64,000 bases of DNA, from assembly GCF_009733845.1 (NCBI RefSeq), contig NZ_WNXZ01000002.1, positions 372,001 to 436,000 of the forward strand. Direction: 5' to 3'. A model generated the notes under the pieces. It was given only the letters and a program-made list of their open reading frames with translations, did not search any database and was not told the DNA's origin. Positions 1-64,000 of the stretch are shown piece after piece; position 1 is the first letter of the stretch; each line of letters begins with the position of its first letter. This stretch comes from Pseudactinotalea terrae. GTDB taxonomy: Bacteria; Actinomycetota; Actinomycetes; Actinomycetales; Beutenbergiaceae. The position numbers were made by a program, and so were the translations under genes.

Positions 1-33
1 AGAAGGTCGGGGGTTCGAATCCCCCTAGCTCCA
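1..33 (+). tRNA. tRNA-Ala, 3' part only
   Basis: Only the 3' end lies in the window. A T-arm with a GGGGG/CCCCC stem around TTCGAAT is followed by TAGCTCC and discriminator A at 33. That 3' acceptor strand pairs with GGGGCTA, the usual 5' end of bacterial tRNA-Ala, allowing one G-U pair. The CCA end is not encoded. The anticodon is outside the window, so the amino acid is inferred from the acceptor stem. Confidence 0.75.
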
Positions 34-38
34 CAACA

Positions 39-77
39 CAGAAGGACCAGGGCACGATTTTCGCCCTGGTCCTTCTG
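39..77 (+). terminator. Stem-loop after tRNA-Ala, copy 1
   Basis: Bases 39-53 (CAGAAGGACCAGGGC) pair perfectly with 63-77 around a 9-base loop that contains TTTT. It begins six bases after the tRNA end. There is no T-tract after the stem, so termination would not be of the classic type. Confidence 0.6.
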
Positions 78-152
78 CGTTGAGAAGGCCAGTGATTCGA
101 GGAGTCCGCCGCAGCGGAGCGAGGACGGCGGGGTCCCCCTAGCTCCACAACA

Positions 153-191
153 CAGAAGGACCAGGGCACGATTTTCGCCCTGGTCCTTCTG
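153..191 (+). terminator. Stem-loop after tRNA-Ala tail, copy 2
   Basis: Exact second copy of the 15-bp stem-loop at 39-77, inside the second tandem unit. It follows a tRNA tail without a tRNA body, so it probably has no terminator job of its own. Confidence 0.5.
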
Positions 192-252
192 CGTTGAGAA
201 GGCCAGTGATTCGAGGAGTCCGCCGCAGCGGAGCGAGGACGGCGGGGTCTCC

Positions 253-1785
253 CTAGCTCAACCGAGCGTGGGACTCGCGACGGAGGAACACTCGGTCGAG
301 GTACGCGCGGACCGCACTGAGGTCGTTCCGAGGCGCCCGCGCTGCGACGTACCCGTCGGGCCGGACGACGACCACGGCGGGTCGCGGCAGTCCGTACGCA
401 CGCGCTGCCGGTGACCCGGCAGGGAGGGGCACGACATGGACGTGCCGGTCGTGGTCTCCGAGTGCGGAGCGGATCTCGTCGTCGGGCACCGCCACGCTGA
501 ACAGGGTGTGTGCGGTGGGATGGAGGAGCTCGTGCACTCGCGTGCCGGTGCTGGCCGGCGTGTCCGGCGCCCGGTCGCCTACAGCTGCCCGGCCTGCCGG
601 CGCCGAGCCCCGGTGGTCGTGGTAGGAGACGTCGAGCTGGGAGATCGCGCGAGTGAGCTTGACCTGCACGGGGCGGCGGGCGAGCAGCAACGGTGCGACG
701 TGACGGCGCGCCGCTGTGACGAGCGGGTGCTTCACCAGCGTCAAGCGGGTCACCCGACGTGTGGCCCTCACCAGTCGTTCGGCGACGGGGGCACGTTCGG
801 AGGCATAGGTGTCCAGCAGCCCGGGATCGGCGGTCCCGGTGATGACCTCGGCCAGCTTCCAGCCCAGGTTGAACGCGTCCTGGATGCCGGTGTTCATGCC
901 CTGGGCGCCGATGACTGAGTGGATGTGTGCGGCGTCCCCGGCGAGGAACACCCGGCCCAGGCGGTGCGAGGCGGCTCGCCGCTGATTGATCCGGAAGAGC
1001 CCGGCCTGTCGCACCTCCTCGATGACGGCGCTGCCCGGGACGGAGTCGCTGATCGACTGCTGCAGCTCTGCGTGCGTGATGCTCCGGTCCTGGCGCCCGG
1101 CGGCGTGCGGTTGGGCGATGGCGACCCGGTGCCAGCCGCCGAGCATCGGGAAGAAGGCGGCGAACCGGCCACGGTTGAGGAACGCGAAGAACTCCTCGGC
1201 AGGGCGGTCCCAGCCGATCCGCAGGTCCGCCACCGCGAAGTTCTCCTCGAAGGCAGAGCCCATGAACTCGACGTCGAGCGCGCGCCGGACCGTGCTGTGC
1301 GCGCCGTCGGCGCCGATGACCCAGTCGAGTATGGCCGTCTCGGCGCTTCCATCAGCACGGGTGAGGACGGCGGTGACGCCATCGGGGGACTGGGTGATGG
1401 AGTCGAGCGCAACGCGCCTCTCGATCCTCACACCCAGGTCGGCCAGCCTGGCCGCGAGGATGGCCTCGGTGTCGTTCTGCGGGATCATGAGCAGATAGGG
1501 GTAGCGCGTCTGAAGACTGTGGAAGTCGGCCCGCAGGATGCGTCGGCCCTCGCTGTAGACGTTGAAACGCTGCGCCCGCAGCCCGTTGTCGAGCAGGGCG
1601 GTGGTGATTCCGTGCCGCTCGTAGAGCTCGAGGGTCCGCGCCTGCATCCCCAGCGCGCGGGTATCGGTGCTGGCAGCCGCAGCCTTGTCGATCACCCTCA
1701 CCGAGATGCCACGGCGAGCGAGCTCCACCGCCAGCGTCAGACCGGTCGGGCCGGCCCCGACGACGAGGACCGTCGCGGCGCTCAT
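253..1785 (-). CDS. FAD-dependent aromatic hydroxylase (MhpA/PHBH family)
   Basis: This 510-residue class A flavin monooxygenase is likely to hydroxylate an aromatic substrate with NAD(P)H and O2; the substrate is unknown. It shows the N-terminal FAD motif VVGAGPTGLTLAVELARRG, a DG motif (VIGADGAHSTVRR, about residue 157), the GD motif (LAGDAAHIHS, about residue 280) and a C-terminal thioredoxin-like tail of about 100 residues, as in MhpA and the antibiotic-tailoring hydroxylases. The ATG at 1785 follows GGGAG and overlaps the stop of the upstream SRPBCC gene (ATGA), so the two are translationally coupled. An in-frame upstream start at 1908 lies inside that gene and is rejected. The stop codon falls in the tRNA-tail repeat. 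Two further members of the family occur at 33333 and 35346. Confidence 0.9.
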   Translation of the reverse strand: MSAATVLVVGAGPTGLTLAVELARRGISVRVIDKAAAASTDTRALGMQARTLELYERHGITTALLDNGLRAQRFNVYSEGRRILRADFHSLQTRYPYLLMIPQNDTEAILAARLADLGVRIERRVALDSITQSPDGVTAVLTRADGSAETAILDWVIGADGAHSTVRRALDVEFMGSAFEENFAVADLRIGWDRPAEEFFAFLNRGRFAAFFPMLGGWHRVAIAQPHAAGRQDRSITHAELQQSISDSVPGSAVIEEVRQAGLFRINQRRAASHRLGRVFLAGDAAHIHSVIGAQGMNTGIQDAFNLGWKLAEVITGTADPGLLDTYASERAPVAERLVRATRRVTRLTLVKHPLVTAARRHVAPLLLARRPVQVKLTRAISQLDVSYHDHRGSAPAGRAAVGDRAPDTPASTGTRVHELLHPTAHTLFSVAVPDDEIRSALGDHDRHVHVVPLPAGSPAARAYGLPRPAVVVVRPDGYVAARAPRNDLSAVRAYLDRVFLRRESHARLS

Positions 1786-2219
1786 CGGTGCTCCCGGGAG
1801 AACATGGACGAGGCGGCACGGGCGAAGGCCAGCGCCTCCTGGTCGACGTAGCGCCTGGCCTTCTTGCCGATCAGTGCCCGGATCGCGACCGCGAGCGGGC
1901 CGTGCCAACCGATGCTGAGCCGGAGGAGCGTTCCCTCACCGTCGGGGAGGAGCTCGTGGGTGGCCACGGTGAGCAGGCCCGGCGTCGATGCCCGCCAGGC
2001 GAAGCTCTCGCCCGGCCGCCAGTCGGTCACCTCGTACGTCGCGGGGACGAGACCAGGTTGGCGCACCCGGAACCGCGATCCCTCCCTGGTGGGCCCCGTG
2101 CAGCCGACGTTCTCCACGTCGTCGACGGTCGGGACAAGCTCGGGCCAGCGTTCCACGTCGCTGACCAGCTGCCACAGCTGCGGCGGTGTCGCCTCGATGC
2201 GGCGGGTCACGGTGATCAT
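1782..2219 (-). CDS. SRPBCC (START-like) family protein
   Basis: This 145-residue protein begins VTRRIEATPPQLWQLVSDVE, has a central GSRFRVRQPG strand, and ends in a helix rich in Ala and Arg, the pattern of SRPBCC ligand-binding proteins and polyketide cyclases. It probably binds a hydrophobic ligand; the enzyme activity, if any, cannot be told. It is the middle gene of a minus-strand trio: 60 bp after the NmrA-like gene and overlapping the monooxygenase start by four bases. The pairing with a flavin hydroxylase suggests both act on one aromatic substrate. Confidence 0.8.
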   Translation of the reverse strand: MITVTRRIEATPPQLWQLVSDVERWPELVPTVDDVENVGCTGPTREGSRFRVRQPGLVPATYEVTDWRPGESFAWRASTPGLLTVATHELLPDGEGTLLRLSIGWHGPLAVAIRALIGKKARRYVDQEALAFARAASSMFSREHR

Positions 2220-2279
2220 CGTTCGACCTTTCCGGTGGGTGGAGTGGTGAGGGGTGCTGGCTCTCGGCGCTCCATCGGC

Positions 2280-3023
2280 TCAGTGCTGCTGGCTCAGCCA
2301 GTCCTCGAACGTGGTCGGCGCGATGCGCGCGCCGTCGCCTGGGAGCAGCACGTCGCCGGCCATCGCGGGGCCGAAGACCCCCGACCACGTGGGCACGAGC
2401 CGCACCGTGCGACCACGGGCCTGGTGCGTGCGCCGCGCCATGTCGACGAGGTCCTGCGTCTGCGGCCCGGCGAGATCGACGTGTCGACCCTGGGGAACGC
2501 CGACGGCGATCTCGGCAAGGATCTTCCCGACGTCGGCCGGTGCGATCGGCTGGACCAGCAATGGTGGGATCGTCGCGACACCGTCGTGCTCGGTCCACGA
2601 CGCCACCATCTCGGCGAAGTCGTGGAACTGCGTAGCCGGGACGATCGTCCACGGCAGCGGACCGGACTCGACCAGTCGCTCCTGCTCGCGCTTGCCGGCG
2701 TAGTGCGCGTTGCCCTCGACCCGGTGGAGGCCAACGATGGTCAGGAGTACGTGGTGCCGGACGCCCGCGCGCTCGCCTGCAGCGAGGAGATTGCGCGTAC
2801 TCGTGCCGAAGCGTCGCACCGCTTCCGCGGAGTCCGCGGCGGTCGCGTTGGTCACGTCGATGATCGCGTCGGCACCACGCAGGGCCTCCTCGAGCCCCGC
2901 TCCGGTGGTCAGATCGATGCCGAGCGAGCGGCTGATCCGCACCACGTCGTGCCCAGCACGTTCGAGTGCGTCGGAAGTTGGGCGGCCGATGTTGCCTGTC
3001 GCTCCCGCGATGGCTATCCGCAT
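2280..3023 (-). CDS. NAD(P)-binding NmrA-like reductase
   Basis: This 247-residue protein has the N-terminal nucleotide-binding motif IAGATGNIGRPTSDAL and the layout of the atypical short-chain dehydrogenase (NmrA/NAD(P)H-binding) group. A Ser-Tyr-Lys triad is not evident, so it may be a sensor or chaperone rather than a reductase. The ATG at 3023 has a good ribosome site (AAGGAG, 6 bases upstream). It is the first gene of the trio that ends with the FAD monooxygenase. The 231 bp upstream (3024-3254) hold nothing I recognise. Confidence 0.8.
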   Translation of the reverse strand: MRIAIAGATGNIGRPTSDALERAGHDVVRISRSLGIDLTTGAGLEEALRGADAIIDVTNATAADSAEAVRRFGTSTRNLLAAGERAGVRHHVLLTIVGLHRVEGNAHYAGKREQERLVESGPLPWTIVPATQFHDFAEMVASWTEHDGVATIPPLLVQPIAPADVGKILAEIAVGVPQGRHVDLAGPQTQDLVDMARRTHQARGRTVRLVPTWSGVFGPAMAGDVLLPGDGARIAPTTFEDWLSQQH

Positions 3024-3254
3024 GGGGATCTCCTTGGTCGTCGGTCAGGACTGGGCGAGCAGCGTCGCCGAGCCCCGGGTGGGTCGATGGGAATCAGGGT
3101 GCGGGACGCACCGATCTCGATGAGTCCCCACGCGGATCGGGCGCCGCCGGCGCTGGTCCCGTGCTCGGCCGCTCGGTGCGGCGCCTGCTCGTCTCCAGCA
3201 GCGCAGATGCCCGTGGGGTCAGCCCGAGCCTGAGCAGGAGCCGCACAGCTCGCT

Positions 3255-3854
3255 TCACGACGCGGTCGTCGAGGAGTCGCACGATCGAGGCGGTCGTTCC
3301 CGGGCGGGAGCCAGTGCCCGTGAGCGGATCGCCCGCAGCCAGACCCGCCGGATCACTCCGCTGCCTGCGCGGATGAGGAACCAGTACACCGCGAAGCGTC
3401 GACGTGCACGCGGGTCGGTCGCGAGCACCCGGGTCTCGGTGGCCAGTACGCCCTCGGTCACCGTGAAGTTGAAGGCGATCTTGACGTAACCCGGCTCGTT
3501 GAACGCACAGAAGGCCTCGAGACTCCGTGGGGTCGTGGGAGAGGGCCCGCGGCGAACCGGCTGGGTGGCGACGACGAGGAGCTCCTCGCCGGTCCGCGCG
3601 ACCTCCTTGAACCCCATGGAGGTGAACCAGCTGAGCACCGGGGCAGCGGACGTCGTGTTCGATCCGGCGATGCCCCGCAGCGTCAGGAGCAGCCGGAATG
3701 CCGGGACCTCGCGCCAGGTCAGGGCGTCGGCGGCGGCCAGCAGTGCGGCGGGTGTCGCGTCGACACGGATGCTGTGGCGAGACCGCGTGTCCCATGCCGG
3801 CACTGCCTCGGCGAGGAGCGTGCCGACGCCGACGCCCTGTCCCGCCGTCGTCAC
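3255..3854 (-). CDS. SRPBCC-like protein of unknown function
   Basis: This 199-residue protein has the pattern HSIRVDATPAAL near the N-terminus and, near the C-terminus, ETRVLATDPRARRRFAVYW followed by RAGSGVIRRVWLRAI. This tail is widespread in actinobacterial SRPBCC-like proteins. The frame is open far upstream only because of high GC. I chose the GTG at 3854 because the similarity starts just after it and because a short leaderless reading frame ends 14 bases upstream (3869), allowing reinitiation. There is no Shine-Dalgarno sequence. Transcription probably starts at the operator at 3988-4003, divergent from the glycosyltransferase at 4125. Confidence 0.65.
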   Translation of the reverse strand: MTTAGQGVGVGTLLAEAVPAWDTRSRHSIRVDATPAALLAAADALTWREVPAFRLLLTLRGIAGSNTTSAAPVLSWFTSMGFKEVARTGEELLVVATQPVRRGPSPTTPRSLEAFCAFNEPGYVKIAFNFTVTEGVLATETRVLATDPRARRRFAVYWFLIRAGSGVIRRVWLRAIRSRALAPARERPPRSCDSSTTAS

Positions 3855-3868
3855 GGGTCCGGGCCGTC

Positions 3869-3988
3869 TCACCGGGCGGCCCGAGTGAGGCCGCGGGTGT
3901 CGGTGCTGTGCCCGGACCGCAGAACGAGGCCGTCCCTCGGCGCGACCGGCAGCCCGGTCGCGTTTCTGTCGCGGTGGGTATCTGGCAT
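3869..3988 (-). CDS. Leaderless 39-residue reading frame
   Basis: The frame begins MPDTHRDRNATG and ends 14 bases before the GTG of the SRPBCC-like gene at 3854. Its ATG lies exactly at the edge of the operator, seven bases after a TACCAT -10 box. This is the same geometry as the two genes at 33318 and 33333 and the small frame at 37731. It resembles no protein I know. It may be a coupling peptide that lets a leaderless mRNA load ribosomes for the next gene. A real protein product is not proven. Confidence 0.45.
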   Translation of the reverse strand: MPDTHRDRNATGLPVAPRDGLVLRSGHSTDTRGLTRAAR

Positions 3989-4003
3989 GTTCCAAATGGT
4001 ACA
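3988..4003. promoter_or_regulatory. Operator/leaderless promoter of the TGTACCAT family
   Basis: TGTTCCAAATGGTACA is an imperfect palindrome. On the minus strand it reads TGTACCAT-TTGGAAC-ATG: a TACCAT -10 box, seven bases, then the ATG of the frame at 3988. On the plus strand a possible -10 box TACGGT at 4013-4018 for the glycosyltransferase would place this site over its -35 region, so one regulator could control both directions. The same motif occurs at 33318-33333 and 37731-37746. Confidence 0.7.
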
Positions 4004-4124
4004 CAACCGCTGTACGGTAGGGAAGGCGTGGTCGTGATCGGACGATGACGACCTGCGCACGTGCCGTGGAGACGAGAGTGCTGTCGGGTGCCGAGCACGC
4101 GGCCCCCGGGCGAGAAGGAGAGAC

Positions 4125-5180
4125 GTGGCTGACTACCTCTTCGCGACCTGGGACGGCGGCGGCAACCAGGCGCCGTCGATCGCCATCGCCCAGGAGCTGC
4201 AGGACCGGGGCCACCAGGTGCGCTTCCTCGGCCTCGCCAGCCAGGTCGGTACCTTTGCGGAAGCGGGCCTGACGCTCGCGCCGTACCCGACAGCCGGTGA
4301 CTTTCGGGTCGGCGTCTCCCCAGCGGCCCTGCTGCGACTGATCAGCAACCGGGCGATGGGGCGCGACGTGGTCGCTGAGCTCGCGCAGCGGCCGGCGGAC
4401 GTCGTCGTCGTGGACACTGTGCTCTTCGGTGTGATGGACGAGCTGCGCAGGGCGAGCCATGCGTACGTGGTGCTGGGGCACACGTTCGACGGCTTCCTGC
4501 GCACCTCCCTGCGCCCAGGCGGTCCGCTGCTGCGTCTGCTCGGGCTGCGCCCCTTCGACCTGCTCGACGCCGCCCGCGTCACCATGGTTGCCTCGGTCGC
4601 CGAGCTCGACGCCGGCCACGGGGACGTCGTGCACGTCGGCCCGGTCAGTCTCGGCGTGCCCGCGGAACCGACAGAACCGCTCGTGCTGGCCAGTCTCAGC
4701 ACCTACGGCTTCCCGGCTCTGGCGCCGACGTGGCAGCGCGTGCTCGACGCTGTCGACGGCATGGCCGTCCGGGTGATAGCGACCACGGGTCCGACTCTCG
4801 ACCCGTCCACTCTCCGGGTGCCTGGGAACGTCGAGGTGCACCGCTGGTTGCGCCACGTCGACGTCCTGCCGCGGGCGTCCGCCGTCGTCGGCCACGGTGG
4901 TCACGGGACCACCATGGTCACGCTCGCGCACGGGGTTCCCCTGCTGGTCCTGCCCCTCGACCCGATGTCCGACCAGCCCTTCGTCGGAGAGATGGTGACC
5001 CGCGCCGGCGTGGGCGCGTCACTGTCGCGGAGGTCGAGCGCGGTGCGGATACGAAGCGCTCTCGAGCAGCTGCTCGCCGACGGCCCGCACTCGCACGCAG
5101 CCGCCGAGCTGGGGGAGCGGGTGCGCCGACTGAACGGACGGCGCGGGGGCGCGGACCTGTTGGAGTCTCTCCTCGGCTGA
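4125..5180 (+). CDS. GT1-family (MGT-like) glycosyltransferase
   Basis: This 351-residue protein is of the macrolide/UDP-glycosyl transferase type. The N-terminal domain begins YLFATWDGGGN and has the acceptor-site helix IAIAQELQDRGHQVRFLG. The C-terminal donor site has the family motif VVGHGGHGTTMVTLAHGVP followed by PLDPMSDQ. The family transfers sugar to hydrophobic acceptors, often drugs or plant and microbial aglycones, and can inactivate macrolides. The length is slightly short of the usual 390-420. The start is GTG at 4125 after GAAGGAGAG. It is divergent from the SRPBCC-like gene across the operator at 3988. The acceptor is unknown. Confidence 0.85.
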   Translation: MADYLFATWDGGGNQAPSIAIAQELQDRGHQVRFLGLASQVGTFAEAGLTLAPYPTAGDFRVGVSPAALLRLISNRAMGRDVVAELAQRPADVVVVDTVLFGVMDELRRASHAYVVLGHTFDGFLRTSLRPGGPLLRLLGLRPFDLLDAARVTMVASVAELDAGHGDVVHVGPVSLGVPAEPTEPLVLASLSTYGFPALAPTWQRVLDAVDGMAVRVIATTGPTLDPSTLRVPGNVEVHRWLRHVDVLPRASAVVGHGGHGTTMVTLAHGVPLLVLPLDPMSDQPFVGEMVTRAGVGASLSRRSSAVRIRSALEQLLADGPHSHAAAELGERVRRLNGRRGGADLLESLLG

Positions 5181-5351
5181 CCGGCAGGGAGCGGCTCGCC
5201 CCGCCCCCTGGCTCGTCACTGTCCCCGAGCAGTCATGGGATGCCGTGGTGGCGATCGAGTCACGCACCATCAGACCCGGCGCCGCCTCACCGTCGAGCGC
5301 CAGCGCAGGACGTCGGCAGGCGACGCCGTCGTCACCACCTAGGTTGGGTTC

Positions 5352-6776
5352 ATGCCGCATCACGACATCGTCATCATCGGGACCGGGTCGGGGAACTCGC
5401 TGGTCACGCCGGAGCTCGAGGGTCTGGACATCGCGATCATCGAGGAGGGGCGCTTCGGTGGGACCTGTCTGAACGTCGGCTGCATCCCGACCAAGATGTT
5501 CGTGCTGCCCGCGGACCGCGTGGTCGAGGCGGCCGACGCCGCGCGCCTGGGTGTCACGTTCGGCGAGCCGACCGTGGACTGGCCCGCGATCCGGGACCGG
5601 ATCTTCGGTCGCATCGACCCGATCGCCGACGGCGGTGAGGCCTACCGGCGCTCGCAGGACTTCGTGACCCTGTACGACCAGAACGCCACGTTCGTGCGGG
5701 AGCGGACGCTGCGACTCGCCGACGGCACCGAGATCAGCGGCGAGACTGTCGTGGTCGCAGCAGGCTCGCGCGCCGCCGTCCTCCCGGAGGTACCCGGACT
5801 CGAGCGGCTCGATCCTGACAACGGCCTCCACAGCTCCGACACGATCATGCGGCTCGAGACGCTGCCGCCCCGGATGCTCGTCCTCGGCGGTGGCTACGTC
5901 GCGTGCGAGATGGCGCACGTGTTCGCAGCCTTCGGTGTTGCGCTCACGCAGGTCCAGCGTTCGGACGTGCTGCTGACCCATGAGGAGCGTTCTGTCTCCC
6001 AGGCCGTCACCGAAGCGGCCCGACGGCGGTTCGACCTTCGCACCTCCACCCACCTTCGCGAGGCCGAGCGCGTGGGTGATGTCTGGCGGGTCACGGTCGA
6101 GGACGAGGCCGGTCAGACCGAGGTCCTCGAGGCCGAGGTGATCCTGCTCGCCGTCGGGCGGGTCGCCAACGGTGACCGCCTCGACGCGCAGAAGGGTGGC
6201 ATGCAGGTCGACGCCGGCGGCTTCGTGGTGGTCGACGACCAGCAGCGCACCACCGCGCCCGGCACCTGGGCGCTCGGGGACGTCTGCTCGCCGTGGCAGC
6301 TCAAGCACGTCGCCAACCACGAGGCGCGGGTGGTGGCGCACAACCTCGCGGTCGCGCTCGGCAAGATCGATGCCGCCCCGCAGACCAGCGACCACCGGTT
6401 CGTGCCGCACGCCGTCTTCGGGCACCCGCAGGTCGCGTCCTTCGGGCCGACCGCCCCGCAGCTCGACGCCGCGGGGATCTCCTACGTCACGAAGACCCAG
6501 CGCTATGGCGACATCGCCTACGGCTGGGCGCTGGAGGACCAGGAAGGGTTCCTGACGGTGCATGCGACGCCGGAGGGCCAGATCCTGGCCGCGGCCTGCG
6601 TCGGCACCATGGCCTCGACGGTGATCCAGCCGCTGATCCAGGGCGCGAGCTTCGGGCAGCACGTGCTGGACATCGCGCGGGGGCAGTACTGGATCCACCC
6701 GGCGCTCGCCGAGGTGGTGGAGAACGCGCTGCTCGGCCTCGAGGTGTCGGCGCCGGCTGGTACCACTGGACCGTGA
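5352..6776 (+). CDS. mtr: Mycothione reductase
   Basis: This 474-residue pyridine nucleotide-disulfide oxidoreductase reduces mycothiol disulfide with NADPH, keeping the cell's main thiol reduced. The FAD motif IIGTGSGNS and the redox-active pair Cys39/Cys44 in GGTCLNVGCIPTK identify the group; GTGSGN in place of the usual GxGxxG, with the early short loop after it, is characteristic of mycothione reductases. A NADPH motif VLGGGYVACEMA follows near residue 179, and the C-terminal dimer domain carries the His-Pro pair (YWIHPALAEVVENAL). A TAGGTT -10 box lies six bases before the ATG, so the transcript is probably leaderless. The next gene overlaps its stop. Confidence 0.93.
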   Translation: MPHHDIVIIGTGSGNSLVTPELEGLDIAIIEEGRFGGTCLNVGCIPTKMFVLPADRVVEAADAARLGVTFGEPTVDWPAIRDRIFGRIDPIADGGEAYRRSQDFVTLYDQNATFVRERTLRLADGTEISGETVVVAAGSRAAVLPEVPGLERLDPDNGLHSSDTIMRLETLPPRMLVLGGGYVACEMAHVFAAFGVALTQVQRSDVLLTHEERSVSQAVTEAARRRFDLRTSTHLREAERVGDVWRVTVEDEAGQTEVLEAEVILLAVGRVANGDRLDAQKGGMQVDAGGFVVVDDQQRTTAPGTWALGDVCSPWQLKHVANHEARVVAHNLAVALGKIDAAPQTSDHRFVPHAVFGHPQVASFGPTAPQLDAAGISYVTKTQRYGDIAYGWALEDQEGFLTVHATPEGQILAAACVGTMASTVIQPLIQGASFGQHVLDIARGQYWIHPALAEVVENALLGLEVSAPAGTTGP

Positions 6777-7135
6777 GCGACCGCCCCGACGTGCCCGAGG
6801 AGATCCTCGACCGGCTCGAGCAGATCATGTCCGGCTTCCCGAAGGCTCGGCGCGAGGATGCGTGGGTCGGGCAACGCTGGCGCGTGGGCACCAGCACGAT
6901 CGCGCACGTCTTCGGCGGCGAGGACCAGCAGTTTCGGATCATGTTCCACGGCGAGCCTGATGAGGTCGCCGCGTTCGAGCACCTCGGCCACCCCTACTTC
7001 CGCGCGGGTTGGGGCGCGAACGTCATCGGGATGATCGTCGACGACGCGACCGATTGGCAGGAGCTCACCGAGCTGCTGACCGACTCCTACCGGGTGCAGG
7101 CCCCGGCCACCCTCGCAGCCCAGCTCAGCTCCTAG
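6773..7135 (+). CDS. MmcQ/YjbR-family protein
   Basis: This 120-residue protein has the MmcQ/YjbR fold pattern: a helix with FPKARRE, then WVGQRWRVGTSTIAHVFGGE, FRIMFHGEPDEV, and a C-terminal DWQELTELLTDSYR helix. The family has a DNA-binding-like double-wing fold and no settled function. The GTG at 6773 overlaps the mtr stop (GTGA), so the two are co-translated. Its stop shares the tetramer CTAG (7132-7135) with the convergent gene. Confidence 0.8.
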   Translation: MSDRPDVPEEILDRLEQIMSGFPKARREDAWVGQRWRVGTSTIAHVFGGEDQQFRIMFHGEPDEVAAFEHLGHPYFRAGWGANVIGMIVDDATDWQELTELLTDSYRVQAPATLAAQLSS

Positions 7136-8316
7136 CAGGTGGCAGGGGTGGTCAACCGGCCACGGGCGGCGGCGGCACCCCCGCGGGACAGTGCACGGGC
7201 GATGCGACCGGCATCGATCCCGAACTCGCGGAACATCCCGCTCATCGGGTTGCTGAAGCCGATGAGGTGCAGCCTGGGCGCGGCCGGTGCGGTGCGAGCG
7301 CCGTGGACGAGCGGTTCTCCACGCCCGTCGAGAACGCCGAGGTGCCCCACCAGTGGCTCGAGCCCGCGCCCGTAGCCGGTCGCGACCACGACGGCGTCGG
7401 GGGTGATGCGACTGGAGTCGGCGAGCGCCACCTCCCGACCGTCGAAACCGGCGACCGCTGCGACCGGTTCGACGTCGCCTGCCCGCAGCGCGGCGACCAG
7501 GCCGACATCGAGGATCGGGATCGCGCCCGCCCGCCCGCGGGTGAACAGACCGCCGACAGGGCGTGGCCATCCCGATGCGCTCAGATCGGGGACAGCGAGC
7601 CGGCGAACGGGTTCGGCGATGGCGTCGGCCGCCGGGGTGGGGACGTAGCGCATCGCCACCGAGATCAGCTGCGTGGGGACCCCGAGCATCGAGCGGGGCA
7701 TCAGGTACGGCGGCCGGCGCACCGCGAGCCGTACTCGCCGCGCCCCGGACTCGGCCAGGTCCACCGCGATCTCCGCGCCGCTGTTCCCAGCCCCCACGAC
7801 GAGCACGTCACGATCCGCGTAGGCAGCGCCGGACCGGTAGTCGCGAGAGTGCGTCACGGAGCCCGTGAATCCGCCCTGCCCGGGCCAGTCCGGGATCCTC
7901 GGGACCGCGTTGTAGCCGGTAGCGACCACCACGGCTCCCGCCTCGAGATCGCCCTGCGGGGAGCGCAGCACCCAGCCGCGCCCGCCCGGGTCAGGGTCTA
8001 CCCGCCGGACCTCGACGCCGCTACGGACCTCCAGATCGTGGTGAGCCGCGTACTCCTCGAGGTAGCGCACGACGTCGTCACGGGCGGGCCAGCGACCGAC
8101 CCGTCTCGGGAAGGGCAGTCCCGGGAGGCCTGAGAGCCATCGTGCCGTGTGCAGGTGCAGCCGGTCGTAGTGCGCCCGCCAGCTCGTCCCCACCCCCTCG
8201 CCGCGCTCCAGCACCACGGGCGCGAGCCCTGCAGCGCTGAGCGCCGCAGCCGCGGCGAGCCCCGCCGGACCACCACCGATCACGGCGACCGGGAAGCGCC
8301 GTCGCACCCTGTCCAC
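7132..8316 (-). CDS. Flavin-containing monooxygenase-like oxidoreductase
   Basis: A 394-residue FAD/NADPH enzyme of the FMO/YUCCA type. The FAD motif is VIGGGPAGLAAAAALSAAG at the N-terminus, the NADPH motif is VLVVGAGNSGAEIAVDLAE near the middle, and ATGY motifs (VVATGYN, VVATGYGRG) end each half. Members oxygenate N or S atoms of small molecules. I prefer the GTG at 8316 because a TACCGT -10 box lies seven bases before it; a GTG three codons upstream (8325) is the alternative. The stop overlaps the convergent YjbR-like gene in CTAG. Confidence 0.85.
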   Translation of the reverse strand: MDRVRRRFPVAVIGGGPAGLAAAAALSAAGLAPVVLERGEGVGTSWRAHYDRLHLHTARWLSGLPGLPFPRRVGRWPARDDVVRYLEEYAAHHDLEVRSGVEVRRVDPDPGGRGWVLRSPQGDLEAGAVVVATGYNAVPRIPDWPGQGGFTGSVTHSRDYRSGAAYADRDVLVVGAGNSGAEIAVDLAESGARRVRLAVRRPPYLMPRSMLGVPTQLISVAMRYVPTPAADAIAEPVRRLAVPDLSASGWPRPVGGLFTRGRAGAIPILDVGLVAALRAGDVEPVAAVAGFDGREVALADSSRITPDAVVVATGYGRGLEPLVGHLGVLDGRGEPLVHGARTAPAAPRLHLIGFSNPMSGMFREFGIDAGRIARALSRGGAAAARGRLTTPATC

Positions 8317-8391
8317 GAGCCGCACGGTACTCCGCGAGGCGGGGTCGCGGACCGGTACGGCGCTGCGGACGAGCCGCCGTCAGCGACCGGT

Positions 8392-9423
8392 TCAGGCGGG
8401 CGCGACGCCGCCGGGCAACGGCGTGGCGTGCTGCGGCACGGTCTCGGCCGGCAGCGGCGGCGCGGGCGGCGTGCCGTCGCCCCATGGCCGGCCGCCGAGC
8501 GACTCGCGCCCGTGCGGCTCCAACCAGCCCGCCAGATCAGGACCGGCCGGGACGATCCCGCTCGGGTTCACGTCGGTGTGGACCTCGTAGTAGTGCGACT
8601 TGATCTGCTCGAAGTCGACCGTGTCACCGAAACCGGGTGTCGTGAACAGGTCCCGCGCGTACGCCCACAGCACAGGCATCTCGATCAGCTTGTTCCGGTT
8701 GCACTTGAAGTGCCCGTGGTAGACGGGATCGAACCTGACCAGCGTGGTGAACAGCCGCACGTCGGCCTCGGTGATGGTCTCGCCCATCAGGTAGCGGCGT
8801 GTGCTCAGGTGCTCCTCGAGCCAGTCGAGCGCAGTGAACAACCGCTCGAACGCGGAGTCGTACGCCTCCTGCGAGCCGGCGAAGCCGCACCGGTACACAC
8901 CGTTGTTCACCTCCGTGTAGATCCGCTGCATCACCGGCTCCATCTCCTCGCGCAGCGCCTCGGGGTAGAGGTCGGGTGCGCCGTCGCGGTGGAAGTCCTT
9001 CCACTCGCCGGACAGGTCGAGCGTGATCTGCGCGAAGTCGTTGGTCACCACGGCGCCGGTCGGGACATCCACGATCGCGGGCACGGTGATGCCCTTCAGG
9101 TACCCCGGCACGCGGCGGTAGTAGGCCTCGGCGAGCCAGTGGATGCCCAGCACCGGGTCCTGCTCGCCCTCGTCGAGGTCGAACGTCCAGGACCGCATGT
9201 CGTGGGTCGGTCCGCACATCCCCAGCGAGATCGCGCCCTCGAGCCCCAGCAGCCGCCGCACGATGATCGTGCGGTTGGCCCACGGGCACGCACGTGCGAC
9301 CACGAGGCGGTACCGGTCGGGCTCCACCGGCCAGCCGTCACCGCCGTCGCGCGTGATCCGTGACTCGATGTAGGAGGTGTCGCGCGAGTACTCCTGGCCG
9401 GGCAATACGTAGCTGTTCTCCAC
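8392..9423 (-). CDS. Glutathionyl-hydroquinone reductase family (GST Xi class)
   Basis: This 343-residue protein has the catalytic ACPWANR motif (Cys46) of S-glutathionyl-hydroquinone reductases, with the conserved stretches YLKGITVPAIVD, YEVNNGVY-like EVNNGVYRCGFA, and RYLMGETITEADVRLFTTL. Enzymes of this class remove a thiol from conjugated quinols. Since the organism seems to use mycothiol, the actual thiol partner may be mycothiol; that is inference. A TAACCT -10 box six bases before the GTG start suggests a leaderless mRNA. Confidence 0.88.
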   Translation of the reverse strand: MENSYVLPGQEYSRDTSYIESRITRDGGDGWPVEPDRYRLVVARACPWANRTIIVRRLLGLEGAISLGMCGPTHDMRSWTFDLDEGEQDPVLGIHWLAEAYYRRVPGYLKGITVPAIVDVPTGAVVTNDFAQITLDLSGEWKDFHRDGAPDLYPEALREEMEPVMQRIYTEVNNGVYRCGFAGSQEAYDSAFERLFTALDWLEEHLSTRRYLMGETITEADVRLFTTLVRFDPVYHGHFKCNRNKLIEMPVLWAYARDLFTTPGFGDTVDFEQIKSHYYEVHTDVNPSGIVPAGPDLAGWLEPHGRESLGGRPWGDGTPPAPPLPAETVPQHATPLPGGVAPA

Positions 9424-9480
9424 GCCTGCAGGTTACGACCCTCGGTGGCGATGCGGGTGGGGAGTCGGCAGACTGGGGGT

Positions 9481-10812
9481 GTGAGCCTTCCGCTGATCCC
9501 CGCCCCGACCGTTCTCACCCTCGCCGACGGTGAGCAGTACCGGGTGCCGGAGGACGGTGAGCTCGTCGTCTCCGGCGGCTTCGGTGAGGTCGGTGAGGAC
9601 GCGTCCTACACGCTCTCGGTCACCGCTGAGCGGGGCATCGAGTTCACCGCCAACCAGAGCGCCGGGGCCCAGGCCGCGAGCGCCACCGCGATGCAGCTGC
9701 TCGAGCTGTCCGTCGACGGCGTGGTGCCGGCGCTGGAGATCATCGACGCCCCGCGCTACCCGTGGCGCGGACTGATGATCGACATCTCCCGCCACTTCTT
9801 CGGCCCCGACACGTTGCGCAAGGTCATCGACCTCGCGGCGCGGTACAAGCTCAACGTGCTGCACCTGCACCTGACCGACGACCAGGGCTGGCGTCTGGAG
9901 GTGCCGGCCCGCCCCGAGCTGATCGAGCGCTCCAGCTCCTCGGAGGTCGGCGGCGGACCGGGCGGGTTCCTCAGCGTGGCCGACCTCGCCGAGGTCACGT
10001 CCTACGCCGCCGAGCAGGGGATCACCGTGGTCGGCGAGATCGATCTCCCTGGTCACACCGCCGCCGCGCTGCACGCTGTGCCTGGCCTCAACAGCGACGG
10101 CGAGGCTCGCGAGATCTACACCGGCATCGACGTGGGCCACTCCACGCTGCGGCTCGAGCTCGCCGAGACCGAGGGCTTCCTCGCTGACGTCATCGGTGCT
10201 CTGGTCGAGCAGACGCCCGGCGACTTCCTGCACGTCGGGGGCGACGAGGTGAGGCTGCTGACGCCGGAGGAGTACACCGCGTTCGTCCGGCATGTCGAGG
10301 CACTGGTGCTCGGGCTCGGCAAGCGCCCGGTGTTCTGGCAGGAGGCGGCGCCGGCCCTGCAGGACAGACGGTCCGTGCTGCAGTGGTGGGACTCCAACGC
10401 CGACCCGGCGGAGGTGATCGCGGCCGCCCGGCGTGGCCACCAGATCATCCTCAGTCCCGGCAACCGCACCTATCTCGACATGAAGTACGACGCCAGCTCC
10501 CCGCTCGGCCAGACCTGGGCCGGCCTGGTCGACGTCCGCGACTCCTACGACTGGGACCCGGCGACCGTGATCCCGGACCTCCCGCCCGAGTCGATCCTCG
10601 GCGTCGAGGCCGCGCTGTGGACCGAGACGATCGAGACCGAGGACGACCTGTTCTCGATGCTGCTGCCGCGCCTCGTCGCCGTGGCCGAGGTCGCGTGGTC
10701 GGCACCCGACGTGCGGGACTGGGAGGCGTTCGCCGAGGACCTGCCGGCGCACGTCCCGCTGTGGGAGTCGCGAGGGCTTGCTCACACCGAGCGCCCGCTT
10801 CCTGGACGCTGA
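9481..10812 (+). CDS. Beta-N-acetylhexosaminidase, GH20
   Basis: This 443-residue enzyme cleaves terminal N-acetylhexosamine from glycans or chitobiose. The N-terminal GH20b-type domain is followed by the barrel with PRYPWRGLMIDISRHF, the strand LNVLHLHLTDDQGWRLE, and the catalytic pair Asp255-Glu256 in HVGGDE. No signal peptide is seen, so it acts in the cytoplasm or is released otherwise. I chose the GTG at 9481, since CAGACT lies six bases upstream like other leaderless starts here; a frame extension to 9445 adds twelve unsupported residues. Confidence 0.92.
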   Translation: MSLPLIPAPTVLTLADGEQYRVPEDGELVVSGGFGEVGEDASYTLSVTAERGIEFTANQSAGAQAASATAMQLLELSVDGVVPALEIIDAPRYPWRGLMIDISRHFFGPDTLRKVIDLAARYKLNVLHLHLTDDQGWRLEVPARPELIERSSSSEVGGGPGGFLSVADLAEVTSYAAEQGITVVGEIDLPGHTAAALHAVPGLNSDGEAREIYTGIDVGHSTLRLELAETEGFLADVIGALVEQTPGDFLHVGGDEVRLLTPEEYTAFVRHVEALVLGLGKRPVFWQEAAPALQDRRSVLQWWDSNADPAEVIAAARRGHQIILSPGNRTYLDMKYDASSPLGQTWAGLVDVRDSYDWDPATVIPDLPPESILGVEAALWTETIETEDDLFSMLLPRLVAVAEVAWSAPDVRDWEAFAEDLPAHVPLWESRGLAHTERPLPGR

Positions 10813-10860
10813 GGCGCTGGGCGAACGGGCGAGCGTGCCCGATGCCCTAGCCTGCTGCGC

Positions 10861-11727
10861 GTGACTTCAGCAGATCTCCACCACGGCCACGCTCTCGTCG
10901 ATCTCAACGACGGCACCACCATCCCCCAGCTCGGCTACGGGGTGTGGCGAGTGCCCGACGACGAGGCGCAGCCCGCCGTCGAGGAGGCGCTACGTGTCGG
11001 CTACCGCCTGATCGACACCGCAGCGATCTACGGCAACGAGCGTGGCGTCGGTCGCGCGATCGCAGGGTCCGGGCTGGCGCGTGAGGATGTCTACCTCACC
11101 ACCAAGCTGTGGAACGCCGATCAGGGCTACGACACGACCCTGCGCGCCTACGAGGCCTCGCTCGAGCGGCTCGCGGTCGAGAAGGTCGACCTGTACCTGA
11201 TCCACTGGGCGGCGCCGCCGCTCGAGAAATTCGTGGACACCTGGAAGGCGCTCGTCCACCTGCACGAGCAGGGTGCGGTCGGCTCGATCGGGGTCTCCAA
11301 CTTCCACGGTCCGCACCTGCAGCAGATCATCGATGCCACCGGCGTCACGCCGGTGCTCAACCAGGTCGAGTGCCACCCGTACCTCCAGATCGAGCGGCTG
11401 CGCGCCTGGAACGCCGCCCACCAGATCGCGACGCAGGCCTGGTCACCGCTGGGCGCCGGGAAGGGCCTGCTCGAGGACCCGGTCCTGCTCCAGATCGCCG
11501 AGCGGCGCGACGCCACGCCCGCGCAGGTCGTGCTGGCCTGGCACATCGCCCAGGGCAACATCGTCATCCCCAAGTCTGTGACGCCGTCGCGCATGGCGGA
11601 GAACTGGGCTGCGCTCGGGGTGCACCTCGAGCCCGAGGACATCGACGCGATCGAGGGGCTCGAGCGCGGCGAGCGCACCGGTGGCGACCCGGACGTGGCC
11701 GACTTCGCCCAGCCGACCCCGGAGTGA
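10861..11727 (+). CDS. Aldo/keto reductase (2,5-diketo-D-gluconate reductase type)
   Basis: This 288-residue NADPH-dependent carbonyl reductase has the full catalytic tetrad: Asp52 and Tyr57 in LIDTAAIYGNE, Lys82 in LTTKLWN, and His115 in LYLIHWA. The cofactor-binding end has IPKSVTPSRMAEN. Substrates are not predictable. A TAGCCT -10 box seven bases before the GTG suggests leaderless expression. It stands alone, with an inverted repeat just after its stop. Confidence 0.93.
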   Translation: MTSADLHHGHALVDLNDGTTIPQLGYGVWRVPDDEAQPAVEEALRVGYRLIDTAAIYGNERGVGRAIAGSGLAREDVYLTTKLWNADQGYDTTLRAYEASLERLAVEKVDLYLIHWAAPPLEKFVDTWKALVHLHEQGAVGSIGVSNFHGPHLQQIIDATGVTPVLNQVECHPYLQIERLRAWNAAHQIATQAWSPLGAGKGLLEDPVLLQIAERRDATPAQVVLAWHIAQGNIVIPKSVTPSRMAENWAALGVHLEPEDIDAIEGLERGERTGGDPDVADFAQPTPE

Positions 11728-11730
11728 CGG

Positions 11731-11767
11731 CGGAGCCGACAGCCATGACCTGACCGGCCCGGCTCCG
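11731..11767. terminator. Inverted repeat between convergent genes
   Basis: CGGAGCC at 11731-11737 pairs with GGCTCCG at 11761-11767 around a 23-base loop. It lies between the aldo/keto reductase stop and the convergent mannosyltransferase stop, so it could end transcription from both sides. No T-run is present. Confidence 0.35.
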
Positions 11768-11778
11768 GCTGGGCTGGA

Positions 11779-13620
11779 CTACACCCAGGTCGGCAGCAGC
11801 ATGTGGAGCCGCCAGAACCAGTAGGGGACCCACTGGTTGGTCCAGATCGGCCAGAAGAAGGCCGACACCAGCACGGCAGCGACCACCACGGCGGTGGCGG
11901 CCCAGATGCCGGGCCGCCGCTCCCGCAGCGGCAGTGCGCGCGATCCGATCAGCTCGCCCAGGCCGTAGGTCAGCGCGAGCACCACGAACGGCACGAACGC
12001 GACCGTGTAGAACGTGAAGATCGTGCGGTGGGCATAGGCGAACCACGGCAGGTAGCCACCCGCGTAGCCCGCGAGGATGGCCCAGGCACGCCAGTCGCGG
12101 CGCCGTACCGCTGCCCAGATCACCAGCAGCAGCGCCAGGGCCGCGCCCCACCAGATCACCGGGTTGCCGACCGAGAGGATCGCGCCGGCGCAGCGATCGG
12201 CGCCGCAGGTCTGCCAGGCGCCGTCGGCCTCCTCGACCGAGCGCCAGGCGAACGAGGTGGGACGCCACTGGATCAGCCAGCCGATCGGGTGCGACTGGTA
12301 GGTGTGCTCGGTCGTGAGGTTGTTGTGGAAGTCCCACATCCTCAGGTGGTACTCCCACCAGGAGTTCAGCCAGTCCGGCATCCAGGGCCGCTCGGGGACC
12401 TCCGCCTGTGCGTTGGTGGTGGCCGCCCACTGCCGCATGTACGAGTCGGGGTTGCGCCACCAGGGCAACCAGGTGAGCACGTAGGTGGCGGCGGCCACGG
12501 GGATCATCGCCAGGAACGCGGGGACACCGTCGCGCAGCGCGCCTGCGCCCACCCAGTAGCGCACCCCCACGGCGCGTCGCGCGCTGATCGTCCAGGCGAC
12601 CACCGCCAGCCCGAACGCTGCGGCGAAGTAGAGGCCCGACCACTTCACGCCGCACGCGAGCCCCAGCGCGACGCCGGCCACCAGCAGCCACGGGCGCGGA
12701 CCGACGCGAGGCCCCCACGGATCTCGGTAGGTGCCCTCCTCGTCGAGCTCGGCGGCAGCGCGAGCGGCCAGCCGCCGTCGATACTGCTCACGATCGAGCA
12801 GGATCGCGCCGAACGCCACCAGCGCCCAGAAGGCCAGGAAGATGTCGAGGATCGAGATCCGGGACATCACGAGGTGGTTGCCGTCGATCGCGAGCAGCAG
12901 GCCGGCGGTCGCGCCGAGCACGGTCGAGGCGAACAACCGGCGCGCGATCCGGATCAGCAGCAGCACCATCAGGGTGCCGGCCACCGCAGCGCCGAGCCGC
13001 CAGGACACCGGGTCGTTCGGACCGAGCAGCTTCAGGCCGGCCACGATCATCCACTTGCCGACGCTGGGGTGGACGATGTAGTCCGCCTCGTCCGAGAGCA
13101 TCGAGTAGTCACCCGCGGCGAACCGCTCGTTCGGCTGCTCCTCGTTCTCCTCGATCCAGTCGCCCTCGTAGCCGAGCGCCAGCAGCGAGTACGCCTGCTT
13201 GACGTAGTACGTCTCGTCGAACACGATCCGGCCCGGGCGGCCGAGGTACAGCAGCCGCAGGGCGGCGGCCACGCCCGTGATCAGCAGCGTCACGATCCAC
13301 GAGGTCAGCCGCGACCCGGGGATCGGCCGCACCAGCCGGGAGAGCAGGTCGGACTCGATCACCTCCCGGCTGCGCCCCGCCACCGCGACCGCCGGCGCCG
13401 ACCAGCGGGTGCGCAGCTCGCTCCAGCTCTGACCCTTGATCGAGTGCCGCACCGGGAGCGGAGGCTTGGTTCTCGACGGCGGAGCCTCGGGTTCTGCGGG
13501 CTCGCTCACCGTGGGCGGGGGTTCGTCCGACCTGTCGGCCGCGTCAGGCCCCTCCACGATCTGGGGTGCCCACGCCTCGTCGTCGGCGGACGCGTGCGCG
13601 TCGTCGTCGGCTCCCCTCAC
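11779..13620 (-). CDS. Protein O-mannosyltransferase (PMT/GT39 family)
   Basis: A 613-residue multi-spanning membrane enzyme that moves mannose from polyprenyl-phosphate mannose to secreted proteins. The first outer loop holds the catalytic-type Asp-Glu in GRIVFDETYYVKQAYS, followed by VHPSVGKWMI and the MSRISILDIFLAFWAL helix seen in actinobacterial PMTs. An N-terminal cytoplasmic tail of about 130 residues is rich in Asp, Glu, Ser and Pro. The GTG at 13620 was chosen since a TACACT -10 box lies seven bases upstream; upstream codons lack support. Its usual actinobacterial partner, rsmI, is divergent at 14590 with a DoxX gene in between. Confidence 0.9.
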   Translation of the reverse strand: MRGADDDAHASADDEAWAPQIVEGPDAADRSDEPPPTVSEPAEPEAPPSRTKPPLPVRHSIKGQSWSELRTRWSAPAVAVAGRSREVIESDLLSRLVRPIPGSRLTSWIVTLLITGVAAALRLLYLGRPGRIVFDETYYVKQAYSLLALGYEGDWIEENEEQPNERFAAGDYSMLSDEADYIVHPSVGKWMIVAGLKLLGPNDPVSWRLGAAVAGTLMVLLLIRIARRLFASTVLGATAGLLLAIDGNHLVMSRISILDIFLAFWALVAFGAILLDREQYRRRLAARAAAELDEEGTYRDPWGPRVGPRPWLLVAGVALGLACGVKWSGLYFAAAFGLAVVAWTISARRAVGVRYWVGAGALRDGVPAFLAMIPVAAATYVLTWLPWWRNPDSYMRQWAATTNAQAEVPERPWMPDWLNSWWEYHLRMWDFHNNLTTEHTYQSHPIGWLIQWRPTSFAWRSVEEADGAWQTCGADRCAGAILSVGNPVIWWGAALALLLVIWAAVRRRDWRAWAILAGYAGGYLPWFAYAHRTIFTFYTVAFVPFVVLALTYGLGELIGSRALPLRERRPGIWAATAVVVAAVLVSAFFWPIWTNQWVPYWFWRLHMLLPTWV

Positions 13621-13689
13621 GGCGTCGAGTGTAGGTGTGCTCGGTGTGGGGCTCAGCCGCCTCGGGCACCCTGCCCGGCCGCTCCTGTC

Positions 13690-13762
13690 GCCGAGTTCGT
13701 TCCACATCGTCCAGTTCGTTGGGAGTACCAAACGAACTCGGCGATCTGCAACGAACTCGGCG
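13690..13762. repeat. Nested AACGAACT palindromic element
   Basis: Four copies of AACGAACT occur in 73 bp. Two read as AGTTCGTT (GCCGAGTTCGTT at 13690-13701, CAGTTCGTTGG at 13712-13722), then two read as AACGAACT (CCAAACGAACTCGGCG at 13728-13743, GCAACGAACTCGGCG at 13748-13762). The layout left-left-right-right lets it fold as one long or two nested hairpins. It lies between PMT and the DoxX gene. The core resembles that of the element at 19820. Confidence 0.75.
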
Positions 13763-13845
13763 GGTGTGAGTGCGCAGGTGCTGGCACACGCCGTCGGGCA
13801 CGACGAAGCCCCCGGCACGGGTGCCGAGGGCTTCGAACGAGTGGC

Positions 13846-14421
13846 TCAGCGGAGCCAGGGGTTCTTGCGGACGATGCTCTGGTTCGCCCACCACTTGCCG
13901 AGTCCCCACGTGTCGCCCGCGAGGGTGACGGCGGCGATCAGGAGGAGGAGGGCTTCCACCCAGTGCGAGTCGAGCACCGGGTTGGTGCCGCCAGCGATCC
14001 ACGGCAGCGCCACCACGTACATGAAGGCCATGAGGAGCGTGCCACCGATGGCGGCGATGCGGATGCCGGCTCCGACGATCATCGCGACGCCGATGCCCAG
14101 CAGGCCGATCATGAAGATGAAGTCACCGACCGGGTTGGCGAAGACGGACTGGAAGAAGCCGGCGAGAGGCTGCGCCGGGTCCAGGTTGTTGAGGTAACCC
14201 TGGGCCGGGGTGCCGCCGTTGATCCAGGCGCGCTCAGCGGGGGTGCCGAAGCCCAGACCGAAGGTCTTGTCGAGGAAGGGCCAGAGGAAGAAGAAGCCGA
14301 TGACGATGCGAGCGACTGCGAGCACCTTGCGTGCGAGCGGGCTCGTGACGATCGACTCCTGGGTGACGACCGCGCGGGCGGCGGTCGGGGCCTGAGTTGC
14401 GTGGTCGCGGGTGGTGGTCAT
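13846..14421 (-). CDS. DoxX/DoxD-family membrane protein
   Basis: A 191-residue protein with four predicted hydrophobic helices, including IVIGFFFLWPFLDKTFGLGF and FIFMIGLLGIGVAMIVGAGI. It matches the DoxX/thiosulfate-quinone-oxidoreductase DoxD-like group. In actinobacteria DoxX has been tied to oxidative-stress protection with thiol systems; the role here is not shown. The ATG at 14421 follows AGGACAGAG. An 11-bp sequence overlapping this ribosome site is repeated inverted at 14544-14554 near rsmI. Confidence 0.75.
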   Translation of the reverse strand: MTTTRDHATQAPTAARAVVTQESIVTSPLARKVLAVARIVIGFFFLWPFLDKTFGLGFGTPAERAWINGGTPAQGYLNNLDPAQPLAGFFQSVFANPVGDFIFMIGLLGIGVAMIVGAGIRIAAIGGTLLMAFMYVVALPWIAGGTNPVLDSHWVEALLLLIAAVTLAGDTWGLGKWWANQSIVRKNPWLR

Positions 14422-14423
14422 TG

Positions 14424-14554
14424 CTCTGTCCTAGCGGAGTAGGGATGGTGGTCGAGCGGTGTCTTGGTTGATCGCTCATGAGAATTCTTTCGGCTGCACA
14501 CCCCCGGTTTCAGGGACCGAGGTCCTGACTTTCGAGGCACTGCCTAGGACAGAG
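14424..14554. repeat. Separated 11-bp inverted repeat between doxX and rsmI
   Basis: CTCTGTCCTAG at 14424-14434 and CTAGGACAGAG at 14544-14554 are perfect inverted copies, 109 bp apart, in the divergent promoter region. The left copy overlaps the ribosome site of the DoxX gene. Looping by a shared DNA-binding protein is possible but unproven. Confidence 0.5.
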
Positions 14555-14589
14555 GTCCCGAGGTCGGCGGGTGCTGGCAGACTCGGCCC

Positions 14590-15471
14590 GTGCCATCCAC
14601 TGGGGTTGTCGTGCTCGCCGGGACTCCGATCGGCGATGCCGAGGACGCCCCGCCGCGGCTGCTGCGGCTGCTGGCCGAGGCCGATGTCGTCGCCGCCGAG
14701 GACACCCGCCGCCTTCGTGCGCTCGCGACCAGGCTCGGCGTGAGCATCGGGGGCCGGGTCGTCAGCTACCACGAGCACAACGAGGCCGCCCGTGCCGCCG
14801 AGCTCGTCGAGGCCGCCGAGGGTGGTGCCACCGTGCTCGTCGTGACCGATGCCGGCATGCCGGGCGTCTCGGACCCGGGTTATCGGGTGGTGCGCGCCGC
14901 GATCGAGGGCGGGATCCGGGCGACGGCGGTACCCGGCCCGAGCGCCGTGCTCGCCGCGCTCGCGCTCTCGGGGTTGCCCACCGACCGGTTCTGCTTCGAG
15001 GGTTTCCTCCCTCGCAAGGCTGGGGAGCGCCGTCGAGCACTGCAGGACCTGGCCGCCGAGCAGCGCACGATGGTGTTCTTCGAGGCGACCCACCGGATCG
15101 CCGACACCTTGACGGCGATGGCGGCGGCGTTCGGCGAGGACCGGGAGGCTGCGGTCTGCCGCGAGCTGACCAAAACCTACGAGGAGGTCAAGCGCGGTGG
15201 CCTCGCCTCTCTGGCCGAGTGGGCAGCCGACGGCGTGCGAGGCGAGATCACCGTCGTCGTGGCCGGTGTGGTGCCGGTGGCTGCGGAGGCAGCCGACCAC
15301 GTGGCGGAGGTGCTCGCGCTGGTCGAGGCCGGCACCCGGCTGAAGGACGCGGCCGGTGAGGTGGCCGAACGCACCGGCGTGAGCCGTCGCGAGCTCTACG
15401 AGGGCGCACTCGCGGCCAGAAGAGCAGGCGCGGGTTATCGTGACCCGACGTCGCGCAAGGAGGGCACCTGA
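14590..15471 (+). CDS. rsmI: 16S rRNA 2'-O-ribose C1402 methyltransferase
   Basis: This 293-residue SAM-dependent tetrapyrrole-methylase-fold protein methylates C1402 in the 16S rRNA decoding centre. The family signatures are LAGTPIGDAEDAPPR, AAEDTRRLRAL, TDAGMPGVSDPGYRVV, VPGPSAVLAALALSG, FEGFLPRKAGERR and RELTKTYEEVKRG. A CAGACT box six bases before the GTG fits the leaderless pattern here. The stop overlaps the next gene by one base (TGATG). Confidence 0.95.
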   Translation: MPSTGVVVLAGTPIGDAEDAPPRLLRLLAEADVVAAEDTRRLRALATRLGVSIGGRVVSYHEHNEAARAAELVEAAEGGATVLVVTDAGMPGVSDPGYRVVRAAIEGGIRATAVPGPSAVLAALALSGLPTDRFCFEGFLPRKAGERRRALQDLAAEQRTMVFFEATHRIADTLTAMAAAFGEDREAAVCRELTKTYEEVKRGGLASLAEWAADGVRGEITVVVAGVVPVAAEAADHVAEVLALVEAGTRLKDAAGEVAERTGVSRRELYEGALAARRAGAGYRDPTSRKEGT

Positions 15472-15893
15472 TGGCGGTCGACCGCAAGTTCCTCGGCACC
15501 GTGGCCACGATCGTCGGTACGGCCGGTCCGGTCGTGACGAAGTATCTGAAGGATCACCCCGAGATCCTGCACAGCGTGCAGGAGGCGGTGACCAAGCTGG
15601 TCGCGAAGCGCACCAGGGGGCCGGCCGGGATGCTCGAGACGATCGCGGTGCTGCGCGAGCAGGTCTCCTACATCCGCACGAGCGCCGACGACGAGCACGA
15701 GACCCAGCGCGCGGTCGAGTGGTCGCGCCGGCTGGACAACCTGGAGCGCGCCACCCACCTGTTGCGCGACGGCGGCTCCAGGCGCGAGAAGAATGCCGTG
15801 CGCGAGAAGCTGATCGCGCTGCGTGGGGAGATCCTCGCGGGCTTCATCGCCGAGAAGGCCGACGACGCGAGGACCCCCACGATCGAGCGCTGA
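15471..15893 (+). CDS. Conserved hypothetical protein
   Basis: A 140-residue, mostly helical, basic protein without a signal peptide. A hydrophobic N-terminal stretch (FLGTVATIVGTAGPVVTKYL) is followed by charged amphipathic helices (ETQRAVEWSRRLDNLERATH). I do not recognise a catalytic motif. It starts at the last base of the rsmI stop (TGATG) with AGGAGG upstream, so it is coupled to rsmI; the context does not reveal its function. Confidence 0.7.
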   Translation: MAVDRKFLGTVATIVGTAGPVVTKYLKDHPEILHSVQEAVTKLVAKRTRGPAGMLETIAVLREQVSYIRTSADDEHETQRAVEWSRRLDNLERATHLLRDGGSRREKNAVREKLIALRGEILAGFIAEKADDARTPTIER

Positions 15894-15958
15894 GGCATGG
15901 GGAGTGCTCCCCGTGGACGCGTGGCTGCGACGTCGCTGACCGCCAGTAGTCTCCGCGA

Positions 15959-16414
15959 ATGATCATCTGGCGTGGCTTCGGGTTCCTTGCCGTTCTCATC
16001 GTGGCAGTAGGGGCACTGATCGGTTTCGGGTTGAGCTCCCTGGTAGCACCTGAGGGAGAGGTGAACGGGCCGCTCGTCGGCCTCGGCCTCCTCATCGGCG
16101 CGGCCGGCACGTTCGCGGCCGGCTGGTGGCTGAACGTCATCAATCCCGAGAAGAAGACGCAGCAGTGGGTCGCGCAGCGCCGCGCGGAGCTGCAGTTCGC
16201 GGTCGCCAACGGCCAGTTCCAGGCCTCGCCCGGTATCGCTCCCTCCTCGCAGGCCGAGGCGCAGGGCCAGGCGGAGGCGATGCTGGCCCACGAGTCCGCT
16301 GTGATCGGCAAGCGGCTCCGCAACATCCACACCCTGTTCTGGATCCCGATGCAGTGGATCGGCGTGGTCGTGGCGCTCGTCGCCGTGGTGGTGACGTTCC
16401 TGCTGATGTCCTAG
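15959..16414 (+). CDS. Small membrane protein
   Basis: A 151-residue protein with two N-terminal membrane segments (GFLAVLIVAVGALIGFGLSS; LVGLGLLIGAAGTFAAGWWL), a polar middle rich in Gln and Ala, and a third near the C-terminus (WIGVVVALVAVVVTFLLMS). No known domain is recognised. A TAGTCT -10 box six bases before the ATG suggests a leaderless transcript. Its TAG stop overlaps that of convergent pncA in CTAG (16411-16414). Confidence 0.75.
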   Translation: MIIWRGFGFLAVLIVAVGALIGFGLSSLVAPEGEVNGPLVGLGLLIGAAGTFAAGWWLNVINPEKKTQQWVAQRRAELQFAVANGQFQASPGIAPSSQAEAQGQAEAMLAHESAVIGKRLRNIHTLFWIPMQWIGVVVALVAVVVTFLLMS

Positions 16415-16986
16415 GCCGACCGCTCCAGCACCACACCGGCTGAGCGCATCTCGGCGCGTGCGGTCTCGCCCTGCGCGGGTGAGACCGGCACTGTCAGGTC
16501 GGTGAGGACGCGCGTGCGCAGGCCGAGTCCAGCGGCATCGAGCGCTGTCTGCTTGACGCAGTGCGACTCGGCGATCCCGACGACGTCCACGCTCTCGATC
16601 CCCCGTGCCGCCAGCAGCTCCGCGAGCGAGCGGCCTGCGACGTCGACGCCCTCGAACCCCGAGTACGCGGCCTCGTAGCGGCCCTTCTTGACCGAGTGGT
16701 CGGGAGCGAGGTCCGCGAGCGCCGGGTGCAGCTCGGCCTCGTCGGTGCCCGCCACCCCGTGCGGGGGCCAGGTGTCGACGAAGTCCGGCGCCTCGCTGAA
16801 GTGAGCGCCCGGGTCGATGTGCCAGTCCTGCGTGGTGACGACCGCGTCGTAGCCGCCACGGTGCGTGGCCGCGTAGGCCGCCACCGCCACGGCGACGGCG
16901 TTGCCTCCCTCGACCGCGAGCGCGCCACCTTCGCAGAAGGTGGGCTGCACGTCGACGACGATCAGTGCCCGATGCGTGGCTGCCAT
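16411..16986 (-). CDS. pncA: Nicotinamidase / isochorismatase-like hydrolase
   Basis: A 191-residue enzyme that converts nicotinamide to nicotinate for NAD salvage. The catalytic triad is visible as Asp12 (IVVDVQPTF), Lys101 (VKKGRYEA) and Cys143 (AESHCVKQTA), and the metal ligands as Asp54, His56 and His62 (QDWHIDPGAH). The start at 16986 is set by homology; an upstream ATG at 17007 adds seven residues. It complements the de novo NAD operon at 45502-51505, although no NrtR box was noticed here. Confidence 0.93.
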   Translation of the reverse strand: MAATHRALIVVDVQPTFCEGGALAVEGGNAVAVAVAAYAATHRGGYDAVVTTQDWHIDPGAHFSEAPDFVDTWPPHGVAGTDEAELHPALADLAPDHSVKKGRYEAAYSGFEGVDVAGRSLAELLAARGIESVDVVGIAESHCVKQTALDAAGLGLRTRVLTDLTVPVSPAQGETARAEMRSAGVVLERSA

Positions 16987-17024
16987 GTCTCCACTCTGCC
17001 ATCGCACGAGTAGCCTCGGGACCC

Positions 17025-18209
17025 ATGGAGTTCCGCCGGATCAACGGCCTGCCGCCGTACGTGTTCACGATCATCGACGGCCTCAAGCTCGAGGCCCGCC
17101 GAGCCGGTCGCGACGTCGTCGACCTCGGCTTCGGCAACCCGGACCTGCCGAGCCCGGAGATCGCCGTCGAGAAGCTCGCGGAGGCTGCCCGCAACACGCG
17201 GAACCACCGGTACTCCTCGTCCCGGGGGATCCCGAACCTGCGGCTCGCGGTCGCGAACCACTACCAGCGCCGGTTCGGCGTCACGCTCGACCCCGACCAC
17301 GAGATCATCTCGACGATCGGCGCCAAGGAGGGCTTCAGCCACCTGATGTGGGTGCTGCTCAGCGCCGGCGACGCCGCGATCGTGCCCACCCCGAGCTACC
17401 CGATCCACATCTGGGGGCCGTACTTCGCCGGTGCGGACGCCCGACAGGTCCCGATCGGTGACGGCAGCGACGGTGCCGAGTACATCGATCGCGTGATGGA
17501 GGCGTGGGAGCTGGGCTGGCCGAAGCCGCGCGTGGTGGTGCTGAGCTTCCCGCACAACCCGACCACCGCCACCGTGGAGCTCGCCGACCTGCAGCGCCTG
17601 GTCGACTGGGCGCGCGAGCGGGACGTCGCACTCGTGCACGACCTCGCGTATGCCGACATGTGCTTCGACGGCTGGCAGCCGCCGTCGATCATGCAGTGCG
17701 AGGGCGCGCGGGAGGTGGCGGTCGAGCTCTACTCGATGACCAAGTCGTTCTCGATGGCCGGCTGGCGGGTCGCCTTCATGGTGGGGCGCCGCGATGTCAT
17801 CAAGGCGCTCACGCAGCTGAAGTCCTACCTCGACTACGGCACCTTCCAGCCGATCCAGATCGCTGCCACGGTCACGCTCAACGAGGCGGTCGACTACCCG
17901 GCCGAGCTGTCGGCGATCTACGAGTCCCGCCGCGACACCCTCTACGACGGACTGCAGCGCATCGGCTGGGACATCCTCAAGCCCAAGGGCACGATGTTCG
18001 CGTGGGCGCGGATCCCCGAGGCCTACGACGAGATGGACTCGATCGAGTTCGCCACGCACCTGGTCAACGAGTGCGACGTAGCGGTCTCGCCGGGCGTCGG
18101 GTTCGGCCCGGGCGGCGAGCGGCACGTCCGGTTCGCGCTGATCGAGAACGAGCAGCGGATAGCGCAGGCCGTGCGCAACCTCAAGCGCGGCCTCACCCGG
18201 CTCGCATGA
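17025..18209 (+). CDS. Aminotransferase class I/II (AlaC-like)
   Basis: A 394-residue PLP enzyme close to the alanine aminotransferase AlaC/YfdZ type. It shows LGFGNPDLPSPE, RYSSSRGIPNLRLAVANHYQ, PTPSYPIHIWGPYFAGA, FPHNPTTATVE, and the PLP lysine Lys240 in YSMTKSFSMAGWR. It probably makes alanine from pyruvate and glutamate; other acceptors are possible. TAGCCT lies eight bases before the ATG, suggesting a very short or absent leader. It overlaps the FolP2-like gene (ATGA), forming a three-gene operon. Confidence 0.9.
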   Translation: MEFRRINGLPPYVFTIIDGLKLEARRAGRDVVDLGFGNPDLPSPEIAVEKLAEAARNTRNHRYSSSRGIPNLRLAVANHYQRRFGVTLDPDHEIISTIGAKEGFSHLMWVLLSAGDAAIVPTPSYPIHIWGPYFAGADARQVPIGDGSDGAEYIDRVMEAWELGWPKPRVVVLSFPHNPTTATVELADLQRLVDWARERDVALVHDLAYADMCFDGWQPPSIMQCEGAREVAVELYSMTKSFSMAGWRVAFMVGRRDVIKALTQLKSYLDYGTFQPIQIAATVTLNEAVDYPAELSAIYESRRDTLYDGLQRIGWDILKPKGTMFAWARIPEAYDEMDSIEFATHLVNECDVAVSPGVGFGPGGERHVRFALIENEQRIAQAVRNLKRGLTRLA

Positions 18210-19108
18210 CCCCGCCCGAGGTCGCTGCCCTGCGGCCGCGCACGATCGGGTGCCGCACGTTCGACTTCGCCCGCCGCACCGCGGTGATGGCGGTGGTCAA
18301 CCGGACCCCCGACTCGTTCTTCGACAAGGGCGCCACCTTCGCGCTCGAGGCCGCGGTCGCGCAGGCGCAGCGCGCCGTTGCCGACGGCGCCGACTGGGTC
18401 GACGTGGGCGGCATCCCGTTCTCGCCCGACACCCCGGACGTGTCCGTGGCCGAGGAGATCGACCGCGTGCTCCCGCTGGTGCAGGGGATCCGGGCGATCT
18501 CGGACGTGGTGATCTCGGTGGACACCTATCGGCCCGAGGTCGCCCAGGCCGTGCTCGACGGCGGCGCCGACGTCATCAACGACGTGATGGGTCTGCGGGT
18601 GCCCGGGCTGGGCGAGGTGGTGGCCGAGGCACGAGCGACGGTCGTCGTGGCGCACTCGCTCGGGGAGCCCCACCGGCACCACCGCCGCCCGCAGTACGAC
18701 GACGTGGTGACCGACGTGGTCGGCTACCTGAGGGATCGGGTCGCGCACGCGCGCTCGCTGGGCATCGCCGAGGACCGGATCGTCATCGACCCCGGGCACG
18801 ACCTCAACAAGAACACCATGCACACGCTGGAGATCACCCGCCGGTTGGGTGAGGTCGCGGCGATCGGGCTGCCGATGCTCGTGGCGCTGTCGAACAAGGA
18901 CTTCGTGGGCGAGAGCATCGACCGGCCGCAGGGCGAGCGACTGCACGGCACGCTCGCGGCCACGGCCCTGTGCGTGGCGGCGGGGGCGCGGATCGTCCGG
19001 GCGCATCAGGTGCGCGAGACCGTGGACGCGGTGCGGATGACCGAGGCCGTGCTGGGTCTGCGCGAGCCCGCGTACCTCAAGCACAACATCGACGCCGACC
19101 CGCTCTGA
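18206..19108 (+). CDS. FolP2-type dihydropteroate synthase homologue
   Basis: A 300-residue TIM-barrel protein of the dihydropteroate synthase family. It has VMAVVNRTPDSFFDKG (canonical: NVTPDSFSDGG), DWVDVGGIPFSP, ISVDTYRPEVA, INDVMGL and IVIDPGHDLNKNT. The changes at the pterin loop match the FolP2 group; mycobacterial FolP2 was reported to lack normal synthase activity, so the reaction is uncertain. The ATG at 18206 overlaps the aminotransferase stop, and its stop overlaps the next start (TGATG). The coupling implies a shared pathway. Confidence 0.85.
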   Translation: MTPPEVAALRPRTIGCRTFDFARRTAVMAVVNRTPDSFFDKGATFALEAAVAQAQRAVADGADWVDVGGIPFSPDTPDVSVAEEIDRVLPLVQGIRAISDVVISVDTYRPEVAQAVLDGGADVINDVMGLRVPGLGEVVAEARATVVVAHSLGEPHRHHRRPQYDDVVTDVVGYLRDRVAHARSLGIAEDRIVIDPGHDLNKNTMHTLEITRRLGEVAAIGLPMLVALSNKDFVGESIDRPQGERLHGTLAATALCVAAGARIVRAHQVRETVDAVRMTEAVLGLREPAYLKHNIDADPL

Positions 19109-19809
19109 TGTTCGACGACGCCGCGCTGCTCGCGCACTACGCCCTGCCGGACCGGTCTGCGCCGCACCTGCGCGTGAACTTCGTCTCGAGCCTCGACGGC
19201 GCGGCGTGGCGCGACGGCCGCTCGAGCGGCCTCAACGACGAGTGGGACCAGCAGGTGTTCGCGGTGCTGCGGCGGCTCGCCGACGTCGTCATGGTCGGCG
19301 CGGGCACGATCCGGGTCGAGGGTTACGTCGGGCCGCTGCTCGACGCGCCCGCGCAACGGTGGCGCGTCGAGAACGGGCTGCCGGCGCACCCGCCGCTGGC
19401 GATCGTGTCGCACTCGCTGGACCTCGACCCGGCGAGCGCGCTCTTCACCAGCGCACCGGTGCGGCCGCTGGTCATCACCCACCACGCGGCACCACGCGAG
19501 CGTCATGCCGCGCTGGCGGAGGTCGCCGACCTCGTGGTCCACGGCGAGGACGCCGTCGACCTGGTGGCGGTGCGGGCCGAGCTGGCCGAACGCGGGCTCC
19601 GGCAGGTGCTCTGCGAGGGCGGGCCGAGGCTCTTCGGATCGTTGATCGCGCTCGAGGCCGTGGACGAGCTGTGCCTGACGATCAGCCCGGTGCTGGAGTC
19701 GGGCGCGGCGTCCCGGATCGCGCGCGGCCCGCAGCACACCGTGCCGATGCGGCTGGCGCACGCACTGCCGGGCGGTCCGATGCTGTTCCTGCGGTACCTG
19801 CGCGCCTGA
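19108..19809 (+). CDS. Pyrimidine reductase family protein (RibD C-terminal fold)
   Basis: A 233-residue protein of the RibD C-terminal/dihydrofolate reductase-like fold. Signatures are LRVNFVSSLDGAAWRDGRSS, DVVMVGAGTIRVEGY and RQVLCEGGPRLFGSL. It would be an NADPH-dependent reductase of a pyrimidine or pterin-like substrate. It ends the operon with the aminotransferase and FolP2-like genes, starting on the last base of the FolP2 stop. No deaminase domain is present, so it is not a full RibD. Confidence 0.85.
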   Translation: MFDDAALLAHYALPDRSAPHLRVNFVSSLDGAAWRDGRSSGLNDEWDQQVFAVLRRLADVVMVGAGTIRVEGYVGPLLDAPAQRWRVENGLPAHPPLAIVSHSLDLDPASALFTSAPVRPLVITHHAAPRERHAALAEVADLVVHGEDAVDLVAVRAELAERGLRQVLCEGGPRLFGSLIALEAVDELCLTISPVLESGAASRIARGPQHTVPMRLAHALPGGPMLFLRYLRA

Positions 19810-19819
19810 GCGGTGACCC

Positions 19820-19903
19820 AGACTCGTTGCCAGATCGCGCTGTGAACGCTCACACGGACGATTGACCGCATCTGGCCACGAGATCGTTGCAGTGTCGGAC
19901 GCG
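19820..19903. repeat. Palindromic element upstream of metG
   Basis: CTCGTTGCCAGATCGCG at about 19833 pairs with CGCATCTGGCCACGAG near 19868-19883, with a second small palindrome (GTGA-ACGC-TCAC) between. The CGTTGCCAGATCGC core resembles CGTTGCAGATCGCCG on the minus strand of the element at 13690. It lies in the gap between the pyrimidine reductase gene and metG and has no visible reading frame. Confidence 0.6.
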
Positions 19904-19933
19904 CACCGGCGCGTCGGTAGGCTTCCGGACATC

Positions 19934-21496
19934 ATGACCGAGCCTGCTCCCGACGGCGCCGCGCGCCCGCCGTTCTACATCACCACCGCGATCGCCTACC
20001 CGAACGGCGCCCCGCACATGGGGACGGCGTACGAGTACATCACCACCGATGTGCTGGCACGCTTCAAGCGCCTCGACGGCTACGACGTGCGGCATCTCAC
20101 CGGTACCGACGAGCACGGCATCAAGATGATGCAGACCGCCGAGAGCCTCGGCATGTCACCCGCCGACTTCGCGCGCGGGAACTCCGACCGGTTCGAGGCC
20201 ATGCAACGTGGCCTGGGCATCGACTTCGACCGCTTCATCCGCACCACCGACGCCGATCACATCGAGGCGAGCCAGGCGATCTGGCGGGCGATGGAGGCGA
20301 ACGGCGACATCTACCTCGGCAGCTACTCCGGCTGGTACTCGGTCCGCGACGAGGCCTACTACACCGAGGACGAGACCGAGGTGACGCCCGAGGGCACGAG
20401 GATCGCGACGTCGTCGGGCACCGCCGTGACCTGGACCGAGGAGCCGAGCTACTTCTTCAAGCTCTCCGCCTACGCGGACAAGCTGCTCGAGCTGTACGAG
20501 GAGCGACCGGAGTTCATCGGCCCGGACTTCCGGCGCAACGAGATGGTGCAGTTCGTCAAGCAGGGGCTGCGGGACCTGTCGATCTCGCGGTCCACGTTCG
20601 ACTGGGGCGTCCCCGTCCCTGACGATCCTGCGCACGTCATGTATGTGTGGGTGGACGCGCTCACGAACTACATCACCGGCGTCGGGTACCCGGACACCGA
20701 GAGCGCGGATTTCCGGCGCTACTGGCCTGCCGACGTGCACATCATCGGCAAGGACATCACCCGGTTCCACACGATCTTCTGGCCGGCCTTCCTCATGAGC
20801 GCCGGCATCGAGCTGCCCAAGCGCGTCTTCATCCACGGGTTCCTGTACGACAAGGGCAAGAAGCTGTCCAAGTCCGACGGCGGCTTCGTGGACCCGCTCG
20901 CGTTCGCCGAGACCTACGGCCTCGACCAGATGCGCTACTTCCTGTGCCGGGAGTTCACCTACGGCCAGGACGGCTCGTACAGCCACGAGGCGGTCGTCAC
21001 CCGCATCAACGCGGACCTCGCCAACGAGCTGGGCAACCTCGCGCAGCGCTCGCTGAGCATGGTCGCGAAGAATCTCGACGGCGTGGTCCCCACCCCCGGC
21101 GAGCACACCGACGACGACCGCGCCCTGCTGGCACGGCTGGAGCCGCTGCTGGAGATCGCGCGCGAGCACATCGACGGGCAGCAGATCAGCGCCTACCTCG
21201 AGGAGCTGTGGTCGGTGCTGGGGGAGACCAACCGGTACTTCTCCGCGCAGGAGCCGTGGGTGCTGCGCAGAGAAGACCCGGCTCGGATGGCCACGGTGCT
21301 GTCGGTGACGCTCGAGGTCGTGCGCGTCGTGGGGATCCTGGTCCACCCCGTGATGCCGACGGCGGCTGGTCGCCTTCTCGCCCAGCTCGGACTTCCCGAG
21401 GTGGTCTCGTTCGCCGAGCTGCCGACGGCGCTGGTGCCGGGATCGCCGCTGCCCGCCCCGGCCGGTGTCTTTCCCCGCTTCGTCGACGAGCCCTGA
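19934..21496 (+). CDS. metG: Methionyl-tRNA synthetase
   Basis: A 520-residue class I tRNA synthetase charging tRNA-Met. The HIGH-like motif is in [15 protein letters not shown], the KMSKS-like motif is KLSKS (residues 310-314), and the domain order is Rossmann core with connective peptide and then a helical anticodon domain. The C-terminal tRNA-binding domain found in some MetRS is absent, as in many actinobacteria. The ATG at 19934 lies ten bases after TAGGCT. The 3' gap to tatD is filled by a palindromic element. Confidence 0.96.
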
Positions 21497-21630
21497 CCGA
21501 TTTCAACGCACGTCTGACCACCCCAGCGACTTCAACGCACCTTCGACCGAGCGAGGTTGCAGTCGAGGCGCGGTCAGAAGTGCGGTGAAATCGGAAACCG
21601 GTCGAAAGTGCGTTGAAATCGGAGGGGTGG
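21496..21630. repeat. Double nested palindrome between metG and tatD
   Basis: Two left arms (CGATTTCAACGCACGTCTGACC near 21499; GACTTCAACGCACCTTCGACC near 21528) are followed by two right arms (GGTCAGAAGTGCGGTGAAATC near 21572; GGTCGAAAGTGCGTTGAAATC near 21600). The last 30 bases (21601-21630) are identical to 48290-48319 inside nadB. The right end contains GGAGGGG, which serves as the ribosome site of tatD. Confidence 0.85.
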
Positions 21631-21633
21631 AGC

Positions 21634-22539
21634 ATGGCGCGCAGGCGAGGTGAGTGGCCGGCGGACCCGGAGCCGTTGCCGGCCCCGGTGATCGACAACC
21701 ACACGCATCTGGAGTCGATCCCCGAGGTGCTCGACGACGGGGTGCCCGACCCGGGCGTCGCCGCCCAGCTCGAGCGGGCGGCGGCGGTGGGTGTGGCGGC
21801 CGCGGTGCAGATCGGCTGCGACCTGGACTCTGCCGAGGTGAGCGTGCGGTGGGCGCAGGAGCACCCCCGGCTGGTGGCCGGCGTCGCGATCCACCCGAAC
21901 GAGGCGGTGCTGCACGCCGGGGTGCGCGAGATCGCCCCCGACGGGCTGGAGCCGGCCCCCTTGCCACGCCACACGGCCTCGCTCGACGACGCGATCGCAC
22001 GCATCGCCGAGCTCGCGCGAGGGGAGCGTGTCCGCACGGTGGGGGAGACCGGGCTCGACTTCTTCCGCGCCGGCGAGGAGGGCAGGGCCGTGCAGCGGGA
22101 GTCGTTCCGCGCCCACATCGCGCTGGCGAAGGAGCTCGGGCTCCCGATGCAGATCCACGACCGCGACGCCCATGCGGACGTCCTCGACGTGCTCAGCCGC
22201 GACGGCGCACCCGAGGTCACCGTGTTCCACTGCTTCTCCGGCGACGCCGAGATGGCGGCCGAGTGCGCGCGCCGCGGGTACTACCTGTCGTTCGCCGGCC
22301 CGGTGACGTTCGCATCCGCCGACGCCGTCCGGGACGCGGCCGCCGTGGTGCCCGCCACGCAGCTGCTCGTCGAGACCGACGCGCCGTACCTGACCCCGGC
22401 ACCGCACCGCGGCGCACCGAATGCGCCCTACCTGCTCCCGATGACGGTGCGGCGCCTCGCGGAGGTCCGCGGCGACGACCTGGCGTGGTTGTGCGAGAGG
22501 CTCCACGCCAACGCGACCAGCATCTACGGGCCCTGGTAG
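21634..22539 (+). CDS. TatD-family metal-dependent DNase
   Basis: A 301-residue TIM-barrel hydrolase. It has the metal-binding IDNHTHLES, GVAIHPNEA, VGETGLDFFR, IHDRDAHADVLDVL, VFHCFSGDAEMA and LVETDAPYLTP motifs. TatD proteins degrade DNA 3'-5' and are linked with oxidative damage repair. I chose the ATG at 21634 because GGAGGGG lies five bases upstream; this ribosome site is part of the repeat element. The metG-tatD-rpf-rsmA-ispE order is common in actinobacteria. Confidence 0.94.
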   Translation: MARRRGEWPADPEPLPAPVIDNHTHLESIPEVLDDGVPDPGVAAQLERAAAVGVAAAVQIGCDLDSAEVSVRWAQEHPRLVAGVAIHPNEAVLHAGVREIAPDGLEPAPLPRHTASLDDAIARIAELARGERVRTVGETGLDFFRAGEEGRAVQRESFRAHIALAKELGLPMQIHDRDAHADVLDVLSRDGAPEVTVFHCFSGDAEMAAECARRGYYLSFAGPVTFASADAVRDAAAVVPATQLLVETDAPYLTPAPHRGAPNAPYLLPMTVRRLAEVRGDDLAWLCERLHANATSIYGPW

Positions 22540-22618
22540 GCGCCTCGCGAGGAGGCGGCGCATACCCCTGGCCGTGTGGAGGAGGTGTGAAGGGCGACCA
22601 ACCCGCACTTCCCGGATG

Positions 22619-22634
22619 ATCACGAATCGGTTAC
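22619..22634 (+). promoter_or_regulatory. MtrA-like direct repeat before the first rpf gene
   Basis: ATCAC-GAATCG-GTTAC: two five-base half-sites six bases apart, fitting a GTNAC-N6-GTNAC pattern described for the response regulator MtrA. The second rpf gene has almost the same sequence (23824-23839). TACGGT at 22632-22637 could be the -10 box. MtrA control of rpf genes is known in other actinobacteria; here it is inferred. Confidence 0.55.
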
Positions 22635-22695
22635 GGTGCCCTATCGGCCCTCCCGGTCGATGACCCCGTCCCCCGACCGAAGGACACCCCCTCCA

Positions 22696-23760
22696 GTGCC
22701 CTCCGACAACGGGAGCGCATCGAACGTGCGCTCCGGAACTCGTCGCAGCCACCGCGCGGAAACCCCCGCCAGCCCCGCGATCCCGCGGCCCCTGCGGTAC
22801 GTGCTCGGCGTCGCTGCGCTCTCGGTGGTGCTGGTCGGTTCGTTGCTGTTCGCCGATGCCAGCCGTGCGGGGGGCTCGGCAGCCGACACCACTGCCGACA
22901 TCGCCGATGTCACCGGTCGTGACGACGTGTGGGCTCAGGTCTCCCGATCCGATGGGTTCCGGGAGCCGCTCTCGCTGGAGGCCGGAGAGGACGTCAGCTT
23001 CGCCGTCACGGTCGACGGCACGACCCTCGACCTCACCGGCTCCACCACCCAGACCCTCGCTGACGCCCTCATCGACGCGGGCATCGTGGTCGACCTCGAC
23101 GACGTCGTCTCCGCCCCGATGGGACAGCCGCCGGCGGAGGGCGCCGAGATCGCCGTCGAGCGCGTGGGCACCCAGATCGAGACCGAGGTCACCACGCTCG
23201 AGTTCGAGACGATCGAGAAGAAGACATCACGACTTCCTGCCGGAACCACGCGGGTGCAGACGCAGGGCGTCGAAGGCGCGCAGGTCACCACGTTCCAGAC
23301 CACCTATGCCGACGGCGAGGTCACCCAGCGCACCGAGCTCGCCTCGGTCGTGGCGGCACAGCCGGTGAACGAGGTCGTGCTGGTGGGGACCGGCTCGACG
23401 TCGTCGGGGTCCTCGGGCTCCTCCGGTGGCAGCAGCGGGCCGATGCCTACCTACTCCGGTGCGGACCCGCGTTCGATCGCGCAGTCGATGCTGGCGGCCT
23501 ACGGCTGGGGCTCGGACCAGTGGAGCTGCCTCGAGCGGCTCTGGCAGCGCGAGAGCAACTGGAACCCGTACGCGCAGAACCCGTCGTCCGGTGCCTACGG
23601 CATCCCGCAGTCGCTGCCGGGATCGAAGATGGCGACCGCCGGGTCCGACTGGCGCACCAACCCGGCTACCCAGATCACCTGGGGGCTGGGATACATCCAA
23701 GGGCGCTACGGCAGCCCGTGCGGAGCCTGGGGTCACAGTCAGTCGGTCGGCTGGTACTGA
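22696..23760 (+). CDS. Rpf-like cell-wall hydrolase with G5 domain and SLT-type end
   Basis: A 354-residue exported protein. A basic N-terminal tail is followed by one membrane anchor (YVLGVAALSVVLVGSLLFAD), a DUF348-like repeat, a G5 domain and a Ser/Gly linker, then a C-terminal transglycosylase-like domain with the likely catalytic Glu in WQRESNWNPYAQNPSSGAYG. It would cleave peptidoglycan during growth or reactivation. The GTG at 22696 was chosen because its upstream AGGAC and CCCTCCA match the second rpf gene; an ATG at 22660 is possible. Confidence 0.85.
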   Translation: MPSDNGSASNVRSGTRRSHRAETPASPAIPRPLRYVLGVAALSVVLVGSLLFADASRAGGSAADTTADIADVTGRDDVWAQVSRSDGFREPLSLEAGEDVSFAVTVDGTTLDLTGSTTQTLADALIDAGIVVDLDDVVSAPMGQPPAEGAEIAVERVGTQIETEVTTLEFETIEKKTSRLPAGTTRVQTQGVEGAQVTTFQTTYADGEVTQRTELASVVAAQPVNEVVLVGTGSTSSGSSGSSGGSSGPMPTYSGADPRSIAQSMLAAYGWGSDQWSCLERLWQRESNWNPYAQNPSSGAYGIPQSLPGSKMATAGSDWRTNPATQITWGLGYIQGRYGSPCGAWGHSQSVGWY

Positions 23761-23823
23761 GCACGCGTCACCCACAGGTCCTTCACGGGCCGGGTGACGT
23801 CCGTCACGCAGCCTTGGCCCCAG

Positions 23824-23839
23824 GTCACGATTCGGTTAC
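23824..23839 (+). promoter_or_regulatory. MtrA-like direct repeat before the second rpf gene
   Basis: GTCAC-GATTCG-GTTAC is a perfect GTNAC-N6-GTNAC repeat. It differs by only two bases from the site at 22619-22634. TACGTT at 23837-23842 may be the -10 box, leaving a leader of about 100 bases before the GTG at 23954. A GTGAC-GTCC-GTCAC palindrome lies just upstream, near 23794-23807. Confidence 0.6.
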
Positions 23840-23953
23840 GTTGGCTCGCGGCACTGCGCCGTACATGCACGCCCCGGGTCGGATCGACCTGCAGCGGCGG
23901 CCCCTCAGCGAGACCGTACCGGTGTCTCGCGCGATCGCATCAGGACCCTCCAC

Positions 23954-25231
23954 GTGACTACACCTGAACACGCCGAGAACACACCCGAGCAGACCGACGA
24001 GATCACCCCCGCCGGCGCTGCGGCCGACATGACCGCCGAGGAGACCTCGACGCAGGCCCCAGCACCGCGCCGCAAGCGCGCGCTGCTGGCGCTCGGCGCC
24101 GCAGCCGCCCTGGTCATCGGCGGCGCCGGGGCTGCGGTCGCCGCGGCCCACAAGACCGTGGAGGTGGACGTCGACGGCGAGACCGTGAGCGTCTCGACGT
24201 TCGCGGGCTCGGTCGCCGGTGTCCTCGCCGACCAGGGCATCACGGTCGGCGAGCACGACCTGGTGGTGCCCGGAGCGGACGAGGCCCTCACCGACGGCGC
24301 CGAGGTCGTCGTGCGGTACGCCGACCAGATCGAGGTGACGATCGACGGCGAGACCACCAGCCTCTGGACCGTGGGTGACACCACCGCTGCTGCGCTCGCC
24401 GATCTCGCCGCGAGCGGCCGCACCGCCAGCATGGCCGCCTCCCGCAGCGAGGGCCGCCTCGCGCTCGATCTCCCGCTGGTCGCCGACGGTCCGGTCATCT
24501 TCGAGGTCGACGGCGAGTCCCGCACCGTCGAGCTCGACGGCGTCGCCGACCTCAGCACCGCACTGCTGCGCGCCGAGATCCAGGTCGGTGACCTCGACAG
24601 CGTCAAGGTCAGCACGGCCACGGACGGCACGCCCGTGGTCACGATCACGCGGATCGCCACGCAGGAGGACACCCGCACCGAGGCGCTCGACTTCGAGACC
24701 ATCGAGCGGGACACCGACGACCTGTACGAGGACCAGTCGCGAGTCGTCTCCGAGGGCGCCGAGGGCGAGCGCACCTACACCTACGTCCAGTACCTCGTCG
24801 ACGGCGAGGTCACCTCGAGCCAGCTGGTGCGCACCGAGGTCACCACCCAGCCGCAGGACCGCGTGGTCGAGCACGGCACGGCCGAGCGGCCCAAGCCCAA
24901 GCCGCAGCCCACCAGCACGACCAGCTCCAGCAGCTCCAGCAGCTCCAGCAGCAGCTCCAGTGGCGGCAGCGGCGGCAGCAGCGGCTCCGTGAGCGGCGAC
25001 GTCTGGGCCGCGCTCGCGCAGTGCGAGTCGGGCGGCAACCCGAGCACCAACACCGGCAACGGCTACTACGGGCTGTACCAGTTCTCGCTGCCCACGTGGC
25101 AGGCGGTCGGTGGCAGCGGCCTGCCCTCGGACGCGAGCGCAGCCGAGCAGACGCAGCGCGCGCAGATCCTGCAGGCGCGCGCCGGCTGGGGCCAGTGGCC
25201 CGCGTGCTCCGCCAAGCTCGGGTTGCGCTAG
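23954..25231 (+). CDS. Resuscitation-promoting factor, RpfB type
   Basis: A 425-residue exported protein with the RpfB order: cytoplasmic tail, membrane anchor ([21 protein letters not shown]), three DUF348-like repeats, a G5 domain, a linker of 15 or so Ser residues, and the lysozyme-like Rpf domain ([20 protein letters not shown] with catalytic Glu, then [13 protein letters not shown]). It helps cells leave dormancy by cutting peptidoglycan. The Ser linker is coded by short AGC/TCC tandem units (about 24924-24960), so its length may vary. The GTG start follows AGGACCC. Confidence 0.93.
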
Positions 25232-25328
25232 CGACACGTCTCGGCCCGGAGGCGCCGCCCTCGACGTCCAGGCGACCGAGGTGTCCGGCTGGTGTGTGCT
25301 GCGGCACCGCTTGTGGCAGGCTCACGGC

Positions 25329-26213
25329 GTGACGCCGAGCGAGCCGACCGCCCCCGAGGCCGGGCTGCTGACCCCTTCTGACGTCCGCGCACTGGCCGCG
25401 CGCCTCGACGTACGCCCCACCAAGGCGCTCGGGCAGAACTTCGTGCTCGACGGCGGCACGATCCGCAGGATCGTGCGCGTCGCCGAGGTGACCGAGGCGG
25501 ACCGCGTGCTCGAGGTGGGTCCGGGCCTCGGGTCGCTCACGCTGGGGCTGCTGGCCACCGGCGCCGAGGTGGTCGCGGTCGAGATCGACAGCCGCCTCGC
25601 GGCGGCGCTGCCGGGCACGGTCGCGACCATCGCGCCGGCCGCGGCGCCACGGCTGCAGGTCGTGCACGCCGATGCGATGACGATCCCGGCCGACGACCCC
25701 AGGATCGGTGCGCCGACCACGCTGGTGGCGAACCTGCCCTACAACGTCGCGGTCCCGGTACTGCTGCACGCGCTCGCGACGCTGCCCTCGCTCGCCAGCG
25801 CGCTGGTGATGGTGCAGGCCGAGGTGGCCGACCGCCTCGCCGCACCGCCCGGTTCGCGCACCTACGGCGTGCCCTCCGCCAAGGCGGCCTGGTACACGCA
25901 CGCGACCCGCGCGGGGAGCGTCAGCAGATCGGTGTTCTGGCCGGTGCCCAACGTCGACTCGGCCCTGGTGCGGCTCGTGAGGCGAGAACCGCCCACCACG
26001 ACCGCCACCCGGGAGGCGACGTTCGCCGTCGTCGACGCGGCCTTCGCGCAGCGCCGCAAGACGCTGCGGGCCGCCCTGACCGGGTGGGCCGGATCGGCCG
26101 ACAAGGCCGAGGCGGCGCTGCGGGCGGCGGGTATCGACCCGAGTCTGCGGGGCGAGCGGCTCGACATCACGCAGTTCGCGGCGATCGCAGAGCAGCGGGA
26201 CGTGGCCGGGTGA
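25329..26213 (+). CDS. rsmA: 16S rRNA A1518/A1519 dimethyltransferase
   Basis: A 294-residue KsgA-family enzyme that dimethylates two adenines at the 3' end of 16S rRNA. Visible signatures are [45 protein letters not shown] and the catalytic [11 protein letters not shown]; the C-terminus has [12 protein letters not shown]. The GTG at 25329 was chosen because the family similarity starts soon after and CAGGCT lies six bases upstream. ispE overlaps the stop by four bases. Confidence 0.95.
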
Positions 26214-27136
26214 TCGCGCCGGCGGCCGTGCACGTGCGGGCACCGGGCAAGATCAACCTCTCGCTCCGCGTCGGCGCGGTGGGCGCGGACGGTTACCACC
26301 GCCTCGCCACCGTGTTCCAGGCGGTGAGCCTGTACGAGGACGTCGTGGCCGAGGCTGCCGAGGGGATCTCGCTCTCGGTCACCGGCCGGGCCGCCGCCGA
26401 GGTGCCCACCGATGAGACGAACCTCGCCTGGCGTGCCGCGCAGCTGCTCGCCGACGCCACCGGCACCGGTGCGGGCGTCCACCTGCGCATCACCAAGGGG
26501 GTGCCGACCGCGGGGGGTATGGCCGGCGGTTCGGCGGACGCCGCCGCGGCGCTGCTCGCCTGCGACCTGCTGTGGGGCACCGGCCTCGCGCGCGAGGAGC
26601 TCGGAGAGCTCGCCGCCGAGCTCGGCGCCGACGTGCCGTTCGCGCTCACGGGGCAGACCGCCATCGGCGTAGGCCGGGGTGACGTGCTGACGCCCGCGCT
26701 CGCGCGTGGACGCTTCACCTGGGTGCTGGCGATGTCCGACCGGGGGCTGTCGACGCCCGAGGTGTTCCGCGTGTGGGACGAGCAGAACCCCGCGGCTGCG
26801 CCGGTGCCGGAGGTCGAGCCCGAGCTGATGCACGCCCTGGTGGCCGGAGACCCGCACGGGGTGGCGCGCTACCTGGTCAACGACCTGCAGCCGGCGGCGA
26901 TCGAGCTGCGGCCCGAGCTCCAGGACGTCATCGACGCCTTCGAGGCGTCGCCGTCGCTCGCCGCCATCGTGTCCGGCAGCGGACCCACGGTGGTAGGCAT
27001 CGCTGCCGGGCCTGGTGACGCCGCCGACGTCGCCGAGTCGGTGAGGGCCGCCGGGGTCGCCGACGAGGTCCTCGTCGTCACCGGACCCTCGCTCGGGGCG
27101 CGGCTCGTGGAGCCGGTCGCGGCCGAGGTGGACTGA
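26210..27136 (+). CDS. ispE: 4-diphosphocytidyl-2-C-methyl-D-erythritol kinase
   Basis: A 308-residue GHMP kinase of the MEP isoprenoid pathway. It has [12 protein letters not shown] with the substrate-binding Lys, the ATP-binding [17 protein letters not shown], and the C-terminal [11 protein letters not shown]. The GTG at 26210 overlaps the rsmA stop (GTGA). The rsmA-ispE pair is standard in actinobacteria. The convergent MarR gene ends 15 bp downstream. Confidence 0.95.
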
Positions 27137-27151
27137 GGCCAGGGGCCCTCC

Positions 27152-27640
27152 TCAGCTGTCGAACGGCTCCATCAGCGAGCGCAGTGTCGCCGTGAGCGCC
27201 TCGCGCCCGGCCAGGTCCAGGTTCTCGAGCAGGGAGCTCTCGTAGTCGAGGAGCTCGGACATCGCTTGGTCGACGGCGTCCTTGCCCGGCTCGGTCAGCC
27301 GCACCACCACCACACGGCGGTCGCCGGGGCGGCCGTGGCGCTCGACCAGACCCGCGGCCACCAGCCGGTCGACGCGATTGGTCATGGTGCCGGACGAGAC
27401 CAGCGTCTGGGACATCAGCACACCGGGCGTGAGCTCGTACGGCGCGCCGGCCCGCCGCAGCGCGGAGAGCACGTCGAAGGACCACGGCTCCAGGCCACGG
27501 GAGGTGAACGCCGCGCGCCGGGCGAGCTCGAGATGCCGCGCGAGCCGCGAGATCCGGGAGAACACGTGGAGCGGCGCGGGGTCGAGATCGGGCCGCTCAC
27601 GCCGCCAGGCGTCGACGATCCTGTCGACCTCGTCCTCCAT
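27152..27640 (-). CDS. MarR-family transcriptional regulator
   Basis: A 162-residue winged-helix regulator. It has the recognition region LMSQTLVSSGTMTNRVDRLV followed by the wing GLVERHGRPGDRRVVVVRLT. TACCCT lies eight bases before the ATG at 27640, so the leader is very short. No obvious target gene is adjacent; the next gene on this strand is upstream (a TetR regulator). The ligand is unknown. Confidence 0.9.
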   Translation of the reverse strand: MEDEVDRIVDAWRRERPDLDPAPLHVFSRISRLARHLELARRAAFTSRGLEPWSFDVLSALRRAGAPYELTPGVLMSQTLVSSGTMTNRVDRLVAAGLVERHGRPGDRRVVVVRLTEPGKDAVDQAMSELLDYESSLLENLDLAGREALTATLRSLMEPFDS

Positions 27641-27717
27641 GGACGTTGAGGGTACGGGAGAGAGCGGGCGTGGTGCGGCCGGCGCGGTGCCGGGTCGCTC
27701 CGAGAGCCCCGATCAGG

Positions 27718-28368
27718 TCAGTCCTGCTCGACGGCTCGCGACTGCCAGGTGCGGGTGAGTTCCGGTTCGGCGTCGAGTCCGCGCAGGCCGTTCCAGGCCA
27801 GGTTGACGAGGTGGGCGGCCACCTCGGCCTTCGGCGGCGTGCGTGCCTCCAGCCACCACTGGCCGGTCAGCGCGATCATCCCGACGAGCATCTGCGCGTA
27901 CATCGGCGCGTGCTCCACGGCCAGCCCCTGCCGCGTGAACTGCGCGGTCAGGATGTGCTCCACCTGACTGGCGACATCCCCGATCAGCGACGAGAACGTC
28001 CCCGTGGCCTGCGCCACCGGGGAGTCCCGCACGAGGATCCGGAAACCATCGGTGCGCTCTTCGATGTAGTCCAGCAGCGCGAACGCGGCGGCCTCGACCG
28101 TGACCTTCGGGTGCCCGCGCCGTGACAGGGCGGCCGTCAGGGATCCGAGCAGCAGCTCGACCTCACGGTCGACGATGACCGCGTAGAGCCCTTCCTTGCC
28201 ACCGAAGTGCTCGTAGACCACAGGCTTCGAGACCTGCGCACGGGCCGCGATCTCCTCCACGCTGGTGGCGTCGAAGCCCTTCTCGGCGAACAGCGACCGC
28301 CCGACGGTGAGCAGCTGCTCGCGCCGCTGCTGGCCCGTCATGCTGGGGCGGCGCGGGGTCTCGGTCAC
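27718..28368 (-). CDS. TetR-family transcriptional regulator
   Basis: A 216-residue regulator. The N-terminal helix-turn-helix is RREQLLTVGRSLFAEKGFDA then SVEEIAARAQVSKPVVYEHF; the C-terminal ligand domain is mostly helical with a WWLEAR motif. The start used is GTG at 28368, with an internal ATG at residue 10 as alternative. The mycothiol-dependent gene 30 bp upstream on the same strand may be co-transcribed. Its sequence does not suggest that it reads the TGTACCAT sites. Confidence 0.88.
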   Translation of the reverse strand: MTETPRRPSMTGQQRREQLLTVGRSLFAEKGFDATSVEEIAARAQVSKPVVYEHFGGKEGLYAVIVDREVELLLGSLTAALSRRGHPKVTVEAAAFALLDYIEERTDGFRILVRDSPVAQATGTFSSLIGDVASQVEHILTAQFTRQGLAVEHAPMYAQMLVGMIALTGQWWLEARTPPKAEVAAHLVNLAWNGLRGLDAEPELTRTWQSRAVEQD

Positions 28369-28398
28369 ACCGCCATCATGCCGTAGCCGTGGTGTCCG

Positions 28399-29124
28399 TC
28401 ACGGTGTCAGGCCGCTCGCCAGCACGGCGGCGGCCACCTCCCGTGACCCGCGCACCGTGATCTCGGCCGCATCGAGGCTCGCTCGGCCCCACGTCAGCAG
28501 CGCCAGCGTACGGGCCGGGCCCTCGAGCCGGACGTCGATCCCGGTGCCGCTGCCACCGCTGAGCACGATCGGCTCGTCGGTCTCGGCCGGCAGGTAGGCC
28601 AACCGTGCTGCCGGCGGCGCGCTGCGGCCCAGCCGCACCTGTCGGGGGTGCATCACGGTGGCCACCTCGTCGAGACAGTCGACCCACCACGCGGTCGACG
28701 CCGACGGCGGATCCTGGCCGATCGCCGTCGCCAGGTCCCAGAGATGGATCAGCGTCTCCAGCGCCTGCCGGCGATGCCAGAAGCGCACGGTTCCGGTGTG
28801 CTCGGAGGCGGGGACGCCGTCGTCGAGCAGCGTCCAGGCGCGCTGCTCGGGGTCGAGCAGCGCGAGCGTCTGCCGCAGCTCGGCGGCCTGCTCGGCGTAG
28901 AACGGCTCGAGGTCGAACGGCCCGCGCCCCAACGGGGTCTCGCGCTCGCGGCGCGCCTGCGCGGCGGCCCAGTGGTGCACGCGAGCCAGATGGACCACGA
29001 GGTTCCGCACCCGCCAACGGCCGCACCACGGGACCGGCGTGGCGGGGTCCGCGAGTGGGATCAGGCGCAGGAACTCGCGCTGGAACGTGGCGAGCCCCGA
29101 GAGGTGATCGACGCCGTCGGCCAT
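28399..29124 (-). CDS. Maleylpyruvate isomerase-family mycothiol-dependent enzyme
   Basis: A 241-residue DinB-fold protein with the MDMPI N-terminal domain: RWRVRNLVVHLARVHHWAAA carries a metal-binding His, and HRRQALETLIHLWDLATA carries another conserved His. Enzymes in this group use mycothiol as cofactor, for isomerisation or detoxification. A TAGCGT -10 box six bases before the ATG indicates a leaderless mRNA. With mycothione reductase at 5352 it supports a mycothiol-based redox system. Confidence 0.85.
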   Translation of the reverse strand: MADGVDHLSGLATFQREFLRLIPLADPATPVPWCGRWRVRNLVVHLARVHHWAAAQARRERETPLGRGPFDLEPFYAEQAAELRQTLALLDPEQRAWTLLDDGVPASEHTGTVRFWHRRQALETLIHLWDLATAIGQDPPSASTAWWVDCLDEVATVMHPRQVRLGRSAPPAARLAYLPAETDEPIVLSGGSGTGIDVRLEGPARTLALLTWGRASLDAAEITVRGSREVAAAVLASGLTP

Positions 29125-29170
29125 GCGAGAACGCTAGCGCCATCGGTTCCTGGCAGACTTGGAGGCGCTG

Positions 29171-29242
29171 TCCGCCCTGGTGTAACGGCAGCACGCCGGC
29201 CTTTGGTGCCGTGTGGTCCAGGTTCGAATCCTGGGGGCGGAG
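29171..29242 (+). tRNA. tRNA-Gln (anticodon TTG)
   Basis: A full cloverleaf can be drawn: acceptor TCCGCCC/GGGCGGA with discriminator G at 29242, D stem GTGT/GCAC, anticodon loop CTTTGGT giving TTG, and T stem CCAGG/CCTGG around TTCGAAT. The outer pair of the anticodon stem (27-43) is a C-T mismatch. No CCA is encoded. It lies just before glmU, a common actinobacterial arrangement. Confidence 0.93.
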
Positions 29243-29281
29243 CGGTCTCGACCGGCCTTCTCACCGGGCTACAGTGGCCCG

Positions 29282-30745
29282 GTGACAAGCCCCGCAGCCG
29301 TCATCGTGCTCGCCGCGGGCGCTGGTACCCGGATGAAGTCCGCAACCCCGAAGGTGCTCCACCGCATCGGTGGCCGGACCCTCGTCGGACACGTACTGGC
29401 GACCGCCCGCGGCCTGGCCCCCGATCACCTGGTGACCGTCGTCCGCCACGAGCGCGACGCGGTCGTGGCCCATGTCGCGGAGGTGGATCCCGCCGCGATC
29501 GTCGCCGACCAGGACGACATCCCTGGCACCGGCCGTGCCGTCCAGTGCGCGCTCGAGGCGCTCGACGCCCGCACGCCGGCGCCGGTGGAGGGCGCGGTGG
29601 TCGTCCTCGCCGGCGACGTGCCGCTGCTCGACACCGGCACCCTCGCGGCCCTGCTCGAGGCGCACGAGGCCGACGGCAACGCCGTGACCGCGCTCTCGAC
29701 CGAGGTCGACGAGCCGACCGGGTACGGCCGGATCGTGCGCGACGCCGACGGCACCGTCACCGGCATCGTCGAGGAGAAGGACGCAAACCCCGAGCAGCGC
29801 GCCATCCGCGAGATCAACGCCTCGATCTACGTCTTCGACGCCGCCGCGCTGCGGGAAGGGCTCGGCTCGGTGGGGCGCGACAACGCGCAGGGCGAGGTCT
29901 ACCTGACCGACGTGCTCGCGCTCGCGCGCCGCAGCGGCCGGCGGGTCGCCGCGATCGTCGCGGAGGACTCGATCCTCGTCGAGGGCGTCAACGACAGGTC
30001 CCAGCTCGCGACTCTCGGTGCCGAGCTCAACCGCCGCACCCTGCAGCGCTGGATGCTCGACGGCGTCACGATCGTCGACCCGGCCACCACCTGGGTGGAC
30101 GTCGAGGTCGACCTGGCCCCCGACGTCACGATCCTGCCGGGCACCCAGCTGCACGGTGCGACCGTGGTCGCGAGCGGCGCCGTCGTCGGCCCGGACACCA
30201 CGCTGACCGACGTCGAGGTGGGGGAGGGTGCCACCGTGACCCGCACGCACGGGTCGCTCGCAGTGATCGGCCCTCACGCCACGGTCGGCCCCTTCTCCTA
30301 CCTGCGACCGGGCACGGTCCTCGGTGAGAAGGGCAAGATCGGCGCGTACGTCGAGACGAAGAACGCCGAGATCGGTGCGGGGTCCAAGGTTCCGCACCTC
30401 TCCTACATCGGCGACGCGACGATCGGTGAGCACACCAACATCGGCGCCGCGAGCGTCACGCTCAACTACGACGGAACCACCAAGCACCGCACCGTGATCG
30501 GCTCCTACGTGAAGATCGGCGGCGACACGATGATCGTGGCGCCCGTCACGGTCGGGGACGGCGCGTACACCGGTGCCGGCGCAGTGCTTCGACGGGACGT
30601 GCCGCCGGGCGCGCTCGCGGTGACCCCCGGCAACCAGCGCAACATCGAGGGCTGGGTCGAGAGCCGTTTCCCCGACAGCTCCGCCGCGAGGGCAGCAGCG
30701 GCCGCCGACCAGCACGACCCCGAGTCCGACGGAGACCCCGCGTGA
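29282..30745 (+). CDS. glmU: Bifunctional UDP-GlcNAc pyrophosphorylase / GlcN-1-P acetyltransferase
   Basis: A 487-residue two-domain enzyme making UDP-GlcNAc for peptidoglycan. The N-terminal uridylyltransferase has LAAGAGTRMKSATPKVLH, AGDVPLLDTGT and GYGRIVRDADG; the C-terminal left-handed beta-helix acetyltransferase has YLRPGTVLGEKGKIGAYVET and GAASVTLNYDG. The GTG at 29282 was chosen since TACAGT lies exactly six bases upstream, a leaderless start. It ends in an acidic Ala-rich tail and overlaps prs by four bases. Confidence 0.96.
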   Translation: MTSPAAVIVLAAGAGTRMKSATPKVLHRIGGRTLVGHVLATARGLAPDHLVTVVRHERDAVVAHVAEVDPAAIVADQDDIPGTGRAVQCALEALDARTPAPVEGAVVVLAGDVPLLDTGTLAALLEAHEADGNAVTALSTEVDEPTGYGRIVRDADGTVTGIVEEKDANPEQRAIREINASIYVFDAAALREGLGSVGRDNAQGEVYLTDVLALARRSGRRVAAIVAEDSILVEGVNDRSQLATLGAELNRRTLQRWMLDGVTIVDPATTWVDVEVDLAPDVTILPGTQLHGATVVASGAVVGPDTTLTDVEVGEGATVTRTHGSLAVIGPHATVGPFSYLRPGTVLGEKGKIGAYVETKNAEIGAGSKVPHLSYIGDATIGEHTNIGAASVTLNYDGTTKHRTVIGSYVKIGGDTMIVAPVTVGDGAYTGAGAVLRRDVPPGALAVTPGNQRNIEGWVESRFPDSSAARAAAAADQHDPESDGDPA

Positions 30746-31725
30746 GCACTGGCATCACCAATCTCGGCGAGAAGCGACTGGTTCTCGTCAGCGGTCGGGC
30801 GCACCCGCAGCTCGCGCAGGATGTCGCCGCCGAGCTCGGCATCGAGGTCGTCCCCACGACCGCGTACGACTTCGCGAACGGGGAGATCTACGTGCGGTTC
30901 GCGGAGAGCGTCCGCGGAACCGAGGCGTTCGTGCTGCAGTCGCACACCGCGCCGATCAACCAGTGGATCATGGAGCAGCTGCTCATGGTCGACGCGCTCA
31001 AGCGCGCCTCGGTCAACTCGATCACCGCGGTGCTGCCGTTCTACGGCTACGCGCGGCAGGACAAGAAGCACCGTGGCCGCGAGCCGATCTCGGCCCGGCT
31101 GATGGCGGACATGTTCAAGACCGCGGGCGCCGACCGGCTCATGAGCGTCGACCTGCACGCTGCCCAGACGCAGGGCTTCTTCAACGGGCCGGTCGACCAC
31201 CTCTGGGCGATGCCGATCCTGGTCGACCACGTGCGCGGCCGGGTCGATCTCAACAACGTCACCGTCGTCTCCCCGGACGCCGGGCGCATCCGGGTCGCGG
31301 AGCAGTGGGCCGCGAAGCTCGGCGGCTGCCCGTTGGCGTTCGTGCACAAGACCCGGGACATCACCCGACCCAATCAGGCGAAGGCGAACCGGGTGGTCGG
31401 TGAGGTGGAGGGCCGCGAGTGCGTGCTCGTCGACGACCTCATCGACACCGGCGGCACGATCGCGGAGGCGGTCAAGGTGCTGCTGGCCGAGGGGGCTAGC
31501 AGCGTGACCGTGGTCGCCACGCACGGCGTGCTGTCCGATCCCGCGCCGTCCCGGCTGCAGGAGTGCGGTGCGCGCGAGGTGGTCGTCACCGACACGCTGC
31601 CGATCCCGGTGGAGAAGCAGTTCCCCAACCTCAAGGTGCTCTCGATCGCGCCCCTGATCGCGCGGGCCATCCGCGAGGTGTTCGACGACGGCTCGGTCAC
31701 CAGTCTGTTCGACGGAAACTCGTAG
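30742..31725 (+). CDS. prs: Ribose-phosphate pyrophosphokinase
   Basis: A 327-residue enzyme that makes PRPP for purine, pyrimidine, His, Trp and NAD synthesis. It has FANGEIYVRFAESVRG, PFYGYARQDKKHRGREPISA, VDLHAAQTQGFF and the PRPP-binding CVLVDDLIDTGGTI. The GTG at 30742 overlaps the glmU stop (GTGA). In many actinobacteria rplY-pth-mfd follow directly; here a SIMPL gene and the monooxygenase block lie between. Confidence 0.96.
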   Translation: MSTGITNLGEKRLVLVSGRAHPQLAQDVAAELGIEVVPTTAYDFANGEIYVRFAESVRGTEAFVLQSHTAPINQWIMEQLLMVDALKRASVNSITAVLPFYGYARQDKKHRGREPISARLMADMFKTAGADRLMSVDLHAAQTQGFFNGPVDHLWAMPILVDHVRGRVDLNNVTVVSPDAGRIRVAEQWAAKLGGCPLAFVHKTRDITRPNQAKANRVVGEVEGRECVLVDDLIDTGGTIAEAVKVLLAEGASSVTVVATHGVLSDPAPSRLQECGAREVVVTDTLPIPVEKQFPNLKVLSIAPLIARAIREVFDDGSVTSLFDGNS

Positions 31726-31748
31726 CCGATCGCGAGGGAGTCACGACG

Positions 31749-32387
31749 ATGCGTAGAGACGAAGGCGTCACTGTCACCGGATCGGCCTCGGTCGACGTCG
31801 TGCCCGACATCGTGCTCGCGACGCTCGGGGTCGACGTGCGCTCGGACGACCTCGCGACGGCGCTGCGCACCGCTGAGAGCTCCCTCGCCCGGATGCGTGA
31901 CGTCTTCCTCGAGGGCGGCGTGGACCGCTCCGGGATCGCCAGCACCCGCAGCGCGATCTGGCGTGAGGACCGGCCCGGCGAGCACGGGCAGATCCTCGCC
32001 ACCGTGATGCACGTCCGCCTCGGTCTGCGGGTGACGCTGCGGTCGGCGGCGGCTGCAGGCGACCTGGTGCACGCCGCTGTCGCAGCAGCTGGTGCTGACG
32101 CGAGCATGGACTCGCTCGACTTCGCCGTCTCCGACTCGACCGAGGCCATGGCCCGGGCACGCGACGCCGCGTTCGACAACGCCAGGGAGATCGCCGCGGG
32201 CTACGCAGCGCGGGCCGGGCGCGGCCTGGGCCAGGTCAGGGCGATCGTGGAGGGTCTGGCCGGCGACACGATCTCGCCACGCACGACGTTCGCGGCGATG
32301 GAGAAGGGGCGGGCCTCGATGCCCGTCGAGCCGGGGCAGCAGGCAGTGACGGCGGCGGTCACGGTCACCTGGGAGCTCGCTGACTGA
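31749..32387 (+). CDS. SIMPL (DUF541) domain protein
   Basis: A 212-residue protein with the SIMPL/DUF541 pattern: VTVTGSASVDVVPDIVLATL at the N-terminus, a central LGLRVTLRSAAAAGDLVHAAV, and AARDAAFDNAREIAAGYAAR-like helix near residue 140. No signal peptide is seen, unlike many family members, so it may act inside the cell. The function is unknown. The ATG at 31749 follows GAGGGAG, and its 3' end overlaps the convergent hydrolase gene by 23 bp. Confidence 0.8.
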   Translation: MRRDEGVTVTGSASVDVVPDIVLATLGVDVRSDDLATALRTAESSLARMRDVFLEGGVDRSGIASTRSAIWREDRPGEHGQILATVMHVRLGLRVTLRSAAAAGDLVHAAVAAAGADASMDSLDFAVSDSTEAMARARDAAFDNAREIAAGYAARAGRGLGQVRAIVEGLAGDTISPRTTFAAMEKGRASMPVEPGQQAVTAAVTVTWELAD

Positions 32388-33318
32388 GATCGCTCCCCGG
32401 ATCGGCCGATATCCCGAGGGCACGCCGCAGGAATGCGGCCTGGTCGTCGAGCACCCGCTCGCGGACCTCGGGCCGGTAGATGCCGAAGTGGGTGGTGTCG
32501 TACGCGACGAGCCGGCCGTCGGGAGCCTGGTCCGCCAGGTGCCGCGTGGTCTCGCCGACAGTCTCGGCATCTCGACCGGCGATCGTCACGAGCAGCGGCG
32601 CGGCGATGTCGGCGACCCGGCGCCCCGGCCGGTAGCGCATCATCTCGAGGATGCCGCGCGGGGCGACCTCGTTGCGCCAGGTGGCGCTGGAGAGCCCAGC
32701 CACCGCGTCGTTGGCCTCGCTGCCCACCATCACCGCGAGCTCGTCGGCCGCGCCGACGGCTGGGATGTACAGCGGCGGCCGGCCCAGCACGCCGCGTGCG
32801 GCATCCCGGAGGGCCGCGGCGAGCACCGCGAGGGAGCGACCGAGCGGCCGTCCTTCGACCCGACGTGGGAAACCGTTGAAGGGCATCTGGGCCACGACGG
32901 CCGCGACCGGCTCGGTCGCGGCGACCGCGAGCACGTGCCCGCCTCCGAGCGAGGTGCCCCACAGGGCGATCCGGTCGTCGTCGACGGCACGGTCCTCCCG
33001 CAGCCGGGCGAGCACGGTCCGGATGTCACGGAGCTGGTCGCGCACCGAGACCACCTGCCGCGGCTCACCCGCGCTCAGCCCGAAGGTGCGGTAGTCGAAC
33101 GTCACCGCCGTCATCCCCGCGGCGGCGAAGCGCTGCGCTGCGGCGACCACGGCGGGCGTGTCCTGGGTGCCGCCGAAACCCGTGCAGAGCAGCACGGTCG
33201 GCTGCGGAGCGGTGCCAGGTCCGACCCGGTAGCGGGTCGCAGCGACGACATCGCCGTCGACGTCGACCTGGAAGGACGTCGTGGTCACGGACGACTCACG
33301 GCCCGGCACATCATTCAT
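32365..33318 (-). CDS. Alpha/beta hydrolase (serine type)
   Basis: A 317-residue hydrolase with the nucleophile elbow GTSLGG (Ser123), an oxyanion-hole region CTGFGGTQDTP, FDYRTFGLSAGEPRQ, and a C-terminal THFGIYRPEVRE with the likely catalytic His. It resembles dienelactone hydrolase/peptidase-like proteins; the substrate is unknown. Its ATG at 33318 lies inside the 30-bp palindrome shared with the divergent monooxygenase gene, seven bases after TACCAT. This makes a leaderless message likely, and co-regulation with the monooxygenase almost certain. Confidence 0.88.
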   Translation of the reverse strand: MNDVPGRESSVTTTSFQVDVDGDVVAATRYRVGPGTAPQPTVLLCTGFGGTQDTPAVVAAAQRFAAAGMTAVTFDYRTFGLSAGEPRQVVSVRDQLRDIRTVLARLREDRAVDDDRIALWGTSLGGGHVLAVAATEPVAAVVAQMPFNGFPRRVEGRPLGRSLAVLAAALRDAARGVLGRPPLYIPAVGAADELAVMVGSEANDAVAGLSSATWRNEVAPRGILEMMRYRPGRRVADIAAPLLVTIAGRDAETVGETTRHLADQAPDGRLVAYDTTHFGIYRPEVRERVLDDQAAFLRRALGISADPGSDLSQRAPR

Positions 33319-33340
33319 GTACCATATGGTACATGAATGA
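33311..33340. promoter_or_regulatory. 30-bp perfect palindrome: bidirectional leaderless promoter/operator
   Basis: TCATTCATGTACCAT is followed at once by its exact reverse complement. Each half contains TACCAT (plus strand 33320-33325; minus strand 33331-33326) and, seven bases on, the ATG of the gene it drives (33333 plus, 33318 minus). Two start codons, two -10 boxes and the presumed operator are thus packed in 30 bp. The TetR gene at 34814, in the plus-strand operon, is the natural candidate to bind it. Confidence 0.85.
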
Positions 33341-34817
33341 CACGATCACGGTCGTCGGTGCTGGTCCCACTGGTCTGACGGCCGCGCTGGTACTGGCTCA
33401 CCACGGCATCCAGGCGCGGGTCCTCGACCGACGTGACGCGGCCAGCACTGCCTCCCGGGCGCTGGGTCTGCAGGCGCGGTCGATGGAGCTGCTCGCGATG
33501 CTCGGGGTGGCCGACCGGGTCGAGCAGACCGCCTATCGGCTCGCGGGCAGCTCCATCATGCGGGGCGAGCGCGTGGTCGCGAGGCAGCGCTGGTTCCCGC
33601 CGGACAGCCCGTACCCCTACACCTACGTGGTGCCGCAGCAGGGGCTCGAGACGATGCTGCGGGACCGGCTCGCCGAGCTCGGCGGAGCGGTCGAGTGGGG
33701 TCGCGCCGTGACCGGAGTCGCAGCCGACCCCTCCGGGGTGACGCTGCGCACTGCGGGCGATGGCGACCTGCGCGCCGACTGGGTGGTGGGCGCAGACGGT
33801 GCCGGCAGCACGATCCGGCAGGCCGCCGGCATCGCCTTCCCGGGCGAGCGCACCGGCGAGGTCTACCACCTGGCCGACGTCCGGTTTCGCAGCGACCCGG
33901 ATCTGGGCGACGGCGCGATGTGGCTGGGCGCGAGCGGGCCGCTGATGCTCATGCGGCTTCCCGACGACGGGCTCTGGCGGGTCTTCATCGACGTGACCGA
34001 CGAGGGCTCGGCACAGGCCGTCCGACCCGACAGGGCGTCGCTGCAGGCGCTCCTGGACCGGCGAGGTCCCGGCACGCTCGAGGTGCGGGAGGTCGGCTGG
34101 ACCTCGGTGTTCCGGAGCCGGTTGTGCCTCGCTGAGGCCTATCGTTCCGGACGGCTGCTGCTGGCCGGAGACGCCGCGCACGTCTTCCCACCCTTCGGCG
34201 GGCAGGGTATGAACCTCGGGATCCAGGATGCCGTCGGGCTCGCGTGGCGGCTGGCCCGGGTCGCCGACGGTGCGCCACCTGAGATGCTCGACGACTACGC
34301 CCGGGAACGTCGGGCCGTCGCGGCGACGGTGATCCGCGACGTCGGTGCGCGCCGCCGCATCTTCGCACTGCGGCACCCGCTCGCGCGGGCGTGGCGAGAT
34401 GTGATGCTCCGAGTGGTGAGCGCGTCATCGCTCGCGGCGCGCGCCGCGAGTCGCAGCACCTCCCAGATCGACCTGAGCTACCGGACCGGTCGCCGCACCG
34501 CCGCGCCTGCGCCGGGAGATCGCGCCCCGGACGCGCCGCTGCCGACCGGCTCGCTCCACGAGGCGTTCCGCGTCGACCATTTCGCGCTGCTCCGGATCGG
34601 CGCGTCGCCGGCGCTGCCGCCGCTACCGGAGCCGGTCACGGTGATCGACATCGACGACGACTCCGATCCCGATGGTGACGTGCGGCGCCGGTACCGCATG
34701 GACGCGGGGCTCGTGCTCGTGCGGCCGGACGGCCACATCGGCTACCGCGGCACCGACGTCGATTCCGTCGTCGCTGCCATCACAGCCTCGAGTCCCACCT
34801 ACGATCGGCAGTCGTGA
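33333..34817 (+). CDS. FAD-dependent aromatic hydroxylase (MhpA/Rox-like)
   Basis: A 494-residue class A flavin monooxygenase. It shows VVGAGPTGLTAALVLAHHG at residues 6-24, the DG motif VVGADGAGSTIRQ (about 150), the GD motif LLAGDAAHVFPPFGGQGMN (about 276) and a C-terminal thioredoxin-like tail beginning near PGDRAPDAPLP. The family includes MhpA, polyketide tailoring oxygenases and rifampicin monooxygenases, so either catabolism or drug inactivation is possible. The ATG at 33333 is inside the palindrome. The stop overlaps the TetR start by four bases (GTGA). Confidence 0.9.
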   Translation: MNDTITVVGAGPTGLTAALVLAHHGIQARVLDRRDAASTASRALGLQARSMELLAMLGVADRVEQTAYRLAGSSIMRGERVVARQRWFPPDSPYPYTYVVPQQGLETMLRDRLAELGGAVEWGRAVTGVAADPSGVTLRTAGDGDLRADWVVGADGAGSTIRQAAGIAFPGERTGEVYHLADVRFRSDPDLGDGAMWLGASGPLMLMRLPDDGLWRVFIDVTDEGSAQAVRPDRASLQALLDRRGPGTLEVREVGWTSVFRSRLCLAEAYRSGRLLLAGDAAHVFPPFGGQGMNLGIQDAVGLAWRLARVADGAPPEMLDDYARERRAVAATVIRDVGARRRIFALRHPLARAWRDVMLRVVSASSLAARAASRSTSQIDLSYRTGRRTAAPAPGDRAPDAPLPTGSLHEAFRVDHFALLRIGASPALPPLPEPVTVIDIDDDSDPDGDVRRRYRMDAGLVLVRPDGHIGYRGTDVDSVVAAITASSPTYDRQS

Positions 34818-35345
34818 GTGCACGTGAGCAGCTGCTGAGCCGGGTCGTCGACTGGTTCACGGAGAACGGGGTCGGAGACACCAGCCTGCGCACGGTGGCC
34901 GCCGGTGTGGGGAGCAGCCACCGGATGCTGCTCTACCACTTCGGGTCGCGCGAGGGGCTGCTGGCAGCCGTCGTCGACGCGACATGGGCGTCGCAGGAGC
35001 GCTACCTGGCCGAGATGCTCGAGGAGGGCCGCGACCCCTTCGAAGCGGGCTGGGAGTTCTGGAAGCGCCTCGCCGACGAGGCGCCTACGTTCGGGCCGCT
35101 CTTCTTCGAGCTGGCCGCGGCGGCCATGCACGGGCACGAGTGGGCCTCGTCGCTGCGCCGGTGGATCCAGGCCTGGCTCGAGAGCCTCACCGACTTCCAC
35201 GAGCGGGCGGGTCACCCGCCGGAGCGGGCCGAGGCCATCGCGTACGCAGCGCTCGCCCTCAGTCGGGGTGTCCTGTTCGACCTCGCGCTGGGTGGCGATC
35301 GTCGGCGTGCCGACGCGGCCGTCATGGAGTTCCTCACGGCGAACG

Positions 35346-35362
<17 letters not shown>
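34814..35362 (+). CDS. TetR-family regulator, candidate for the TGTACCAT operators
   Basis: A 182-residue regulator with the DNA-binding region TSLRTVAAGVGSSHRMLLYHF and a helical ligand domain. It is coupled to the monooxygenase gene (GTGA overlap), so it would be made only when the palindromic promoter is active, giving autoregulation. Its 3' end overlaps the convergent second monooxygenase gene by 17 bp. The assignment to the three operator sites is inferred from position only. Confidence 0.88.
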
Positions 35363-36790
<1,428 letters not shown>

Positions 36791-36794
<4 letters not shown>

Positions 36795-37639
36795 CGCACC
36801 GGCTCGCCGTCGCGCTGAAGCAGTCCGGTCAGCGCACGCGCGAGCGCCGCCGGCTGGTCCCGCGGCACCACCGTGTAGCTGTCTGGGATCTCGACCAGAT
36901 AGCCCTGCGGCAGCAGCTCCGCGAGCGCTCGTCCGTGCTCGCGCGGCATCAGGCGGTCCTCGCTCGCCCACGCCACGAGCACCGGGATCGTCACGCCGGC
37001 CAGTCGCCGGGTCAGGTCCCGCAGCTGATCGCGGGACGGCGTCGAGCCGGCGAAGGTGCGCAGGTCGCGTCGGATCGCTCGATCCAACCGGGCGGGTTCG
37101 AACCACCGGTCCATGACGGCGGCCGGCACCGGGTGCTTGAGCATCCACCCCCACGCGCCGGGCGCCCGCCGAAACCACGCGAAGCGCTGCAGGTGCGCCG
37201 TCAGCAACATGGCGCCCGGGATCGCCGCGCTCGCGGCGATCATCGTGCCGGGCACACCGGGCGGGAAGTTCTGGAACGCCTCGCACGCGACGAGGGCCGC
37301 GCGCGTCACGCGTTCGGGCCGCTCGGCAAGCAGCAGCTGCGCGCCGCCCCAGTCGTTGAGCACGAGCGTGACGTCGCGCAGGTCGAGTGCCTCCATCAGC
37401 TCGCCCACCAGGGCGGCCACGCCGTGGTGGGTGGCGAGCTCGGGCCGCCGCAGCGGTATCCGGTGGCTGCCCAGCGGCAGCACCGGCCGGACGCAGCGCA
37501 CGCCCTCGGGCAGCAGCGGCAGCACCGGGTCCCAGACTCCTGCGTCCATCATGACGCCGTGCAGGAGCAGCAGCACCGGTCCGTCGCCGCCGGTGTCCTC
37601 GTACGCGATGGTCCCGGCCGAGAGCTCGACGGTCCTCAT
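36791..37639 (-). CDS. Alpha/beta hydrolase with Asp nucleophile
   Basis: A 282-residue hydrolase. The oxyanion HG is at residues 27-28, and the nucleophile elbow reads LNDWGGA with Asp96 in the nucleophile place, as in haloalkane dehalogenases and epoxide hydrolases rather than esterases. An epoxide product of the coupled monooxygenase would be a fitting substrate, but this is inference. The ATG at 37639 overlaps the stop of a leaderless 31-residue frame (ATGA). A GTG at 37747, in frame, lies within the operator and is rejected. Confidence 0.87.
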
Positions 37640-37731
37640 GGCCGTGCCCGCTCGGGCCGGCGCTCGAGGTCGCGCAGGTGTGCCCGCGCGATCCTGAGGG
37701 CTGTCGGTGTGCTCCAGGCAACCATGTTCAT
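37636..37731 (-). CDS. Leaderless 31-residue reading frame
   Basis: This frame starts at the ATG exactly at the edge of the operator at 37731 (MNMVAWSTPTALRIARAH) and stops in an ATGA overlap with the hydrolase start at 37639. The operator geometry is the same as at 33318, 33333 and 3988. The frame likely carries ribosomes from the leaderless 5' end into the hydrolase gene, which lacks a good ribosome site. A stable peptide is not implied. Confidence 0.5.
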   Translation of the reverse strand: MNMVAWSTPTALRIARAHLRDLERRPERARP

Positions 37732-37746
37732 GTACCACATGGTACA
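37731..37746 (-). promoter_or_regulatory. Operator/leaderless promoter of the TGTACCAT family
   Basis: TGTACCACATGGTACA differs from the palindrome core at 33318-33333 by one base. On the minus strand TACCAT lies seven bases before the ATG at 37731. It would drive the 31-residue frame, the Asp-type hydrolase and the second monooxygenase as one operon. Confidence 0.78.
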
Positions 37747-37793
37747 CAAACCCCGGAGAGGGGGCAGCCGTTGTCGTCCGCTATGATGGTCGC

Positions 37794-37962
37794 CGTTGCC
37801 TCGGCGAGGGACGTCGGACGGCCAGCGGGCCGCAGGGATCGTGAATCCACCTGCAGGTCGTGACCGACAGTCCGTGATCGACGTGGCGGAGCGCTGATGG
37901 CGCCGTCCGCCCGGCGTCCCACGTCGAGGAGCATCCCGACCTCCTCACGAAAGAGCATTCCC
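37794..37962 (+). promoter_or_regulatory. Structured leader of rplY
   Basis: TATGAT at 37782-37787 is a good -10 box, giving a leader of about 170 bases. Within it, GACGTGGCGGA (37880-37890) pairs with TCCGCC (37906-37911) and CCCACGTC (37918-37925) as an interrupted long hairpin, followed by GAGGAG/CTCCTC (37926-37931 with 37941-37946) close to the ribosome site. A ribosomal-protein autoregulatory leader is possible; I cannot match a known family. Confidence 0.4.
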
Positions 37963-38625
37963 ATGGCTGACACCAGCAAGCTGGCCGCGACCGTCCGTAC
38001 CGAGTTCGGCAAGGGCGCCGCGCGCCGCACCCGCCGCGCCGGTCTGATCCCCGCGGTCCTGTACGGCCACGGTGCCGACCCGGTCCACCTGGCGCTCCCG
38101 AGCCACGACACGTTCCTCGCGCTCAAGGGCAACGCCAACGCGCTGCTGACCCTGGAGTTCGAGGGCCGCTCGGAGCTCGCCCTGACCAAGGACGTGCAGC
38201 GGGACGCCGTCAAGCGCACGATCGAGCACCTCGACCTCGTGATCATTCGCCGTGGTGAGAAGGTCGTCGTCGACATCCCGGTCCACGTCGAGGGTGAGTC
38301 CGCTCCCGACACGATCCACGCCGTCGAGGCCCAGACCCTGTCGGTCCGTGCGGACGCGCTCACCATCCCCGAGGTTCTCATCGCCTCGATCGAGGGCCTG
38401 CAGGAGAGCGACGCCGTGCGCGCCTCCGACGTCGTGCTGCCCGAGGGGGTCGAGCTCGAGAGCGACCCCGACACGACCGTTGTCGTCATCAGCGTGCCGC
38501 GCGCCAGCGCCGAGGACCTCGAGGCCGACGAGGCCTCCGCTGCGGCCGGTGCCGCCGCTGGTGAGGCTGCCGAGGACGCGTCCGAGGAGGGCGCGGCCGA
38601 CGAGTCTGACGACTCCGAGTCCTGA
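37963..38625 (+). CDS. rplY: 50S ribosomal protein L25, CTC type
   Basis: A 220-residue two-domain L25/TL5/CTC protein that binds 5S rRNA. The N-terminal 5S-binding domain has [25 protein letters not shown]; the C-terminal beta domain spans roughly 100-185, and the last 30 residues are very acidic and Ala-rich. The ATG at 37963 was chosen because the family starts there; GAAAGAG lies upstream. It is followed by pth after 20 bp. Confidence 0.95.
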
Positions 38626-38645
38626 ACCCCGGTCCAGGGGCACTC

Positions 38646-39245
38646 ATGACCGGCGGCATGTTCCTCGTCGTCGGGCTCGGCAACCCGGGCCCGACGTACG
38701 CGGGCAACCGTCACAACGTCGGTCAGATGGTGCTCGACGTGCTGGCCCGGGACATCCCGGGGAGCTTCACGGGGCACAAGGCTCGCGCGCAGGTGCTCGA
38801 CGGCCGGCTGGGCGTGCTCCCCTCCGGAGCGCCCGGTCCCCGGGTGGTGCTCGCCAAGCCGAGCACCTACATGAACGTCTCCGGCGGCCCGGTCGCTGCG
38901 CTGGTGCGGTTCTACGACGTGCCGCCCGAGCGGCTGCTGGTGATCCATGACGAGCTCGACCTCCCGCCGAGCACGCTGCGCCTCAAGCGCGGCGGCGGCG
39001 AGGGTGGGCACAACGGGCTGAAGTCGATCAGCGCTGCCCTGGGCACCAAGGACTACCTGCGCCTGCGCATCGGTATCGGCCGCCCGCCGGGCAGGCAGGA
39101 CCCGGCGGACTTCGTGCTGCGCGACTTCGCGGTGTCCGAGCGTGAGGATCTGGCGGTCACCCTGGAGGAGGCCGCCGACGGCGTCAGGGACGTCGTCGAG
39201 AAGGGGCTCGTGCTGGCGCAGGACCGGCTGCACGCCCCTCGCTGA
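38646..39245 (+). CDS. pth: Peptidyl-tRNA hydrolase
   Basis: A 199-residue enzyme that frees tRNAs from stalled peptides. It has [19 protein letters not shown] with catalytic His23, [24 protein letters not shown] and [13 protein letters not shown]. The start at 38646 could instead be the ATG at 38658. It forms an operon with rplY; mfd follows after 183 bp that include a possible -10 box TAGACT at 39327-39332. Confidence 0.95.
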
Positions 39246-39428
39246 ACCGCGAGCCCGGCCCGCCCGGGCCGCGGTGCGGGCTCGTCGTCCCGCGGCCTCC
39301 GGGCCGGCGTCGCGACCAGATCGACCTAGACTGAGGATCAACCCGCACCGCCTCGGCGCCCTCCGATCGCCTCGGAGCACCCACCGACCAACGGCTGCGG
39401 GCCAGTTGTGCTGCCCGAAAGAGGACTG

Positions 39429-43076
<3,648 letters not shown>

Positions 43077-43117
43077 CCGGCTGGCCCGGGCGCCGGCGTC
43101 GCCGGCGTCGCGGAAGG

Positions 43118-44578
43118 TCAGGTCCGGGCGGCGCGGCGGCGCTGTCGCCGCTCGACGGTCATCTCGTCGTCCATGTCCTCGAGCTCCTTGCCCTTGGTCT
43201 CGGGGATCTTGGCCAGCACGAACACGAAGCTCAGCAGCGCGAAGACAGCGTAGAAGCCGTAGGCGAACGGGAGCCCGATGTCGGCGAACACCGGGAACGT
43301 CGTGGAGATCGCGAAGTTCGCGAGCCACTGGGCTGCGGCCGCGACAGCGAGCGCCCACGCACGGATCGAGTTGGGGAACATCTCGCCGAGCAGCACCCAC
43401 ACCAGCGGGCCCCAGCTCACCCCGAACGCGACCACGAACACGTTGGCGCAGACCAGCGCGACCGTGGACCACGGCGCGGCGAGCTCCGCCGTCGAGGTGC
43501 CGTCGGATGCGGTGACGAGCGTGGCGTTCGAGAACGCCACCGCCATCAGGCCGAGCGAGGCCACCATGCCCGCCGAGCCGGCGAGGAGCATCGGGCGGCG
43601 CCCCACCCGGTCCACGAGCATGATCGCCACGACCGTGACCACGATGTTGGTCACCGACGTGATCACCGTGATCGTCAGGGCATCGGACTCCTCGAACCCC
43701 ACCGAGCGCCACAGCGTCGTCGAGTAGTAGAAGATCACGTTGATCCCGACGAACTGCTGGAAGACCGACAGCAGGATGCCCAGCCACACCACCGGTTTCA
43801 GCCCGAGCGCCCGGCCCTTGAGGTCGGAGAGCTTCTGCTTGCGCTCCTCGCCGAGAGAGGTCTTGATCTGCTGGATCTTGAGGTTGACGTCGAGCTCGCC
43901 GGTGAAGTCGAGCAGCACCTGGGACGCCTTGTCGAGGTCGCCGCGCGCCACCAGGAACCTCGGGGACTCCGGCAGCCGCAGCGCCATCAGCCCGTACACG
44001 ACCGCGGGAACCGCCTCGGCCATGAACATCCACCGCCACGCCTCGCGCCCGAGCCACAGCTCGTTCGCGGCGCCGCCTGCCGAGCCCGCCAGCCAGGCGT
44101 CCGAGAGCAGCGCCACGAAGATGCCGGTCACGATCGCGAGCTGCTGCAGCGACCCCAGTCGCCCCCGAACCCGCGCCGGGGACACCTCGGCGATGTATGC
44201 AGGCGCGATGACCGATGCGGCGCCGACGCCGAAGCCGCCGACGACACGCCAGACGATCAGGTCGATCACACCGAAGGCGAGCCCGGAGCCGATCGCCGAG
44301 ACGAGGAACAGCGTGGCAGCGATCAGCATCACGGGGATGCGGCCGAACCGGTTCGCCAGCCCGCCGGCGAACCAGGCGCCGGCCACGCAGCCGAGCAAAG
44401 CCGAGGACACCGCGAACCCGGAGAGGGCGGGGCTGAGCGCGAACTCCTCGGTCAGCGCGTCGACGGCGCCGTTGATGACGGCGGTGTCGAAGCCGAACAG
44501 GAAGCCGCCGAGCGCGGCGGCGATGCAGATGCCGATGACACGCGCGTTGAGCCTGACCGGTGCTGCGGATGCTGTCAT
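43118..44578 (-). CDS. MFS sugar transporter (sugar porter family)
   Basis: A 486-residue, 12-helix permease for sugars, probably with proton symport. Signatures include GGFLFGFDTAVINGAVDAL, the loop NRFGRIPVMLIAATLF, RVVGGFGVGAASVIAPAYIA, PESPRFLVARGDLDKA, the helix VFQQFVGINVIFYYSTTLW and the late VDRVGRRPMLLAGS; PETKGKELEDM ends the family pattern. It stands as a single gene, convergent with mfd. The sugar is not predictable. Confidence 0.93.
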   Translation of the reverse strand: MTASAAPVRLNARVIGICIAAALGGFLFGFDTAVINGAVDALTEEFALSPALSGFAVSSALLGCVAGAWFAGGLANRFGRIPVMLIAATLFLVSAIGSGLAFGVIDLIVWRVVGGFGVGAASVIAPAYIAEVSPARVRGRLGSLQQLAIVTGIFVALLSDAWLAGSAGGAANELWLGREAWRWMFMAEAVPAVVYGLMALRLPESPRFLVARGDLDKASQVLLDFTGELDVNLKIQQIKTSLGEERKQKLSDLKGRALGLKPVVWLGILLSVFQQFVGINVIFYYSTTLWRSVGFEESDALTITVITSVTNIVVTVVAIMLVDRVGRRPMLLAGSAGMVASLGLMAVAFSNATLVTASDGTSTAELAAPWSTVALVCANVFVVAFGVSWGPLVWVLLGEMFPNSIRAWALAVAAAAQWLANFAISTTFPVFADIGLPFAYGFYAVFALLSFVFVLAKIPETKGKELEDMDDEMTVERRQRRRAART

Positions 44579-44661
44579 CGCTGTTCCTTCCCCCGAGGCA
44601 CGGTCGCCGAGCCACCGCTGTGCCGCTGCTGCCCAACCTAGCGTCGAGGGATCCGGCGGGT

Positions 44662-44700
44662 GGCCGGTTCCGACCGGGAGCGCCCCGATCGGAACCGGCC
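44662..44700 (-). terminator. Strong hairpin downstream of the FBP gene
   Basis: GGCCGGTTCCGA at 44662-44673 pairs perfectly with TCGGAACCGGCC at 44689-44700 around a 15-base loop. It begins eight bases after the FBP-domain gene stop (minus strand) and is upstream of the sugar transporter start. There is no T-run, as is common for actinobacterial terminators. Confidence 0.6.
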
Positions 44701-44707
44701 CGGAACC

Positions 44708-45214
44708 TCAGCGGGTGCGCGCGACCTCGCTGACGAACGTGGTCGAGCGCCGGCGCAGGCCGGCGATCCGGTCGGCGACGATCAGCTCGCGGACCTCCTC
44801 GATGTCCGAACCGGCCTCGGCCGCGGTGGGCGTGCGCCGCACGTTCGCCGAGCACTGGAACTCGCCGCAGACCAGGGTGCCGATGCTGTCACCCTTGCGG
44901 CCGGCCGGCCCGCCGCGTCGTGCGGTGAACAGACCGACGTCCTCGGTCTCGACGACGTCCTCGCACCAGGCGCACATCGCTCGCCGGCGTGGGCCGGTAC
45001 CCCGGTCGGCAGCGCGCAGCACGATGCCGGTCGGCCCCTCGTCGAGCTCGACGACCACGTAGGCGACGAGCGGGGCCTTGCGGTCCCGCCACCCGAGGTA
45101 GTCGAGGCGGTCCCAGCGGATCTCGGCGAGATCGGGAAGGTTGGCGTTCGCCACCTCGCGGCGGCTGGCGTTGATGAAGGACGCGCGGATCTGCGCGTCG
45201 GTGAGCGGGGTCAT
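44708..45214 (-). CDS. FBP-domain (EF-G-binding, FusB-like) protein
   Basis: A 168-residue protein whose C-terminal half has a four-Cys treble-clef zinc site: Cys81 and Cys84 in MCAWCEDVVE, Cys116 and Cys121 in LVCGEFQC. The N-terminal half (LTDAQIRASFINASRREVAN) matches the FBP/FusB layout. FusB and FusC bind EF-G and rescue it from fusidic acid; actinobacterial homologues may do likewise or aid ribosome recycling, unproven. A ribosome site AAGGAC is next to a hairpin region, and a short frame with a strong ribosome site lies upstream at 45280-45360. Confidence 0.85.
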   Translation of the reverse strand: MTPLTDAQIRASFINASRREVANANLPDLAEIRWDRLDYLGWRDRKAPLVAYVVVELDEGPTGIVLRAADRGTGPRRRAMCAWCEDVVETEDVGLFTARRGGPAGRKGDSIGTLVCGEFQCSANVRRTPTAAEAGSDIEEVRELIVADRIAGLRRRSTTFVSEVARTR

Positions 45215-45226
45215 GACTTCGTCCTT

Positions 45227-45264
45227 GCGGGCAGGAGATGGTGGGCAGCGCTGGCCCGCCCACC
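45227..45264 (-). promoter_or_regulatory. Possible attenuator in front of the FBP gene
   Basis: Two exclusive stems can form: 45240-45246 with 45258-45264 (GGTGGGC/GCCCACC), or 45227-45232 with 45254-45259 (GCGGGC/GCCCGC). The second reaches the bases next to the AAGGAC ribosome site of the FBP gene. The short frame just upstream ends 16 bases before the stem. This is the layout of a translational attenuator, but folding energy was not computed. Confidence 0.35.
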
Positions 45265-45279
45265 GACCTGCACCTGACG

Positions 45280-45360
45280 TCAGGGCTTGCCGAGGGCGAG
45301 CGGGGCGGGTAGCACTGAGCAGGCCTGCGCGGCCACCCCGCTCCCTGCGATGCCGGTCAT
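45280..45360 (-). CDS. Possible 26-residue leader peptide
   Basis: The frame MTGIAGSGVAAQACSVLPAP, ending in LALGKP, has a strong ribosome site (GAGGAG, six bases from the ATG at 45360), better than most genes here. It lies upstream of the FBP (FusB-like) gene on the same strand, with stem-loops after its stop. The staphylococcal fusB gene is reported to be controlled by attenuation with a leader peptide; that similarity is only an idea. The remaining 141 bp to the cysteine desulfurase stop hold an inverted repeat TGCCTGC/GCAGGCA (45383-45410). Confidence 0.4.
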   Translation of the reverse strand: MTGIAGSGVAAQACSVLPAPLALGKP

Positions 45361-45488
45361 CGCCACTCCTCGCTCGTTCGGATGCCTGCGGCAGGTCGCG
45401 CCTGCAGGCAGCTCCACGGTACGACACCGCGCAAGCGAATTGCCTGGACCTCCGGCAGGCCCGATCTCCTCCGGCCACAGCGACCGAT

Positions 45489-45500
45489 CCCGGTACCGGG
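45489..45500 (-). terminator. 12-bp palindrome after the NAD operon
   Basis: CCCGGTACCGGG is a perfect palindrome one base after the stop of the last gene of the NAD operon. The loop would be very tight, so it is a weak terminator candidate or a protein site. Confidence 0.3.
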
Positions 45501-45501
45501 C

Positions 45502-46638
45502 TCAGGCCCGGACCGCGGCCACCGCATCCACGATCGCAGCAGCGGCCCGCGATGTCTCAACGGCGGTGACCGAGGTCGGCAGCGTCAGCCGCACCGCGGT
45601 TCCGGCGACCTCGGCGTCGATGCCCAGCGCCAGCAGCACGTGGGAGGGCTCGTCCCGGCCGGCGGCGCAGGCGGAGCCCGAGGAGACGAGCACGCCGCGG
45701 CGCTCCAGCTCGAGCAGCACCGCCTCGCCGCTGGTGCCGGGGAAGCAGAACGAGGCGTGGCCAGGCAACCGAGAGGTCGCGGACCCCGTGAGCTGCGCCG
45801 TCGGGACCCCGGCGAGCACGCTGGCCACGAGGTCCTCGCGCAGCGCACCCACCCGCTCGGCCGCCTCGGCCCGCTCGCGCTCGGCGAGCTCGAGGGCCGT
45901 CGCGAGGGCAACGGCACCGGCCACGTTCTCGGTGCCGGAACGCCGTTCGCGCTCCTGGCCGCCGCCGTCGATCAGGGGCACGACGGCGCACCGGCCCCGC
46001 ACGAACACCGCGCCGATGCCCTTGGGGGCGCCCACCTTGTGGCCCGAGATGCTGAGGGCATCGACGGCCAGCGCGGCGACGTCGAGCGGGAGCCAACCCG
46101 CGGCCTGCACGGCGTCGGTGTGCACGAGGGCGCCGCGCTCGCGGGCCGCCGCGGCCAGCGTCGCGATGTCCTGCACCGTGCCGATCTCGTTGTTCGCGCA
46201 GCCGATGCTCACCAGCGTGGTGTCGTCGCTGAGCGCCGCCTCGAGCGCGGCGGCGCTCACCCGCCCGTCATGCTCGACGGCGACCCGCGAGCTCTCGAAC
46301 CCGTGCCACCGCACGAGGTGCTCGGCCGAGGCCAGCACCGCCTCGTGCTCGATGGGGGAGGTGACCACGCGCCGCCCTCGTGGCCGGGCGAGCGCGAGCC
46401 CCTTGACAGCCAGGTTCGCGCCCTCGGTGCCGCCCGAGGTGAACGTGACCTCGCTGGCGCGGCAGCCCAGCACAGCAGCGACGCGTGCGCGCGCATCGGC
46501 CAGCCCGACCGCCGCCCGCTCGCCCAGCTCGTGGGTGCTGGAGGGGTTGCCGAAGTCGCCGGTCAGGTACGGCCACATCGCCTCGAGCGCCTCGCGGCGC
46601 ACGGGCGTGGTGGCCGCCGCATCCAGGTAGAGGCTCAC
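45502..46638 (-). CDS. Cysteine desulfurase (NifS-like) of the NAD operon
   Basis: A 378-residue PLP enzyme that releases sulfur from cysteine. The PLP Lys201 is in SISGHKVGAPKG, His98 is in PIEHEAVL, and the active Cys324 is in SSGSACAAGRDEPSHVL. In nad operons such genes supply sulfur for the iron-sulfur cluster of quinolinate synthase NadA. The GTG at 46638 overlaps the nadC stop (GTGA), making it the last gene of the operon. Confidence 0.93.
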   Translation of the reverse strand: MSLYLDAAATTPVRREALEAMWPYLTGDFGNPSSTHELGERAAVGLADARARVAAVLGCRASEVTFTSGGTEGANLAVKGLALARPRGRRVVTSPIEHEAVLASAEHLVRWHGFESSRVAVEHDGRVSAAALEAALSDDTTLVSIGCANNEIGTVQDIATLAAAARERGALVHTDAVQAAGWLPLDVAALAVDALSISGHKVGAPKGIGAVFVRGRCAVVPLIDGGGQERERRSGTENVAGAVALATALELAERERAEAAERVGALREDLVASVLAGVPTAQLTGSATSRLPGHASFCFPGTSGEAVLLELERRGVLVSSGSACAAGRDEPSHVLLALGIDAEVAGTAVRLTLPTSVTAVETSRAAAAIVDAVAAVRA

Positions 46639-47492
46639 CGCACCTCGATGTCCAGCCCCAGGTCGAGCGACCGGATGCTGTGGGTCAGCGCGCCCACGCT
46701 GATCACGTCCACGCCGGTGGCCGCGATGGCTGCCACGGTCTCGAGCCGCACGTTGCCGCTGGCCTCGACGATCGCGCGGCCGTCGATCAGCGCGACCCCC
46801 TCGCGGAGTTGGTCGAGCGTGAAGTTGTCGAGCATGATCACGTCCACCCCGGCGGCGAGGACCGGCTCGATCTGCTCGATGCGGTCGACCTCGACCTCCA
46901 CGCTCGTGGTGTGCGGGATCCGGTCCCGGACCGCCCGCAGGGTCTGGGTGAGGTCAGCACCGGAGGCGAGCAGCACCGCCAGGTGGTTGTCCTTGACCAT
47001 GACGGCATCGGAGAGGCTGTAGCGATGGTTGTGCCCGCCGCCGGCGCGAACGGCGTGTCGCTCGAGGGCCCGCAGCCCTGGTGTGGTCTTGCGGGTGTCG
47101 ACCACGCGCGCCCCGGTGCCCGCGACCGCCGCCACGTACGCCGCGGTGGCCGTGGCGATCCCGCAGAGCCGCTGCGCGAAGTTCAGCGCGATCCGCTCCG
47201 CCTGCAGCACCCCGGCGGCCGGGCCCTCCACGCGCGCGAGCACGGTGCCCGCCTCGAACGCCTCGCCCTCGGCGACCAAGAGGTCGACCGCGATGCTCGC
47301 GCCCGTGAGCCGGAACGCAGCCTCGACGGCGGGACCACCAGCGAAGGTGCCGCCCTCGCGGGCGGTGAGCTCCGCCGTCGAGGTGGCCGACGGCGGCACG
47401 AGCGCCGCGCAGGTGAGGTCACCCCAGGGGGCGTCCTCGTGCAGCGCGCGAGCAACGATCTCGTCGACGACAGCGGGGAGCAGCTGGGTCAC
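46635..47492 (-). CDS. nadC: Nicotinate-nucleotide pyrophosphorylase (carboxylating)
   Basis: A 285-residue enzyme that turns quinolinate and PRPP into nicotinate mononucleotide. It has EDAPWGDLTCAALVPP, NFAQRLCGIATATAAYV, DTRKTTPGLRALERHAVRAG, NHRYSLSDAVMVKDNHL and VDVIMLDNF. The GTG at 47492 overlaps the stop of the SRPBCC gene by four bases. The length is normal. Confidence 0.95.
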   Translation of the reverse strand: MTQLLPAVVDEIVARALHEDAPWGDLTCAALVPPSATSTAELTAREGGTFAGGPAVEAAFRLTGASIAVDLLVAEGEAFEAGTVLARVEGPAAGVLQAERIALNFAQRLCGIATATAAYVAAVAGTGARVVDTRKTTPGLRALERHAVRAGGGHNHRYSLSDAVMVKDNHLAVLLASGADLTQTLRAVRDRIPHTTSVEVEVDRIEQIEPVLAAGVDVIMLDNFTLDQLREGVALIDGRAIVEASGNVRLETVAAIAATGVDVISVGALTHSIRSLDLGLDIEVR

Positions 47493-47935
47493 GCGCCCGC
47501 CTCCGCCAAGGCGGCGAGCCGGGAGATCGAGGCTGCGAGGTGCTCGGCCGTGGTCGAGCGGGCCTTGTCGAACCGCTTGGCGTCGGTGAGGTTCGTCCAG
47601 TCGTAGACGTGCCGCACGAGCGTGCCGCCCTCGACCGGCTCGAGCTCCCAGCGCCACTCGTGACCGGGCTCGGGCTCGCCGGTGGGCGCGGGACGCCACG
47701 CGATCACCCGGCCCTCCTCGAAGGCGACCACGCGGTTGGGGCGCGGGGTGCCTTTCGTCAGCGTCACGGTGAACACGTCGCCGACAGCCCGCACCCGTTG
47801 GCCCTGCTCGGCCACGGCGAGGTTGTCGTTACCGTCCCACTCGGGCTGCCGCGCCGGGTCGGCGATCAGCTCGAAGATCGCCTCGGCCGGCGCGCGCACG
47901 ACGCGCTCGGAGGTCACCACGGTCGTCTCGGTCAT
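47489..47935 (-). CDS. SRPBCC family protein inside the nad operon
   Basis: A 148-residue SRPBCC protein: VVRAPAEAIFELIADPARQP, a central VGDVFTVTLTKGTPRPNRVV, and EWRWELEPVEGGTLVRHVYD, then a C-terminal helix. It is translationally tied to nadC (overlap of four bases) and lies 14 bp after nadB, so it is expressed with NAD synthesis. The family binds hydrophobic ligands; no link to NAD is known to me, so this may be a passenger or an unrecognised helper. Confidence 0.85.
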   Translation of the reverse strand: MTETTVVTSERVVRAPAEAIFELIADPARQPEWDGNDNLAVAEQGQRVRAVGDVFTVTLTKGTPRPNRVVAFEEGRVIAWRPAPTGEPEPGHEWRWELEPVEGGTLVRHVYDWTNLTDAKRFDKARSTTAEHLAASISRLAALAEAGA

Positions 47936-47949
47936 TCCTCGTGCCTCTC

Positions 47950-49509
47950 TCAGACGGACAGCAGAACGGGCGACGCTGACGCGGTGGCTGGGTCGTCGCT
48001 TCGGAAGTGTGCTCCGACCGAGGTGGTCCGAGCCAGTGCCGCCTGCGCGCAGGCATGCGCGATCAGCAGCAGGTTCGCGTCCTCGTGAGAGGCGCGGTCG
48101 GTGGGCTGCGGCGCCGCGGCCAGCCACCCGGAGAGCGTCTCGACGGCCTCGGCGAGCTTCTCGCCGTCGCGAACCAGCCCGACGGCGTCCCACATCACCT
48201 GCTGGATCGCCGCCCGGCTCACCCCCACCCCCGATTTCAAAGCACTTTTGACACCGTCTCGGGTGGTGAGACCTTCTCGTCCCACGGATGTCGAAAGTGC
48301 GTTGAAATCGGAGGGGTGGGGGGTGGCGGGCCAGTGCTCCAGGTCGGCGAGGGCCAGGGCGGCGCGGTGCCCGAAGACGGCGCCCTCGAGCAGGGAGTTG
48401 GAGGCGAGCCGGTTGGCGCCGTGCACGCCGGTGCGGGCGCACTCGCCGATCGCGAACAGCCCGGGCACGCTGGTGCGGCCGTGCAGGTCGGTGGCGATCC
48501 CGCCCATCCAGTAGTGCGCCGCCGGCGTGATCGGCACCGGCTCCTGCGCCCAGTCCAGCCCGGCGGCGCGCACCGCGGCGTCGATGCTGGGGAAGCGCTC
48601 GGCGAGGAAGCCGGCACCCAGCGCCGTGGCGTCGAGCGTGACCGGCACGCCGCCCTGACGGGTCATCTCGGCGAACACCGCACGCGCCACCACGTCGCGA
48701 GGAGCGAGCTCGGCGCCCTCGACCTCGGTCATGAACCGTTCGCCCTCGGCGTTCCGGAGCACCGCGCCCTCGCCGCGGACCGCCTCGGAGACCAGGAAGT
48801 TGCCGGCACGCGCCAGCGTGGTGGGGTGGAACTGGTACAGCTCCACGTCCGCGATCCTCGCGCCGACCCGCGCAGCGCAGGCGACGCCGTCGCCAGTAGC
48901 TGCGGGCGGGTTCGAGGTGTACGGGTAGAGCTGGCCCGCGCCCCCGGTGGCGAGGACCACGGCGTCGGCGTCGAAACGGTCGCGAGCGCCGCCGTCGAGC
49001 TCGACATCGGCGCCGACGACCCGGCTGCCCGGGCCGCGCTCGGTCAGCAAGGACAGCAGGAACGCGTGCTCGTGGATGGTGACGTGCCGCTCCCGGAGCC
49101 GTGCGACCAGGGCTGCCTCGATGACGGCGCCGGTCGCGTCGCCACCCGCGTGCAGCACGCGGGGGTAGGAGTGGGCGGCCTCGAGACCGCGCGAGAGCTC
49201 GCCGTCGCGGGAGTCGAAGGCGACGCCGAGGGCGATCAGCTCGTGGATGCGGTCCGGGCCCTCGGCGCACAGCACACGCACGGCCTCGGGGTCGCAGAGC
49301 CCGGCGCCGGCCGCGAGCGTGTCGGAGATGTGGGACTCGACCGAGTCGTCGCTGAAGACCGCTGCCGCGACCCCGCCCTGGGCGTAGCGCGTGTTGGAGC
49401 TCCCGAGCTCGCCCTTGGTGACCACCAGCACCTCGTGGCCGGCGTCGGCGGCGTCCAGCGCGAGCGACAGGCCCGCGATGCCGGACCCGACCACGAGCAC
49501 GCGGGTCAT
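47950..49509 (-). CDS. nadB: L-aspartate oxidase with in-frame palindromic insert
   Basis: A 519-residue flavoenzyme that oxidises aspartate to iminoaspartate, the first step of NAD synthesis. It shows VLVVGSGIAGLSLALDAADA, SSNTRYAQGGVAAA, LATGGAGQLYPYTSNP, QFHPTTLARAG and GECARTGVHGANRLASNSLLEG. Between this FAD domain and the helical domain (SRAAIQQVMWDAVGLVRDG) lies an extra stretch of about 30 residues (about 397-428) coded by the palindromic repeat at 48225-48319. The frame is kept and no stop arises. The ATG at 49509 overlaps the nadA stop. Confidence 0.94.
   Translation of the reverse strand: MTRVLVVGSGIAGLSLALDAADAGHEVLVVTKGELGSSNTRYAQGGVAAAVFSDDSVESHISDTLAAGAGLCDPEAVRVLCAEGPDRIHELIALGVAFDSRDGELSRGLEAAHSYPRVLHAGGDATGAVIEAALVARLRERHVTIHEHAFLLSLLTERGPGSRVVGADVELDGGARDRFDADAVVLATGGAGQLYPYTSNPPAATGDGVACAARVGARIADVELYQFHPTTLARAGNFLVSEAVRGEGAVLRNAEGERFMTEVEGAELAPRDVVARAVFAEMTRQGGVPVTLDATALGAGFLAERFPSIDAAVRAAGLDWAQEPVPITPAAHYWMGGIATDLHGRTSVPGLFAIGECARTGVHGANRLASNSLLEGAVFGHRAALALADLEHWPATPHPSDFNALSTSVGREGLTTRDGVKSALKSGVGVSRAAIQQVMWDAVGLVRDGEKLAEAVETLSGWLAAAPQPTDRASHEDANLLLIAHACAQAALARTTSVGAHFRSDDPATASASPVLLSV
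48225..48319. repeat. Palindromic element inserted in nadB
   Basis: A left arm of 29 bases (48225-48253, with CCGATTTCAAAGCACTTTTGACA) pairs with a right arm of 31 bases (48289-48319, with TGTCGAAAGTGCGTTGAAAT) with few mismatches; GTCTC/GAGAC forms an inner hairpin. The right arm is identical over 30 bases (48290-48319) to 21601-21630 between metG and tatD. In nadB it adds a peptide in a domain linker. Confidence 0.88.
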
Positions 49510-50807
49510 CGCGCGGCTCCCGACGAGGCGTCGGGCCTGGCCTCGAGCATCCGCTCGAGGGCGATCCGGGCGTGGGTGGTCACATCCTGCGGCACCGAGA
49601 TCTGGTTGAGCGTCTCGCCCGCGACGAGCCCCTCGAGGACCCAGGCGAGGTAGCCGGGGTGGATCCGGTACATGGTCGAGCACGGGCACACCACGGGGTC
49701 GAGGCAGAAGATCGTGTGCTGCGGGTGCTGCGCGGCGAGCCGCTGCACGAGGTTGATCTCGGTGCCGATCGCGAACGTGGTGGGCTCGGTGGCACCCTCG
49801 ATCGCGCGGCGGATGTAGTCGGTGGAGCCAGACTCATCGGCAGCGTCGACCACGGGCATCGGGCACTCGGGGTGCACGATCACGCGCACGCCGGGGTGCT
49901 CGGCGCGGGCCCGGGCGATCTGGTCGACCGTGAACCGCTTGTGCACCGAGCAGAACCCGTGCCACAGGAGCACCTTGGCCTCGGACAGCGTGGCTTCCTC
50001 GTTGCCGCCGAGGGGCTTGTTGGGGTTCCACGTGGGCATCTGCTCGAGCGGGATGCCCATGGCCTTGGCGGTGTTGCGGCCCAGGTGCTGGTCGGGGAAG
50101 AACAGCACGCGCTGACCGCGCTCGAACGCCCACGCCAGCACGGTCGAGGCGTTCGAGGACGTGCACACGATGCCCCCGTTGCGGCCGCAGAAGGCCTTCA
50201 GCGCAGCGGAGGAGTTCATGTAGGTCACCGGGATCACGGGTACCCGGCCGGACTCGTCGGGCCGGGTGCCGTACAGCTCGGTCAGCTGCTCCCAGCACTC
50301 CTCGACCTGGTCGCTGTTCGCCATGTCGGCCATCGAGCAGCCGGCGGCGAGGTTCGGCAGGATCACGCGCTGGTCCGGGCCGGACAGCATGTCGGCGGTC
50401 TCGGCCATGAAGTGCACGCCGCAGAAGATGATCGCTCGGGCGTCCGGGTGCTCCTTGGTCGCCTGCGCGAGCTGGTAGGAGTCGCCCACGTAATCCGCAT
50501 AGGTGACCACCTCGTCACGCTGGTAGAAGTGCCCGAGGATCACGGCGTCGTCGGCCAGCGTGGCGCGAGCGGCGCGGATCCAGGAGTCGAGCTCCGCGGG
50601 GGAGGCGTCGCGGTACCGCTGCGGGAGCGACCCCTGCCGAGGTGAGCCGAGCGGGAGCGTGTCGGCCTGCGAGGCGCCGGGACCGTAGCCGGGGGCGCGG
50701 GCGTCGAGCTCCCAGGGCCCGCTGCCGAGCTCGGAGGAGCAGGTGCTGCCGGGCGCGCCGGCGTCGATGCTGCGGATCCGCAGATCGACCGAGGCGGTGG
50801 TTGTCAT
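49506..50807 (-). CDS. nadA: Quinolinate synthase
   Basis: A 433-residue iron-sulfur enzyme that condenses iminoaspartate with dihydroxyacetone phosphate. The core holds ILGHFYQRDEVVTYADYVGD, GVHFMAETADML, LAAGCSMADMA, HPECPMPVVDAA and LDPVVCPCSTMYRI, which supply the cluster cysteines. An N-terminal extension of about 60 residues matches longer actinobacterial NadA. The start at 50807 overlaps the nrtR stop by four bases. Confidence 0.95.
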   Translation of the reverse strand: MTTTASVDLRIRSIDAGAPGSTCSSELGSGPWELDARAPGYGPGASQADTLPLGSPRQGSLPQRYRDASPAELDSWIRAARATLADDAVILGHFYQRDEVVTYADYVGDSYQLAQATKEHPDARAIIFCGVHFMAETADMLSGPDQRVILPNLAAGCSMADMANSDQVEECWEQLTELYGTRPDESGRVPVIPVTYMNSSAALKAFCGRNGGIVCTSSNASTVLAWAFERGQRVLFFPDQHLGRNTAKAMGIPLEQMPTWNPNKPLGGNEEATLSEAKVLLWHGFCSVHKRFTVDQIARARAEHPGVRVIVHPECPMPVVDAADESGSTDYIRRAIEGATEPTTFAIGTEINLVQRLAAQHPQHTIFCLDPVVCPCSTMYRIHPGYLAWVLEGLVAGETLNQISVPQDVTTHARIALERMLEARPDASSGAAR

Positions 50808-51505
50808 GTGTCGCTCCTCGTGGGCTGGGCGATCGGGCCGAGGTCGACGGGTTCGACCTCGGTGTTGTAGCGGTACAGCCGGGCGGGCCGGTGCGCACCG
50901 CCGGTGCGCATCTCGCTCGTGGGGACGACGGCGCCGTCCGCCTCCACCTGCCGGCGGAAGTTGGCGGGGTCGAGCCGCTTCTGGCGAACGATCTCGTGCA
51001 CCTCGCGCAGCTCGCGCAGCGTGAAGGTCTCGCCGAGCAGCGCGTGTGCGATGCGGCCGTAGGAGACCTTGTTGCGCAGCCGCCAGAGCGCGTACTCGAC
51101 GACGAGGTTGTGGTCGAAAGCCAGCGTGGGCAGATCGTCGGCCGCGAGCCAGCGCACGTTCTGCTGGGGGCGGGCGTGGGCGACCTCGTCCGCGCGGACC
51201 AGCGCCCAGTAGACGACCGAGACGACTCGGCGGCCGTCGGGGGAGCGCCCCGGGTCGCCGAACGTGTACATCTGCTCGAGGTAGGCGGGTTCGAGACCCG
51301 TGGTCGCGGCGAGGGTGCGGCGGGCGGCGTCCTGGAGCGTCTCGTCGCCGAGCGGGCCGCCGGGCAGGGCCCAGCGGCCGTCGAACGGCTCGCGGGTGCG
51401 GAAGACGAGGGGGAGCGAGAGCGTGGGCGGCTCCGCGCTACGCGGGTCCTCGTTGCGCAGCGCGAAGATCACGGTGGAGACCGCTACCTCCGGGGACTCA
51501 CCCAT
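50804..51505 (-). CDS. nrtR: NrtR, Nudix-related repressor of NAD synthesis
   Basis: A 233-residue protein with an N-terminal Nudix fold and a C-terminal winged helix (ELREVHEIVRQKRLDPANFR, then MRTGGAHRPARLYRY). The Nudix box is degenerate: GPLGDETLQDAARRTLAATT lacks the catalytic Glu residues, as in NrtR repressors that sense ADP-ribose or NAD. It is the first gene of the nrtR-nadA-nadB-SRPBCC-nadC-nifS operon, with AAGGAG before the ATG and two palindromic boxes upstream. Confidence 0.92.
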   Translation of the reverse strand: MGESPEVAVSTVIFALRNEDPRSAEPPTLSLPLVFRTREPFDGRWALPGGPLGDETLQDAARRTLAATTGLEPAYLEQMYTFGDPGRSPDGRRVVSVVYWALVRADEVAHARPQQNVRWLAADDLPTLAFDHNLVVEYALWRLRNKVSYGRIAHALLGETFTLRELREVHEIVRQKRLDPANFRRQVEADGAVVPTSEMRTGGAHRPARLYRYNTEVEPVDLGPIAQPTRSDT

Positions 51506-51518
51506 CTGCGCTCCTTAG

Positions 51519-51531
51519 GGTCACAATGACC
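51519..51531. promoter_or_regulatory. nrtR: NrtR box 1
   Basis: GGTCACAATGACC is a palindrome with a three-base centre. It lies about 8-20 bases downstream of the predicted transcription start, in a good place to block elongation or initiation. It is part of a 22-base direct repeat with box 2, differing by one base. Confidence 0.8.
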
Positions 51532-51545
51532 TGAACTCGTAAAGA

Positions 51546-51574
51546 ACCTTAGTGTCACAATGACCTGAACGCAA
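51546..51574 (-). promoter_or_regulatory. Promoter of the NAD operon
   Basis: On the minus strand, TTGCGT (51574-51569) and TAAGGT (51551-51546) are spaced exactly 17 bases apart, close to the housekeeping -35/-10 pattern. Transcription would begin near 51539. NrtR box 2 fills the spacer. Confidence 0.7.
51553..51565. promoter_or_regulatory. nrtR: NrtR box 2
   Basis: TGTCACAATGACC repeats box 1 with a single change at 34 bp distance. It sits between the -35 and -10 elements, so binding would shut off the promoter directly. The spacing is near three helical turns, allowing both boxes to be bound on one face. Confidence 0.8.
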
Positions 51575-51603
51575 GCGCGGCCCGCAGCACCTACCATGAG
51601 CGG

Positions 51604-52206
51604 GTGGCTCGAACTGGAACTCGTCTCACGCGTCGTCTCGTTGCACCGCTCGCCGGGCTTGCGCTCGCGGGCGCGCTGATCGCGGGCTGTGCGCCCGCCC
51701 CTGGCACCGCCGCTGTGGTGGACGGCCAGGTGATCGGCGAGAGCGACGTGACCGCAGCCCTCGAGGACTGGAACACGTTCGTGCGCGCCAGCATCCTGGC
51801 CCAGCAGCCGGATGCCTCCGCCGAGGACCTGGCCGCCCAGATGGCGCAGCCGGCGGCCGTGCTCAACCGGCTCGTCGCGGCGCCCACGATCCTCGAGGTG
51901 GTCAGCGAGGCCGGCGCCGGGGTGTCCGAGTCGCAGGCGCTCGAGACCTGGGGGGCACTGGGCCAGCAGCTCGGGTTCGATGCCAGCGGAGAGCTGAGCG
52001 ACGCCTCGATGCTCTACCTGCGCAGCCAGATCGCCATCGAGTCGCTCGGTGACGCCCCGAACGCGCAGGAGATCCAGGGAGAGATCGGCAGCCGGCTCGC
52101 CGAGCTCGACGTCACGGTGAGCGAGCGCTACGGCACCTGGACCGAGGAGGGCCTGATGGCCTCCACCTGGGACTGGATCGAGTCGCCGGCACCCGAGGTC
52201 GCGTGA
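51604..52206 (+). CDS. Lipoprotein with SurA N-terminal-like domain
   Basis: A 200-residue secreted protein. The N-terminus is a lipoprotein signal: basic RTGTRLTRRL, hydrophobic AGLALAGALIAG, then Cys after Ala-Gly (IAGC). The rest is helical like the N-terminal part of SurA/PrsA chaperones, without a PPIase domain. TACCAT six bases before the GTG at 51604 suggests a leaderless mRNA. mazG overlaps its stop by four bases; the mfd-lipoprotein-mazG-eno order is known in actinobacteria. Confidence 0.82.
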   Translation: MARTGTRLTRRLVAPLAGLALAGALIAGCAPAPGTAAVVDGQVIGESDVTAALEDWNTFVRASILAQQPDASAEDLAAQMAQPAAVLNRLVAAPTILEVVSEAGAGVSESQALETWGALGQQLGFDASGELSDASMLYLRSQIAIESLGDAPNAQEIQGEIGSRLAELDVTVSERYGTWTEEGLMASTWDWIESPAPEVA

Positions 52207-52862
52207 CCTCTGAGCCCGCGGGCGCGGCGCTGCTCGAGGCCGTCGCGGTCATGGACCGGCTGCGGTCCCCGGGCGGCTGCCCGTGGGATGCGGAGCAGAC
52301 GCACGCCTCGCTCGCGCCGTACGCGATCGAAGAGGCCCACGAGGTCGCGGAGGCCGCCGAGCAGGGCGATCACGAAGCCCTCGCCGAGGAGCTGGGCGAT
52401 CTGCTGCTGCAGGTGCTGTTCCACGCCCGGGTGGCCAGCGAACGCACCCGCACCGGCGATGCGGGCGGTTTCGACATCGACGACGTCGCGCGCGGCCTCG
52501 TCGCCAAGCTGACCCGCCGCCACCCGCACGTGTTCGGCGACAGCGCGGCAGCGACCGCGCAGGAGGTCACCGCGCAGTGGGACGCCATCAAGACGGTCGA
52601 GAAGCAGCGGGCCCACCCGCTCGACGACATCCCCACCGCGCTGCCGGCCCTCGCGCGCGCCCAGAAGGTGGTGAGCCGGCTGCGCAAGGCGGGTTCGCCG
52701 TCGAGCACTCCCAAGGCGGCGGAGCACGACGACGGCGCACGCCTCGGTGCAGCGCTGCTCGCCCTGGTCGTCGAGGCCGATGCGCAGGGCATCGACGCCG
52801 AGGCGTCGCTGCGTGCCGCGACCCGCGATCTGGAACGAGCCAGCCGAGGTGCAGGCTCCTGA
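52203..52862 (+). CDS. mazG: MazG-family nucleotide pyrophosphohydrolase
   Basis: A 219-residue enzyme that hydrolyses nucleoside triphosphates to monophosphates. It has RSPGGCPWDAEQTHASLAPY and the metal-binding EEAHEVAEAAEQGD then EELGDLLLQVLFHA, followed by RRHPHVFGD and WDAIKTVEKQ. Only one MazG domain is fully recognisable; the C-terminal 60 residues are diverged. The GTG at 52203 overlaps the lipoprotein stop. Confidence 0.9.
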   Translation: MTSEPAGAALLEAVAVMDRLRSPGGCPWDAEQTHASLAPYAIEEAHEVAEAAEQGDHEALAEELGDLLLQVLFHARVASERTRTGDAGGFDIDDVARGLVAKLTRRHPHVFGDSAAATAQEVTAQWDAIKTVEKQRAHPLDDIPTALPALARAQKVVSRLRKAGSPSSTPKAAEHDDGARLGAALLALVVEADAQGIDAEASLRAATRDLERASRGAGS

Positions 52863-52886
52863 TGGCGCCTGAGTAGGGTCAGCAGC

Positions 52887-53174
52887 ATGATCCTCATCCA
52901 GACCGTCTTCCACGGCGACGACGTCCGCCTGCCCCTGCGGCCCGCGCACCGCGAGCTGCTGCAGGGACTCACCGACGAGGGCATCCTGCTGCTCGGGGGC
53001 CCGTTCGAGGACGCCTCCGGCGGTGCGCTGCTGCTCGACGCCACCCGTGAGCGCGTACAGGCCTACCTCGACTCGGACCCCTACATGACCTGCTCCGACG
53101 TCGAGATCACCACCTTCAAGGAGTGGCAGCCGATGGTCGGCAGCGTGCGCGACGAGCTCGCCGCCGGCGCCTGA
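52887..53174 (+). CDS. YciI-like protein
   Basis: A 95-residue YCII-related protein with a ferredoxin-like fold: RPAHRELLQGLTDEGILLLG with the conserved His, then GGPFEDASGGALLL and YLDSDPYMTCSDVEITTF. Members may be small hydrolases or accessory proteins. TAGGGT seven bases before the ATG implies a leaderless message. Confidence 0.85.
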   Translation: MILIQTVFHGDDVRLPLRPAHRELLQGLTDEGILLLGGPFEDASGGALLLDATRERVQAYLDSDPYMTCSDVEITTFKEWQPMVGSVRDELAAGA

Positions 53175-53279
53175 GCGCAGCGCCTCGCCCGGCAGCTGGC
53201 GGGTGACGAACACCACCGCGGGCGGCCCTCGTGCCAGGGCTAGGGTTGAACGCGGATTCCAGAAGATTTCACACTTTGA

Positions 53280-54590
<1,311 letters not shown>

Positions 54591-54607
54591 TCCGAGGTGA
54601 CCCCGCG

Positions 54608-54637
54608 GCCCCCGGCACGTTCACACGTGCCGGGGGC
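54608..54637 (+). terminator. Terminator of eno
   Basis: GCCCCCGGCACGT at 54608-54620 pairs perfectly with ACGTGCCGGGGGC at 54625-54637 around a four-base loop. It lies 18 bases after the eno stop. No T-run follows. Confidence 0.75.
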
Positions 54638-54720
54638 TGCGCCGTTCGTGCTGACGGCTCGTCGACGTGACCGACGACCCGCCTCGGAATGAGCCGGGTG
54701 GTCGGCAGGTTGCAGCGAGC

Positions 54721-55419
54721 ATGAAGATCGACATCTGGTCCGACATCGTCTGCCCGTTCTGCTACATCGGCAAGCGTCACCTCGAGCTTGCCCTCGAGCA
54801 GTTCCCGCACCGCGACCAGGTGGAGATCTCCTGGCGCAGCTTCCAGCTCGACCCCTCGGCGCCCGAGGTGACGACCGAGCCGTCCAGCCAGATGCTGGCA
54901 CGCAAGTACGGCATGCCGGTGGAGCAGGCGCTCGCCAACCAGCGGGCGCTGGAGCAGCAGGCAGCCGGGGTCGGGCTCGAGTACCACCTGGAGACCACCC
55001 GCACCGGCAACACCTTCGACATCCACCGGGTGCTGCACCTGGCGAACGAGGAGGGGCTGGGCGACGCCGCTCAGGACCGATTCATGCGCGCCCACTTCAG
55101 CGACAACGAGCAGGTCAACGACCCGGATGTGCTGGTGCGGCTGGCCGGCGAGGTCGGCCTGGACGAGACGCGTGTGCAGCAGGTGCTCGCCGGTGACGAG
55201 TACGCCGACGCGGTGCGTGCCGACATCGCCCAGGCCGGCGCGTACGGGGCGCGGGGAGTGCCGTTCTTCGTGCTCGCCGAGGCGGTGGGCGTGTCCGGGG
55301 CGCAGCCGATCGAGGTGTTCACGCGCGCGCTGGAGCAGGCGTGGGCCACGGCCAACCCGCTGCAGATGGTCTCCGCTGCCGATGGTGCGAACTGCGAGGG
55401 CGACGCCTGCGCGGTGTGA
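54721..55419 (+). CDS. FrnE-like DsbA-family oxidoreductase
   Basis: A 232-residue thioredoxin-fold protein with the active site CPFC (Cys11, Cys14) in IWSDIVCPFCYIG, the helical insert, and the cis-Pro loop GVPFFVLAE; it ends in a second Cys pair (CEGDACAV). FrnE is a cytoplasmic isomerase linked to stress resistance and to tailoring of aromatic compounds. The ATG at 54721 was preferred; an in-frame GTG at 54667 would add 18 residues. It has no signal peptide. Confidence 0.88.
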   Translation: MKIDIWSDIVCPFCYIGKRHLELALEQFPHRDQVEISWRSFQLDPSAPEVTTEPSSQMLARKYGMPVEQALANQRALEQQAAGVGLEYHLETTRTGNTFDIHRVLHLANEEGLGDAAQDRFMRAHFSDNEQVNDPDVLVRLAGEVGLDETRVQQVLAGDEYADAVRADIAQAGAYGARGVPFFVLAEAVGVSGAQPIEVFTRALEQAWATANPLQMVSAADGANCEGDACAV

Positions 55420-55450
55420 GGTGGTGCTGCGGCCGGGGCGCTCCACGCAC

Positions 55451-55545
55451 CGGAACGACCAGCTTCTGGAACGAAGTCCGCGCTCGATGCGATGGCAACC
55501 GGTTGCTTCGTCCTCTGGCCGTCTTCGACCGTGGACTTTGTTCCA
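55451..55545. repeat. Nested palindrome upstream of ftsB
   Basis: TGGAACGAAGTCC at 55467-55479 pairs with GGACTTTGTTCCA at 55533-55545 with one mismatch; a further GGAACGA copy lies at about 55452. In the middle is a perfect 12-bp palindrome GCAACCGGTTGC (55495-55506), which looks like a LacI-type operator. The region 55420-55666 shows no reading frame I can support. Confidence 0.6.
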
Positions 55546-55666
55546 CATACGCGTGGGTGCGCGCGTCACGAATCCCAGGGGTCTGGCCGGCTCCGGGGAG
55601 GACTGCCCACGACGCGCGCCACGTCACCTGCGGCCGAACCGCGCGCAGGTGAGGGAACATGTGGTG

Positions 55667-56275
55667 GTGAGCTCCCGCCGTCCTGTTGCACCCCGCACGA
55701 CCGCCGCCGGTGCGTCGCGCTCTGCGACGGCCCAGCGCAAGCCGGCCCGCGGCAGCCGCGCGACCTCACGCCCGGCGAAGGGCTCCACAGCCTCCAGCAA
55801 GCCGCTGCGCAAGCCGAGCGCCACGCCGCGCCGGGCGAGCACCGCACCCGCTGGCGGTGCCACGGTCGAGCGGCACGACGAGCCGAGGCAGGTGACGGTG
55901 CGGATGGTGATGCTGTTCGTCGTCGTGCTGGTCGCGTTCGTCCTGCTCGCCCCCACGCTTCGTGCCTACGTCGCGCAGCAGGAGCAGCTACGGGAGCTCA
56001 ACGACGCGATCGCGGCCAGCGAGGAGCGCAACGCAGCGCTCGAGGACGCCGTCGAACGCTGGGAGGACGCAGCGTTCGTGCAGGCCCAGGCTCGTGATCG
56101 GCTCGGGTTCGTGATGCCGGGGGAGACGCCTTACGTGGTGGTCGATCCCGAGACCGTGACCGGCGAGGAGCCCACGAGCACCGAGGATGACGGGCCGGTG
56201 ACCATGCCGCGCACCGGCCCGTGGTACCTGACCGTGTGGGACTCCGTGCAGGTCGCCGGTGAGGTCGACGACTGA
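55667..56275 (+). CDS. FtsB/DivIC-type septum formation initiator
   Basis: A 202-residue division protein with a long basic, Ser/Ala/Pro-rich cytoplasmic tail (about 70 residues), one membrane helix (MVMLFVVVLVAFVLLAPTLR), and an extracytoplasmic coiled coil (QQEQLRELNDAIAASEERNA), then ARDRLGFVMPGETPYVVVD. It would join the FtsQ/FtsL complex. The start is uncertain: four in-frame GTGs (55649, 55661, 55664, 55667) surround a GAGGGAA site; the last two have the best spacing. Confidence 0.88.
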   Translation: MSSRRPVAPRTTAAGASRSATAQRKPARGSRATSRPAKGSTASSKPLRKPSATPRRASTAPAGGATVERHDEPRQVTVRMVMLFVVVLVAFVLLAPTLRAYVAQQEQLRELNDAIAASEERNAALEDAVERWEDAAFVQAQARDRLGFVMPGETPYVVVDPETVTGEEPTSTEDDGPVTMPRTGPWYLTVWDSVQVAGEVDD

Positions 56276-56766
56276 TGACCGAGCTGGTCAGCCAGGCCGA
56301 CCTCGACGTCATCACCGAGCAGCTGGGCCGGCCGGCACGCGGGGTCGTGTCGGTCGCGGCCCGGTGCGTGTGCGGCCGCCCGACCGTGGTGCGCACGGCG
56401 CCCCGGCTGCCCGACGGCACGCCGTTCCCGACGACGTTCTACCTGACCTGCCCGCCCGCCGTCGCGGCCGTCAGCACGCTCGAGGCCAGTGGCGTCATGA
56501 AGCAGATGAGCGCTCGGATCGCCGAGGACCCGGATCTCGCCGCTGCGCACCGGGCTGCCCACGAGGACTACCTGCGCCGCCGTCACGAGCTCGGCGAGGT
56601 CCCCGAGATCGAGGGCATCAGCGCCGGTGGCATGCCCGACCGCGTCAAGTGCCTGCACGTGCTGGTCGGGCACGCGCTCGCCGTCGGCCCAGGGGTCAAC
56701 CCGATCGGCGACGAGGCCCTCGCGCTCATCCGCGAGAGCTGGCGGCCGGACCGCTGCACCTGCTGA
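56275..56766 (+). CDS. DUF501 protein
   Basis: A 163-residue protein of the DUF501 family, widely found between ftsB and ppx in actinobacteria. It has RCVCGRPTVVRTAPRLPDGT, PTTFYLTCPPAV, GGMPDRVKCLHVLVGHAL and a Cys pair at the very end (RCTC), so metal binding is possible. The ATG overlaps the ftsB stop by one base (TGATG). The function is unknown. Confidence 0.9.
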   Translation: MTELVSQADLDVITEQLGRPARGVVSVAARCVCGRPTVVRTAPRLPDGTPFPTTFYLTCPPAVAAVSTLEASGVMKQMSARIAEDPDLAAAHRAAHEDYLRRRHELGEVPEIEGISAGGMPDRVKCLHVLVGHALAVGPGVNPIGDEALALIRESWRPDRCTC

Positions 56767-56840
56767 GCCGCAGCCCGTTCTCGCCGCCCGGAACGGCTTC
56801 CCCGTCGTCGAGCCCCCTCCGCTCGTGGCAAGGTGTGGCC

Positions 56841-57809
56841 GTGACACGTGTGGCTGGTATCGACTGCGGAACGAACTCCATCCGTCTGCTCGTCGCAGAC
56901 GCCCAGACCGAGCCCGACGGCGGAGCGAGCCTGACCGACGTCGTCCGCCTCATGGAGGTGGTCAGACTGGGTCAGGGAGTCGACAAGACCGGCGAGTTCG
57001 CCGCGGAGGCGCTCGCTCGCACGCTGGACGCGACCGAGCGGTATGCGGCGCTGTGCCGTGAGCACGAGGTCGAGGCCGTTCGGTTCGTGGCGACCTCGGC
57101 CACCCGCGACGCGCGCAACCGCGATGCCTTCATCGACGGCGTGACCCAGCGGCTGGGGGTCGCACCGGAGGTGATCTCCGGTACCGAGGAGGCCTCGCTG
57201 AGCTTCGCGGGCGCGGTGCGCGTGCTCGGCGCCGACGACCCCGGGCCTGCGCTCGTCGTCGACATCGGGGGCGGGTCGACCGAGCTCGTGGTCGGAGCGG
57301 CCTCCGGGCCAGCTCCGATGCCCGATGCCTCGATCTCCCTCGACATCGGCTGCGTCCGGATGACGGAGCGGCACCTGTCCTCGGACCCGCCGAGCGAGGC
57401 AGAGGTGGGAGCGGCTCGAGCTGACATCCGCGCCGCGCTCGATCGCGCCACGGCAACCGTGCCGCTGGAGAGCACCGGCACGCTGGTGGGGGTCGCCGGG
57501 TCGGTGACGACCGTGACGGCCCATGCGCTGCGACTCGACCGCTATCGATCCGAGGAGATCGACGGGGCCCGGCTCGCCGTCGAGGACGTCCTGGCAGCGT
57601 GCGACGAGCTGCTGTGGATGAGCCGCGCCGAGCGTGCTGCGCTGCCGTACATGCACCCGGGCCGGGTCGACGTGATCGGTGCCGGAGCCCTCGTGTGGTC
57701 GGAGGTGATCCGCCACCTCACCGCGAGCGCGGGCGTCACGACGGTCACATCGAGCGAGCACGACATCCTCGACGGCATCGCGCTCTCGGTCTTGAGCAGG
57801 CTCGGCTGA
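56841..57809 (+). CDS. Exopolyphosphatase (Ppx/GppA family)
   Basis: A 322-residue ASKHA-fold phosphatase acting on polyphosphate or pppGpp. It has AGIDCGTNSIRLLVAD, FVATSATRDARNRDAF, SGTEEASLSFAGAV and VVDIGGGSTELVVG. The short form lacks the HD domain, as in actinobacterial Ppx. CAAGGT six bases before the GTG suggests a leaderless start. It converges on the next gene, with their stops one base apart. Confidence 0.93.
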   Translation: MTRVAGIDCGTNSIRLLVADAQTEPDGGASLTDVVRLMEVVRLGQGVDKTGEFAAEALARTLDATERYAALCREHEVEAVRFVATSATRDARNRDAFIDGVTQRLGVAPEVISGTEEASLSFAGAVRVLGADDPGPALVVDIGGGSTELVVGAASGPAPMPDASISLDIGCVRMTERHLSSDPPSEAEVGAARADIRAALDRATATVPLESTGTLVGVAGSVTTVTAHALRLDRYRSEEIDGARLAVEDVLAACDELLWMSRAERAALPYMHPGRVDVIGAGALVWSEVIRHLTASAGVTTVTSSEHDILDGIALSVLSRLG

Positions 57810-57810
57810 C

Positions 57811-58482
57811 TCAGTCCCCGAGGCCGTCGTAGACGAACGCGGGGATCGCGGCGGCGATCTGAGCCAGGAGCGCCGCCCGCTGCAGCACCTCGGCGGCGGT
57901 CGGCACGCCACGACGAAAGCTGATGAGGTGATCACCGACCACCTGCACCGAGAGGTCCTCGGGGAGATCCTGCAGCAGGGCGATCACCCGCGGTGTGAGC
58001 ACGGCGTGGGCGTGCCGGTCGTCGTCGGTGCGGATGTCGCGCGCCCTGTTGAATCCGCTGGACTCGACGTCGACGTGCGAGCCGATGACGCCCTCGCTCA
58101 GCACGTTGATGGCCGGGAGCGGACCGGGCAGCCGCACCGCAACGAGCGAGTGGGCGAGACCGGAGGTCGTGGCCCGCGTGCTCCACGCGCCGCGCGTGGT
58201 CGCCCAGCCGCGGCCGTCGGTGCGCGCCGCGAGGGCTTCACGTCCCTCGACCTGCCACTGCACGACCCCGGTCGCTCGCCTGACCAGCCTGGCGATCCCC
58301 AGCCGCTGCAGCAGCTCCGGCCCAGGCGGGCCTGCAGCGAACGGCGGCCGCCCGGGCACGACGTCACTGGGCGCCGACGAACCCCGAGACGAGCGGAGCG
58401 CGACTCCGATCGCCGCGACCAGCGCGATCACACCAGCCCCGACAGCAACGGCGATCACGGGTATCAGCCATGTCGTCTCCAT
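57811..58482 (-). CDS. Membrane-anchored hypothetical protein
   Basis: A 223-residue protein with one N-terminal membrane helix (WLIPVIAVAVGAGVIALVAA), a short linker and a cytoplasmic or external domain with VVQWQVEGREALAARTDG and a conserved-looking LPGPLPAINVLSEG. I recognise no family. The ATG at 58482 was chosen; a start seven codons upstream (58503) is possible. It stands alone between ppx and the purine permease gene. Confidence 0.65.
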   Translation of the reverse strand: METTWLIPVIAVAVGAGVIALVAAIGVALRSSRGSSAPSDVVPGRPPFAAGPPGPELLQRLGIARLVRRATGVVQWQVEGREALAARTDGRGWATTRGAWSTRATTSGLAHSLVAVRLPGPLPAINVLSEGVIGSHVDVESSGFNRARDIRTDDDRHAHAVLTPRVIALLQDLPEDLSVQVVGDHLISFRRGVPTAAEVLQRAALLAQIAAAIPAFVYDGLGD

Positions 58483-58546
58483 ACGCACGATCGTGCCACG
58501 CACGGTCGCCCTGCAAGGGGTGCGGGATCGTGTTGAACGCGGGGTG

Positions 58547-59995
58547 CTACTCGAGCCAGATGTAGCGGGCGATCAAGAGCGCGGCGAGCAGGTAGAGCAG
58601 CCAGCTGTTCTCCCTGAACCGGCCGGTGAACACCTTGATCAGCGCGTAGGCGATGATGCCGAAGGAGACGCCGTTCGCGATCGAGTAGGTGAACGGCATC
58701 GTGACGATCGTCAGGAACGCGGGCACGCTCTCGGAGACGTCGCTCCACTCGATGCCCTTGACGCCCTCCATCATGAGCGCGCCGACCAGGATCAGTGCGG
58801 GGGACGTGGCGGCGCTCGGCACCGCACCCACCAACGGCCAGAAGAACATCGCGACGATGAACAGACCACCGGTGGTGACCGCCGTCAGGCCCGTGCGACC
58901 ACCCTCCTCGACACCCGCAGCGGACTCGACGTACGCCGTCGTGGTCGAAGTGCCCATCGCGGCACCGAAGATCGCCGCGAGACCGTCCATCGAGAACAGC
59001 GTCTTGGCGCGGGGCATGTCGCCCTTGGCGTCGATGAAGCCGGCGCGGTTCGCCAGCCCGGTGAGCGTGCCGGTCGCGTCGAAGAAGTCGACGACGAAGA
59101 ACGTGAGGATGACCGTGATCGCCGAGGTGACCAGGAACCCGGCGCTGACATCGAGGTGTGCCGGGTTGAAGAGGCCGGCGAAGTCCATCTGGAGGGCGAG
59201 GTCGCTGGGCCAGAACGGCAGCGCCAGGATGCCGTCGGAGAACCCGGCGAAGGGCACGAGTCCGTCGGCACCTGCGTAGACCGCGAGCCGGAAGATGATC
59301 GCGATCGCGGTTGTCGCGAGGATGCCCCACAGGATCGCGCCGGTGACCTTGAGCTTCATCAGGACCGCGGTGATCACCAGACCCAGCAGCGCGAGCCACA
59401 CCGTCGGCGAGCCGAAGTCGCCCAGCGCGACGGCGGTGGCCTCGTTGTTGACGACGATGCCGGCGTTCTTCATGCCGATCAGGGCCAGGAACGCGCCGAT
59501 GCCGGCGGTGATCGCGAGCTTGAGCGACATCGGCAGGGCCTGCACGATCGCCTTCCGCGCGCCGATGACGCTCAGCACCACGAACAGCACACCGGAGATG
59601 AACACCGCGGCGAGCGCCTGCTGCCACGTATAGCCCATCCCGATGACCACGGTGAACGCGAAGAACGCGTTCAGCCCCATGCCCGGCGCCTGCGCGAACG
59701 GGTACCGCGCGACGATGCCCATCACGAGCGTCCCGAAGGCAGCGGCGATGCAGGTCACGATCACCAGCTGCGTGAAGACGTTGTCGACCCCGTCGATCAC
59801 GATCGCGTTCGACAGCACGTCCGGGTTGACGAAGATGATGTAGCTCATCGCCAGGAACGTCGTCAGCCCGGCTCTGAGCTCACGCGGCACGGTCGACCCG
59901 TGCTTGGTGATCTCGAAGAAGCGGTCGACGAAGGAGCTCGCCTGCCGTGGTTCCGCTTGTTCGTCAGCTGGTGGGGTGGTCTCGGGCGTGGCCAT
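58547..59995 (-). CDS. NCS2 purine permease (AzgA/GhxP type)
   Basis: A 482-residue, multi-spanning permease for hypoxanthine, adenine or guanine. It has FFEITKHGSTVPRELRAGLT, AMSYIIFVNPDVLS, the QAPGMGLNAFFAFTVV signature, FFVVDFFDATGTLTGLANRA and GTSTTTAYVESAAGVEEGGR. It is the last gene of the xdhB-xdhC-guaD-permease run, 33 bp after guaD, so it likely feeds purines into this pathway. Confidence 0.94.
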   Translation of the reverse strand: MATPETTPPADEQAEPRQASSFVDRFFEITKHGSTVPRELRAGLTTFLAMSYIIFVNPDVLSNAIVIDGVDNVFTQLVIVTCIAAAFGTLVMGIVARYPFAQAPGMGLNAFFAFTVVIGMGYTWQQALAAVFISGVLFVVLSVIGARKAIVQALPMSLKLAITAGIGAFLALIGMKNAGIVVNNEATAVALGDFGSPTVWLALLGLVITAVLMKLKVTGAILWGILATTAIAIIFRLAVYAGADGLVPFAGFSDGILALPFWPSDLALQMDFAGLFNPAHLDVSAGFLVTSAITVILTFFVVDFFDATGTLTGLANRAGFIDAKGDMPRAKTLFSMDGLAAIFGAAMGTSTTTAYVESAAGVEEGGRTGLTAVTTGGLFIVAMFFWPLVGAVPSAATSPALILVGALMMEGVKGIEWSDVSESVPAFLTIVTMPFTYSIANGVSFGIIAYALIKVFTGRFRENSWLLYLLAALLIARYIWLE

Positions 59996-60028
59996 GCTGC
60001 TCCTGGTCGATCGCGTGATGAGTGACGC

Positions 60029-61372
60029 TCAGGACAGAGTCGTCAGCGGCACCATAGGGGTGGTGGGGGTCGCCGTGTGTCGGTTGACCATCTCCCCGCC
60101 CACCCAGACCGAGGCGATGTCGCCGGGAGTGCCCAGGGCGAAGATCTTGGCGAGGGCGTCGTCGGCGTCGTGGGCGTGGCGCAGCACGGCCTCCAGGGTG
60201 GTGCCCGTGGGCGGCTGCAGCAGCACGGCGTCGAACGCCATGCCCTCGCTGAGGTGCCCGACCTCCGCCAGCCCGAGGGCCCGCGCGCCCGCGGCGGTGG
60301 CGAGGTGGAGCACGTCCGCAGCGGTCAGCGGGAGGCCGGCCGCGCCCAGGAGCTGCTGCGCGAAGTACGCCTGCAGCCCTTCCTTGAGCAGGCAGAACCC
60401 GGTGCCGCCGCCGACGTCGGAACCCAGCGCCACCTCCACGCCCACCTCGACATGCCGTCGCATCGGGAACAGTCCCGATCCGAGCGAGGCGTTCGACGTC
60501 GGGCAGTGCGCGACGCTCGTGCCGCTCGCGGCCAGCCGCGCCAGCTCGGCGTCGGTGGGGTGCACGTTGTGCGCCAGCACCGATCGCGGCGTCAGCAGGC
60601 CGTGCCTGTCGTAGGTGTCGAGGTAGTCACCCGCCTGCGGGAACAGCTCAGCCACCGCCGCGACCTCGCGCACGTTCTCGTTGAGGTGGCTCGTGAACCG
60701 CACCCCGGGCGCCGCGTCCACCAGCGCCGCGCACGAGGCGAGCATCTCGTCGGTGGTCGCGAAGCTGAAGCGTGGCGTGACGGCGTACCGCAGCCGCCCA
60801 CGCCCGTGCCAGCGCTGCGCGAGCGCCAGCCCCTCCTCGTACGCGGTAGCCGGATCGGTGTGCAGGTCCGCTCGCAGGTTGCGGTCCCCGACCACCAGCC
60901 CGGCGGTGATCCGCAGCCCGCTCCGTTCCGCAGCGGTGAAGAGGGTCTCGACGGCGTCACTGAAGTGTGCGCCGAACACCAGGGCCGTGGTGGTACCCGC
61001 GGCGGCGAGCCCGGCCAGCAGCTCCTCGGCGACCGCAGCCGCGTAGGCGGGTTCGGCCATCCTGGCCTCCTCCGGCAGTGCACACGTCTCGAGCCACTGC
61101 AGCAGCGGCCGCCCCAGCCCGCCGATCGCACGCACCTGCGGGAAGTGCACGTGCGTGTCCACGAACCCGGGCAGCAGCAGGCCTGCGCGCAGATCCTGCA
61201 CGACGGCGTCGCTCGCCTCGGGCGCCCGGCTCACCTCGGTCCAGGGCCCACGCCGGGTGATGACGCCGTCGGCGACGAGCAGCGCGAGGTCCTCGTCCGC
61301 GCGCAGCACTGCACCCCCGAGCGGACCGCTGGGAACATCGAGCGCTCGGGCTCGGTACAACGTCGTGCTCAC
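60029..61372 (-). CDS. guaD: Guanine deaminase
   Basis: A 447-residue amidohydrolase that converts guanine to xanthine. It has the zinc site GFVDTHVHFPQVRAIGG, TSHLNENVREV with the third metal ligand, LAHNVHPTDAELARLAA, VAHCPTSNASLGSGLFP and LGSDVGGGTGFCLL. The GTG at 61372 overlaps the xdhC stop (GTGA). Xanthine from this step is the substrate of the neighbouring xanthine dehydrogenase. Confidence 0.95.
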   Translation of the reverse strand: MSTTLYRARALDVPSGPLGGAVLRADEDLALLVADGVITRRGPWTEVSRAPEASDAVVQDLRAGLLLPGFVDTHVHFPQVRAIGGLGRPLLQWLETCALPEEARMAEPAYAAAVAEELLAGLAAAGTTTALVFGAHFSDAVETLFTAAERSGLRITAGLVVGDRNLRADLHTDPATAYEEGLALAQRWHGRGRLRYAVTPRFSFATTDEMLASCAALVDAAPGVRFTSHLNENVREVAAVAELFPQAGDYLDTYDRHGLLTPRSVLAHNVHPTDAELARLAASGTSVAHCPTSNASLGSGLFPMRRHVEVGVEVALGSDVGGGTGFCLLKEGLQAYFAQQLLGAAGLPLTAADVLHLATAAGARALGLAEVGHLSEGMAFDAVLLQPPTGTTLEAVLRHAHDADDALAKIFALGTPGDIASVWVGGEMVNRHTATPTTPMVPLTTLS

Positions 61373-62198
61373 CTGATCGCTCCGGCCGGCCGGCCGGGCT
61401 CGGACTTCTGGAGCACGCGCAGCAGGTCGGCCGCGGCGCTCACCGCGATCACGGCGGGGTGCTTGCCGGTGATGTCGGCCACCCCGATCGGGCACACGAT
61501 CCGCTCGAGGGCTGCGTCGTCGTGCCCGGCCTCGTGCAGGCGCTTGCGGAACCGGGCCCACTTGGCGCGGGAGCCGATGAGCCCGATCGAGCCGAGGGGG
61601 CGGCGCAGCGCGGTGTCGCAGATCGCGATGTCCTCGGCGTGGTCGTGGGTCAGCACGAGGACGTGCGCGGAGTCCGGCACCAGCCCGGCCGCGGTCAGCA
61701 CGCTCTCGGGGGCCGCCGGGTGGTGGAACCGGACGCCCGCCGTGCCCGCCTCCAGATCCGCCCGTTGGGCGGCGGTGAGGATGCCGGGGCGGGTGTCGAC
61801 GAGATGCAGCGTCACGTCGAGCCGTGACGCGATGCGTGCGAGCTCGAGCCCGACGTGGCCGAGGCCGAACAGCACCACCGTGGGACGTACCCCGATCGGT
61901 TCCACCAGCACGCGCACCTGGCCGCCGCAGCACTGCCGGCCGTGCTCGGAGCTCGCGTGCTCGGTCAGCCCGAACTCCATCACCGCAGGCGCGCTCTCGC
62001 CGCCGGCGAGCATCGTCCTCGCACGCTGCACCGAGCTGATCTCCATGTTGCCGCCGCCGATGCTGCCCCACGACGAGTCCGCGGCCACCACCATCTTCGC
62101 GCCGGCCTCGCGCGGGGCGTGGCCGCGCACCTCGATCACCGTGACCAGGGCATAGGGGATCTGCTGCGCGTGCAGCCGTGCGGCTGCCTCGACCCAGC

Positions 62199-62202
<4 letters not shown>
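61369..62202 (-). CDS. xdhC: XdhC, xanthine dehydrogenase maturation factor
   Basis: A 277-residue protein that binds molybdenum cofactor, aids its sulfuration, and inserts it into xanthine dehydrogenase. It has WGSIGGGNME, the Cys pair in GRQCCGGQVRVLVEP, and a Rossmann part LFGLGHVGLELARIAS, with GLIGSRAKWARFRKRL near the end. It overlaps xdhB by four bases upstream and guaD by four bases downstream. Confidence 0.94.

Positions 62203-64000
<1,798 letters not shown>

Follow-up and report, generated by a model that had tools for sequence, protein, structure and literature searches.

In the REPIN-RAYT system, short extragenic repeats are dispersed through one genome as inverted pairs, and each repeat family goes with a gene that it flanks; as far as the consulted text of that work describes it, the single unit is an imperfect palindrome and the partner is a tyrosine transposase (PMC3116915). 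GTAG/CGTC REPs lie between convergent or codirectional genes, downstream of coding regions and in some cases within genes, and the consulted sections of the same source also describe one REP super-family that has no dedicated transposase (PMC3733652). Rickettsia palindromic elements (RPEs) are ∼150 bp long, and an excerpted account counts 44 integrations in R. conorii genes (PMC10969869). On the side of the nucleases, MTES_1575 is described as a Vsr-fold restriction endonuclease in the available text of another study (PMC3710099).

Here, we describe a repeat family, first seen as a palindrome in nadB of Pseudactinotalea terrae, that shares features with these systems. Like REPINs, it consists of over-represented, extragenic inverted pairs within one genome and accompanies a gene that has the repeat on both sides; unlike them, as they appear in the consulted text, its candidate partner is a predicted AbiEi-DUF559 PD-(D/E)XK-type nuclease instead of a tyrosine transposase, no RAYT flanked by the repeat was found, and the unit is not itself palindromic but forms arrays whose arms can flank native DNA (PMC3116915). 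Its placement is that of GTAG/CGTC REPs, past the ends of coding regions in convergent and codirectional gene pairs and occasionally within genes, but its unit, array architecture, and partner gene differ from those in the sections consulted (PMC3733652). REPINs and REPs are thus the closest kind in behavior, and the family falls outside them on its transposase and its unit. On balance, we favor the reading that the nadB palindrome is a genus-specific, REP-like repeat whose units would most likely be recognition sites of a selfish AbiEi-DUF559 nuclease, which would also have spread them.

The palindrome in nadB

The window analyzed is a stretch of 64,000 nucleotides from P. terrae (contig NZ_WNXZ01000002.1, positions 372,001 to 436,000); the genome from which it derives is labeled G000, and two congeners are labeled G001 and G002. 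The nadB gene (47950 to 49509, minus strand, called by script) encodes L-aspartate oxidase (TIGR00551, 492 bits against a cut-off of 452.75), and its frame is intact through the repeat. A first-pass annotation had placed a palindrome with arms of about 30 bases at 48225 to 48319, and this palindrome is real. Inverted-repeat detection returned 32-nt arms (48222 to 48253 and 48289 to 48320) that are 84% complementary and 35 nt apart, the whole palindrome (48222 to 48320) including complementary C-rich and G-rich flanking bases. Folding of 48215 to 48330 and of 48225 to 48319 gave z-scores of −7.5 and −8.0, and 0 of 200 shuffles were equally good. The core arms are 20 bp long, each a single repeat unit: the left at 48233 to 48252 on the plus strand, with two mismatches to GATTTCAACGCACTTTCGAC, and the right at 48290 to 48309 on the minus strand, an exact GATTTCAACGCACTTTCGAC. 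The reported identity of 30 bases (48290 to 48319) with an intergenic stretch at 21601 to 21630 was confirmed. Rfam at gathering thresholds gave no match at the palindrome, and a known RNA family was rejected as its identity; the sole Rfam match in the window is a tRNA (29171 to 29242).

The sequence between the arms (48253 to 48289) is near-identical in G002, and G001 is too diverged there to tell native linker from other sequence. Between G000 and G002, the element is identical at 98 of 103 positions and the remainder of nadB at 1,381 of 1,454. Given this equal divergence, the copy is older than the species split and is not specially conserved. Between nadB and nadC lies an SRPBCC-like gene (47489 to 47935; named by reading only).

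The annotation had further proposed that the palindrome was inserted as one block that added some 30 residues without a stop. nadB is indeed open throughout, but the linker (counted from just past NSLLE[AG]AVF up to the MW region) has 56 residues in G000 and G002 and 45 in the repeat-free congener G001, a difference of 11 that stays within the family range: 44 to 77 residues were measured by script in 15 other family members, with 3 of the 21 surveyed sequences left out as unmeasured or misparsed. The corresponding linker of Escherichia coli NadB is about as long. No empty nadB site of the element's length was found in the family alignment or the linker comparison, and the alignment with relatives, which shows no clean gap of that length, does not bear out one-block insertion. 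Because the linker is naturally this variable, we take the element to have replaced part of it; the nadB palindrome is a dispersed repeat tolerated in frame within an interdomain linker.

Variable length across the family and the lack of a clean gap are also what normal nadB linker, palindromic by chance, would give. We regard that explanation as highly improbable, since the 20-mer to which the arms belong has 39 matches across the genome (control, 0), and the existence of a genome-wide family refutes it. The annotation had itself named, as an outcome that would refute its reading, the presence of the same stretch in relatives of all kinds; the unit core is missing from 21 of 21 genomes of the family that lie outside the genus. 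Its comparison with RPEs extends to a palindromic repeat lying in frame in a metabolic gene and fails beyond that: here, no discrete in-frame block is seen, 11 of the 13 clusters in G000 are intergenic and 2 are inside genes, the arms are separable, and those in an OtnK-like gene flank native coding DNA, a distinction drawn from placement and structure and set against an excerpted description (PMC10969869).

The repeat family and its placement

A genome-wide count of the 20-mer GATTTCAACGCACTTTCGAC gave 39 matches (at most three mismatches) in 13 clusters of G000, against none for the reversed control pattern. Six matches fall in the window, compared with 0 in 100 shuffles. Four of these, at 21499 to 21620, form an intergenic cluster delimited by unit search and gene calls: the left arm (21499 to 21547, plus strand) has two units 29 bp apart, the first of them 2 bp past a stop codon, and the right arm (21573 to 21620, minus strand) has two units 28 bp apart, ahead of the next gene. 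A single unit GATTTCAACGCACTTTCGAC folds at 0 kcal/mol, i.e., it is non-palindromic. Arrays have a period of ∼28 bp (26 to 31) with 1 to 6 units per arm, and up to 9 at one further G001 locus; the nadB copy is a minimal family member, with one unit per arm.

The arrays have a marked polarity. Among 51 clusters tabulated from stretches of G000, G002, and G001, 32 occupy both strands, and every one of the 32 runs plus then minus, so that the units point inward. Two further G001 clusters (L195:2759-2898 and L199:2462-2516) have the reverse, outward order, and the family also includes lone arms with no partner arm. Arms of one cluster are no more alike than arms of different clusters: in G000 and G002, the observed likeness was attained by 225 and 1,354 of 2,000 permutations. 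Strict pairing is therefore not conserved in this genus. Eukaryotic foldback (FB/TU) elements have inverted arms of tandem short subrepeats around variable contents. The likeness is one of architecture, and the family described here differs in being bacterial, much smaller, and accompanied by a candidate partner nuclease.

The unit core was detected in 3 of 24 family genomes, all within the genus, and the tandem unit pattern in 3 of 396 genomes of the order (109 genera), again only in this genus. The tandem pattern had no exact match in viral contigs, and a viral origin of the repeats is not supported.

The units prefer gene ends. In G000 and G002, where loci common to both genomes were counted twice, 39 of 43 tabulated clusters are intergenic, 24 of them between convergent genes, 15 between codirectional genes, and none between divergent genes; the background over 516 kb of contig C8 of G000 is 79 convergent, 287 codirectional, and 79 divergent pairs of 445. 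With genes called by a simple codon-usage script, unit and stop codon match in orientation in 56 cases in the same two genomes, and in 49 of these the outermost unit is no more than 20 bp from the stop codon; at 7 other stop codons, the facing unit has the opposite orientation. Convergent gaps are short in general (median, 21 bp), so the closeness of units to stop codons is partly forced.

AbiEi-type domains bind inverted repeats to regulate. The arrays might accordingly be operators or 3′-end signals, standing past stop codons as bidirectional terminators or mRNA ends and kept by host selection. The convergent and codirectional bias, the 49 of 56 stop codons with a nearby unit, and the AbiEi similarity of the nuclease's N-terminal part are all as this explanation predicts, but several observations are not: there are copies within nadB and the OtnK-like gene as well as lone arms, the sequence is restricted to one genus, different nucleases have different repeats, and short convergent gaps would account for some of the stop codon proximity anyway. 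We therefore judge it rather unlikely.

Some clusters, including that in nadB, are common to G000 and G002. Clusters 11, 14, 15, 18, 19, and 24 are present in G002 where the G000 site is empty, and cluster 33 is the reverse case (G002 cluster 12 was left out of this comparison). No target-site duplication was seen in the empty-site alignments read between the two genomes, in which the surrounding intergenic sequence has diverged. Two other arrangements were noted, with gene names assigned by reading. At C8:82649-84041 of G000, a peptidase-like gene has a hairpin on each side, possibly from another repeat family of this genome; in the window, at 34153 to 35962, two similar FAD-monooxygenase-like genes stand in opposite orientation around a TetR-like gene and form an inverted repeat that belongs to the null set.

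The in-gene loci number two, each common to G000 and G002: nadB and a gene for an OtnK-like kinase (C8:94725-96035 of G000, L102:2726-4036; PF07005 and PF17042). In the kinase, the protein stretches that the arms encode, RFQRTFDHDPISTHLRP and VDSALKSESGRKCVEI, are separated by a segment with a conserved GSGGLS motif, which reads GSGGLS or GAGGLS in aligned homologues of other genera; the loops themselves vary in length among homologues. As the arms stand on both sides of this conserved segment, they flank native DNA.

Nuclease genes between arrays

Array pairs 0.5 to 1.2 kb apart enclose different genes, namely, a glyoxalase-like gene (L090), a LacI gene (L091), and, in G002, a DUF559 gene. 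With the content between arms being any of these or almost nothing, insertion of a whole element with fixed cargo was rejected as the general case. Around the glyoxalase-like gene (L090:2236-3040, contig C36 of G001), unit variants are, by reading, mirrored in order on the two sides. A family search found nine DUF559 genes in the genus, which lie between inward arrays in two of two cases in G001 (L189 and L190), two of five in G002 (L088 and L211), and none of two in G000; the remaining five have no flanking arrays.

Nuclease A (L088 in G002) and its orthologue in G001 (L189) occupy the same locus, with LacI and amylase neighbors, and each is flanked by arrays of the common unit of its own genome. 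Nuclease B (L190, G001) is flanked by a 29-bp unit beginning TTTCAACCCACTTCTGCC, and nuclease C (L211, G002) by a 28-bp unit beginning TTTCAACACGATTCCGTCC. The C unit has 80 matches in G002, the genome that has nuclease C, compared with 6 in G000 and 1 in G001, all 7 of which carry three mismatches (control, 0). The nnrD-alr boundary is occupied in G001 by nuclease B and its B arrays (L190, C22) and in G002 by an A-type cluster with no nuclease (L099, C16:185020-185261, cluster 21). At the OtnK-like locus, G002 has a C-type unit in the outermost left position, where G000 has one of the A type.

The common unit and its nuclease are co-inherited except in G000, where nuclease A has no match at an E value of 1e-10 despite the 39 units. 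For this reason, we read the G000 copies as relics of a nuclease that this genome has probably lost. An empty nuclease A locus was not found in G000, its LacI and amylase neighbors being unmatched in the G000 DNA compared.

The candidate partner proteins, encoded outside the window, combine two domains. The N-terminal region is an AbiEi-like winged helix (Pfam AbiEi_4 above cut-off in three of five proteins), and PADLOC AbiEi models match all four of the nuclease proteins given, with a best E value of 5.6e-16. The C-terminal DUF559 domain is above cut-off in five of five, and D228, E239, D241, and G242 are invariant in all seven aligned proteins. From these matches, we predict a Vsr-like PD-(D/E)XK nuclease with an AbiEi-like N-terminal domain. 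The nuclease domain resembles those of the DUF559/MTES_1575 Vsr-fold group, the MTES_1575 similarity falling below the Pfam cut-off, but there the domain is part of a large conflict-system protein, and the available text of that study does not mention dispersed flanking repeats (PMC3710099). No paper tying DUF559 to flanking repeats was found in the open-licence literature searched, as far as its accessible text extends.

We suggest that the AbiEi-like winged helix would bind the repeat units and that the Vsr-like PD-(D/E)XK (DUF559) domain would nick or cut the DNA, after which repair would copy units onto the 3′ ends on both sides of the break. The outcome would be inward arrays that face each other across native or filler DNA; copies would persist between genes, mostly just past stop codons, and rarely in frame in interdomain loops such as the nadB linker. 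Copying onto both 3′ ends is proposed because it gives inward arrays, in unequal numbers, around native DNA, an outcome that one-block insertion lacks. From these arrangements, we infer that the nuclease spreads the repeats. The arrays around non-nuclease genes (glyoxalase-like, L090; LacI, L091) count against the nuclease model, as do the 39 units of G000, where nuclease A has no match, the five unflanked DUF559 genes of the genus, the eight loci outside the genus that fall under the flank threshold used below, the arm likeness that is no greater within clusters than between them, and the two G001 clusters of outward order.

Those same arrays would be expected if the family were an ordinary miniature element or REPIN, with the hairpin moving as a block through a transposase acting in trans and the nuclease a passenger or defense gene that landed between repeats. 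Inverted pairs, extragenic bias, REPIN-like copy numbers, and the presence/absence differences between G000 and G002 fit as well. Nuclease genes between inward arrays are at most candidates for the parent element, with the same ends and a mobility gene, that a MITE would have. We nevertheless consider this explanation unlikely. A search for Y1/RAYT transposases (PF01797, E value of 0.001), the one kind of transposase sought, matched 0 of 3 genus genomes compared with 5 of 14 control genomes, and RAYT was rejected as the partner on this basis. Moreover, the OtnK-like arms flank native sequence, the empty sites read, in diverged surroundings, showed no target duplication, each of nucleases A, B, and C comes with a unit of its own, and nuclease paralogues in genus g18 (below) have different hairpins.

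Inverted repeats around related nucleases beyond the genus

At an E value of 1e-10, the 119 genomes sampled from the order include 21 with a match to nuclease A (one of them G002), spread over 18 of 56 genera. For each match, the 1,100 bp upstream was compared with the reverse complement of the 1,100 bp downstream, and scores of at least 20 were counted as inverted flanks. By this measure, 20 of 28 returned loci outside the genus have inverted flanks, compared with 0 of 34 control loci (41 candidates, of which the 34 long enough were used, some mutually overlapping; Mann-Whitney p = 5e-8). Ordinary genes on C8 of G000 reach the score in 8 of 444 cases, some through paralogous coding DNA. Two of the eight loci under the threshold, L224 and L239, have 31-bp arrays by TRF. 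In g18, 28 of 30 loci (24 taken first and 6 added later) score at least 20, and the other two are pieces of one broken copy, bringing the total outside the genus to 47 of 57 loci, one of which is common to both sets. The repeats themselves are hairpins of ∼50 to 100 bp, several next to the stop codons of neighboring genes, or arrays of ∼22 or 31 bp.

Within g18, four of 12 genomes have 37, 40, 38, and 52 matches to one hairpin arm, and the remaining eight have 0 to 1 (reversed control, 0 to 2). The four are exactly those whose best nuclease match is 67 to 100% identical, a line drawn after the data were seen; three of the other genomes have nucleases 63 to 64% identical together with other hairpins, and five have distant matches only. 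Across nine g18 loci, nuclease similarity correlates with arm similarity (Mantel r = 0.67; 0 of 5,000 permutations as high), as would also be expected from shared descent. Paralogues within one g18 genome have different arms (L258/L269 and L259/L270). In the hairpins of other genera, 20 double changes were counted against 110 broken pairs over 20 loci, or against 49 once L221, L237, L258, and L261, judged out of register, are set aside, a weak signal of compensatory change on which no conclusion here depends.

More tentatively, these loci may belong to a widespread class of actinobacterial selfish elements, each pairing an AbiEi-DUF559 nuclease with inverted repeats of its own. The nuclease would spread its units by making a cut whose two ends are then both extended along a template, and units would build up as inward-facing arrays or hairpins around native DNA, at gene ends and now and then in frame in proteins. 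Such a system would resemble REPINs but use a restriction-type nuclease where they use a transposase. Dispersed palindromes with no known mobilizer occur in bacterial genomes. Should a restriction-type nuclease act in place of RAYT, unexplained actinobacterial repeats and DUF559, a domain of unknown function, would explain each other, and binding or cutting would be expected to be specific, each nuclease acting on the repeat that flanks it and sparing the one that flanks its paralogue. The copies within genes also illustrate a route by which such repeats enter proteins, namely, interdomain loops.
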